From positions 1 to 39,124 of the forward strand of contig CACNRP010000007.1 of NCBI GenBank assembly GCA_902622955.1: DNA of 39,124 nucleotides, written 5' to 3'. Made by a program: the position numbers and the translations under genes. The DNA comes from an uncultured Pelagibacteraceae bacterium. Lineage in GTDB: Bacteria; Pseudomonadota; Alphaproteobacteria; Pelagibacterales; Pelagibacteraceae. Within the stretch, counting starts at the first letter, position 1, and each line of letters opens with the position of its first letter. The notes below the pieces were generated by a model. That model saw nothing but the letters and a program-made list of their open reading frames with translations. It did no database searches and was not told the origin of the DNA. Of this stretch, positions 1 through 39,124 are shown one piece after another.

Positions 1-1
1 G

Positions 2-520
2 TCCGATATACATGGTGCAATAACAGGTGCGATTGCTAGTTTAAAAGGTCCTCTTCACGGTGGAGCTAATGAAGAGGTAATGCATATGATGAATAAAATT
101 AAAAAACCAGAAAATGCACTAAGATGGATCAATAGCGCTCTTAAAAACAAAGATGTAGTGATGGGATTTGGACATAGAGTTTATAAGTCAGGAGATTCTA
201 GAGTTCCAACTATGAGAAAGTACTTTGGTAAAGTAGCTAAAATTAAAAAAGATAAAAAATTTGAAAAAATTTATGACATTGTTGAAAAAGTAATGATTAA
301 GAAAAAAAATATCTATCCAAACGTAGATTATCCAACAGGACCCACATATCATTTAATGGGTTTTGAAACTGATTTTTTCACTCCTATATTTGTAATTTCC
401 AGAATTACTGGATGGTCTGCCCACATAATGGAACAACACGCTGCAAATAAATTGATTAGACCTTTAGCTAGCTATAAAGGAAATAAACACAGAAAAGTAA
501 TGCAGCTGAACCAGAGATAG
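2..520 (+). CDS. Citrate synthase / 2-methylcitrate synthase, C-terminal part (5' end outside window)
   Basis: The frame is open from base 2, well before the first ATG at 80, so this is the 3' part of a longer gene. It condenses acetyl-CoA with oxaloacetate, or propionyl-CoA with oxaloacetate in the methylcitrate cycle. Visible family motifs are LKGPLHGGAN (first catalytic His), GFGHRVYK (second His) and TGWSAHIMEQ followed by IRP near the C-terminus. The short C-terminus and the stretch DYPTGPTYHLMGF look more like short citrate/2-methylcitrate synthases (PrpC type) than the long hexameric GltA, but the N-terminal half needed to decide is missing. It converges on the methyltransferase gene with one base between the stop codons. 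The family is certain; the substrate is not. Confidence 0.88.
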   Translation, partial: SDIHGAITGAIASLKGPLHGGANEEVMHMMNKIKKPENALRWINSALKNKDVVMGFGHRVYKSGDSRVPTMRKYFGKVAKIKKDKKFEKIYDIVEKVMIKKKNIYPNVDYPTGPTYHLMGFETDFFTPIFVISRITGWSAHIMEQHAANKLIRPLASYKGNKHRKVMQLNQR

Positions 521-521
521 T

Positions 522-1151
522 TTAATTCAACTCTATTTTTGCAAACCTATTTTCACAAATTAATTCACATTTATATTTATTTTCTTTAACAAATTCATCT
601 ATCGCCTTTTTAACTCCAGGTGCTGAGCCTAAATTATAGTCATCACATAAAACAGTTCCATTTAAGTCGATTACCTCTTTACAATAGTTTAAATCATTTA
701 CCACTGTCTTGTACTCGTGTCCTCCATCAATAAAAACAAAATCTATTTTTGTCATATCAATTTTACTCAGAATTTTATTTGAATTACCTTTAATTAAATG
801 AATATTTTTTTCAAATTTTTTTAGAAAATCTTTTACTGCTTCAATGCTATATGGATCTTGTCTTTTTAAATATTTAAAATAAATATGTTTTAATGGATTA
901 TTAAACTTTGTGTTAGGAATCACTTCAGATTTATTTTCATCATTCTCCTCAAATAAATCAAGTCCTATGTATTTAAACTGGTCTTTATGAATTTGATAAA
1001 GTAATTCACAAACATTTCTGGCAGTAACACCATGGAAAACACCTATTTCTAAAAACACCTTTGGTTCTTTTTTAAAAATCTCATTCAGAAATAATTCACC
1101 ATGACCTTCTTGCTTTAAACTAGTTTTTCTAAAATATTTTTTATATTTCAA
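522..1151 (-). CDS. Class I SAM-dependent methyltransferase (Methyltransf_24-like)
   Basis: A 209-residue protein of the small-molecule/sugar methyltransferase type. The SAM-binding motif I is FLEIGVFHGVTARN (about residues 33-46), followed by the acidic YIGLDLFEE strand, and FVFIDGGHEY (about 138-147) is the DGGH motif typical of cephalosporin-hydroxylase/Methyltransf_24-like enzymes. The substrate cannot be read from sequence; surface polysaccharide or a small molecule is plausible. It lies 7 bases downstream of the small lipoprotein gene and is probably the last gene of the nrdA-nrdB transcript, a link more likely due to packing than function. There is no signal peptide, so it should be cytoplasmic. 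Confidence 0.75.
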   Translation of the reverse strand: MKYKKYFRKTSLKQEGHGELFLNEIFKKEPKVFLEIGVFHGVTARNVCELLYQIHKDQFKYIGLDLFEENDENKSEVIPNTKFNNPLKHIYFKYLKRQDPYSIEAVKDFLKKFEKNIHLIKGNSNKILSKIDMTKIDFVFIDGGHEYKTVVNDLNYCKEVIDLNGTVLCDDYNLGSAPGVKKAIDEFVKENKYKCELICENRFAKIELN

Positions 1152-1158
1152 TTTGAAA

Positions 1159-1335
1159 TCAGTCTAAGTCAAGGTCACCACAAGTAACTTTAGTGAATAT
1201 ACATGTTGAATAATGGTAAGTTGTTTTAACATCTTTAACAACTCCAAGCGCAGTTCCTTCTATACTCCCAGTAACTGTATTACAACTTGATAAAGTAAAA
1301 ATAAAAAAAAAATAAATTATTTTTTTTTTCAACAT
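1159..1335 (-). CDS. Small lipoprotein (58 aa), nrd operon
   Basis: A short ORF that I translated from the reverse strand. It starts with ATG at 1335, six bases after the nrdB stop, and ends with TGA at 1159. The protein begins MLKKK, has a hydrophobic stretch (about residues 6-16, IIYFFFIFTLS), and then a lipobox LSSC with the lipidated Cys at position 18. The mature part is about 41 residues with two more Cys (45 and 52) and an acidic DLDLD end. This is a textbook lipoprotein signal, resembling entericidin-type small lipoproteins of alphaproteobacteria in layout. Function unknown. Its start and stop fit tightly between nrdB and the methyltransferase gene, which supports it being real. Confidence 0.72.
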   Translation of the reverse strand: MLKKKIIYFFFIFTLSSCNTVTGSIEGTALGVVKDVKTTYHYSTCIFTKVTCGDLDLD

Positions 1336-1341
1336 TTATTT

Positions 1342-2373
1342 TTAACTAAATGCTTCCGCCCAAGTTCCTTGGGTTGATGCTTTAGAATATTCTGTTGCAC
1401 GACCTTCAAAAAAGTTCATATGCTCAACAGCATTAAGCATTGTATCTAACCAGGTTAAAGGATTTTTATCAATATCATAAATTGGCTCCAATCCTAATTG
1501 AACTAGTCTTCGATTGCCAATAAATCTTATATAATCCTTAACTTCTTTTGCTGTTAAGCCTTCCATTGGACCCATTTCAAATGCTAAATCAATAAAAGCA
1601 TCTTCGTGTTCAATGATAGTTCTACAAGCTTCATAAAGTTCTTTTTTAAGTTTTGGAGTCCAAATTTCTGGATTTTCTTTTATGAATTCTTTAAAAATTC
1701 TAATCATTGAATTACAATGAAGAGTTTCGTCTCTTACAGACCATGTAACGATCTGACCCATTCCTTTCATTTTATTATGTCTTGGAAAATTTAATAAAAT
1801 CGCAAAACTCGCAAACAATTGCAGCCCTTCAGTGAAAGCACTAAATACAGCTACAGTTTTTGCAATATCTTCTTTTGAATTTACATTAAAGTCCTGCATA
1901 TAATCATATTTATCTTTCATTTCTTTATATTTCATGAAAGCTGAATATTCTGATTCTGGCATACCAATAGTATCTAAAAGATGAGAATAAGCTGCTACAT
2001 GAACTGTCTCCATAGCTGCAAAAGCTGTCATCATCATTAAAACTTCTGTTGGTTTAAAAACTGTTGTGTAATGTCTTAAATAACAATTATTAACCTCTAC
2101 ATCAGCCTGGGTAAAAAATCTAAAAATTTGAGTTAATAAATTTTTTTCAGGACCAGATAAATTTTTTTGCCAATCTCTAACGTCATCACCAAGTGGAACT
2201 TCTTCAGGCAACCAATGAATTCTTTGTTGAGTCAGCCAAGCATCGTAACACCACGGATATCTAAATGGTTTGTAGACAGGATTTTCTACTAATAGCCCCA
2301 TTTTATTTGGTTGAATAATTTCCTTTTTTTCAGTTTGTATGATTTCTGAATTTACTTTCTCTGCTACTGACAT
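1342..2373 (-). CDS. nrdB: Ribonucleoside-diphosphate reductase beta subunit (class I, R2)
   Basis: Carries the di-iron centre and tyrosyl radical that start reduction of ribonucleotides in the alpha subunit. Iron ligands and radical site are visible (numbering from the ATG at 2373): Asp91 in QADVEV, Glu122 and His125 in METVHVAAYSH with Tyr129 as the radical Tyr, Glu182 in FTEG, and Glu216/His219 in RDETLH. The C-terminus, which docks to NrdA, ends TWAEAFS. An in-frame GTG at 2382 would add three residues, but a strong Shine-Dalgarno GAGGAG (2382-2387) lies 8 bases before the ATG at 2373 and overlaps that GTG, so ATG 2373 is chosen. It overlaps the nrdA end by 10 bases, so translation is coupled. 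Confidence 0.96.
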   Translation of the reverse strand: MSVAEKVNSEIIQTEKKEIIQPNKMGLLVENPVYKPFRYPWCYDAWLTQQRIHWLPEEVPLGDDVRDWQKNLSGPEKNLLTQIFRFFTQADVEVNNCYLRHYTTVFKPTEVLMMMTAFAAMETVHVAAYSHLLDTIGMPESEYSAFMKYKEMKDKYDYMQDFNVNSKEDIAKTVAVFSAFTEGLQLFASFAILLNFPRHNKMKGMGQIVTWSVRDETLHCNSMIRIFKEFIKENPEIWTPKLKKELYEACRTIIEHEDAFIDLAFEMGPMEGLTAKEVKDYIRFIGNRRLVQLGLEPIYDIDKNPLTWLDTMLNAVEHMNFFEGRATEYSKASTQGTWAEAFS

Positions 2374-4301
2374 GATAGACACTCCTCGTATTCTGGTTCT
2401 TCAGTTTTGGTTGATTTATTTTTATAAACATTAGCCATAATATCTGTTGATTTTGCATCATTGATATTTTCAGCTCTTTGAATTGATTTTGATCTACAGT
2501 AATAAAGGCTTTTTAAGCCTTTCTTCCAAGCATCAAAATGAATCTTATGTAACTCTTTTTTATGAACATCTGCCGGTAAAAATAAATTTACTGATTGAGC
2601 TTGTGAAATATAAGGTGTTCTGTCACCACTAAGTTCTATTATCCAATTTTGGTTAAGCTCAAATGCTGTTTTAAAGACATCCTTTTCTAAATCAGTTAAA
2701 AAATCTAAATGACTAACAGATCCTTGATTAGTAGTGATTGTGGACCATGTTTCGTCGTCATTTTTACCATGACTTTGTAATATTTCCTCTAAATATCTAT
2801 TTCTAACATTAAATGAACCAGATAAAGTCTTGTGTGTATAACTATTTGCTGCAATTGGCTCTACTCCTGGAGATGCTCCACCACAAATAATTGAAATAGA
2901 AGCGGTTGGAGCTATTGCAGTTTTATTAGAAAATCTTTCTTTGTAACCATAATCTGCAGCATCCGGACAAGCACCTCTTTCTTCAGCTAATTCTTTAGAC
3001 GCTTGATTAACTTTTTCATCAATGTTTTTAAAAATTTTTTTATTCCATGATTTAGCCATTACTGACTCGAGTGGAATTCTATTTTTTTGTAAAAAAGAAT
3101 GAAAACCCATAACACCTAAACCAACACTTCTTTCTCTTTGTGCAGAATATTTTGCATCTTTAAATTGATCAGGGGCTTTATTAATAAAATCTGATAAAAC
3201 ATTATCCAAAAATCTCATCACATCATTAATCATATCTGGATCATCTTTCCACTCATCATATTTTTCTAAATTTAAAGAGGACAAACAGCATACGGCTGTT
3301 CTATCTCTTCCGTCTTTATCTATTCCTGTTGGCAAAGTTATTTCACTACACAAATTAGAAGTTTTAACTGTAAGATTTGCTAGCTTATGGTGTTGCGGAA
3401 TTTGTCTATTAACAGTATCAATATAAATAATATATGGTTCACCCGTTTCAATTCTTGCAGTTAATAATCTAATCCATAAATTTCTTGCTGAAATAGTTTG
3501 TTGAACAGTTCCGTCAGCAGGACTTTTTAATGCCCACTGTTCATCTGTTTCTACAGCCCTCATAAAAGCATCTGAAACTAAGACACCATGATGTAGATTT
3601 AATGCTTTTCTGTTCGGATCTCCTCCTGTTGGTCTTCTCATTTCTATAAATTCTTCAATCTCTGGATGATCAATAGGAAGATAGCAAGCTGCAGAACCTC
3701 TTCTTAATGAACCTTGACTGATTGCCATTGTTAGTGAGTCCATAACTTTAATAAATGGAATTATACCTGAGGTTTTTCCAACTTTTCCAATTTTTTCTCC
3801 AATAGATCTTAAGTTACCCCAGTAACTTCCAATACCACCACCTTTTGCAGCAAGCCAAACATTCTCGCTCCAAAGATCTAAAATTCCACCAAGACTATCT
3901 GATGCTTCATTTAAAAAACATGAAATTGGTAAACCTCTTTTAGTTCCACCATTAGATAGTACTGGTGTAGCCGGCATAAACCAAAGGTTACTAATATAGT
4001 TATAAATTCTTTGTGCATGTAAGTTATCATCAGAATATGTGCTAGCTACTCTAGCGAATAAATCTTGAAAAGATTCGTTTGGACCAAGGTATCTATCTTT
4101 TAAGGTTGCCTTGCCGAAATCTGTAAGTTTCGAATCTTTAGAACGATCAATTTTAATTATGATACCTTTGTCATTTTGAAAAAGCTCTGTCTCATTGTTT
4201 AATGAGAAAAGATCAGGTCTATTACCTTTTGAAACTTCTTTAATTTCAGGACTATATTCAGAGACAGCTTGTTTGAGTGCTTGCGAAAGAATCTTGTTCA
4301 T
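2364..4301 (-). CDS. nrdA: Ribonucleoside-diphosphate reductase alpha subunit (class I, R1), no ATP-cone
   Basis: The catalytic subunit, converting ribonucleoside diphosphates to deoxyribonucleotides. Active-site cysteines are visible: Cys128 in LPISCF and Cys338/339 in AVCCLSS (the redox pair), Cys318 in NLCSEI (the thiyl-radical Cys with its neighbouring Asn and Glu), and the C-terminal shuttle pair in ECLSCQ. At 645 residues it is about 115 shorter than E. coli NrdA; Cys128 corresponds to E. coli Cys225, so about 97 residues are missing from the N-terminus, the size of the ATP-cone. The overall-activity switch by dATP is therefore probably absent. No Shine-Dalgarno precedes the ATG. First gene of the nrdA-nrdB-lipoprotein-methyltransferase run. 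Confidence 0.97.
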   Translation of the reverse strand: MNKILSQALKQAVSEYSPEIKEVSKGNRPDLFSLNNETELFQNDKGIIIKIDRSKDSKLTDFGKATLKDRYLGPNESFQDLFARVASTYSDDNLHAQRIYNYISNLWFMPATPVLSNGGTKRGLPISCFLNEASDSLGGILDLWSENVWLAAKGGGIGSYWGNLRSIGEKIGKVGKTSGIIPFIKVMDSLTMAISQGSLRRGSAACYLPIDHPEIEEFIEMRRPTGGDPNRKALNLHHGVLVSDAFMRAVETDEQWALKSPADGTVQQTISARNLWIRLLTARIETGEPYIIYIDTVNRQIPQHHKLANLTVKTSNLCSEITLPTGIDKDGRDRTAVCCLSSLNLEKYDEWKDDPDMINDVMRFLDNVLSDFINKAPDQFKDAKYSAQRERSVGLGVMGFHSFLQKNRIPLESVMAKSWNKKIFKNIDEKVNQASKELAEERGACPDAADYGYKERFSNKTAIAPTASISIICGGASPGVEPIAANSYTHKTLSGSFNVRNRYLEEILQSHGKNDDETWSTITTNQGSVSHLDFLTDLEKDVFKTAFELNQNWIIELSGDRTPYISQAQSVNLFLPADVHKKELHKIHFDAWKKGLKSLYYCRSKSIQRAENINDAKSTDIMANVYKNKSTKTEEPEYEECLSCQ

Positions 4302-4333
4302 AAATTTATTATATTTTGTTATTAATACGAAAA

Positions 4334-4349
4334 CAACTATATGTTGTAG
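4334..4349 (-). promoter_or_regulatory. NrdR-box-like operator 1
   Basis: The core CTATATGTTG (4337-4346) matches the core of the NrdR consensus (CwAtATaTwG) at 9 of 10 positions. It lies 33 bases upstream of nrdA, just downstream of the presumed transcription start. A second box is exactly 31 bases away, the phasing typical of NrdR box pairs. NrdR represses ribonucleotide reductase genes when dATP/ATP is high. Confidence 0.65.
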
Positions 4350-4361
4350 GCGCTTAAAGTA

Positions 4362-4367
4362 ATTATA
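4362..4367 (-). promoter_or_regulatory. Probable -10 element of the nrdA promoter
   Basis: A perfect TATAAT on the minus strand, about 60 bases upstream of the nrdA ATG. The matching -35 is poor (TTGTAC or TATTGT further upstream). It sits at the edge of NrdR box 2. The region between nrdA and the phosphomutase gene (4302-4479) also holds TATAAT on the plus strand (4371-4376), which could serve the divergent gene. Confidence 0.45.
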
Positions 4368-4380
4368 CTATATAATCTTT
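4365..4380 (-). promoter_or_regulatory. NrdR-box-like operator 2
   Basis: Sequence ATACTATATAATCTTT matches 12 of 16 positions of the NrdR consensus (acaCwAtATaTwGtgt), and its core CTATATAATC (4368-4377) matches 8 of 10. It overlaps a TATAAT (-10) on the minus strand at 4362-4367, so binding would block RNA polymerase at the nrdA promoter. The core-to-core distance to box 1 is 31 bases. Confidence 0.6.
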
Positions 4381-4479
4381 TGTACAATAGAACATTTATA
4401 GAACGCGACAATATGATATGCAATAAAAAAATAATTTTTTTTTCAAGAAATTAACAAAAAAAGAGTAAGAAAATAGGTA

Positions 4480-5934
4480 ATGAATCAAAACATAAAAATA
4501 GATCCATATGGTTTTAGAGAATATGACGCCCGTTGGTTGTATGAAAAAGATATAAATTTAGCTGGTATAGAGAATCTTGGAAAAGGATTTGGAACACAAG
4601 TAAAAATATATACCAAAAAAAATAACCCAAGAATCATAGTAGGCCATGATTATCGTTCTTATAGTGATGAAATAAAAACAGCACTTAAAAAAGGATTAAT
4701 ATCTACAGGATGCAATATAGAAGATATTGGTCTGTCGTTATCTCCAATGGTTTATTTTGCACAATTTAATTTAGATGCAGATGCAGTTGCTATGGTTACA
4801 GCAAGCCATAATGAAAATGGTTGGACTGGTGTGAAAATGGGTATCAAAAAAGGACTAACTCATGCACCTGAAGAAATGAGGGAATTAAAAGAAATTACCT
4901 TGAATGAAAAATTTATAAACGGTGAAGGTAATGAAAAACAAATAAAAGATTTTGATAAAATTTATAAGGATGACTTAATTAATAAAAATAAAATTAAGAA
5001 AAAAATAAAAGCTGTGGTAGCTTGTGGGAATGGAACAGCAAGCGTTTTTGCACCAGAAATTTTAAGAGGTATCGGATGTGAAGTAATAGAGTTGGATTGC
5101 AACCTAGATTGGAATTTTCCTAAATACAATCCAAACCCTGAGGATCTAGAAATGCTTCATGAAATAGCTAGAGCAGTTGAAGTAAACAATGCTGATATAG
5201 GTTTTGGTTTTGATGGTGATGGAGATAGAGTTGGTGTAATTGATAATAAAGGTAATGAAATATTTTCAGATAAAATTGGTCTTCTAATTGCTAGAAATTT
5301 ATCAAGCAAACATAAAAATTCAAAGTTTATAGTTGATGTAAAGTCAACAGGTCTATATTCGAAAGATAAGATTTTATTAGAAAATAATTGTGAAACTATT
5401 TATTGGAAAACAGGTCATTCTCATATTAAACGAAAAGTTAACACTGAAAAAGCTTTAGCTGGATTTGAAAAAAGTGGACATTTTTTCTTCAATCAGCCAT
5501 TAGGTTTTGGGTATGATGACGGTATCAATTCAGCAATTCAAGTATGTCACTTACTAGATAATCAAAATAGAAAAATAAGTGAAATTATTAGTGAATTACC
5601 TAATACATTTCAAACACCGACAATGGCACCATTCTGTAAAGATGAAGAGAAGTATATTGTTGTTGAAGAGCTAGTTAAACAAATTAAAAATTTAAAAGAA
5701 AACGAGACTGAAATAGATGGCCAAGTTATTAATGATATTTTAACTGTTAATGGAATTAGATTTTCATTTGAGGATGGTTCGTGGGGACTTATAAGAGCTT
5801 CTTCAAACAAACCATCTTTGGTTATTGTTACTGAAAGCCCAACATCTGATGAAAGAAAGAAAAAAATCTTTGATTTTATTGACGATTTGTTACAAAAAAC
5901 AGGTAAAGTCGGTGAATATGATCAAAAAATTTAA
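4480..5934 (+). CDS. Phosphomannomutase / phosphoglucomutase
   Basis: A 484-residue alpha-D-phosphohexomutase that interconverts hexose-1- and -6-phosphates for nucleotide-sugar and envelope polysaccharide synthesis. The phosphoserine loop is TASHNENG with Ser109, the Mg-binding loop is DGDGDR (Asp245, 247, 249), and the sugar-binding loop is FEKSGH. A C-terminal domain with the phosphate-binding stretch RASSNKPS closes the four-domain fold. The length fits AlgC/ManB-type enzymes (about 450-480). Which sugar is preferred cannot be told. It is divergent from nrdA across a 178-base spacer and converges on the charged coiled-coil gene with a 4-base overlap. Confidence 0.93.
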   Translation: MNQNIKIDPYGFREYDARWLYEKDINLAGIENLGKGFGTQVKIYTKKNNPRIIVGHDYRSYSDEIKTALKKGLISTGCNIEDIGLSLSPMVYFAQFNLDADAVAMVTASHNENGWTGVKMGIKKGLTHAPEEMRELKEITLNEKFINGEGNEKQIKDFDKIYKDDLINKNKIKKKIKAVVACGNGTASVFAPEILRGIGCEVIELDCNLDWNFPKYNPNPEDLEMLHEIARAVEVNNADIGFGFDGDGDRVGVIDNKGNEIFSDKIGLLIARNLSSKHKNSKFIVDVKSTGLYSKDKILLENNCETIYWKTGHSHIKRKVNTEKALAGFEKSGHFFFNQPLGFGYDDGINSAIQVCHLLDNQNRKISEIISELPNTFQTPTMAPFCKDEEKYIVVEELVKQIKNLKENETEIDGQVINDILTVNGIRFSFEDGSWGLIRASSNKPSLVIVTESPTSDERKKKIFDFIDDLLQKTGKVGEYDQKI

Positions 5935-7034
5935 TTTTTTAAATTATCTTCATCAGATTTATTTTCTAAATTTTCTTCGTTAGTTTTAGTTTCTAAATTA
6001 TCACTGTTCTGATTATTCTCTTGATCAGAAACTTCATCACTATAAAATTTTTTTACTAGCTCCTCTTCTTTTATTCGTTGCTCTTCATCAAATTTTTTCT
6101 CCCATTCTTTCATTCGTCTATTTTCCTCTTCAATTCTTTCTTTTTGAGCTATTTCAGCTAATCGGATTCTTTCGTTTTCTTCTTCAATTCTTTTTTGTCT
6201 TTCCTCTTCTATTTTTAATTCTTTTTCTCTTTGACGTCTTTCATTTTCGTTATTTATTCTCTCGCGTTCTGCTTCTTTAAGTTCTTTTTCTTTAATTCTT
6301 AATTCCTCTTCCTTTGCTCTTTGCTCAGCCTCCTCTTTTAAAATTTGTCTTTGAATTTCCTGCTGTCTTTCTGTTTCTAAGTCTCTTAATCTTTCTTCCA
6401 TTTCTTTAAGTTTTTCTTGCTCATATTTCAGCTTTCTAGCTGCTTCTCTTAATCTTTGTTCTTCCTCAAGTCTATTTTTCCTTTCAATTTCTTTTAATCT
6501 TATTTTTTCTTGTCTTTCCTTTTCTTTTTCTTCTCTTCTCTTTTGAGCTTCTAATTCTTTATTTCTTAACTCTTCTTCTTTAATTTTAATATTTTCTTCT
6601 CTAATTCTTTGTCTCTCTAACATTTTTAACCTTAAATCTTCTTGTTTAAGTTTTCTTGCTTCCTCTCTAAGTTTTCTAGTTTCTTCGTCTTTAATTTTTT
6701 TCTGTTCTATTTTAATCCTTTGAGATTCTATTTTTAGTCTTTTTTCTTCATTCTTTTTTTCTTGCTTTTCATTTTCAATGATTAATTTTTTTTGAAAAAG
6801 AAGTTTCTTTCTCTCTTCTTTCAGTTCATCTTGTTTAGCTTTTTTTGCTAATTTTTTTTCTAAAATTAATTCCTTTTTTTTTTCTTTTTCTAGTTGTTTT
6901 TGTAATGCTAGATCTTTTTTAACTTTGTTTTTTTTAAAATCATTTAAAAGCGAGGAAAACTTATTTTTAGTTTTATCTAAAGGATCAAATATATTTTTTT
7001 TAATTTTTTTATTTATGTCTTTTATTGAGACCAT
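5931..7034 (-). CDS. Long charged-helix / coiled-coil protein, unknown function
   Basis: A 367-residue protein made almost entirely of Lys, Arg, Glu, Leu and Ile. From about residue 45 to 335 it is one continuous run of E/K/R blocks such as REEARKLK, KEEELRNKE and REKELKIEEE, with few prolines or glycines. This is the pattern of a long coiled coil or a free-standing single alpha-helix stabilised by i to i+4 salt bridges. The last 30 residues are Asn/Asp/Glu-rich and probably disordered. No signal peptide or membrane segment is visible, so unlike TolA it is not anchored by an obvious N-terminal helix. Database matches to such sequence are mostly compositional, so no function is assigned. Its 3' end overlaps the phosphomutase gene by 4 bases. 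Confidence 0.8.
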   Translation of the reverse strand: MVSIKDINKKIKKNIFDPLDKTKNKFSSLLNDFKKNKVKKDLALQKQLEKEKKKELILEKKLAKKAKQDELKEERKKLLFQKKLIIENEKQEKKNEEKRLKIESQRIKIEQKKIKDEETRKLREEARKLKQEDLRLKMLERQRIREENIKIKEEELRNKELEAQKRREEKEKERQEKIRLKEIERKNRLEEEQRLREAARKLKYEQEKLKEMEERLRDLETERQQEIQRQILKEEAEQRAKEEELRIKEKELKEAERERINNENERRQREKELKIEEERQKRIEEENERIRLAEIAQKERIEEENRRMKEWEKKFDEEQRIKEEELVKKFYSDEVSDQENNQNSDNLETKTNEENLENKSDEDNLKN

Positions 7035-7068
7035 GCTTTAAAGTATCAATTAGGATTTTAATTCTAAA

Positions 7069-7243
7069 TATAATGTGTGGCTAAATTGAGTTTTTTGAAA
7101 ATAGTAAATACAACTATCAATTGTTAGTATTAAATTAGTTAATAAAATTCATTTACAACTATAAAGTGTTAATGAAATTTAAGAGAATCAACTAATTTGA
7201 ATTGTGAGGTGATGGAGGGAGACTGAAGTCACCTCTTTTTTTT
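7069..7243 (+). ncRNA. Candidate structured small RNA with intrinsic terminator
   Basis: The 214-base gap between the coiled-coil gene and the TSUP permease gene (both minus strand) has plus-strand signals. There is a TATAAT at 7069-7074, then a potential long imperfect hairpin: 7132-7140 (AAATTAGTT) pairs with 7190-7198, and inside it 7148-7153 (TTCATT) pairs with 7171-7176. It ends with GAGGTGA/TCACCTC (7206-7212 with 7229-7235) and eight T. No protein-coding gene lies upstream on this strand for the terminator to serve, so an RNA of about 160 bases is the simplest reading. It resembles no RNA family that I can name. Confidence 0.42.
7206..7243 (+). terminator. Rho-independent terminator
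   Basis: A 7-bp stem GAGGTGA/TCACCTC (7206-7212 and 7229-7235) with a 16-base loop, followed by eight T on the plus strand. It is directional: on the minus strand the stem is not followed by a T run. It would end the candidate small RNA just before the convergent 3' end of the TSUP permease gene at 7249. Confidence 0.7.
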
Positions 7244-7248
7244 ACTTT

Positions 7249-8034
7249 TTATAATTTTAAATATTCGTAAAAAAATTTAATCGAAACCGCTAAAAGAAAA
7301 ATTCCAAAAAATTTACTAATTTTATTTTTATCAATACTGTGTACTGTTTTAGCTCCAATTCTTGCCATAAAAGTTGTAATTGGTATAAAAATTAGAAAAG
7401 CAGGGATATTTATAAAACCAATACTTAGTGGAAGACTTGAATTTAAATAATTTCCTGTAATTAAAAAACCTATTGCTCCAAATAAAGCGATTAAAAAACC
7501 TATAGCTGCTGCACTTCCTATTGCTTTATTTATTGAATAACCAAAAAACTTAAGGATAGGAACATTCATTACGGCTCCTCCTATACCCATAGGAGCAGAT
7601 ATAAACCCAACAAGGAAACCAAGAATTACTTTTAGATGTAATTTCATTTTAACAATTATGTTTTGTTCCTTCTCTTTTATTAAAAGTAAGTAAATTCCTA
7701 AAAATAAGATCATTATGGAAAAAAATAAAACCAAGGATTTTGTTTTTAATGAAGCTGCAAAAATAGTACCAATAACAACACCTAGGATAACAAATAAGCC
7801 GTAGTTTTTAACTATATCAAAATCAACTGCTTTAAATTTATGATGTGTTAAAACTGAAACAGTAGATGTCGGTATTATAATTGCAAAAGAAGTTCCTACT
7901 GCAAGGTGCATAACATATTGAGGATCAATTTCTAAAGAACCAAAAATAAAATATAAAAAAGGAACAGTTATCAATCCTCCACCTATACCAAATAATCCAG
8001 CCACAAAACCTACTGGAATAGCCGTTAAAGCCAT
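7249..8034 (-). CDS. TSUP family (TauE/SafE) anion permease
   Basis: A 261-residue inner-membrane protein with about eight hydrophobic segments and the internal repeat of the TauE/SafE family. The glycine-rich motif GLFGIGGGLITVP opens the first half, and GFISAPMGIGGAVMNVP the second. Family members export sulfite, sulfoacetate or other small organosulfur/organic anions. The ATG at 8034 is the only standard start; the frame is open upstream to a stop at 8089 with no ATG, GTG or TTG, so a start at a rare codon (ATT/ATA near 8043-8070), giving a fuller first helix, cannot be excluded. It follows dusA by about 40 bases. Confidence 0.88.
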   Translation of the reverse strand: MALTAIPVGFVAGLFGIGGGLITVPFLYFIFGSLEIDPQYVMHLAVGTSFAIIIPTSTVSVLTHHKFKAVDFDIVKNYGLFVILGVVIGTIFAASLKTKSLVLFFSIMILFLGIYLLLIKEKEQNIIVKMKLHLKVILGFLVGFISAPMGIGGAVMNVPILKFFGYSINKAIGSAAAIGFLIALFGAIGFLITGNYLNSSLPLSIGFINIPAFLIFIPITTFMARIGAKTVHSIDKNKISKFFGIFLLAVSIKFFYEYLKL

Positions 8035-8074
8035 TAATAAAATAATATAACTGTATTCATTTGTTAATATTGAA

Positions 8075-9067
8075 TTAAGCAGACTGCCCTACTCTAGTAT
8101 CTACATTATTGTATTTTATTTTATCCATGATGTGATCGATTTTTTTCACGTCAGCATCTCTTACACACATGTTTTCACTTAAATATCTTTTCCAGTAACT
8201 TGCACCTGTTTGACCATGAAATAAACCAAGAGTATGTCTCATAATTTGATTTAATCTTGTTCCCCTTTTTAACTCATCTTTAACATAAGGAATGAGTTGT
8301 TCAATTACATCCTGTCTACTTGGAACATCATCATTATTAAATATTTCTCTCTCAATATCTGCTAATAAATAAGGGGTATGATACGCAGCTCTTCCTATCA
8401 TTACACCATCTGTTTTTTCTAAATGAGGTTTTATTTCATCTACTGAAGTTATTCCTCCATTAATAATAATTTCCTCATTAGGAAAATCTTTTTTTAATTT
8501 GTAAACATATTCATATTTTAGAGGAGGAATATTTAAATTTTGCTTAGGTGTAAATTTACCTAACATTGCTTTTCTTGCATGAATGATAAAAGTTTTAACT
8601 CCTGTTGCTTTTAGAGTAGAAATAAAACTATATAAATTTTCATAATCTTCTACATCATCGTAACCAATTCTTGTTTTTATAGTTACTGGTAGTTTTGTAA
8701 CTGATTGCATTTTACTTAAACAATTTGCCACTAAATCTGGTTCTTTCATCAAACAAGCGCCAAATTTATTTTTTTCAACTTTTTTACTTGGGCAACCTAA
8801 GTTAAGATTAATTTCATCATAGCCAAAATCTTCACCTATTTTAGTGGCCTCAGCTAAAAGTTTTGGAGAAGATCCTCCTAATTGAAGTACCACAGGTTTC
8901 TCATTAATATTAAACTCTAATAACTTTTTTTTATCGCCTCTATTTATTGCTTCATCAACTATCATCTCGGTATAAAGAAGAGTATTTTTAGATATCAATC
9001 TTAGAAAATATCTTTCATGACGATCTGTGCAATCCATCATAGGAGCAACTGATACTTTCCTATTCAT
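8075..9067 (-). CDS. dusA: tRNA-dihydrouridine synthase A
   Basis: An FMN enzyme that reduces uridines in the tRNA D-loop to dihydrouridine. The DusA signature is clear: VAPMMDCTDRH at the N-terminus, PVVLQLGGSSP, NLNLGCPSKKVEKNKFGACLM with the catalytic Cys, TIKTRIGYDD, and the FMN phosphate-binding stretch INGGIT ... GVMIGRAAYHTP. The 330-residue length is normal, and the conserved Arg/His pair after MMD.TDRH favours DusA over DusB/C. It lies 22 bases downstream of rpoZ, and an AGGG precedes the ATG. Cytoplasmic housekeeping gene. Confidence 0.94.
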   Translation of the reverse strand: MNRKVSVAPMMDCTDRHERYFLRLISKNTLLYTEMIVDEAINRGDKKKLLEFNINEKPVVLQLGGSSPKLLAEATKIGEDFGYDEINLNLGCPSKKVEKNKFGACLMKEPDLVANCLSKMQSVTKLPVTIKTRIGYDDVEDYENLYSFISTLKATGVKTFIIHARKAMLGKFTPKQNLNIPPLKYEYVYKLKKDFPNEEIIINGGITSVDEIKPHLEKTDGVMIGRAAYHTPYLLADIEREIFNNDDVPSRQDVIEQLIPYVKDELKRGTRLNQIMRHTLGLFHGQTGASYWKRYLSENMCVRDADVKKIDHIMDKIKYNNVDTRVGQSA

Positions 9068-9089
9068 GGTATTACCCTATATTATTTTT

Positions 9090-9626
9090 TTATGAGTTTG
9101 AAGCTTCAGTGTCGTCTGAAGTAATGTCTAATTCTTGATTTTCTGACTCTGATACCTCGTCTAAAGAAACTTCACCCTGTTCATTCATAGTTTCTTCATC
9201 TGCCGAATTATCAACGTCTGCTGTAGCTGTTTCAGATAGCTCAGCCAAATCTTCTTTTGTTAATTGAATTTTCTCAGGGGTTTTTCTTGCTCTTTTAGAT
9301 GGTAATATTGGAGTTCCACTTTTTGAAATTTCACCTTTGTAAAGATTTTCAAAATCGTCACCTATTTCTTCATCATCCTCTGCACTATCATCAATTTGCT
9401 CAACATGTTTTCTTAATTTGTAAATAGCACTATCAGTTAAATCTGAAACTTTAATTTTTTCTTCAGCAATTTCTCTAAGAGAAATAACAGTGTTTTTATC
9501 GTTATCCCTATCAATCGTAGGTTCTATACCTGCATTGAGTTGAGTAGCTCTTTCTTTAGCAACAAGCACTAGCTCGTAAGGACTTTCTACTTTATCTATG
9601 CAATCTTCTACAGTTACTCTAGCCAT
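9090..9626 (-). CDS. rpoZ: RNA polymerase omega subunit with long acidic tail
   Basis: The first ~75 residues are a standard omega subunit: MARVTVEDCIDKV, then PYELVLVAKERATQL and a DNDKNTVISLREIAEEKI stretch, which fold onto the RNA polymerase beta' subunit and help assembly. The family is normally 70-130 residues; this one has 178. The extra ~100 residues are rich in Asp, Glu and Ser (for example DDSAEDDEEIGDDFEN and, at the end, DITSDDTEASNS), interrupted by a short basic PSKRARKTPEK patch. It should be disordered. Neighbours are dusA downstream and an MFS gene upstream; the usual spoT neighbour is not here. No Shine-Dalgarno precedes the ATG. Confidence 0.9.
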   Translation of the reverse strand: MARVTVEDCIDKVESPYELVLVAKERATQLNAGIEPTIDRDNDKNTVISLREIAEEKIKVSDLTDSAIYKLRKHVEQIDDSAEDDEEIGDDFENLYKGEISKSGTPILPSKRARKTPEKIQLTKEDLAELSETATADVDNSADEETMNEQGEVSLDEVSESENQELDITSDDTEASNS

Positions 9627-9669
9627 GCGGAGTATCTACACAGTGAACTTTAAAAAATCAAGAGCTATT

Positions 9670-10875
9670 TTATAAATAATGAGGATTTAGCTTATTTTTA
9701 ATTAAATAAAGAAGAACAATTGAACCAAAGATATAGGCCCCTGAAACAACAGCAATTTGCTCAATTGTTAAACCATTATCAATCAAAAAACCAAATAAAG
9801 CTGTACCAAAAGCGGTTGCAAATACCATAAGAGCAGTAGTTAATGCCTTTATAGAACCAATAAACTTAACACCATAAATCTCAGCCCAAGTTGAAGAGCC
9901 AAGTACATTTGCTAATCCATTAGTAACACCTAGCAATCCAAAAAATAAAAAAGAAGAAAACGAAGCGTCAAAATAATAGAGAACTATAGTAGAAAAAAAT
10001 AATGGGATATTCATATAGATGAGTAATTTCCTACTTGAAAATTTATCAATTAAAAATCCTGATATGAAAAGGGTTATTACTGATAGAATTGAGTATGCCA
10101 TAAATGATTGTGCTATAACATAAGGTCCCCATTCTTTAGAGGAAGTTATAAAAGATTGATAAACGAAAGAGCCTGTTGCAATCCAAGGCATAGCTAACAT
10201 CGTCATACAAATTATATAAAATCTATAATCTTTTAAAACCTCTATCCTTCTCCATTGTTTAATTTCTCGATTGCTCTCTTCAATTTTAGAATCCTCTCTA
10301 GTATCAAGTTTAACTTCTTTTACTAAAACATAAGTTGCAGCAGGCAAAAGTAGAATAACTATAATTGAAATAGAAACCCAAATATCTCTCCATTCAATAA
10401 AAGTTAATAAAAAAACAATTAAAACTGGCATTATAAATTCAGCTAATGATAATCCAAGCCATACTGTACTTAAAGCCCTGCCTCGATTTTTTTCAAAAAA
10501 ACGAGATATAGTTGTAGTAGCAGTATGACTAGACAAGCCTTGACCAGCTAAACGCATTAAAAAAATTCCGATAAATAAAAAAATTACAGATGAAATTTTT
10601 GAAAATATAAAACATGATGAAGATAAAAAAATAATTACATAAGAAGCAAATTTTAGAATATTTACATCATCAATTTTTTTTCCTATCCAAACTAAAATAA
10701 TACTACTTAATAAAGTAGCTGATGCATAAATTGAGCCAAATTGTCCATGAGTTATTGATAAAGCATCTCTAATGCTCGAATTAAACAATCCTAGAAAAAA
10801 ACTCTGTCCAAAGCTTGAAAAAAATGTAAAGATAAATCCAAATAAAATTACTTTTAAACTTAAACTTTTAAACAT
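9670..10875 (-). CDS. MFS transporter
   Basis: A 401-residue integral membrane protein with twelve predicted hydrophobic segments in two halves and a charged central loop (about residues 190-215, REDSKIEESNREIKQWRR). The loop GKKIDD after the second segment is the position of the MFS motif A. It has the general look of OFA/monocarboxylate-type porters, but the substrate cannot be read. Its start codon is 11 bases from the divergent dehydrogenase start, so its promoter must lie inside that gene or the transcript is almost leaderless. It may share a transcript with rpoZ, 43 bases downstream. Confidence 0.88.
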   Translation of the reverse strand: MFKSLSLKVILFGFIFTFFSSFGQSFFLGLFNSSIRDALSITHGQFGSIYASATLLSSIILVWIGKKIDDVNILKFASYVIIFLSSSCFIFSKISSVIFLFIGIFLMRLAGQGLSSHTATTTISRFFEKNRGRALSTVWLGLSLAEFIMPVLIVFLLTFIEWRDIWVSISIIVILLLPAATYVLVKEVKLDTREDSKIEESNREIKQWRRIEVLKDYRFYIICMTMLAMPWIATGSFVYQSFITSSKEWGPYVIAQSFMAYSILSVITLFISGFLIDKFSSRKLLIYMNIPLFFSTIVLYYFDASFSSFLFFGLLGVTNGLANVLGSSTWAEIYGVKFIGSIKALTTALMVFATAFGTALFGFLIDNGLTIEQIAVVSGAYIFGSIVLLYLIKNKLNPHYL

Positions 10876-10886
10876 AGAAAAAAATT

Positions 10887-11756
10887 ATGACTTGTAATGT
10901 TGCTTTCATAGGTCTTGGTGTTATGGGCTATCCAATGGCTGGTTATATATCAAAAGGTGGCCATAATGTAACTGTTTTTAATAGAACAAAATCAAAAGCA
11001 GAAAAATGGATATCAGAATACAAAGGTAAACTAGCTAAAACACCTGCAGAGGCAGCGAAGGATGCTGAGTATGTTTTTACATGTGTTGGTAATGATAATG
11101 ATTTAAGAGAAGTTACTTTTGGTGACAACGGTGCTTTTAAAACAATAAATAAAGGTGCAGTTTATGTTGATAATACTACTGCTTCAGCAACAATTGCTAG
11201 AGAAATTTATGAATACGCAAAAAAAAATGGATTCGGATCTTTAGACGCTCCTGTATCCGGCGGTCAAGCTGGTGCAGAAAATGGTGCTTTAACAGTAATG
11301 ATTGGCGGAGATCAAGAAGATTTTGATAAAGCAAAAGATAAAATTGATTGTTATAGCAAAAAAATGAAATTGTTAGGTTCAGCAGGTAGTGGTCAGCTAG
11401 CTAAAATGGTTAATCAAATATGTATTGCTGGATTAGTTCAGGGTCTCTCTGAAGGAATAAATTTTGGTATGAAGGCTGGATTAAACATGGAAGATGTAAT
11501 TGAGGTAATATCTAAAGGTGCTGCTCAATCATGGCAAATGGAAAATAGATATAAGACTATGATTGATGACAAATTTGATTTTGGCTTTGCAGTAGATTGG
11601 ATGAGAAAAGATTTGAAAATTGCTATGGATGAGGCCAAAAATAATGGATCATTATTACCTATCACTGAAATAGTGGATAAATATTACGGAGAAGTTCAGG
11701 ACATGAAAGGTAATAGATGGGATACTTCAAGTTTAATTAAAAGATTTAGGAAGTAA
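10887..11756 (+). CDS. NAD(P)-dependent beta-hydroxyacid dehydrogenase (3-hydroxyisobutyrate dehydrogenase family)
   Basis: A 289-residue enzyme that oxidises a beta-hydroxyacid (3-hydroxyisobutyrate, tartronate semialdehyde, glyoxylate/succinic semialdehyde class) at a nicotinamide cofactor. The N-terminal Rossmann motif is GLGVMGYPMA (about residues 8-17); NRTKSKAEK after the second strand is compatible with NADP use. The substrate loop is DAPVSGGQAGAENG, and the catalytic Lys is in GSGQLAKMVNQ (about residue 173). The last third is the helical dimerisation domain. It is followed after one base by the flavin-binding protein and then the 67-residue membrane protein, a likely three-gene operon. 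Confidence 0.92.
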   Translation: MTCNVAFIGLGVMGYPMAGYISKGGHNVTVFNRTKSKAEKWISEYKGKLAKTPAEAAKDAEYVFTCVGNDNDLREVTFGDNGAFKTINKGAVYVDNTTASATIAREIYEYAKKNGFGSLDAPVSGGQAGAENGALTVMIGGDQEDFDKAKDKIDCYSKKMKLLGSAGSGQLAKMVNQICIAGLVQGLSEGINFGMKAGLNMEDVIEVISKGAAQSWQMENRYKTMIDDKFDFGFAVDWMRKDLKIAMDEAKNNGSLLPITEIVDKYYGEVQDMKGNRWDTSSLIKRFRK

Positions 11757-11757
11757 T

Positions 11758-12357
11758 ATGCAACCCTCATACTATGAGGATTTCTCAGAAATTAAAAAAA
11801 AAATTTGGTCATTACTAGATAATGCTGTTAAGGACCGAAGTTCACCATTTAGAATTCCAGTATTTGCCTGTGGAAATCAAAATGATATTGATGGAAGAAT
11901 TGTTGTTTTAAGAAAATCAGATCAGACAAATAATCTTGTACAATTTCACAGTGACATAAGATCAGATAAAATTGAAATTTTAAAAGCTAATAAAAATGCT
12001 GCAATGTTATTTTATGACAAAGATGAAAAAATACAGGTTAGATTAAAAGTGGAATGTATTATTAATCATGAAAATGACATAACTAAAGAATCTTGGTCTA
12101 AAACACAGCACATATCTAGAAAATGTTATTTAGTTGATAATGGACCAGGAACAGAGACTGATATTCCAACATCTGGATTAAAGCCAGAGCTTGATAATTT
12201 TGATTATACTAAAGAACAAAGTGAAGAAGGTTATAAAAATTTTACTGTAATTCAGTGTAAGATTAAATCAATTGAGTGGTTATATTTAGCAGCTAAAGGT
12301 CACCGTAGAGCAAGATTTGATTTAGAAAATAATAAAGATAGTTGGCTAGTTCCATAG
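11758..12357 (+). CDS. Pyridoxamine 5'-phosphate oxidase-like FMN-binding protein
   Basis: A 199-residue split-barrel flavin-binding protein of the pyridoxamine-phosphate-oxidase-like (Alr4036/PNPOx_2) group. The FMN region is visible as DGRIVVLRKSD followed by VQFHSDIRSDKIE and AAMLFYDKDEKIQVRLK; a C-terminal WLYLAAKGHRRARF resembles the substrate/FMN end of the family. Whether it oxidises pyridoxamine phosphate itself is uncertain: true PdxH proteins have a different C-terminal signature. It begins one base after the dehydrogenase stop and its stop abuts the next ATG. Confidence 0.8.
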   Translation: MQPSYYEDFSEIKKKIWSLLDNAVKDRSSPFRIPVFACGNQNDIDGRIVVLRKSDQTNNLVQFHSDIRSDKIEILKANKNAAMLFYDKDEKIQVRLKVECIINHENDITKESWSKTQHISRKCYLVDNGPGTETDIPTSGLKPELDNFDYTKEQSEEGYKNFTVIQCKIKSIEWLYLAAKGHRRARFDLENNKDSWLVP

Positions 12358-12561
12358 ATGGTTACTGGATATATATTTACAGCATTTCTTATAATTTTAG
12401 GATTGGTTGTAATGAGATTTGGGAGTATTCATTTTAAAAAATTTAAAGAGGGTAAAACTAAAATTAAATCAAAGTTAAGTGGACAATTATCATTTTTAAT
12501 TTTACTTATAGTTATACTTGGGTTGATAGTTTATTCGATTAACGATCTGTTATTTAAATAA
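12358..12561 (+). CDS. Small two-helix membrane protein, unknown
   Basis: 67 residues with two hydrophobic helices: about residues 3-22 (GYIFTAFLIILGLVVMRFGS) and 44-62 (LSFLILLIVILGLIVYSIN), joined by a basic loop HFKKFKEGKTKIKSK. Its ATG follows the stop of the flavoprotein gene with no gap, which supports translation by coupling. No family recognised. Confidence 0.65.
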   Translation: MVTGYIFTAFLIILGLVVMRFGSIHFKKFKEGKTKIKSKLSGQLSFLILLIVILGLIVYSINDLLFK

Positions 12562-12574
12562 ATAAATTATTCTT

Positions 12575-12865
12575 TCAAATACCTTTTACAATTATATTTG
12601 TACCCTCAGAATTATCTAATCTTATTTGTTTTACTGGTTTGTACTCTTCAGAATTGTACCATTCTAAGGCTTTTTCATAAGATGGAAATTTAAGAACAAT
12701 AATTCGAGGAAATTTTGTTTCTCCATCAAAAATTTGAAATTCACCACCTCTTACCAAAAATTCTCCACCAAATTTTTCCACAAGTGGAGTAACTTTTTCC
12801 ACATATTCTTTATAATTTTCAGGGTTTGTGATTTTTAATTGAGCTATTACATATCCTGCTGGCAT
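12575..12865 (-). CDS. DUF1330 family protein
   Basis: A 96-residue single-domain protein of the dimeric alpha/beta-barrel (ferredoxin-like) DUF1330 family. The typical pieces are present: GYVIAQLKITNPENYKEY at the start, GGEFLVRGG in the middle, and FPSYEKALEWYNSEEYKP. The molecular role of the family is not established. The start is well supported by a strong Shine-Dalgarno, AGGAG, 6 bases before the ATG. It converges on the 67-residue membrane-protein gene with 13 bases between them. Confidence 0.9.
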   Translation of the reverse strand: MPAGYVIAQLKITNPENYKEYVEKVTPLVEKFGGEFLVRGGEFQIFDGETKFPRIIVLKFPSYEKALEWYNSEEYKPVKQIRLDNSEGTNIIVKGI

Positions 12866-12921
12866 TATTTTCTCCTATAAAAAAAAGTTAACTTAAAAAC
12901 TTATAAATATTTCTTAATAAT

Positions 12922-13824
12922 TTAATTTAGCAATTTTTCTTCTTTAGGAGCAAGTACTACTGCTAAAATTCCTCCTAAAACTATCAAAGAGCTCCCAACT
13001 ATTTCTCTCCAACCAAATGGTTCGTTTGTAAGCATGCCTGAGCTTATTACTCCAACAACAATTTCTGCAAGAAAAAGAATTGAACATAAACCTGCGCCTA
13101 ATTTACTAGGAGCCCAGAGTATTACTATTGCTGTAGGAATAAAATAGAGAACAGATATTACAAATAAAAAAGAAGACATTGAAATGAAAGCTTCAATAGC
13201 AGGCATTTCTCCAAGGTAATCAACTAAAAAAAATCCAGCAACAATATTAAATAAAGCTCCATAGAAAAAAAATGAAAATATAATAGGAAATACGCCGTCA
13301 GTTTTAACAACCTCAAGTCTTATCATTCCCCCAGCAAATATTGCACCACCCGCTAACGCCAACCAATCTCCAGCATTTTCTGGAAGAGGTATAATCGTTT
13401 GTTTGCTAAAAACTATCCATAAACCACCAAGAGCTAATGCCAAAGTAAGTACTCTTTCTAAACCAGGTCTTTTTTTTAGAAATAATATTTCAAATATTGT
13501 TGTCCAAATTGGCGTCATATAAAATAATATTAAAGCTCGAACAACATCAGTTAAAAGAAAACTTAAAGCATAACAAATAAAACCTCCACCAACTAGTAAA
13601 CCAGTTACCGGTAACTCTAAACCAGTTTCTTTTTTTTTAATTAATCTCCAAATAGCAATTGGTAATAAGATTAAAAATCCTATTATCATTTGAGCAATAG
13701 TCCCCCATCCACCTGTAAGACCGCCTTCAACAAGTATTCTTTGTGGTAACCAATAAATTCCCCAAGACCCAGCTGACAAAGCTAGAGCAAAAGCAATTTT
13801 AAAATGATGGGGATGTCTAGTCAT
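12922..13824 (-). CDS. EamA/DMT-superfamily transporter
   Basis: A 300-residue inner-membrane protein with ten predicted helices in two EamA repeats, the layout of drug/metabolite exporters. The conserved stretch LILFYMTPIWTTIFEILFLKKRP in the first repeat matches the family's end of helix 4/start of helix 5, and the second repeat carries LWAPSKLGAGLCSILFLAEI and a GSSLIVLGGILAV last helix. Substrate unknown. GC content and codon use look slightly richer than neighbours (for example GGLTGGWGTIAQ), but not enough to claim transfer. It follows the gamma carbonic anhydrase gene's promoter region on the same strand. Confidence 0.9.
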   Translation of the reverse strand: MTRHPHHFKIAFALALSAGSWGIYWLPQRILVEGGLTGGWGTIAQMIIGFLILLPIAIWRLIKKKETGLELPVTGLLVGGGFICYALSFLLTDVVRALILFYMTPIWTTIFEILFLKKRPGLERVLTLALALGGLWIVFSKQTIIPLPENAGDWLALAGGAIFAGGMIRLEVVKTDGVFPIIFSFFFYGALFNIVAGFFLVDYLGEMPAIEAFISMSSFLFVISVLYFIPTAIVILWAPSKLGAGLCSILFLAEIVVGVISSGMLTNEPFGWREIVGSSLIVLGGILAVVLAPKEEKLLN

Positions 13825-13843
13825 TTATTTAAATTAAATCTAA

Positions 13844-14356
13844 CTAAAAAATTGATTTAGAATATTTTTTCCAATTATCTTGATAATGTTTTGTATTTTC
13901 AAATACTGCTTTTTTTTCTTCCTCTGTAACTTCTCTAATGACTTTGCCTGGAGATCCAACAACTAAAGAGTTGTCAGGTATGACTTTATTTTCTGTAATT
14001 AAAGCTTTTGCTCCAATGATACAGTTTTTTCCAATTTTCGCTTTGTTTAATATGACTGCACCTATACCGATTAAACTATTGTCTCCAATAGAGCATCCAT
14101 GAAGCATTACTAAATGACCAACGGTAACATTTTTTCCTACCTTTAAAGGACAACCAGGATCTGTGTGCAAAACACTTCCATCTTGTACATTAGATCCCTC
14201 ACCAATATGAATATTTTCAATATCCCCTCTTAAAACTGCATTAAACCAAATACTTGTATTTTTTTCCAGAGTAACATCCCCAATCACGGTTGCATTAGGA
14301 GCCACCCAATTTTCGCCAGAGTTTTTTGGTTTTTTATCTTTTAAATCGTAAAACAT
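13844..14356 (-). CDS. Gamma-class carbonic anhydrase-like protein
   Basis: A 170-residue left-handed beta-helix protein built from hexapeptide repeats (for example [36 protein letters not shown]). Three His at the zinc positions are all present: His64 in SVLHTD, and His81 and His86 in [10 protein letters not shown], matching the metal site of archaeal Cam. The family (YrdA/PaaY/CaiE type) includes active carbonic anhydrases as well as thioesterases and proteins of unknown activity. It forms trimers. Its start codon is 19 bases from the divergent thioredoxin-like gene. Confidence 0.9.
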
Positions 14357-14375
14357 AATCTATATATTTTACATT

Positions 14376-14930
14376 ATGCCTATACAAACTCCAATATGTG
14401 ATTTCGGTCAAAAAGCTATTCCATTTGAGTTAAAATCTACTGAAAATAAAATTCTTTCATTAAATGATATCAAAGGTGAAAATGGAACTTTAATAATGTT
14501 TATTTGCAATCATTGTCCATATGTAAAAGCTATTACAAAAGAATTAGTTGAAGATTGTAGTGAATTAAAAAAAATTGGTATCAACTCAGTTGCTATCTGC
14601 TCAAATGACTTTGTTAATTATCCAGAAGACTCATTTGATAACATGATCAAGTTTTCAAATGAAAATCATTTCAATTTTCCTTACTTACATGATGAAACTC
14701 AAGAAATTGCTAAAGCATATGATGCTGTATGTACTCCAGATTTCTTTGGCTACAATAAAAATCTAGAACTTCAATACAGAGGACGATTAAGAGAACTTAA
14801 AAAGTTTATTCCAGTTAAAGACGGAGAAAGTGATCTGTTAACAGCTATGAGACAAATAGCTGAAACTGGAAAAGGTCCTGAAGATCAAATACCTAGTGCG
14901 GGCTGTGGTATTAAATGGAAGTATGATTAA
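14376..14930 (+). CDS. Thioredoxin-fold peroxiredoxin-like protein
   Basis: A 184-residue redoxin-domain protein of the PRX-like group (AhpC/TSA-related, one protein per polypeptide). The redox site is CNHCPYVKAI with Cys44 and Cys47, more thioredoxin-like than a classical peroxiredoxin. Downstream it has HDETQEIAKAYDAVCTPDFF, with the cis-Pro region of the fold, and a GRLRELKKF stretch. It probably reduces peroxides or protein disulfides in the cytoplasm; there is no signal peptide. Its TAA overlaps the ATG of the next gene (TAATG), so it is coupled to the glycosyltransferase. Confidence 0.85.
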   Translation: MPIQTPICDFGQKAIPFELKSTENKILSLNDIKGENGTLIMFICNHCPYVKAITKELVEDCSELKKIGINSVAICSNDFVNYPEDSFDNMIKFSNENHFNFPYLHDETQEIAKAYDAVCTPDFFGYNKNLELQYRGRLRELKKFIPVKDGESDLLTAMRQIAETGKGPEDQIPSAGCGIKWKYD

Positions 14931-16012
14931 TGTATCTAATTGTAACTAGATCATTCCCACCTGAGCTTGGTGGTATGCAAAATCTAATGTGGGGCCTTTC
15001 AAGAGAACTGTCTAAAAACTTTATGATAAAAGTTTTTGCAGATCATATAGAAGGTCATAAAGAATTTGATGAGCAAGCCTCTTTTTCGATCGAAAGAGTT
15101 GGAGGAATTAAATTGCTTAGAAAATATAGAAAAGCACAATTAATTAATGAATATATCAAAGAAAATAAAATTGATGGTGTTATTGCTGATCATTGGAAAA
15201 GTTTAGAGCTTATTAAAACATCAAAGAAAAAATACTGTTTAATTCATAGTAAAGAAATCAACCATCCTAAAGGTTCTAGTCAAAATAAAAAAGTAGTTAA
15301 TGTTTTAGATAATGTTGAAAAAGTTATAGCAAATTCTCAGTTTACAAAAAATCTAGCGATAAAAATTGGGGTTAATGCAAATAAAGTAATTGTAATAAAT
15401 CCAGGTGTAGATCCAGCTGAAGAATTAAATAAAAAAACTTTAGATAAAGTTGAAAGTATACTTAAAGTTAAAAATCCTAGATTAATTACAGTTTCAAGAT
15501 TTGATAAACGTAAAAATCATGAAAAAATAGTTATGGCTTTGAGAAATTTGAAACAAATTTATCCTGATATTGTTTACATTTGTGTTGGATATGGAGCGGA
15601 AGAAGAAAATATTAAGAAGCTAGTAAAAGAACTAGATCTTGAAGCACAAGTTATGTTTTTTAAAGATATTAGTAATGATTTAAAAAATGCATTAATTTCA
15701 AAATCAAATATCTTTGTGATGCCATCCATAATCCATAAAAAATCAGTTGAAGGTTTTGGTATTGCTTACGTTGAAGCTGCACAATACGGTATTCCATCCA
15801 TTGGTGGTAAAGATGGTGGTGCAGCAGATGCAATTGATCATGAAAAGACCGGTCTGATATGTGATGGAAATAATCTTGATGACATTTATTCTTCAATTAA
15901 CTTAATTTTGGAAAATAAAAAATATTTAGAGCTTGGGAAAAATGCGAAAGAATTTGTGAATAAATTTCAATGGTCAAAAATAATTGAAGAATACAAAAAG
16001 ATACTAAATTGA
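14930..16012 (+). CDS. Glycosyltransferase family 4 (GT-B)
   Basis: A 360-residue retaining-type glycosyltransferase. The N-terminal domain opens with PPELGGMQNLMWGLSREL, the acceptor-side glycine loop of GT4. The C-terminal nucleotide-sugar domain has VSRFDKRKNHEKIV (about residues 186-199) and the EX7E region SVEGFGIAYVEAAQYG (about 275-290), ending with a Group-1-transferase helix. It probably adds a sugar to a lipid or cell-surface glycan. It overlaps the redoxin gene by one base and the following exporter gene by four. Confidence 0.9.
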   Translation: MYLIVTRSFPPELGGMQNLMWGLSRELSKNFMIKVFADHIEGHKEFDEQASFSIERVGGIKLLRKYRKAQLINEYIKENKIDGVIADHWKSLELIKTSKKKYCLIHSKEINHPKGSSQNKKVVNVLDNVEKVIANSQFTKNLAIKIGVNANKVIVINPGVDPAEELNKKTLDKVESILKVKNPRLITVSRFDKRKNHEKIVMALRNLKQIYPDIVYICVGYGAEEENIKKLVKELDLEAQVMFFKDISNDLKNALISKSNIFVMPSIIHKKSVEGFGIAYVEAAQYGIPSIGGKDGGAADAIDHEKTGLICDGNNLDDIYSSINLILENKKYLELGKNAKEFVNKFQWSKIIEEYKKILN

Positions 16013-16899
16013 TTTCAAATAATAAATTAGCAATTTTTTTAATTATAATCTCAGTTTTTTGTGGAACACTAATGTTAACCTTTTTAAAATTAGCACAAGA
16101 AGAAGTTAATGTTTATGTTGCTGGATTTTTTAGATTTTTATTTGGTTTACTAATTATTTTTCCATATATGCTAAAATCTAAATTTACAGTTTTTAAAACA
16201 AATCATCATAAAAAACATTTACTTAGAGCAGTGTTAAACTTGCCTTCAATGTTATTATATTTCTCAGCTTTAGTAATGATGCCAATTGAAAAAGCTACAG
16301 CTATATCTTTTGTGGTTCCTTTCATAGTAACAATATTGGCAGTTTTATTTCTGGGAGAAAAAATTTACATATACAGGAGTTTTGCACTGGTTTTAGGATT
16401 TATAGGAATGTTAATAATTTTAAGACCAGGAATAATTGAAATCTCTCTTGGAGTTTATATGGCACTGGCATCGTCTTTTATGTGGTCAATAGTAATTATA
16501 ATTACAAAAACTATCGCAAAAGATGATAGCTCGATTACAATTTTATCTTACGGATACACGTATATGACAATTTTTAGTTTTATTATTGCGTTGATTTATT
16601 GGCAAACACCTAGTTTTCAAACTTTGATTTATTTATTTTTTGCAGGTTTATTTGGTACATTGTTACATCTTTGCATAAATCACGCATACAAATTAGTAGA
16701 TGTTAGTATGACACAACCATACTCGTTTCTAAGTTTGGTTTTTGCTTCTTTAATTGGATATTATGTTTTTAGTGAAACGCCTGATCTCTTCACTTGGATT
16801 GGTGCTAGTGTTATATTTTTAGGTGTTTTAATCATGTCATATCGTGAAATGAAGCTTGATAAAGAAATCATTAGAAAACGTATAGATATTAAATCTTAA
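16009..16899 (+). CDS. EamA/DMT-superfamily transporter
   Basis: A 296-residue membrane protein with ten predicted helices in two EamA repeats. Typical family stretches are FFRFLFGLLIIFPY, MPIEKATAISFVVPFIVTILAVLFLGEKI (helices 4-5) and SMTQPYSFLSLVFASLIGYYVFSE in the second repeat. The best start is TTG at 16009, overlapping the glycosyltransferase stop (TTGA), which fits translational coupling. A basic tail (EIIRKRIDIKS) follows helix 10. Substrate unknown. Its 3' end overlaps the convergent tctA by four bases. Confidence 0.9.
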   Translation: MISNNKLAIFLIIISVFCGTLMLTFLKLAQEEVNVYVAGFFRFLFGLLIIFPYMLKSKFTVFKTNHHKKHLLRAVLNLPSMLLYFSALVMMPIEKATAISFVVPFIVTILAVLFLGEKIYIYRSFALVLGFIGMLIILRPGIIEISLGVYMALASSFMWSIVIIITKTIAKDDSSITILSYGYTYMTIFSFIIALIYWQTPSFQTLIYLFFAGLFGTLLHLCINHAYKLVDVSMTQPYSFLSLVFASLIGYYVFSETPDLFTWIGASVIFLGVLIMSYREMKLDKEIIRKRIDIKS

Positions 16900-18395
16900 T
16901 TTTTCCTCTTAAAGGTTTTATAAATATGCCAAACTACAATTAAAATTGTAGTTGCTAGGATGCATGTAGTTAAAGTTCTGTCCCACAAAAATTCCCACGA
17001 ACCATTACTTAATAATAAAGATCGTCTCAAGTTTTCCTCCATCAATCCGCCTAAAACAAAAGCTAATATTAAAGGTGGCATTGGAAAATCATATAATCTT
17101 AAAAAAGTTGCAACTACAGCAATCCCAATCATTAAATAAATGTCAAAATTATTAAATGACATTACGTAAATCCCAGTTACAGAGAAAAATAAAATTAAAG
17201 GAATTAAATAGTTTTTAGGAACAGCAAGAATTCTAGCTATATAAGGAATGAGTGGTAAGTTTAATATAAGAAGAATTACCATTCCAATATACATAGACAT
17301 AATTATTGACCAAAAAATCTCTGGATTAGTCATGTAAAGTCTAGGACCAGGCTGAACGCCAAATCCTAAAAGTGCACCTAGCATTACCGCGGTTGTTCCA
17401 CTTCCAGGAATTCCCAAGGTAAGCATTGGCACAAAAGAACCTGAGCAAGCTGCATTATTTGCAGTTTCTGGTGCGGATAAACCATTTACACTTCCTTTAC
17501 CAAATTTTTCTTTTTCTTCGTCACTAACTACGTTTCTTTCCATTCCATAAGCTAAAAATGATGCAATTGTTGCACCAGCTCCAGGTAAAACACCAATTAA
17601 AAAACCAATTACAGATGATCTTGGAATTGTTTTGTACATTTTGGATCGTTCTTCTTTATTAATTTTAATTGAGCCTAATTCAGTTAAAGAAACTTGTTTA
17701 GCGGCACTGGTTGGATCATTTCTTTTTAAAATAATTGTTAAAGCTTCGCTCATTGCAAATGTTGCCATCACAACTAACACAAAGCTAATCCCGTCAGTTA
17801 AGTTCATATTGTTAAATGTAAATCTAGTAATATCAGACAAACTATCTTGACCCACAGATGCTAACATCAAGCCAAGTACAACCATCATCATTGCTTTTAA
17901 AAATTGTCCTTTAGATGAAAAAGCAGCTATTGCTGTCAAACCTAAAATCATTAAGGCAAAATAATCTGGCGATCTAAAAGATAAACTTACTTTTGATAAA
18001 CTTGGTGCCATAAATAATAAATAAATTGCAGATAATGTTCCACCTGCAAACGAACTCCATGCAGCAATCGCTAAAGCTTTACCCGCCTTACCTTGTTGTG
18101 CCATAGGATAACCATCAAATGAAGTGGCAACTGTTCCAGGAACACCTGGTGCATTTAACAATATAGAAGAAGTAGAACCACCAAATACTGCTCCATAATA
18201 AACGCCAGCCATCAAAATTAATCCTGTTGCAGGATCGAAACCATAGGTAATTGGTATCATCAATGCGATAGCTGTCATTGGTCCAAGACCAGGAAGCATT
18301 CCAATGATTGTTCCAAAAAAACAACCAACCATAACCATTAATATATTTTGAAAAGTAAGTGCTGTTGTTAATCCAATTAATATGCCTTCAATCAT
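16896..18395 (-). CDS. tctA: Tripartite tricarboxylate transporter, large membrane subunit TctA
   Basis: A 499-residue inner-membrane protein with about eleven or twelve helices, the transport subunit of a TTT-family secondary importer that takes substrate from TctC. Signature segments are GTIIGMLPGLGPMTAIALM near residue 30, AGVYYGAVFGGSTSSILLNAPGVPG near 65-90, and GFLIGVLPGAGATIASFLAYG in the second half, the duplicated glycine/proline motifs of the family. It overlaps tctB by four bases (ATGA). The substrate is probably a carboxylate but cannot be read from sequence. Confidence 0.96.
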   Translation of the reverse strand: MIEGILIGLTTALTFQNILMVMVGCFFGTIIGMLPGLGPMTAIALMIPITYGFDPATGLILMAGVYYGAVFGGSTSSILLNAPGVPGTVATSFDGYPMAQQGKAGKALAIAAWSSFAGGTLSAIYLLFMAPSLSKVSLSFRSPDYFALMILGLTAIAAFSSKGQFLKAMMMVVLGLMLASVGQDSLSDITRFTFNNMNLTDGISFVLVVMATFAMSEALTIILKRNDPTSAAKQVSLTELGSIKINKEERSKMYKTIPRSSVIGFLIGVLPGAGATIASFLAYGMERNVVSDEEKEKFGKGSVNGLSAPETANNAACSGSFVPMLTLGIPGSGTTAVMLGALLGFGVQPGPRLYMTNPEIFWSIIMSMYIGMVILLILNLPLIPYIARILAVPKNYLIPLILFFSVTGIYVMSFNNFDIYLMIGIAVVATFLRLYDFPMPPLILAFVLGGLMEENLRRSLLLSNGSWEFLWDRTLTTCILATTILIVVWHIYKTFKRKN

Positions 18396-18862
18396 CCCAT
18401 AACTCCTATTGATTGTAAGAATGGATCTCTCAAATATATATCAAGAATGCCGTGTAGGAGATACATAAAGGCCGCAACAAATGGAAAGGATAATAGAAAC
18501 ATTAAAATCCATCTTCGTTCTCCTAAAAAATAATATGACGCAAATAAAAATAAAGACGTAGTTAAAAAATATCCAACTTTTAAAATTGTAGCTCCATAAA
18601 TAATTGCAATCAGTATAAGAATGCCTGTTTTTTTATACTCTAAGCTTTTATGTTCTACTTTAATTGTATTTGGATCTGGTAGAATAAGTTTTAATCCAGA
18701 AAAAAATAACCCTGCATAACCTAAATAGATTGGAAATGTTCGTGCATTAAACGGTGCATTTTCATCAAATGCAAATACTTGAATCTGGTAAGCAGTATAT
18801 AAATAAAATGCTGAAAAAATAAAAAAGAGCAGTGATATAATTTTTGTAGTATTTATATTCAC
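18392..18862 (-). CDS. tctB: Tripartite tricarboxylate transporter, small membrane subunit TctB
   Basis: A 156-residue membrane protein with four helices, the small subunit of the importer. The start is GTG at 18862, since the first helix (TKIISLLFFIFSAFYLYTAY) begins a few residues later and no ATG fits. The conserved ARTFPIYLG after helix 1 is the family mark. The start codon is in the 5' arm of a perfect hairpin whose 3' arm and T tract are codons 10-17, so the gene opens inside a terminator-like structure. The stop overlaps the tctA start. Confidence 0.93.
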   Translation of the reverse strand: MNINTTKIISLLFFIFSAFYLYTAYQIQVFAFDENAPFNARTFPIYLGYAGLFFSGLKLILPDPNTIKVEHKSLEYKKTGILILIAIIYGATILKVGYFLTTSLFLFASYYFLGERRWILMFLLSFPFVAAFMYLLHGILDIYLRDPFLQSIGVMG

Positions 18863-18873
18863 TGCTCTTTTTT
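18821..18873 (-). terminator. Terminator/attenuator hairpin spanning the tctB start
   Basis: Perfect 15-bp inverted repeat: AAAAAAGAGCAGTGA (minus strand, 18873-18859) and its complement TCACTGCTCTTTTTT (18835-18821) with a 23-base loop. In the direction of transcription it is followed by A and six more T, so it has the form of a rho-independent terminator for tctC. The GTG start of tctB (18862-18860) is in the 5' arm. Partial read-through would give more tctC than tctBA mRNA; translation of tctB would open the hairpin. Confidence 0.7.
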
Positions 18874-18876
18874 CAA

Positions 18877-18893
18877 ATAATCCTAAGGATTAT
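18877..18893 (-). repeat. Small inverted repeat over the tctC stop codon
   Basis: ATAATCC and GGATTAT form a 7-bp stem with a 3-base loop directly at the tctC stop (18890-18892), immediately before the larger terminator-like hairpin. It could protect the tctC mRNA 3' end. Confidence 0.45.
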
Positions 18894-19870
18894 ATAACTC
18901 CTAGTTTTTTCATAAGAGCTGTCATTTCTTGAGTTTGTTTTTCTAAGAAAGAAACAAACTTACCTTCTGGGTTATAAATATTAACCCAAGCATTTCTTGC
19001 TCTGACAGTTTCCCATTCAGGAGTTTTTTGTACATCGCCAAGCATTTTTGCAATAGCTGATCTATCAGCATTGCTCATACCTGGAGGGCCAAAGAAACCT
19101 CTCCAGTTAACGAATTGTACATCATATCCTTGTTCTTTAAGAGTTGGTGCATCTGGTGCATCAGAAACTCTTGAAGGCGCAGTGATACCAATAATTCTTA
19201 CTTGGTCTCTTGCACCCATCAATTCACCTAAACCAGTTGATATGATTTGAGTTTCTCCAGATAAAAGTCCAGCTAAAGCTTTTCCACCAGCATCATAAGG
19301 AATGTATTGAACAGCATTCGGATCTGCACCTGCAGCTTGGAAAGCTAAAGCACCAATTAAATGGTCCATACTTCCTCTTACAGATCCTCCAGCCATTTTA
19401 ACTGAATTTGGATCTTTTTTGTAAGCATTAACTACATCTTTAAAGTTTTTAAAAGATGAACTTTTTGCAACTGCGATAGCACCGTAGTCACCAATTACAC
19501 CAGCGATTGGCACAACATCTTTATAAGATAAAGTTCCACTTCCTTTTACATAACCTTTGTGTCTAGTAATTGATCTTAATACTAATGGTGTTGATTGAAC
19601 TAAAACTGTATTAGCAGGTTTAGTATTGATCATGTAAGCTAAAGCTTTACCACCACCACCACCTGACATATTTTCAAATGATGCACTACTTAACATACCA
19701 GCTTTTGTTAAAGCTTCTCCAGTACCTCTAGCGGTTCCATCCCAACCACCACCAGCACCACCACCAATTACAAAGTGCAATTTGTCAATTGCTACTGAGC
19801 TTGTAGTTGTTGCTGAGAATAATAGGATTGCCGAGAATAATACTGAAACTATTTTTTTTAAGTTTTTCAT
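18890..19870 (-). CDS. tctC: Tripartite tricarboxylate transporter substrate-binding protein TctC
   Basis: A 326-residue periplasmic binding protein. It has a signal peptide (MKNLKKIVSVLFSAILLF..., cleavage probably after SVA at about residue 27). The mature part begins with the family motif LHFVIGGGAGGGWDGTARG, then ENMSGGGGGKALAYM, and further on YIPYDAGGKALAGLLSGE, RIIGITAPSR and WRGFFGPPGMS, all typical of Bug/TctC proteins. It captures the substrate for TctAB. A good Shine-Dalgarno (GAGAGGG) is 7 bases before the ATG. First gene of tctCBA; divergent from the AbrB-like membrane protein. Confidence 0.96.
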   Translation of the reverse strand: MKNLKKIVSVLFSAILLFSATTTSSVAIDKLHFVIGGGAGGGWDGTARGTGEALTKAGMLSSASFENMSGGGGGKALAYMINTKPANTVLVQSTPLVLRSITRHKGYVKGSGTLSYKDVVPIAGVIGDYGAIAVAKSSSFKNFKDVVNAYKKDPNSVKMAGGSVRGSMDHLIGALAFQAAGADPNAVQYIPYDAGGKALAGLLSGETQIISTGLGELMGARDQVRIIGITAPSRVSDAPDAPTLKEQGYDVQFVNWRGFFGPPGMSNADRSAIAKMLGDVQKTPEWETVRARNAWVNIYNPEGKFVSFLEKQTQEMTALMKKLGVI

Positions 19871-20091
19871 TATTTATCCCTCTCTAATTTAAAAACGTTA
19901 GTTAATTATAGTCTTAATGTTTATTCAACCTGTAATTAAGTAACACAACTTTTAATTGAAACTGTTTTAACAAAAAAAATATCAATCAAATATGATGTTT
20001 TATTTTTTTTCATATTAAAGTTTCACTTAATTCACTAGTTTTAATTTCTTTTTTCTTATCTTTTAAAAAGTTGATGATAGAAGCTTAATGA
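19871..20091. promoter_or_regulatory. Divergent intergenic region tctC / AbrB-like
   Basis: The 221 bases hold the control region for tctCBA on one side and the AbrB-like gene on the other. Apart from the tctC Shine-Dalgarno (19878-19884) and AT-rich stretches, no clear -35/-10 pair, operator palindrome or riboswitch fold was recognised. Confidence 0.4.
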
Positions 20092-21168
20092 ATGATTAAT
20101 CATCAAATCAAATCTTATCTTGAAAATGTAAAACAAGTTTTTTCAATTAAATTCTTTACTGTTCTAATAATTTCTTTTCCTAGCGCAATTATTGCTGACT
20201 ATTTTAATATTCCTCTAGCTTGGTTTTTAGGTCCTATGATTATCACGTCAATTGCTGCTTTATCTGGTCTAAAAATCCTGATGCCTAAAATTGTGTTAAG
20301 TTTTATCTTAATAATTTTAGGTTTGCATATTGGAAATTACATAGACCAAAATCTATTTAATCAAATGCTTGATTGGATTTGGACTTCATTAATTATGTTA
20401 ATCTACATAATAATTTGTATTTTAGTTGTCGCTAAATACCTCCAAAAATTTGCAAGTTATGGAGAAAAAGCTTCAATATTTTCAGCAGCACCTGGGGCAT
20501 TGGGTCCTTTAATGATTTTAGCAGAAAATGAAAAAACAGATTTATCTCAAGTTGCAACTTCTCACTTAATTAGATTAATCATTATAATAACTGTGATTCC
20601 ATTTATTATTGTTAATAATACTGACAACAATGTTTTGTTAAATGATGACTTTAATTATCTAGCTCAAAATCATTTAAATTTAATTTTACTTATTATTGCA
20701 TCTTTGTTTTTTATTTTTATTTTTGATAAAATTAAAATTCCTGCAGCTTTACTATCTGGAACATTATTTGCGAGTGGTTTGTTGCAAATTACAGATGTAG
20801 CCTCATATAAATTACCAGATGAAACAGTAAATTTTTGCCTGCTAATTCTTGGTTCTTCGGTTGGTTGTAGGTTTGCTGAAAAAACTGTTAAAGAAATAGC
20901 TAATAATTCTCTTCATAGTATTGTAGCTACTACTATTTTAGTGATATTAGGTTTAGTTGCAGCGTATGTTGCAACATTCTTTGTTGATACAAATATTTTA
21001 ACTTTAATATTGTCTTTTAGCCCTGGTGGAATTTATGAAGTGGCAGTTATAGCAATTGCTTTTGATTTAGACCCAGACTTTGTTGCTTTTCACCATATAA
21101 TAAGATTACTTTTTATACTTTTCACAGTTCCAGTATTTTTAAGAGTATTAGAAAAAATTAAGAAATAA
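20092..21168 (+). CDS. AbrB-duplication family membrane protein
   Basis: A 358-residue inner-membrane protein with two similar halves of about five helices each: compare NIPLAWFLGPMIITSIAALSG in the first with KIPAALLSGTLFASGLLQI in the second, and the paired SAAPGALGPLMILAE and SFSPGGIYEVAVIAIAFDLDP motifs. Such proteins are often labelled AbrB family transcriptional regulator or ammonia monooxygenase in databases; the sequence shows a membrane protein, not a DNA-binding one. Genes of this family often sit beside tctCBA, as here, suggesting a transport-related role. It overlaps the convergent GT9 gene by 11 bases. Confidence 0.85.
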   Translation: MINHQIKSYLENVKQVFSIKFFTVLIISFPSAIIADYFNIPLAWFLGPMIITSIAALSGLKILMPKIVLSFILIILGLHIGNYIDQNLFNQMLDWIWTSLIMLIYIIICILVVAKYLQKFASYGEKASIFSAAPGALGPLMILAENEKTDLSQVATSHLIRLIIIITVIPFIIVNNTDNNVLLNDDFNYLAQNHLNLILLIIASLFFIFIFDKIKIPAALLSGTLFASGLLQITDVASYKLPDETVNFCLLILGSSVGCRFAEKTVKEIANNSLHSIVATTILVILGLVAAYVATFFVDTNILTLILSFSPGGIYEVAVIAIAFDLDPDFVAFHHIIRLLFILFTVPVFLRVLEKIKK

Positions 21169-22099
21169 TTTCAGAAAGTCTTTCAAAAACTTTTTCTGCA
21201 GAGAGTTTAGATAATTCAGGTGCTTGTATTGCACTAAAATTTTCTCTTTCAATACTTACTTTATAAGGTGTTGTGTGAGATCCAAATAAAGCGATTCCTT
21301 TTGAACCTAAATGAGCTGTCATATGTGCTGGTCCAGTATCATTTGCAACAACAAATGAACTATCTTTAATTAATGTTGCTAACTGAGATATATCTAAAGC
21401 TTTACCATTATCTAAAACACAAAGTGCATTAATATTTGATGCTACTTTAATTTCACTCGGTCCAGGTGCGATTACTACTTTAAATTTGTTATCTGACTTT
21501 TTATTAATCATAGCAATTAAATCATTATAATAAGGCCATTTCTTTGTAGTTAAATGAGGCGAACAAAATGGAAAAAGAAGAATATATTTATCTAATTGAT
21601 AGTAATTTTTTATTCGAGATATCTCTGTTGTACTCCATGAAAAATCAGGTTTCAAAGTATGATTTGTATTTATGCCTGAAGTTTTTAATTGATAGTCAAA
21701 TCTTGACAAAACAGAGTCTTTATCAAAATCTTGTTTTGTGGTTCCCTCAGGCAATGTTGTATCAGTAGATGACCAAGCATCTTTGGTTGCTTTTGGAAAT
21801 AAAATTTTTTTATAAAAATTTGTTCTACTTGAGTTCTGAAGATCATAAACTTTAGAGAAATTATATCTTTTTATATTTTTCATTAATGAATATAAGTAAA
21901 TCAGGTTAAGTCTTGATAATCGCTTATCTAAAATTACATTTGAAATGTGTGGATTTTTTTTAAATAAATCAAAGTATGGTTTAGTTGTAAGAAAATGAAT
22001 TTCATCTCCTTTATGATTCTCAGAAATATCTTGAATTGCACCACAAGCTTGAGCTATATCCCCCAAAGATCCATGTTTAATGATTAAAATATTAGACAT
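21158..22099 (-). CDS. Glycosyltransferase family 9 (heptosyltransferase-like)
   Basis: A 313-residue GT-B enzyme of the ADP-heptose:LPS heptosyltransferase family. The N-terminus ILIIKHGSLGDIAQACGAIQDI is the usual GT9 opening. The C-terminal donor site is SFVVANDTGPAHMTAHLGSKGIALFGSHTTP (about residues 250-280), with the D-[TS]-G-P-x-H motif. It probably adds a heptose or other sugar to lipopolysaccharide or a related glycan. Divergent from the DUF6165 gene by 32 bases. Confidence 0.92.
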   Translation of the reverse strand: MSNILIIKHGSLGDIAQACGAIQDISENHKGDEIHFLTTKPYFDLFKKNPHISNVILDKRLSRLNLIYLYSLMKNIKRYNFSKVYDLQNSSRTNFYKKILFPKATKDAWSSTDTTLPEGTTKQDFDKDSVLSRFDYQLKTSGINTNHTLKPDFSWSTTEISRIKNYYQLDKYILLFPFCSPHLTTKKWPYYNDLIAMINKKSDNKFKVVIAPGPSEIKVASNINALCVLDNGKALDISQLATLIKDSSFVVANDTGPAHMTAHLGSKGIALFGSHTTPYKVSIERENFSAIQAPELSKLSAEKVFERLSEIIS

Positions 22100-22131
22100 A
22101 TTTTTAACAATTTAACATAGTATAAAATTTA

Positions 22132-22521
22132 ATGAATAAAATTATAGTAGAAGTATCTGTAGGCGAGCTTTTAGACAAAATTTCAATATTAGAAATTAAA
22201 AAAGAAAAAATTAAAGATCCTGAAAAACTAAAATTCATATCGAATGAACATTCGATTCTCAAAGATCAGTTAGAAAAAAATGTTAAATCTGACAAAAAAC
22301 TAAATGAACTATTCCAAGATTTAAAAGAAATTAATGCCAAACTTTGGGTTATAGAGGATGACAAAAGAGATTGTGAAAAAAATAAAGACTTTGGTGATAA
22401 ATTTATAAAATTATCTAGAGATGTTCATTTTTTAAATGATGACCGAGCAAAAATAAAATTAGAAATGAATAATCATACTGGATCAAGTATTAAAGAAATT
22501 AAAGAATATACTAGTTACTAA
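22132..22521 (+). CDS. DUF6165-like protein
   Basis: A 129-residue, highly charged, helical protein. The opening IIVEVSVGELLDKISILEIKKEKI and the later INAKLWVIEDDKRDCE match what I remember of the DUF6165 family, small cytoplasmic proteins often found among glycosyltransferase genes. Its function is not established. The position next to a GT9 gene agrees with a role linked to surface glycans. It overlaps the convergent PhyH gene by 11 bases. Confidence 0.72.
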   Translation: MNKIIVEVSVGELLDKISILEIKKEKIKDPEKLKFISNEHSILKDQLEKNVKSDKKLNELFQDLKEINAKLWVIEDDKRDCEKNKDFGDKFIKLSRDVHFLNDDRAKIKLEMNNHTGSSIKEIKEYTSY

Positions 22522-23299
22522 AAACTTTAGGAAACCAATCGTCTCTCATCAAATCTCCAGTTTTTAAATTGATCCCATCAAACGGGGGTGAAGTTGGCCC
22601 TCCTCTATCAATATACTTAATATCATCACCTATAAATCGCATCGAAAACGCTCTTCGTGATTTAGAAGAATTATTTCCTGTTGAACCATGTACAATTTTA
22701 AAATTAAATAAAACAGCATCACCCAAAGTTAATTCTGGAATTAAAATATTTTCTTTAAATTCTTTTAATGGTGGTAAATCCATAAAAGCACTATCATCAT
22801 CATACCAGGATTGATTATTGGACCATTTTGTAGGTCTAATTAACTTTTGCCATTTGTGAGAACCTAAAATTAATTTAAGATTATTCTTCTGGTCAACTTC
22901 ATCTAATGGAATCCAAAAACTTCCGGTATCGTTACCATCAACACAATAATAAGGCATATCTTGATGCCATGGTGTTTCTTTATGAGTACCTGGATCCTTT
23001 ATAAAAATGTGTTCATGAAAAATTTGAGTAGATTTAGAATTAGTTGCTTCCGCAACTATTTGGGCAGCAGGTGAATTATATAAACAATCCTTAAATTCTT
23101 CTATTCTTTCCCAATTACAGTAATCCTCAAAAAATCTTCCATTATCGTCAGTTACATTTTCTCTTCCATGCTTACTTGGACTATCTAAAACTTTTTGAAA
23201 TCCTTTTCTAAGTGGCTCAATCCAATCTTTAAATGCATCTTTAATTATTATTACACCATCATTTTGATAATCATTAATTTGTTTCTCTGATAAAAACAT
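22511..23299 (-). CDS. Phytanoyl-CoA dioxygenase (PhyH) family oxygenase
   Basis: A 262-residue non-haem Fe(II)/2-oxoglutarate-dependent oxygenase. The iron triad is visible as His112 and Asp114 in PWHQDMPYY and His204 in KIVHGSTGNN; Arg215/216 (SKSRRAFSMRF) is placed to bind 2-oxoglutarate. The double-stranded beta-helix core spans about residues 90-225. Members hydroxylate acyl-CoAs, ectoine, phosphonates or other small molecules; the substrate here is unknown. It follows the ABC permease genes by 2 bases and is probably co-transcribed, so a substrate imported by that system is possible. Confidence 0.87.
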   Translation of the reverse strand: MFLSEKQINDYQNDGVIIIKDAFKDWIEPLRKGFQKVLDSPSKHGRENVTDDNGRFFEDYCNWERIEEFKDCLYNSPAAQIVAEATNSKSTQIFHEHIFIKDPGTHKETPWHQDMPYYCVDGNDTGSFWIPLDEVDQKNNLKLILGSHKWQKLIRPTKWSNNQSWYDDDSAFMDLPPLKEFKENILIPELTLGDAVLFNFKIVHGSTGNNSSKSRRAFSMRFIGDDIKYIDRGGPTSPPFDGINLKTGDLMRDDWFPKVFSN

Positions 23300-23301
23300 T
23301 T

Positions 23302-23979
23302 TTATTGTTGAAAGCTGTACTTTTTCTCTAAATATTTAATCACATTATGAATGATAAAAGTCATGAACAAATAAATTCCACCTGCAACAATGAATACCTC
23401 TATTGGTTTAAAAGTTGTTGAAATTATATATTTAGCAACTCCAGTTAAATCCATCAAGGTAACTGTGCTTGCTAATGAAGTGCCTTTCATCATCAATATG
23501 ATTTCATTTCCGTATGCTGGGAGTGATTGTCGAATAGCAATTGGAATTTGAATTTTATAAAAGATTATCTTATTTGATATGCCTAAACTTTTTCCAGCCT
23601 CAATAATACCTGGTTTTATTGTTTGAAATGCTGATCTTAAAATTTCAGAGGTATATGCACCAGTATTTAAAGTAAAAGCTATAATTGCACACCAATAAGG
23701 TTCTTTTAAAATTACCCATAGAAATGTTGTTCTTAAATATTCAATTTGGCCCAGTCCAAAATAAATTATGAAAATCTGGACCAATAATGGTGTTCCTCTA
23801 AATATATATGAATAGCCATAAGCAAATTTATTGATAAATATATTTTTATTTAATCTCAAAATTGCAAAGAAAAGACCTAGGAATAATCCAAAAAATAATG
23901 ATGCAGATAATAATTTTAAAGTAACTACTGTTGCTCCTAGAAGTTTAGGGAAACTAGTAATCATTAAATCAAAATCCAT
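23302..23979 (-). CDS. Polar amino-acid ABC transporter permease (HisM/OccM-type)
   Basis: A 225-residue inner-membrane permease with about five helices. The family pattern is clear: VTLKLLSASLFFGLFLGLFFAI at the start, FRGTPLLVQIFIIYFGLG, and the EAA loop EAGKSLGISNKIIFYKIQIPIAIRQSLPAYGNE that contacts the ATPase. It starts at the last base of the preceding permease gene (TAATG), so the two form the usual heterodimer. Substrate class by family: arginine, ornithine, histidine, octopine or similar. No ATPase gene follows; the next gene is PhyH. Confidence 0.92.
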   Translation of the reverse strand: MDFDLMITSFPKLLGATVVTLKLLSASLFFGLFLGLFFAILRLNKNIFINKFAYGYSYIFRGTPLLVQIFIIYFGLGQIEYLRTTFLWVILKEPYWCAIIAFTLNTGAYTSEILRSAFQTIKPGIIEAGKSLGISNKIIFYKIQIPIAIRQSLPAYGNEIILMMKGTSLASTVTLMDLTGVAKYIISTTFKPIEVFIVAGGIYLFMTFIIHNVIKYLEKKYSFQQ

Positions 23980-24671
23980 TAATACCCCCTGCTATATTTT
24001 ATTTCTAACTTATTAATTAACCTCATGCTTATATACGTAAGCAACAAATACAAAACTGCTGCAAAAGAATAAAAGAATAATGGATCTCTTGTAGATCCTG
24101 CTGCAATATAAGATTGTCTCATTATTTCAACTAATCCTGTCACTGAAATAAGAGAAGTATCTTTTAAAGTTATTTGCCAAACATTACTCAAATTTGGAAT
24201 AGCAAGTCTTAACATCTGGGGCAGTATTATTTTATAAAATTGCCCAAACTTATTAATTCCAAGAACCTTTGCGGCTTCAAATTGACCTTTGTCTATTGAT
24301 TGAATTGCTCCCCGAAATACTTCTGTTGAATAAGCCCCAGATATAATACCAATAGCCATCGAACCAGTAATAAATGCGTTAATTTCTATGTATTCATAAT
24401 AACCAAAAATAGAAGCTACATACATGATTGCACCGCTTCCCCCAAAGAAGAAAAGGTAAATAACTAATAGTTCAGGTACTCCACGAATAACTGTGGTGTA
24501 AAAATTACCAACTAAATTTAAAGTTTTGTATTTTGAGAGTTTTAAAGGTGTAAAGATTAATGCAAAAAAGAAACCAACCAACATTGCTGTAATTGACACA
24601 GCAATTGTCATTAGGGTTGCGTAAAATAATTCATCACCCCAACCTGTTTTACCAAATGCGAGAAGTTCCAT
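23979..24671 (-). CDS. Polar amino-acid ABC transporter permease (HisQ/OccQ-type)
   Basis: A 230-residue membrane permease, partner of the HisM-type protein. It has ATLMTIAVSITAMLVGFFFALIF, VIRGVPELLVIYLFFFGG and the EAA loop EAAKVLGINKFGQFYKIILPQMLRLAIPNLSN. The ATG at 24671 is only 5 bases downstream of a perfect 12-bp hairpin that occupies the usual Shine-Dalgarno position, so translation initiation is probably weak compared with the binding-protein gene upstream. Confidence 0.92.
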   Translation of the reverse strand: MELLAFGKTGWGDELFYATLMTIAVSITAMLVGFFFALIFTPLKLSKYKTLNLVGNFYTTVIRGVPELLVIYLFFFGGSGAIMYVASIFGYYEYIEINAFITGSMAIGIISGAYSTEVFRGAIQSIDKGQFEAAKVLGINKFGQFYKIILPQMLRLAIPNLSNVWQITLKDTSLISVTGLVEIMRQSYIAAGSTRDPLFFYSFAAVLYLLLTYISMRLINKLEIKYSRGY

Positions 24672-24676
24672 ATAGA

Positions 24677-24703
24677 TTGGCGACTATATATTATAGTCGC
24701 CAA
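24677..24703 (-). repeat. Intercistronic hairpin between binding-protein and permease genes
   Basis: Perfect inverted repeat TTGGCGACTATA / TATAGTCGCCAA (24677-24688 and 24692-24703) with a 3-base loop. It begins 13 bases after the binding-protein stop and ends 5 bases before the permease ATG. There is no good T tract, so it looks like an mRNA 3'-end protecting or processing hairpin rather than a terminator. Confidence 0.75.
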
Positions 24704-24715
24704 ACCTGAAATGAA

Positions 24716-25567
24716 TTACATAGAAGCGTCGAAACCAAAGTGCTTAATAGCAAGTTTGCTAATAATTCCTTGTTTTCTAGCTTTGTTAATTGCTTTATTG
24801 AAATCTTTTAAGATTTTAGCATCTCTTTTTCCAATAGCACTATCGCTAGCTTGTCTTATACCAACACCTACACCATTACCAAATGCACCACCTGAAAAAG
24901 TTGGTCCAACTAACATAACTGGTTTCCCTGATTTGTCTGCATAATCTGTAAAGGCTACTGCTGCAGCTAAAGCTACATCACATCTCCCAGAAGTAAGATC
25001 TAGGTTTACTTCATCTTGAGTTTTGTAGGTTCTAACATTAACACTCCCTACATCGCCTGACTCTAAAAAGTTTTGGTGAATTGTTCCTGTTTGAGTACAA
25101 ACAGTTTTACCAGCAAGTGCTCCTGTTAATGTTTTAAGGGCTTTCTTAACATCTGAACCACCTAATGATAAATTAATACCCTCTGGTGTGTCCATGCTCT
25201 CTAAACTTGAGCCTTTCATTACTGCAAGGGAAGCTACTTCATCTGCATAACCTTGTGAAAAAGTAATTGTTTTTTGTCGTTCAGCAGTAATAGACATTCC
25301 AGCCATTATCGCATCAAACTTTCTCATAACTAATGCTGGAATCATTCCATCCCAGTCTTGCTCTACAATTGTACACTCATATTTCATAATTTTGCAAAGT
25401 TCTTGAGCTAGCTCAACCTCAAAACCAATAAGATTACCTGATGCATCTTTTGAATTCCATGGAGGGTAAGCTCCCTCAGTTCCTATTTTTATTTTTTCAG
25501 CAGAAACATTTCCGATGATAAATAGAGAAGCAAGAACTGTTACAATAGTTTTTTTGAATATATTCAT
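24716..25567 (-). CDS. Polar amino-acid ABC transporter substrate-binding protein
   Basis: A 283-residue periplasmic protein of the HisJ/ArgT/OccT cluster (SBP family 3). The signal peptide (MNIFKKTIVTVLASLFIIGNVSA) ends at about residue 23. The mature start IKIGTEGAYPPWN and LIGFEVELAQELCKIMKYEC are family signatures; DWDGMIPALVMRKFDAIMAGMSIT follows, with the Arg/Asp that usually hold the amino-acid carboxylate and amine. The HisJ-like lobe ends GVGIRQASDSA. A strong AGGAG lies 6 bases before the ATG. It is the first transport gene after the speDE fusion, 58 bases downstream, so the ligand may be basic (ornithine, arginine), which is inference. Confidence 0.93.
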   Translation of the reverse strand: MNIFKKTIVTVLASLFIIGNVSAEKIKIGTEGAYPPWNSKDASGNLIGFEVELAQELCKIMKYECTIVEQDWDGMIPALVMRKFDAIMAGMSITAERQKTITFSQGYADEVASLAVMKGSSLESMDTPEGINLSLGGSDVKKALKTLTGALAGKTVCTQTGTIHQNFLESGDVGSVNVRTYKTQDEVNLDLTSGRCDVALAAAVAFTDYADKSGKPVMLVGPTFSGGAFGNGVGVGIRQASDSAIGKRDAKILKDFNKAINKARKQGIISKLAIKHFGFDASM

Positions 25568-25625
25568 TATTTTCTCCTTTAATTAGAAGGAATTATTTCA
25601 TAAATTTAAAAAAGAAAAAAGAAAA

Positions 25626-26666
25626 TTAATGATTTATTGAGGAAGAAAAATTCCAAGAGCAATCGAAACTTGGTATATAAACTCTTGATAATTTTGCATT
25701 ACCAAAGTTTTGATTAAAAACATTTAACCAGTTTTCAACCTGCTGTGGTTTTTTATCCAGACTTCCTACTTGAGCAGTAATAACGCCTTTAGGTTTTAAA
25801 ATTCTTACCAAGGATTCCATGTTCTTTGCTGCTAAATCAATACAAAATTGATCATCATTAAGGTCAACAAAGATGTGATCGTAAGTATCATCACTTACTG
25901 ATTTAATACTTTTAAATGCATCACCCCATACACATTTTACAGAATTTTTTTCAGTCGCTTTTTTGCCAATATCACCAAGGTATTTATTACATACATCCAC
26001 TACCTCGGAATCTAGTTCAAACCAGTCTATAAAATTAAAATTTTTTGAAATACATTCTCTTGCTACGCCACCATCTCCACCACCTATAATAGCAGCTCTT
26101 TCATTATCTTGATTTAAGTTAAGTCCTGAGCTAACAAAGGTTGAGCTATATAAATGTTCATCCGTGGCAGCTACTTGAATTTCTCCATCAATAAATAAAG
26201 ATTTTCCAAACTGCTCTAAATCTAAAACCTCTATATGCTGACCTGCTTTTGATTTAAAATCCTCTAAAACATCGTTTACAACATATGATTTTTGTAAACC
26301 TGGTGAACTATAGATATCGTGATACAAAGATTTTGTATCTCTATTAAATTCTTTTTTTACTATTCTCTTATGCTCAAATTCTTTTTTTATAATATCTATT
26401 GCAACTGATGGATTAATTTTTCCACAAGTAAAAAAATCAAAACTAATAATTCCTTTTTCTGGAAATGTATGAAAGCTAATGTGACTTTCAGCTAATAATG
26501 CAAGAATTGTAAATCCCTGTGGTTCAAATTTATATTTTGAGATATTAAGTATGGTTACTTTTGCAGCTTTTGCAATTTCATGAATTACCTTTTCAAATAC
26601 CGATGGATCGTATTCTTTTGTGGTTCCAATAATGTCTAGAGTGATATGTTCACCAACTTTAGTCAT
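25626..26666 (-). CDS. Bifunctional AdoMet decarboxylase - spermidine synthase (SpeD-SpeE fusion)
   Basis: A 346-residue fusion. Residues 1-~115 are a bacterial AdoMet decarboxylase: LLAESHISFHTFPE holds the self-cleavage site Glu60/Ser61 (Ser becomes the pyruvoyl cofactor), His66, and Cys81 in DFFTCG. Residues ~120-346 are an aminopropyltransferase: LFIDGEIQVAATDEHLY, the AdoMet-binding AAIIGGGDGGVARE (191-204), and DHIFVDLNDD for the catalytic Asp. Decarboxylated AdoMet made by the first domain can be used by the second to form spermidine and 5'-methylthioadenosine. The usual YHE after DE.. is YSS here. The domains are in one frame with no frameshift. It is coupled to the upstream aldolase gene (TAATG). 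Confidence 0.93.
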   Translation of the reverse strand: MTKVGEHITLDIIGTTKEYDPSVFEKVIHEIAKAAKVTILNISKYKFEPQGFTILALLAESHISFHTFPEKGIISFDFFTCGKINPSVAIDIIKKEFEHKRIVKKEFNRDTKSLYHDIYSSPGLQKSYVVNDVLEDFKSKAGQHIEVLDLEQFGKSLFIDGEIQVAATDEHLYSSTFVSSGLNLNQDNERAAIIGGGDGGVARECISKNFNFIDWFELDSEVVDVCNKYLGDIGKKATEKNSVKCVWGDAFKSIKSVSDDTYDHIFVDLNDDQFCIDLAAKNMESLVRILKPKGVITAQVGSLDKKPQQVENWLNVFNQNFGNAKLSRVYIPSFDCSWNFSSSINH

Positions 26667-27301
26667 TAATTATCCTTTTTATAATTTTTTGACTTGGATA
26701 AAACCTTATGCATTTCTTTAAATGAAAGAATCTTTGGCTTACCCAACTTGAGGCTCGTTATATACTGAAGCGATATATTTTCAACCTCTTCCGCCAACTC
26801 AAAAGCTTTAGCCAAGTTATCTTCAAATGCAATCTGACCGTGATTTGCAATCAAGCAAGCTTTTCTTCCCTTTAAAGCTTTTAAAATATTTTTTGATAAA
26901 TTCCGTGTTCCAAAAGTAGCATATTTTGCACATTTAATGTCATGACCTCCTGCCATTGCCACCATATAGTGAAATGCAGGAATTCCTCTCTTGTGAGTAG
27001 AAACGGCTGTAGCATTTGTTGAGTGCGCATGAACTATTGCTTTTGCTTCTTTCTTAATTCTATAAATATCTTGATGAAATTTCCATTCTGAGGAAGGTAT
27101 TCCTTTTTTTTTATTAAACTTTCCATCAATTGTCACAAAAACAATATCTGCATTTTTTAAGGAAGAATATTTTTTTCCTGATGGGGTAATAAAAAAACCA
27201 TCTTTATGTCGTACTGAAATATTTCCAGACCTTAAAGCAGACAGCTTTCTACTATTTAACATTCTGGAATATTTGATTATTTCACCCTTTATTTTACTCA
27301 T
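26666..27301 (-). CDS. Class II aldolase, L-fuculose-phosphate-aldolase type (probable Ald2 of a methylthioribulose-phosphate/DHAP shunt)
   Basis: A 211-residue zinc aldolase. It closely follows FucA: GNISVRHKDGFFITPSG, PSSEWKFH with the catalytic Glu, VHAHSTNATAVS with two Zn His, FHYMVAMAGGHDIKCAKYATFGT, and ANHGQIA with the third Zn His. The HYM-AAGG and ATFGT stretches are FucA/Ald2 marks and are not found in MtnB dehydratases. FucA-like Ald2 enzymes cleave 5-methylthioribulose-1-phosphate or 5-deoxyribulose-1-phosphate to DHAP and an aldehyde. Coupling by one base to speD-speE, whose by-product is methylthioadenosine, with mtnA and mtnP nearby, argues for that role over fucose use. No fucose genes are present. 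Confidence 0.85.
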   Translation of the reverse strand: MSKIKGEIIKYSRMLNSRKLSALRSGNISVRHKDGFFITPSGKKYSSLKNADIVFVTIDGKFNKKKGIPSSEWKFHQDIYRIKKEAKAIVHAHSTNATAVSTHKRGIPAFHYMVAMAGGHDIKCAKYATFGTRNLSKNILKALKGRKACLIANHGQIAFEDNLAKAFELAEEVENISLQYITSLKLGKPKILSFKEMHKVLSKSKNYKKDN

Positions 27302-27354
27302 TAAAAATATCTTGATTTTAACTTAATTTAAGATCAGACTACATAAAATTTAAA

Positions 27355-28716
27355 ATGACAGATACAATAAAATACTTCCTAGAAGAAAGTAAAATGCCAA
27401 AGACTTGGTATAATATTTGTGCTGATTTACCAAAACCAATGGAACCACCACTTCATCCAGGTACTTTAAAACCAATTGGGCCTGATGATTTAGCTCCTTT
27501 ATTTCCAATGGCTTTAATTGGTCAAGAAGTTTCTCAAGAAAGAGAAATAGAAATACCTGAACCTGTAAGAGAAATTTATAAACAGTGGAGACCATCTCCC
27601 TTATATAGAGCCAGAAAATTAGAAAAATATTTAGATACTCCAGCAAAAATTTATTATAAATATGAGGGTGTAAGCCCATCTGGTAGTCACAAACCTAACA
27701 CAGCTGTAGCACAAGCATTTTATAATAAAGAAGAAGGCACAAAAAAAATAACTACAGAAACTGGTGCTGGTCAATGGGGAACCTCATTAGCATTTGCATG
27801 TAAATTATTTGGAATTGAGTTAGATGTTTACATGGTAAAAGTAAGTTTTGAACAAAAACCATATCGAAAACTAGTCATGCAAACTTACGGCGCCAGATGT
27901 GTTGCAAGTCCGTCTAATGAAACAGACAGTGGAAAAGCAATTTTAGCTAAAGATCCAAACAATACAGGAAGTTTAGGTATAGCTATTTCAGAGGCTGTAG
28001 AAATGGCAGCAAAAAATCCTGATACAAAATATGCATTAGGAAGTGTTTTAAATCATGTGTTAATGCACCAAACTATTGTAGGAAATGAAGCACTACTTCA
28101 AATGGAGATGGCAGATGATTATCCAGATATTTTAGTTGGTTGTACCGGAGGTGGAAGTAATTTTTCAGGCCTTGCAAACCCTTTTTTAGGAAAAAATTTT
28201 AGAGAAGGAAAAAAAACAAGAGTTATTGCATGCGAACCTAAATCTTGCCCAACATTAACAGAGGGTAAATATGTATATGATTTTGGTGATACTGGTAAAT
28301 TAACACCTTTAGTAAAAATGCATACACTTGGTTCACAATTTATACCACCAGCTACACATTCAGGTGGTTTGAGATATCATGGTATGGCACCATTAGTCAG
28401 CCACCTAAAAGAAATTAATGCGCTTGAAGCAAAAGCATACGGTCAAAAAGAATGTTTTGAAGCAGGAGTAAATTTTGCAAGAACAGAAGGTATTGTACCA
28501 GCTCCAGAAGCAACTCATGCAGTTAAAGGTGCGATCGATGCAGCACTAGAATGTAAAAAAAATGGAGAATCTAAAACTATTTTGTTTAATTTATGTGGCC
28601 ATGGTCATTTTGACATGAAAGCGTACGGAGATTATTTTGAAGGTAACCTGGCAGAAGATAAGTTTGATAAAGGAAGTATGGATAAAGCATTAGAAGATCT
28701 TCCAAAAATTGCTTAA
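27355..28716 (+). CDS. trpB2: TrpB2-type tryptophan synthase beta-like PLP enzyme
   Basis: A 453-residue stand-alone beta chain of the TrpB2 group, about 50 residues longer than TrpB1, with the N-terminal extension TWYNICADLPKPMEPPLHP. The PLP Lys is Lys113 in GVSPSGSHKPNTA; ETGAGQWG (135-142) is the carboxylate-binding loop and CTGGGSN binds the PLP phosphate. No trpA is adjacent. TrpB2 proteins join indole and serine, and several prefer O-phospho-L-serine. The next gene, 8 bases downstream, is a DUF1015 protein that may make phosphoserine. Divergent from the aldolase gene across 53 bases. Confidence 0.92.
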   Translation: MTDTIKYFLEESKMPKTWYNICADLPKPMEPPLHPGTLKPIGPDDLAPLFPMALIGQEVSQEREIEIPEPVREIYKQWRPSPLYRARKLEKYLDTPAKIYYKYEGVSPSGSHKPNTAVAQAFYNKEEGTKKITTETGAGQWGTSLAFACKLFGIELDVYMVKVSFEQKPYRKLVMQTYGARCVASPSNETDSGKAILAKDPNNTGSLGIAISEAVEMAAKNPDTKYALGSVLNHVLMHQTIVGNEALLQMEMADDYPDILVGCTGGGSNFSGLANPFLGKNFREGKKTRVIACEPKSCPTLTEGKYVYDFGDTGKLTPLVKMHTLGSQFIPPATHSGGLRYHGMAPLVSHLKEINALEAKAYGQKECFEAGVNFARTEGIVPAPEATHAVKGAIDAALECKKNGESKTILFNLCGHGHFDMKAYGDYFEGNLAEDKFDKGSMDKALEDLPKIA

Positions 28717-28724
28717 TTTTTAGT

Positions 28725-29819
28725 TTGAGTTTAATAAATCCATTTAAAGCTTTAAGACCAACACAAAAACTAGCTAGTAAAATTTCAACACCAAATCCCA
28801 AATATTTTAAAAATTTAAAATCTTATCCAAAGTTTGGTTATTTAAAAATTTTGACAAGTAAAAACTTAACTCAATCAAAAAAATATTTTAAAAGTATGAA
28901 GAATAAAAAAATTATAAATAAGGAAATTAAAGATTGTTACTACATATACAAGATTTCTAATAAAAATCATCAACAAACAGGAATAATTGGTAAAATAGAT
29001 TTAAATAAGTATGATAATAAAAATATTTTAGGTCATGAAGAAACTTTTAAAAAAAGAGTTTCTGAGAGAAAAAAACAGATCTTAAATATTTCAACTCAAA
29101 TTGGTCCAATTTATACAGCTTATAAGCAAAATAAACATCTTCAAAATTTTTTAATAAGAATTACAAAATCAAAGCCAATTTATTCTTTCAGATCATTGGA
29201 TAAATTTAATCATCAGGTGTGGATTGTTGATAAAGAAAAAAATCAAAAATTTTTAAAAAAATTAATTAATAGAGTTAACAAAATATATATTTGTGATGGT
29301 CATCATAGAATCCAAGGTATGATTAATAGTAATAAAAAAATATCACCAATGATAATTGCCTTCCCTCACAATCAAATTCAAATATTAGATTATAACAGAG
29401 TATTAAGAAGTAAGTTACGAATTGAAAAAATTTTTAATATTATCAGTAAAAATTTTATAATTAAAAAAATTAAGAATAATTCTAAAAGTTTAAAAAAAGG
29501 TAATTTGGAAATGTATGTTAACCATCAATGGTATTTACTCAAACAAATTAAAAACAATAATAAATTAGATGTAACAATTCTACATGAAAATATTATTAGT
29601 AAAATAAAAGTTAATAAAATTGATTTTGTTTCTGGAATAAATGGCTCAATTATTTTAAAAAAGTTAGTAAATTCAAAAAAATTTAATATCGCTTTCAAGC
29701 TTTGCCCCACAAATATTTCAAGTGTTATGAGGATTGCTGATAAAAAAAGATTTATGCCTCCAAAATCAACTTGGTTTCATCCAAAGCCTTTAGATGGATT
29801 AATTTGTTCTGAATTATAA
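28725..29819 (+). CDS. DUF1015 family protein, possible serine kinase
   Basis: A 364-residue very basic protein with the DUF1015 marks: INPFKALRPT at the N-terminus, GHEETF (103-108), the ICDGHHRIQG motif (189-198), and MPPKSTWFHPKPLDGL near the C-terminus. DUF1015 belongs to the ParB-like fold group that includes free-serine kinases (SerK, SbnI). It may therefore convert serine to O-phosphoserine, which is inference. The start is TTG at 28725, 8 bases after trpB2; no ATG fits the conserved N-terminus. Lys/Asn/Ile content is extreme even for this window. It overlaps the asparaginase gene 3' end by 6 bases. Confidence 0.85.
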   Translation: MSLINPFKALRPTQKLASKISTPNPKYFKNLKSYPKFGYLKILTSKNLTQSKKYFKSMKNKKIINKEIKDCYYIYKISNKNHQQTGIIGKIDLNKYDNKNILGHEETFKKRVSERKKQILNISTQIGPIYTAYKQNKHLQNFLIRITKSKPIYSFRSLDKFNHQVWIVDKEKNQKFLKKLINRVNKIYICDGHHRIQGMINSNKKISPMIIAFPHNQIQILDYNRVLRSKLRIEKIFNIISKNFIIKKIKNNSKSLKKGNLEMYVNHQWYLLKQIKNNNKLDVTILHENIISKIKVNKIDFVSGINGSIILKKLVNSKKFNIAFKLCPTNISSVMRIADKKRFMPPKSTWFHPKPLDGLICSEL

Positions 29820-30791
29820 CGTGTATCTTAATTTTCCAATTATTTGACCTGTGGAATTTGCAACTTCGCTAGATTTAATCTTTGTTAATTCATTTGCATC
29901 AATAATATTTAGCTCAGAAATTAATCCTGCTATTGCAGTTTCAGCTGCTCTCGCAGCGCCATCTAAGATTTTTACTACAAGTGCAGATTTAATTTCAGGT
30001 ATTAAAGCTAAAAATACTCCTTCAGCACCATTTTTAAAAAATATTCTTCCTTTTGAAAGTTTTGTTAAGATACAATTAGTACTATTTGTGCCTCCAGTTA
30101 TCTCAGGAAAATTTATACATGAGTTAAAAATTTTTTTTGCTATATCTGTATTTTCATTTAATTTTTTATCGTCTGTTAATCGAGACGCTGCTAATGCAAA
30201 TTTTTTTAAAGGCATCAAGGGATTTGGAAGAGTACAGCCGTCAATTCCAATATTTTTTATTTTATAATCTGATAAATCTTCAATTAATTTTATTAAATCC
30301 TTTTGTAAAGGATGCGTTTTTTCATGATAATTTTCTAAAGTTAAATTTTTATGTTTACATACTGCAAGATGTCCACAATGTTTTCCCGAACAATTGTGAT
30401 AAATTCTTCTTTTATATTTATTTTCTAATTTTTCTTTAAATTTATCCTCTAAATTCCATGGCCAATCATGACCACACGAAAGATTTTCTTCTTTAATATT
30501 AATTTTTGTTAACCAATTAGAAATTATCTCTTGATGAAATTTTTCAGCATGATGTGATGCTGTTGTAATTGCTATTTGTTCTTCAGTGAGTTTCATAGAA
30601 TCTGCTATGCCGTCTTTATAAAGATTTAGAGTTTGAATTGGTTTTAATGCTGATCTTGGATAAATATTTATGTCAGAATTTCCCCACTCTTTTAAAATAT
30701 CTCCTGATGAATTGATTAATACTGCAACCCCTTGATGAAAACTTTCTGTCTCTCCACTTCGTGTAACTTCAACCATTCTTACAGATTCCAT
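29814..30791 (-). CDS. Asparaginase, rhizobial (ReAV-like, class 3) type
   Basis: A 325-residue amidohydrolase of the family first known from Rhizobium etli, unrelated in active site to E. coli AnsA/AnsB. Key residues are all visible: the Ser47-x-x-Lys50 pair in YPRSALKP, Ser79 in TTASHHAE, and the metal-binding Cys134/Lys137 in HNCSGKHCG with Cys186 in DGCTLPNP. It would release ammonia and aspartate from asparagine in the cytoplasm. It starts 4 bases after mtnA and is the last gene of the mtnP-hydrolase-mtnA run; its link to the methylthio pathway is unclear. Confidence 0.9.
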   Translation of the reverse strand: MESVRMVEVTRSGETESFHQGVAVLINSSGDILKEWGNSDINIYPRSALKPIQTLNLYKDGIADSMKLTEEQIAITTASHHAEKFHQEIISNWLTKINIKEENLSCGHDWPWNLEDKFKEKLENKYKRRIYHNCSGKHCGHLAVCKHKNLTLENYHEKTHPLQKDLIKLIEDLSDYKIKNIGIDGCTLPNPLMPLKKFALAASRLTDDKKLNENTDIAKKIFNSCINFPEITGGTNSTNCILTKLSKGRIFFKNGAEGVFLALIPEIKSALVVKILDGAARAAETAIAGLISELNIIDANELTKIKSSEVANSTGQIIGKLRYTL

Positions 30792-30795
30792 ATAT

Positions 30796-31869
30796 TTATT
30801 TATTAAATAATTTTTTTAAACTTTCAGTTGAAGCTTCAGAAATCCCTTTTTCTGTAATTAAACCGGTTACGTATTTTGCAGGAGTTACATCAAAAGCTAA
30901 ATTCATTGCTTTACTTTTGCTAGGATAAATTAAAATTTTCTTAATTTCATTATTTTCATCAACTCCTTCTACGTGAGATAATTCTTCAGAGTTTCTTTCC
31001 TCAATTGGAATATCTTTCGCATCTTTAATATCCCAATCAATTGTTGAGCTTGGAAGGGCCACATAAAAGGGAACATTGTTATCATGGGCAGCTAAAGCTT
31101 TTAGATAAGTACCAATTTTATTACAAACATCTCCATTGGATAAAGTTCTATCAGTACCAACAATGCACATATCAACCTCACCTCTTTGCATTAAAATTCC
31201 ACCTGTATTATCAGCAATAATAGTATTTGGAATTTCTTCTTCATTAAGTTCATATGATGTTAAATTTGCACCTTGGTTTCTTGGTCTTGTTTCGTCTACC
31301 CATACGTGAACTGGAATACCTTTTCTATGTGCATGATAGATTGGCGATGTAGCTGTACCCCAATTAATAGTCGCTAACCAACCTGCATTGCAATGAGTTA
31401 AAATATTTACAGTATCTTTTTTTTTGTTATAAATTTCCTCAATTATTCTTAATCCATTAATACCTATATTTTCACAAAACTTTTCATCTTCATCACATAT
31501 TTCTTTAGCTTCTTTTAAAGCTATATCTAAAATTTGATCACTATTTATGCCTGATAATTTTTTCATCATACGATCAACTGCCCATTTTAAATTAATTGCA
31601 GTGGGTCTTGATTGAATTAATTCATTTGAACTTTTTTTTATAAATTCTAGATCTTTATTTTCTTGAACTGCTAAAACTAGACCATAAGCAGCTGTTCCTC
31701 CTATTAGAGGTGCGCCTCTTACCTCCATTATTTTAATGGCATTTATTGCATCATTTACAGTTTTAAGTTCTTTAATTACAAATTGGTGAGGAAGTTTTGT
31801 TTGATCAATAATTTTAACACCATTATTTTCAAACCAAATTGTTCGATATTCTTTTCCATCAATTTTCAT
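30796..31869 (-). CDS. mtnA: S-methyl-5-thioribose-1-phosphate isomerase
   Basis: A 357-residue aldose-ketose isomerase that converts methylthioribose-1-phosphate (or 5-deoxyribose-1-phosphate) to the ribulose form. It has MEVRGAPLIGGTAAYG, the catalytic Cys160 in LTHCNAGWLAT, Asp240 in CIVGTDRTLSNGDVCNKIGT, and DETRPRNQGA; Cys160 and Asp240 fall at the same numbers as in the B. subtilis enzyme. The later motifs separate it from eIF2B-type regulators. It overlaps the upstream hydrolase stop by one base. Its product is the expected substrate of the FucA-like aldolase about 3.5 kb away. Confidence 0.95.
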   Translation of the reverse strand: MKIDGKEYRTIWFENNGVKIIDQTKLPHQFVIKELKTVNDAINAIKIMEVRGAPLIGGTAAYGLVLAVQENKDLEFIKKSSNELIQSRPTAINLKWAVDRMMKKLSGINSDQILDIALKEAKEICDEDEKFCENIGINGLRIIEEIYNKKKDTVNILTHCNAGWLATINWGTATSPIYHAHRKGIPVHVWVDETRPRNQGANLTSYELNEEEIPNTIIADNTGGILMQRGEVDMCIVGTDRTLSNGDVCNKIGTYLKALAAHDNNVPFYVALPSSTIDWDIKDAKDIPIEERNSEELSHVEGVDENNEIKKILIYPSKSKAMNLAFDVTPAKYVTGLITEKGISEASTESLKKLFNK

Positions 31870-32795
31870 TAAATTTTTGACTCTATAAAATTTAAAATTG
31901 TTGGATTAAAATATTGAAAACAATCTCCTAAAGCCATGTAGTGTCCATTTTTAACTTTTTCTTTCCATCTTTCTCCATTATTTATTCCAATTCTACTGCA
32001 ATTTTTATTGTTAATTTTAAAATCTTCGCTAATTATTATTCTTTTTACTCCTGGTATTTCTTCTACCCAATCAGACAACAATCCATCATAAGGATCTTTT
32101 GGATGAGTAAAAACTAAGACAGGTAGATTTTTTGCTTTACCAATATCTTTAATTTGATTTTCTCTTAAAACTGCTGGCCCAGGTTTTTTCTTTTTAAAAT
32201 TTTCTAAAGCTTTTTCTATTCCAACTTTTTTAACTTTATATTTTTTGGATAATTCACCATAACAAGCATGGTGAGTAGAAATTCCTCCAGCAACCTTGTC
32301 AGGATATTTTGAAATCAACATCATGGTTGCCCATCCTCCACATGATTGCCCTGCTATAAATATTTGGTTATTTGGTATACCCAATTCTATGAATTTTTTA
32401 ATTAAATCTAAATTAGCATTAACTCTTTTATCTAATTTTGTTATTCCTTTATATGGAAAATCAAATTTTTTTTTCCAAAGTCTTTTCCAATCATCGCCAG
32501 CTAAATGATCTGTACAAAAGCTATATACTAAAACCTCTTTATCTTTAACTTTTTTTCCTGACAAAGAGGCAATATTGCGAATATTATTTTTCCATACACA
32601 GTTTTTTGAGGGTTTATCATGATCATCTTGGCCATGATTATATATTATTAGAATTTTATTTTTTGGGTCTTTTACCTCAAAATTAGTATTTAATTTCCAC
32701 TCACCACTAAGAAAACCACTTTTAAGCAATTTGTCTGCATGTAAAGGGGTAGAAAATAAAAAAATAATTAGAAAACTAAATAAATATTTTTTCAT
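31869..32795 (-). CDS. Secreted alpha/beta-hydrolase-like protein
   Basis: A 308-residue protein with a signal peptide (MKKYLFSFLIIFLFSTPLHA, cleavage at about residue 20) and an alpha/beta hydrolase fold. The nucleophile elbow is AGQSCGG with Ser151; ILIIYNHG (about 48-55) is the oxyanion strand, an acidic residue follows in THPKDPYDGL, and the catalytic His is probably in NGHYMALGD. Several Cys (66, 94, 152 and later) could form periplasmic disulfides. Substrate unknown. It overlaps mtnP by four bases and mtnA by one, so it is in the middle of that operon, although the mtn enzymes are cytoplasmic. Confidence 0.82.
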   Translation of the reverse strand: MKKYLFSFLIIFLFSTPLHADKLLKSGFLSGEWKLNTNFEVKDPKNKILIIYNHGQDDHDKPSKNCVWKNNIRNIASLSGKKVKDKEVLVYSFCTDHLAGDDWKRLWKKKFDFPYKGITKLDKRVNANLDLIKKFIELGIPNNQIFIAGQSCGGWATMMLISKYPDKVAGGISTHHACYGELSKKYKVKKVGIEKALENFKKKKPGPAVLRENQIKDIGKAKNLPVLVFTHPKDPYDGLLSDWVEEIPGVKRIIISEDFKINNKNCSRIGINNGERWKEKVKNGHYMALGDCFQYFNPTILNFIESKI

Positions 32796-33664
32796 TTGTT
32801 AAGCGCCCTTCCCGCAATTGTTTTTAATTTATCTTTGGTTTTTTGAGTTCGTTTTTCAGGAGCAGTAATTATTGCAACATCTAAACAATTGTTTGCTGGA
32901 TCATTTGGATTAATATGATCTTCAAAATTATCAATCAAATTTTTAATCATAACTTTAGCTTTTTCAGCATTACCTAATAATACTTTAACTACTTGTTGAA
33001 CGTCAACGTTTTCATGATCTGGATGCCAACAATCAAAATCTGTAACCATTGAAACGGATGCATATCTAATTTCAGCTTCTCTTGCTAATTTTGCTTCAGG
33101 CATATTCGTCATACCGATTACATCAGCTTTCCAAGATCTATATAAATTTGACTCTGCTAGTGTAGAAAATTGAGGGCCCTCCATGACAATATAAGTTCCA
33201 TTTCTTTGATAATCTATATTTGATTTTTTAATTGCATCTTCGCATGCATTCATCAATCCATTAGAAGTTGGATGTGCCATCGATACATGGGCAACTATTT
33301 CATCATCAAAAAATGTTTTTATTCTGGCAAAAGTTCTATCTATAAATTGATCAACAATTACAAATTTACCCGGAGGTAGCTCCTCTTTTAAAGAACCTAC
33401 TGCTGAAACTGATACTATATCCGTTACGCCTAATTGCTTAAGTGCATCTATATTTGCCCTAAAATTAATATTTGTAGGAGAAACAAAATGTCCTCGTCCA
33501 TGTCTTGGTAAAAAATAAACTTCCTTGCCATTATATTTAGTTTTTAAAATGTGATCAGATGGTTTCCCCCATGGTGTTTGTAAATCAAGTAACTCTCTAT
33601 CTTTAAACTCCTCAACATCATAAAGACCACTACCACCAATAATTGCTAATTTATTTGTTGTCAT
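32792..33664 (-). CDS. mtnP: S-methyl-5'-thioadenosine phosphorylase
   Basis: A 290-residue phosphorylase that splits 5'-methylthioadenosine (or 5'-deoxyadenosine) to adenine and the ribose-1-phosphate derivative. The motifs GGSGLYDVEEF, FLPRHGRGHF, SAVGSLKEEL and IVMEGPQFSTLAES are of the MTAP/PNP trimeric family. TDFDCW (208-213) has the Asp pair that in MTAP recognises the adenine amino group; guanosine-type PNPs have Asn there. It starts 41 bases from the divergent apt gene, which would recycle its adenine product, and is the first gene of the mtnP-hydrolase-mtnA-asparaginase operon. Confidence 0.95.
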   Translation of the reverse strand: MTTNKLAIIGGSGLYDVEEFKDRELLDLQTPWGKPSDHILKTKYNGKEVYFLPRHGRGHFVSPTNINFRANIDALKQLGVTDIVSVSAVGSLKEELPPGKFVIVDQFIDRTFARIKTFFDDEIVAHVSMAHPTSNGLMNACEDAIKKSNIDYQRNGTYIVMEGPQFSTLAESNLYRSWKADVIGMTNMPEAKLAREAEIRYASVSMVTDFDCWHPDHENVDVQQVVKVLLGNAEKAKVMIKNLIDNFEDHINPNDPANNCLDVAIITAPEKRTQKTKDKLKTIAGRALNK

Positions 33665-33705
33665 AATTTTAAATTTATTTATTTATACTTTTATAATTAA
33701 CTATT

Positions 33706-34233
33706 ATGAACTTAAAAGATTATATTAGATCAATTCCTGACTATCCAAAAAAAGGCATTTTATTTAGAGATATTACTACTTTAATAAAAGATGAAAATGC
33801 TTTTGCAGAAACTATTAATCAAATTGTAGAGAGATCAAAAAAATACAATTTTACAAAAATTGCAGCGATTGAATCAAGAGGCTTTGTGTTTGCATCTGCA
33901 GTTTCATATCTTTTAAATAAACCTTTTATAATGCTAAGAAAAAAAAATAAGCTGCCAGCAGATGTTCACTCTATAGATTTTGAGCTTGAGTATGGTACAG
34001 CGACTATTGAGGTTCATAAAGATTCAATTAACGAAGAGGACTCAGTTTTAATAGTTGATGACCTTGTTGCAACTGGAGGTACAGCTGAAGCAGCTGCGAA
34101 ATTAATTGAAATTTCAAAAGGTAAAGTTGCAGCATTTGTGTTTGTAATAAATCTCTTTGATTTAGGTGGGTCAGATAATTTGATCAAAAACAATTATAAA
34201 GTAGAGAATTTAATCGAATTTCCAGGACATTAA
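33706..34233 (+). CDS. apt: Adenine phosphoribosyltransferase
   Basis: A 175-residue type I phosphoribosyltransferase forming AMP from adenine and PRPP. The opening IRSIPDYPKKGILFRDITTLIKD is a strong Apt signature. AAIESRGFVFASAVSYLLNKPFIMLRKKNKLP follows, and the PRPP loop is VLIVDDLVATGGTAEAA (about residues 118-134). Normal length. Divergent from mtnP by 41 bases, which couples it to adenine released from methylthioadenosine. Confidence 0.96.
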   Translation: MNLKDYIRSIPDYPKKGILFRDITTLIKDENAFAETINQIVERSKKYNFTKIAAIESRGFVFASAVSYLLNKPFIMLRKKNKLPADVHSIDFELEYGTATIEVHKDSINEEDSVLIVDDLVATGGTAEAAAKLIEISKGKVAAFVFVINLFDLGGSDNLIKNNYKVENLIEFPGH

Positions 34234-34247
34234 GCTGTAAAAAAAAC

Positions 34248-34256
34248 TTATCCACA
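34248..34256 (+). promoter_or_regulatory. Perfect DnaA box (TTATCCACA)
   Basis: A perfect 9-base match to the high-affinity DnaA box, in the 73-base gap between apt and the GMP reductase gene, about 35 bases upstream of a TATAAT. It is alone: no second box or DNA-unwinding element was seen next to it. It could let DnaA influence the nucleotide salvage gene downstream, or be chance. Confidence 0.45.
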
Positions 34257-34290
34257 GGCCATATATTGATTTGAAATTAATTTTTATGGT

Positions 34291-34296
34291 TATAAT
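34291..34296 (+). promoter_or_regulatory. -10 element for the GMP reductase gene
   Basis: TATAAT ten bases before the ATG at 34307. A TTGATT at 34266-34271 could be the -35 (19-base spacer, long). Transcription would start at about 34303, so the mRNA would be almost leaderless; no Shine-Dalgarno is present. Confidence 0.5.
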
Positions 34297-34306
34297 TTAA
34301 CATGCG

Positions 34307-35341
34307 ATGAGAATTGAAGAAGAGCTTAAATTAGATTATTCAGATGTTTTGTTTAGACCTAAGAGAAGCACATTAAAAAGCCGTAAAGACGTAAATCTTC
34401 TACGTACATACAGATTTAAATACAGTAATAATGAATGGTCAGGAATTCCGATAATAGCAGCAAATATGGATGGTGTTGGTGAACTGAGCATTGCGGAAAA
34501 ATTAAATGATCATGGCATGATTACTTGTTTAACTAAACAACATGACGTCAAAAAAATTAAACAAAATAAACATATAAAAAAAATGTATTCAAATATTGCT
34601 TTAAGTATTGGAATAAAAAAAGAAGATTTTCAAAATTTGGATAAAGTGTTAAAAGAATTTAGTTTTTTTAAGTTTATTTGTATTGATGTCGCAAATGGAT
34701 ATTCAGAACATTTCACTAATTTTGTAAAATCTGTTAGAGATAAATATCCAACTAAAACTATTATAGCTGGAAACGTAGTGACAGCTGACATGACACAGGA
34801 ATTAGTTCTAAGTGGAGCAGATATTGTTAAAGTTGGAATTGGTCCTGGAAGTGTTTGTACAACAAGAATTCAAACTGGAGTTGGCTATCCACAATTAAGT
34901 GCAGTAATCGAATGTGCTGATGCTGCTCACGGACTTGGCGCTCATGTAATTGCGGATGGTGGATGTACCTGTCCTGGTGATGTTGCTAAAGGTTTTGGTG
35001 GTGGTGCTGATTTTGTAATGTTAGGAGGAATGTTAGCAGGTCATGACGAAGGGAATGGTAAAATTGTAAAAGTAAACGGAAATAAGTTTATTGAATTTTA
35101 TGGTTCAAGTTCTGAAGTTGCAAATAAAAAACATTATGGTGGACTTTCGTCTTATAGAAGTAGTGAAGGAAGAAAAGTGAGAGTAAAATATAGAGGAAAA
35201 ATTAACGATACAATTTTAAACATTCTTGGTGGTGTAAGAAGTAGCTGTACTTATGTTGGTGCGCCTTCACTTAAACAATTAAGCAAATGTACAACATTTG
35301 TTAGAGTATCTAATCAATTTAACGATAGTTTAATAAGATAA
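34307..35341 (+). CDS. guaC: GMP reductase
   Basis: A 344-residue TIM-barrel enzyme of the IMPDH/GMPR family without the CBS insert of IMP dehydrogenase, and close to the 347 residues of E. coli GuaC. The motifs are [39 protein letters not shown] with catalytic Cys184, [11 protein letters not shown] and [13 protein letters not shown]. It reduces GMP to IMP with NADPH, joining guanine to adenine nucleotide pools. The ATG at 34307 is used; an ATG at 34302 is out of frame and stops at once. It converges on the phosphoribosyltransferase gene with 4 bases between. Confidence 0.93.
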
Positions 35342-35345
35342 TTAA

Positions 35346-35861
35346 TTATTCAAAATTAAAATCTTTTATATTTGTAGTTTCATATTTCTCAAAAGGCATA
35401 TGTATCCAAGGGGAATCTTCCAAATAATCTACAGAATAATCTGGTTTGAATTTTGATGTTGATTTGTGCCAAATCACGGCTGTTTTAATTTTTTCATCAA
35501 AATAAAAACCATAAAAATGTTCTAGCCATTGAATACTTTTTATTAATGTTTTTCCTGAGTCGGCAAGATCATCAACTAACAGAACGTGAGAGCCTAAGTT
35601 TGGAGTGGTTTTTGCTAAATCTCTTGAAAAAGTAAACTGTCCCTGTTGATTTTTAATTTCATCATTTTTACCATGATAAGACTCAACAGATAATATAGCT
35701 AAGGGTACATCAAACAATCTACTAAACACATCACCGACTCTTAATCCTCCTTTAGCAATACAAATAATTTGATTAAATTTGCAATTACTTTCGTGAACTT
35801 TTTTAGCTAATTGCTCAATCTTTTTGTGATAATCTTCCCAGCTTATATAAATATCTTTCAT
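35346..35861 (-). CDS. Purine (xanthine/guanine) phosphoribosyltransferase, Gpt-like
   Basis: About 171 residues from ATG 35861. The PRPP loop is VLLVDDLADSGKT; the acceptor-side IICIAKGGLRVGDVFSRLF and the end DSPWIHMPFEKYE resemble E. coli Gpt (xanthine-guanine PRT). The frame stays open to 35894, but those extra codons lie in the tRNA gene and are ignored. The chosen start MKDIYISWEDYHKK fits the family. It begins 6 bases after the tRNA CCA end, so it must be made from the tRNA transcript; 3' processing would leave a leader of about 6 bases without a Shine-Dalgarno. Confidence 0.85.
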   Translation of the reverse strand: MKDIYISWEDYHKKIEQLAKKVHESNCKFNQIICIAKGGLRVGDVFSRLFDVPLAILSVESYHGKNDEIKNQQGQFTFSRDLAKTTPNLGSHVLLVDDLADSGKTLIKSIQWLEHFYGFYFDEKIKTAVIWHKSTSKFKPDYSVDYLEDSPWIHMPFEKYETTNIKDFNFE

Positions 35862-35867
35862 AATTTT

Positions 35868-35944
35868 TGGTAGCGGGAAGTGGGATCGAACCACTGACCT
35901 CAGGCTTATGAGTCCTGCGCTCTAACCAACTGAGCTACCCCGCC
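35868..35944 (-). tRNA. tRNA-Met (CAT), elongator type
   Basis: A 77-base cloverleaf on the minus strand: acceptor GGCGGGG/TCCCGCT (with G-U at both ends), D-arm GCTC-AGTTGGTTA-GAGC, anticodon loop CTCATAA with CAT at 35908-35910, T-arm AGTGG-TTCGATC-CCACT, discriminator A, and genome-encoded CCA. The last anticodon-stem pair is A-G, a mismatch at 31-39. It lacks the GGG/CCC anticodon-stem pairs of the initiator tRNA; a lysidine-type tRNA-Ile (CAT) is less likely. Confidence 0.93.
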
Positions 35945-35960
35945 AAATAATTAAGAATGG

Positions 35961-35988
35961 TTTATAATAGAATTCTTTTATGTTTCAA
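35961..35988 (-). promoter_or_regulatory. Promoter of the tRNA-Met / phosphoribosyltransferase transcript
   Basis: On the minus strand TTGAAA (35983-35988), a 16-base spacer, and TATAAA (35961-35966). The start would be at about 35954, ten bases before the tRNA. This is one of the best -35/-10 pairs in the window. Confidence 0.6.
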
Positions 35989-36030
35989 TAAACAAATTAA
36001 TATTTCATAGACATTATAATTATTTATAGG

Positions 36031-36240
36031 CTAATAAAATGTGAAAACACCTACTAAAATTACACCTAATAATAATGAAGTTAAAAAGATTATTCTTTTT
36101 TTTAACTCTGTTTTTTTTGTCATTCTAACTCTGTTTAACAAAATGTTTACATCAGTTGTTTTTATTTTGTTAGATCTGGCACTTCTGTATTCAGCTTGGG
36201 AAATATCTAATAGGTTTATTTCTCTGTCGCTTTTTTTCAT
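36031..36240 (-). CDS. Small single-helix membrane protein, unknown
   Basis: 69 residues: a charged N-terminal part (MKKSDREINLLDISQAEYRS...) of about 48 residues ending in a basic stretch, and one C-terminal hydrophobic helix (IIFLTSLLLGVILVGVFTFY). It should be tail-anchored with the N-terminus in the cytoplasm. The antisense ORF over the same bases reads as a shadow. No family recognised. Confidence 0.55.
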   Translation of the reverse strand: MKKSDREINLLDISQAEYRSARSNKIKTTDVNILLNRVRMTKKTELKKRIIFLTSLLLGVILVGVFTFY

Positions 36241-36283
36241 AATATAATTAAACCAGCTATTTGCTAAAATAACAATTCTTTAA

Positions 36284-38728
36284 TTAAATAGTTTTAAAAT
36301 TTACTTTTTTAAGGGGATTTAGTAGTAATTCAATCTCAAATTTTTGTTTTTCTACTTCAATAAATAAATTTTTAGCTTGAAGCTCGTCATTAGAAAAGTC
36401 GTTGTCAATATAACCAAATACCAGATTTTTTTTATAATTAAATGAATAATTTCCTGATGTAGATCTTCCTATTATTTTATCTCCAATATAAATAGGTTCA
36501 TCATGAAGTAGTAAAGGTTTTCCAGGTTCGCTTTCTTTTAGAGTGAACATTGCAAATCTAGTTTTAATTTTTTCTTTTTTAATAATTTCTAAAGCATGTT
36601 TACCTATAAAATCTGCATCTTTCTTAGTACTGATTGTAAAAGACAATCCTGCTTGGTATTGATTTTCTTCAGGAGAAATGTCATGTCCCCAATGTAAAAA
36701 ACCACTTTCCATTCTCATAATATCCATTGCATGCATACCACAATTTGAAAGATTAAAATCTTTTCCCTTATCCATAATTATTTCATAAATTTTTTTAGCA
36801 TCTTTAAAATCTACATATAATTCATAACCTAATTCACCAACATAAGATAATCTTTGTGACCAAATTTTAATCCCATCAATTGTAATATATTTTGCAGTTC
36901 CAAATTTAAAATTATCTTTGTCAAAATTATCTTTTGATAATGTTTTAATTAATTCTCTACTTTTTGGACCAAATAATCCGAACACACATAAATCATCGGT
37001 AACATCTTTAACTTTAATTTCTTTTGAAATATGTTTTTTGATATGAAATTTATCTCTTTCTCTTGTTGCTGCAGAACTTATAATTCTAAAATGATTATTA
37101 TCGATACAAACAACTGTTAAATCTGCCTCTATCCCACCATCTGTATTTAGCATATGAGTATAAACACATTTGCCAACCTCATTTTTGATGTTGGCTGTAC
37201 AAATTTTTTGTAGTTCCTGATGAGCTTTATCTGACTTTACTTCAAATTTAGAAAATGGAGTTAAATCAAATAGGCCAACATTTTTTATTGTATTATTAGT
37301 TTCATACTCTGCTGAAGGATACCAATTTTGATAATTATAACTGTATTCATATTCACTTCTTTCACCATCCAAAGCAAACCACATGGGTCTTTCATATCCT
37401 CCTGAAACACCAAAACATGCACCAAAGCTTTTTAAATTATCATGATGAGGAAGGGTTTTAACATTTCTAGAAGTTTTGTGTTGTTTAAATGGCCAGTGCA
37501 TTCCATATAAATCTCCTAATGTCTCAGTAATTCTCGGTTTAATAAATTTTAAATCAGAATGAAATTTTTGAAATCTTTTTATATCATAACTAAAAATATC
37601 TTCATTAATGTGACCAGTCATCAACCATTCTGCTGTAACTTTACCAACACCTCCTCCGCTTCCTATTCCAATACTATTTAATCCACAACATACAAAAAAG
37701 TTTTTAACCTCTGGTACTTCACCTAATAAAGTATTTGTATCTGGAGTAAATGACTCTGGTCCGGAAAAAAATTTTCTAATTCCTGCTTTTTCTAAAACTG
37801 GAAACCTTTTTATAGCTAACGCCAGATATGGTTCGAAATGTTCAAAATTTTCTTGAAATTCACCAAAAGAAAAATCTTCTGGCACTTTATTTGTCTTATT
37901 CCATGCAGGAATAGAATTTCCCTCAAAAATCCCAACTAATATTTTTCCAGCATCTTCTTTAATATAAGTTCGATTATCAAAATCTCTAATGACTGGTAAA
38001 GTTTTTGAAAGATTTTCTATTGGCTCAGTAATGATATAAAAATGTTCTGCAGGATAAAGTGGTATGCTTACTCCAACTTTTTCTCCTATTTGTCTAGACC
38101 ACATACCTGAGGCTAAAACAATATACTCACAATCAATTTTTTGACCATTAACTTTTACACCAGAAATTTTTCCGTCTTTTATTAAAATTTCCTCAACTGG
38201 TGATTTTTCGAAAATTTGCGCACCGTGCATTCTTGCACCTTTAGCAAGCATGTGAGTAACCCCAGATGGATCAGCAGATCCATCTCCTGGCATTAAAATT
38301 CCACCGATTACATCATCTGTATTTATAATTGGATAATCTTTTTTAATTTGATCTTTATTTAAAATTCTTACATCAACATCATAAAGTTGGGCAGTTGTTG
38401 CTTGTCTTTGAAGTTCTTGCCATCTTCCTCTGTTTTGAGCTATTGAAAGTGCACCATTAAGTCTTAAACCTGCAGAATGATCAACTTCTTTCTCAAGTTC
38501 TTTATACAAATCTAAAGTATATTTTCTTATTTTTGTTATTGCTGCGGATGGACCTAATTGACTAACAAGTCCAGCTGCATGCCAAGTGGTTCCGGATGTC
38601 AACTGATCTCTTTCTAAAAGAATTGTATCCTTCCAACCAAATTTTGCTAAATGATAAGCAACAGAACACCCAACAACACCTCCCCCAATTACAATAGTTT
38701 TACAATTTGTAGGAAGATCTTTTTTCAT
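36284..38728 (-). CDS. FAD-dependent dehydrogenase with GcvT domain (dimethylglycine/sarcosine dehydrogenase-like)
   Basis: An 814-residue two-part enzyme. The N-terminal DAO-type FAD domain (about 10-370) starts VIGGGVVGCSVAYHLAKFGW and has SGTTWHAAGL, where His50 is at the position of the covalent FAD His of mammalian dimethylglycine dehydrogenase. A linker (FAO_M, about 375-430) is followed by a GcvT aminomethyltransferase domain (about 430-805, with ...GLFGPKSRELI and ...GELGYELYVDF) that would pass the released one-carbon unit to tetrahydrofolate. Substrates in the family are dimethylglycine, sarcosine or related N-methyl compounds; which one is not clear. The start overlaps the upstream glycosyltransferase stop (ATGA). 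Confidence 0.93.
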   Translation of the reverse strand: MKKDLPTNCKTIVIGGGVVGCSVAYHLAKFGWKDTILLERDQLTSGTTWHAAGLVSQLGPSAAITKIRKYTLDLYKELEKEVDHSAGLRLNGALSIAQNRGRWQELQRQATTAQLYDVDVRILNKDQIKKDYPIINTDDVIGGILMPGDGSADPSGVTHMLAKGARMHGAQIFEKSPVEEILIKDGKISGVKVNGQKIDCEYIVLASGMWSRQIGEKVGVSIPLYPAEHFYIITEPIENLSKTLPVIRDFDNRTYIKEDAGKILVGIFEGNSIPAWNKTNKVPEDFSFGEFQENFEHFEPYLALAIKRFPVLEKAGIRKFFSGPESFTPDTNTLLGEVPEVKNFFVCCGLNSIGIGSGGGVGKVTAEWLMTGHINEDIFSYDIKRFQKFHSDLKFIKPRITETLGDLYGMHWPFKQHKTSRNVKTLPHHDNLKSFGACFGVSGGYERPMWFALDGERSEYEYSYNYQNWYPSAEYETNNTIKNVGLFDLTPFSKFEVKSDKAHQELQKICTANIKNEVGKCVYTHMLNTDGGIEADLTVVCIDNNHFRIISSAATRERDKFHIKKHISKEIKVKDVTDDLCVFGLFGPKSRELIKTLSKDNFDKDNFKFGTAKYITIDGIKIWSQRLSYVGELGYELYVDFKDAKKIYEIIMDKGKDFNLSNCGMHAMDIMRMESGFLHWGHDISPEENQYQAGLSFTISTKKDADFIGKHALEIIKKEKIKTRFAMFTLKESEPGKPLLLHDEPIYIGDKIIGRSTSGNYSFNYKKNLVFGYIDNDFSNDELQAKNLFIEVEKQKFEIELLLNPLKKVNFKTI

Positions 38729-39124
38729 TTTTTTGGAACAACTTTATTAAAAATTACCATAGGTATTAATTTTAAAGCAATCAAGTATCTTTTAGAAAAA
38801 GTTAGAGGGTTAAAAATTAATCGTATAAACCAGCCTAAATAAAGTTTATCAATTATACTGTTAATTGGTGCCTGATCACCTGTAAAAAAGGAAATAGCAC
38901 CACCTGTACAAATTATAGTAACTTTAAATTTCAATTTTTTTTTTAAATATAGGCCTAATATTTCTTGAATACCTCCACCAATATTTGTCATTATGAAATC
39001 TGGTCTGACTTGTGTAATCATTTTTAAAAGATGTTTGTCAAAAATATTTTTATTATTAAATTTAGGTGCTAAATAATGGTAGGTTTTTTTTACACCTAAT
39101 TTTTTTAAAAATATCTTATTTGAT
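38725..39124 (-). CDS. WecG/TagA/CpsF family glycosyltransferase, C-terminal part (5' end outside window)
   Basis: The frame is open from the stop at 38725 to the window end, beyond the first ATG at 39021, so the gene is cut. Readable parts are RPDFIMTNIGGGIQE (the family's PD-hhhGhG-PxQE region), IICTGGAISFFTGDQAPINSIIDKLYLGWFIRL (the VGGAFDFLAG...AP...LEWLYRL region) and FNPLTFSKRYL, which together match GT26 (UDP-ManNAc transferase type). It would act in surface polysaccharide or teichoic-acid-like synthesis. It overlaps the FAD-GcvT gene by four bases. Confidence 0.82.
   Translation of the reverse strand, partial: SNKIFLKKLGVKKTYHYLAPKFNNKNIFDKHLLKMITQVRPDFIMTNIGGGIQEILGLYLKKKLKFKVTIICTGGAISFFTGDQAPINSIIDKLYLGWFIRLIFNPLTFSKRYLIALKLIPMVIFNKVVPKK

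Follow-up and report, generated by a model that had tools for sequence, protein, structure and literature searches.

On the sequence evidence of gene identities, synteny, co-occurrence, the mutual exclusion of two aldolases and a search that found no classical salvage genes, a gene cluster from an uncultured Pelagibacteraceae bacterium, a SAR11 cell by its named relatives, very probably encodes a unit for the aldolytic salvage of MTA through the DHAP shunt in its MtnP form. The window (the whole stretch of DNA analysed, 39,124 nucleotides) carries five salvage genes, speDE, ald, mtnA, mtnP and apt, all five of them intact reading frames within positions 25626–34233. In the proposed pathway SpeDE would be the source of MTA, MtnP would split it by phosphorolysis into adenine and methylthioribose-1-phosphate, and Apt would convert the adenine to AMP. 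MtnA would then isomerise methylthioribose-1-phosphate to methylthioribulose-1-phosphate, which a class II aldolase is predicted to cleave to DHAP and 2-methylthioacetaldehyde; we infer both the substrate of the aldolase and the flux. Through the same three enzymes, 5'-deoxyadenosine would probably yield DHAP and acetaldehyde. The aldolase step in SAR11 appears to be a slot, filled either by a compact Ald2-like enzyme, as in the window, or by an aldolase/short-chain-dehydrogenase fusion. Because the aldolases co-occur with mtnA and the two types exclude each other, there is good support for a DHAP shunt up to the formation of DHAP and an aldehyde. Everything that happens to the aldehyde afterwards we infer.

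The sequence-only reading had placed SpeDE, MtnP, MtnA, a FucA/Ald2-type aldolase and Apt within 8.6 kb and had proposed an MTA-to-DHAP shunt with adenine recovery through Apt. Intact frames and profile matches confirmed the gene set, and the family scores, with the co-occurrence of mtnA and the aldolase, support the shunt. MtnA (30796..31869, minus strand), the 5-methylthioribose-1-phosphate isomerase, scored 421.4 against TIGR00512 (curated NCBIfam cut-off 279). MtnP (32792..33664, minus strand), the MTA phosphorylase, scored 439.8 against NF006492 (cut-off 437) and 308.4 against TIGR01694 (cut-off 274.85). The adenine phosphoribosyltransferase gene apt (33706..34233, plus strand) is divergent from mtnP, and its product scored 198.9 against TIGR01090 (NCBIfam cut-off 185.85). 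Profile scores and gene order identify speDE (25626..26666, minus strand) as a SpeD-SpeE fusion of AdoMet decarboxylase and spermidine synthase. Its SpeD half scored 99.7 against TIGR03330 (NCBIfam cut-off 75.65) and its SpeE half 90.4 against Pfam Spermine_synth (cut-off 22.9), with the SpeE half reaching no full-length SpeE equivalog cut-off in NCBIfam; SpeE of SAR11 is described as a multidomain fusion (excerpts of PMC8437039). The last base of ald (26666..27301, minus strand) is the first base of speDE, a 1-base overlap at 26666. No riboswitch was found in the window at Rfam gathering thresholds, the sole Rfam match being a tRNA (35871–35944).

The aldolase was identified as FucA/Ald2-like from profile and structure matches, alignment and its co-occurrence with mtnA, and it belongs to class II (PF00596, 168.3 bits, Pfam). 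Aligned with E. coli FucA and Ald2, it retains PSSEW, HxH and a later HG histidine, which we take to supply the metal-binding histidines and the catalytic glutamate; the active-site residues are retained in both aldolase types, compact and fusion. FucA Phe206 (presumably in the numbering of FucA) is absent from the aligned SAR11 copies. The enzyme fell under the cut-off for all 25 of the best named models listed, and among the matches listed no model was named Ald2. Its nearest models were those of FucA (PRK08087, 211.1, below the cut-off of 264) and its closest solved structures those of E. coli FucA (E = 1.4e-51), as would be expected of an ordinary L-fuculose-1-phosphate (sugar) aldolase that lies near mtn genes by accident. 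We consider such an accident very improbable, as the presence of the aldolase follows mtnA over 397 genomes, the gene has mtnA on one side and speDE on the other, and a different aldolase takes the same slot among relatives. The FucA equivalog model TIGR01086 (cut-off 400.25) was missed by the window aldolase, at 192, and also by the Ald2 homologue of E. coli S88 (excerpts of PMC6302742), at 317.6, which passed PRK08087 with 365.6. In a weakly resolved tree of compact aldolases (support of 35 for SAR11 as a single group) the two E. coli references pair together, apart from the SAR11 enzymes. A scan of viral contigs gave no relative of the window aldolase.

Gene order around the compact ald was conserved across a sample of 80 loci in genome contigs. 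Of 76 testable loci, 75 had mtnA upstream of ald and in the same orientation, 54 of them within 60 bp, and mtnP and apt were divergent and at most 120 bp apart in 57 of the 58 loci long enough; mtnP and mtnA lay within 60 bp, free of any insert, in 40/68. Among the 76 loci that allowed the test, 75 had speDE immediately downstream of ald. This adjacency to the source of MTA speaks against the idea that the unit mainly clears 5'-deoxyadenosine produced by radical-SAM enzymes and takes MTA as a side substrate. The shunt of E. coli takes both substrates (excerpts of PMC10986504 and PMC12632272), which favours that idea, and we regard it as unlikely. Directly after speDE came a solute-binding protein gene in 68 of 73 testable loci, represented in the window by a family-3 ABC transporter gene (24716..25567, minus strand; PF00497, 112.9 bits).

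Four further genes of the window vary in presence among relatives. An alpha/beta hydrolase-like gene (31869..32795, minus strand; esterase matches and a weak Abhydrolase_2 match below gathering) lies between mtnP and mtnA and is variable cargo outside the salvage core. The gap between mtnA and ald holds an asparaginase-II-like gene (29814..30791, minus strand; PF06089, 298.5 bits), a DUF1015 gene (28725..29819, plus strand; PF06245, 163.7 bits) and a gene for a TrpB-like PLP enzyme that is divergent from ald (27355..28716, plus strand; NF009057, 730.8, cut-off 366). Since divergent inserts part the mtnP-mtnA and ald-speDE clusters, the salvage genes are not one operon here. In one genome from a distant family of the order (G041), the 14 kb examined contain mtnP, mtnA and the fusion gene but lack speDE, and the tie to speDE therefore does not hold throughout the order. 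Across 124 alphaproteobacterial mtnA loci, mtnP, apt, mtnA and ald were consecutive in 14, counted by eye.

Among 397 Pelagibacterales genomes, the majority of them drafts, mtnA was found in 286 (E limits of 1e-60 for mtnA, 1e-50 for ald and 1e-100 for the fusion). Exactly one aldolase type was present in 283 of these 286 (compact ald in 227, the fusion in 56, both in 0) and neither in three; of the 111 genomes lacking mtnA, 103 had neither aldolase and eight had one. The link between aldolase and mtnA is beyond chance, with a Fisher p-value that ignores the relatedness of the genomes. The pattern extended to other Alphaproteobacteria, where 124 of the 140 non-Pelagibacterales genomes with mtnA were examined, four Pelagibacterales genomes having been excluded. 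Here 57 loci had the compact type, 25 the fusion (four of them cut at the stretch end) and none both, while neither was seen in 42, of which 13 had less than 3 kb on one side. In 79 of the 82 loci with one type, the aldolase gene was co-directional with mtnA and no more than 300 bp away from it. Judged by sequence, the two aldolase types exclude each other at one slot, and this mutual exclusion allows the pathway, and what becomes of its aldehyde, to be tested directly.

The alternative aldolase is a 677-aa fusion with a short-chain dehydrogenase that occupies the place of ald in some relatives. The best 30 fusion loci, out of 57 genomes that carry the fusion, all came from the genus of the window; speDE was on one side in 30/30, and the other flank held mtnA in 24 and the TrpB-like gene in six. 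All four fusions scanned passed NF006192 (796–905, cut-off 639) and fell below the RhaEW model TIGR02632 (438–458, cut-off 567.75). In a tree that took in the 21 full-length members of the 25 fusions from other Alphaproteobacteria, a long branch separated the SAR11-type fusions, which adjoin mtn genes or speDE and not rha genes, from two fusions of rhamnose loci. Mapping aldolase type on the speDE and mtnA trees required 13 and 12 changes, with six and three forced by well-supported branches (the labelled trees were thinned to 85 of 108 distinct labelled rows for speDE and 77 of 100 for mtnA); recombination of neighbours may be an alternative source of these changes. We tentatively propose, as an idea nearly as likely to be right as wrong, that in SAR11 and other Alphaproteobacteria the swappable slot sets the fate of the sulfur. 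The compact enzyme would set 2-methylthioacetaldehyde free, leaving it available for reduction and methanethiol recovery; the fusion would oxidise it immediately to methylthioacetate (and acetaldehyde to acetate), with no volatile product; and the slot would have been swapped repeatedly within SAR11.

As the window genome is 66.66% complete, absence was judged across 61 genomes (the window's own, 36 of the same genus and 24 from a second family of the order, with 18 of the 61 at least 90% complete), 29 of which had mtnP. The sequence-only reading had held that the classical salvage genes are missing and had named mtnB, mtnC and mtnD elsewhere in the genome as evidence to the contrary; none was found in the 61, the window's own included, with MtnC giving weak sub-cut-off matches and MtnB judged on part of the aldolase-family members. 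MtnD (PF03079) and RuBisCO-like protein (RLP; PF00016) gave no match in 61 genomes. Above-cut-off matches were likewise 0/61 for MtnC (TIGR01691; weak matches in 19, at 21.4 bits in the window's own genome), MtnK (weak matches in 23) and nitrogenase-like proteins of the methylthio-alkane reductase type (weak matches in 34), and we treated the sub-cut-off matches as other families or chance. Routes through RLP (the MTA-isoprenoid shunt) and through MtnK were rejected on these counts. The searches were able to find these families, since 14 known control genomes gave matches above cut-off for MtnD (2), MtnK (2), MtnC (1), RuBisCO (5) and nitrogenase-like proteins (4).

No MtnB was found among the window aldolase, six other aldolase-family proteins and four fusions from the 61 genomes, a verdict based on better scores to other models and an MtnB cut-off unreached where listed, with part of the PF00596 matches scanned. 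The aldolase-like protein could itself be taken for the MtnB dehydratase of a reduced methionine salvage pathway, as it shares the superfamily and matches TIGR03328 with 67.2 bits. We hold this to be extremely improbable: the score is far under the cut-off of 137.05 and low like that of the E. coli S88 Ald2 homologue (68.5), MtnD, RLP and above-cut-off MtnC were each found in 0/61, and a swap with a RhaEW-like aldolase is in keeping with a cleaving enzyme and not with a dehydratase.

The initial claim also included release of a volatile sulfur compound, which was not borne out. The suggested check for methylthio-alkane reductase gave nitrogenase-like matches below cut-off only in the 61 genomes, the window itself does not reveal what becomes of the aldehyde, and this compound may be oxidised in lineages that carry the fused dehydrogenase. 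A volatile route has a precedent in Rhodopseudomonas palustris, which forms methanethiol aerobically and recovers the methylthio group of MTA through it into methionine, by enzymes given as unknown in the excerpts of PMC5893883, which left no query. That SAR11 does the same is conceivable but doubtful. In its favour, SAR11 strain HTCC1062 reportedly cannot use sulfate and condenses methanethiol to methionine by MetY or MetC (excerpts of PMC5069961); against it stand the 0/61 count of nitrogenase-like proteins above cut-off and the fused dehydrogenase of 56/286 mtnA genomes, which suggests another fate there.

How MTA is handled bears on whether polyamine synthesis costs a SAR11 cell reduced sulfur. 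The core of the DHAP shunt is already known, and the swappable aldolase slot is new as far as we searched. A limited search of open-licence literature, covering excerpts, found no DHAP shunt in SAR11 and no mtnA-linked aldolase-dehydrogenase fusion, and prior mention of either is possible.

The closest known system is the shunt of Rhodospirillum rubrum and R. palustris, which has the same MtnP-MtnA-Ald2 trio, with MtnP and not Pfs plus MtnK; in R. palustris, deletion and complementation established that all three participate in the DHAP shunt (excerpts of PMC5893883). Compared by description, not sequence, the SAR11 version differs in its tie to the speDE fusion and in having RLP in 0/61 and above-cut-off nitrogenase-like proteins in 0/61 genomes. 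The extraintestinal E. coli shunt (Pfs-MtnK-MtnA-Ald2, in some strains), read in S88 as an mtnK-mtnA-aldolase cluster, shares MtnA and a FucA-like aldolase with SAR11, which instead has MtnP, with MtnK above cut-off in 0/61. The likeness first drawn to the Rhodospirillum and E. coli shunts therefore stands for the MtnP-MtnA-aldolase type and fails where E. coli uses Pfs and MtnK (excerpts of PMC10986504). Universal methionine salvage (MtnBCD) also uses MtnA, but in the 61 SAR11 genomes MtnD was not found and MtnC was not above cut-off; the MTA-isoprenoid shunt also uses MtnA and MtnP, but depends on the RLP found in 0/61. The characterised relative of the fusion is RhaEW, a rhamnulose-1-phosphate aldolase/lactaldehyde dehydrogenase that oxidises its own aldehyde; the SAR11 fusion shares its domain order, and the aldolase and SDR motifs of the two align. 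RhaEW orthologs are described as always located in rha loci (excerpts of PMC3870299), whereas the SAR11-type fusions adjoin mtn genes or speDE.

The sequence-only reading had placed five genes of 5'-methylthioadenosine (MTA) metabolism in the window, and all five proved to be intact reading frames at the positions given: speDE (25626-26666), ald (26666-27301), mtnA (30796-31869) and mtnP (32792-33664) on the minus strand, and apt (33706-34233) on the plus strand. MtnA, MtnP, Apt and the SpeD half of SpeDE passed curated family cut-offs in profile searches of the window, while the SpeE half passed at Pfam level only. The closest named loci were from Pelagibacteraceae, with aldolase identity of up to 94%; the organism is a SAR11. 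Profile and structure-database comparisons identified the window aldolase as a class II enzyme near FucA. Aligned with E. coli FucA and Ald2, it retained the GN, PSSEW and HxH motifs and the later HG histidine, which we take to serve phosphate binding, acid-base chemistry and zinc binding. It scored low on the MtnB model (67.2, cut-off 137.05), similarly to the E. coli S88 homologue (68.5), which bears the name Ald2 (PMC6302742). Unlike that homologue, the window aldolase missed the cut-off of the FucA-type subfamily PRK08087. The order also contains class II aldolase/adducin-family proteins of approximately 245 aa (PRK07044 or PRK07490 type; loci L017, L028 and L341), which are unrelated to the shunt aldolase and can be confused with it in a plain Pfam search.

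In the proposed route, SpeDE would produce MTA, MtnP and Apt would return its adenine to AMP, MtnA would yield methylthioribulose-1-phosphate, and the aldolase would cleave this to DHAP and 2-methylthioacetaldehyde. As the window's genome is 66.66% complete, absence of other salvage routes was judged over relatives, in a set of 61 genomes. Neither acireductone dioxygenase (MtnD) nor a RuBisCO-like protein was found in any of the 61, and none had MtnC, MtnK or nitrogenase-like proteins above cut-off (weak matches in 19, 23 and 34 genomes, respectively). In the subset of aldolase-family proteins scanned, six from the 61 genomes and four fusion proteins, other models fitted better than MtnB.

The window genes form two minus-strand clusters, one a tightly packed run of mtnP, an alpha/beta hydrolase-like gene, mtnA and an asparaginase gene, the other ald and speDE, with one base in common; plus-strand TrpB-like and DUF1015 genes separate them. 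Inserts between the shunt genes varied among relatives. Here the mtnA-ald gap (27355-30791) holds the asparaginase, DUF1015 and TrpB-like genes, and the mtnP-mtnA gap (31869-32795) the hydrolase-like gene; PhyH dioxygenase, sulfatase and other genes were seen in the same gaps of relatives. Of 80 ald loci in the genome_contigs collection, 76 were long enough to place mtnA, and in 75 of these it preceded ald on the same strand (at a distance of at most 60 bp in 54 of the 76); speDE lay directly downstream of ald in 75 of 76 testable loci. The exceptions were L132, where mtnA was not found, and L138, where speDE was not found in a short tail. The mtnP-mtnA distance was at most 60 bp in just 40 of 68 loci, and apt was divergent next to mtnP in 57 of 58. 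A transporter binding-protein gene followed speDE in 68 of 73 testable loci, and a solute-binding protein plus two permeases in 63 of the 68 long enough for all three. The window counterpart, an ABC transporter set of a family-3 solute-binding protein and two permeases by profile matches (23302-25567), had no ATPase gene beside it in the window. These genes may import a pathway-related substrate.

In five relatives, the profile search of the 61 genomes found the aldolase domain in reading frames of 677-684 aa, which encode an aldolase fused to a short-chain dehydrogenase. Four such fusions were scanned, and scored above cut-off for NF006192 and below it for RhaD_aldol-ADH (TIGR02632). The fusion was flanked by mtnA and speDE in two genomes (G013, G027), by a TrpB-like gene and speDE in G024, and adjoined speDE only in G023. 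In G041, from another family, it was colinear behind apt-mtnP-mtnA, and the 14 kb read there contained no speDE. At locus L142 of that distant family, an agmatine-deiminase-like gene (8244-9383; PF04371 above and TIGR03380 below cut-off) followed mtnP-mtnA-fusion, a possible further polyamine link.

We compared 397 Pelagibacterales genomes (E-value limits 1e-60 for mtnA, 1e-50 for compact ald and 1e-100 for the fusion). mtnA was present in 286, compact ald in 234 and the fusion in 57, and no genome had both aldolase types. The 286 mtnA genomes comprised 227 with ald, 56 with the fusion and three with neither; the 111 lacking mtnA comprised 103 with neither, seven with ald and one with the fusion (P = 3e-81, Fisher test, not corrected for relatedness). 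In the best 30 fusion loci of the 57 fusion genomes, all of the window's genus, speDE was always on one side, and the other flank was mtnA (24) or TrpB-like (6). By parsimony, aldolase type changed 13 times on the speDE tree and 12 times on the mtnA tree, of which well-supported branches forced six and three, respectively. Because the type changes repeatedly on the trees of its neighbours, the aldolase slot has changed its occupant on more than one occasion, through gene exchange or recombination. Two distant aldolase-domain enzymes interchange beside mtnA and speDE, which is the best support here that the step would be an aldol cleavage. In one single-contig genome of the genus, rated 100% complete (G012, L341), searches for mtnA, mtnP, compact ald and the fusion found none of the four. 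In G001 (60% complete), one contig (C3, L345) carries mtnP and, roughly 8 kb away, a compact ald truncated at the end of the contig; mtnA was not found in the genome, possibly through gene loss.

At 124 mtnA loci from Alphaproteobacteria other than SAR11, we found 57 compact aldolases and 25 fusions (called at 40% identity or more; four truncated where the available sequence stops), never both, and neither within the available sequence at 42. Of these 82 aldolase genes, 79 were on the same strand as mtnA and within 300 bp. On an Agrobacterium plasmid (L335), the fusion is grouped with mtnK-mtnA and a sugar-type ABC transporter, a set that resembles a system for taking up methylthioribose or 5-deoxyribose. 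Linkage to mtnA may not extend to every member of the wider fusion family, since two Rhizobiaceae plasmid fusions had no mtn gene annotated in the stretch shown, for which the gene table is incomplete. All nine SAR11 fusions grouped in one clade (100/100) of a tree with 36 rows, and a long branch separated two rhamnose-locus fusions from the rest, a limited test with only two rhamnose rows. The compact SAR11 aldolases fell among mtnA-linked alphaproteobacterial ones in a set of 18 rows with 97% support: 12 labelled SAR11, including L138 (titled merely Alphaproteobacteria), and six others.

In R. palustris, deletions and complementation link MtnP, MtnA and Ald2 to the DHAP route, which yields 2-(methylthio)ethanol and, under aerobic conditions, methanethiol; the last enzymes there were unknown to that study (PMC5893883). 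RhaEW, a rhamnose relative of the fusion, is described as oxidising its aldehyde with NAD+, with no reductase activity seen (PMC3870299). By analogy, the fusion would produce methylthioacetate, which speaks against release of a volatile sulfur compound, proposed in the sequence-only reading, as a general outcome.

The open literature searched, with subscription papers mostly outside its scope, yielded no description of the DHAP shunt in SAR11 or of an mtnA-linked aldolase-dehydrogenase fusion. A SpeD-SpeE type fusion in SAR11 is already known (PMC8437039), as is the shunt itself, Alphaproteobacteria included (PMC5893883; PMC6302742). The window locus is a further instance of this known shunt, and the aldolase-dehydrogenase version in its relatives would be a new form of it.
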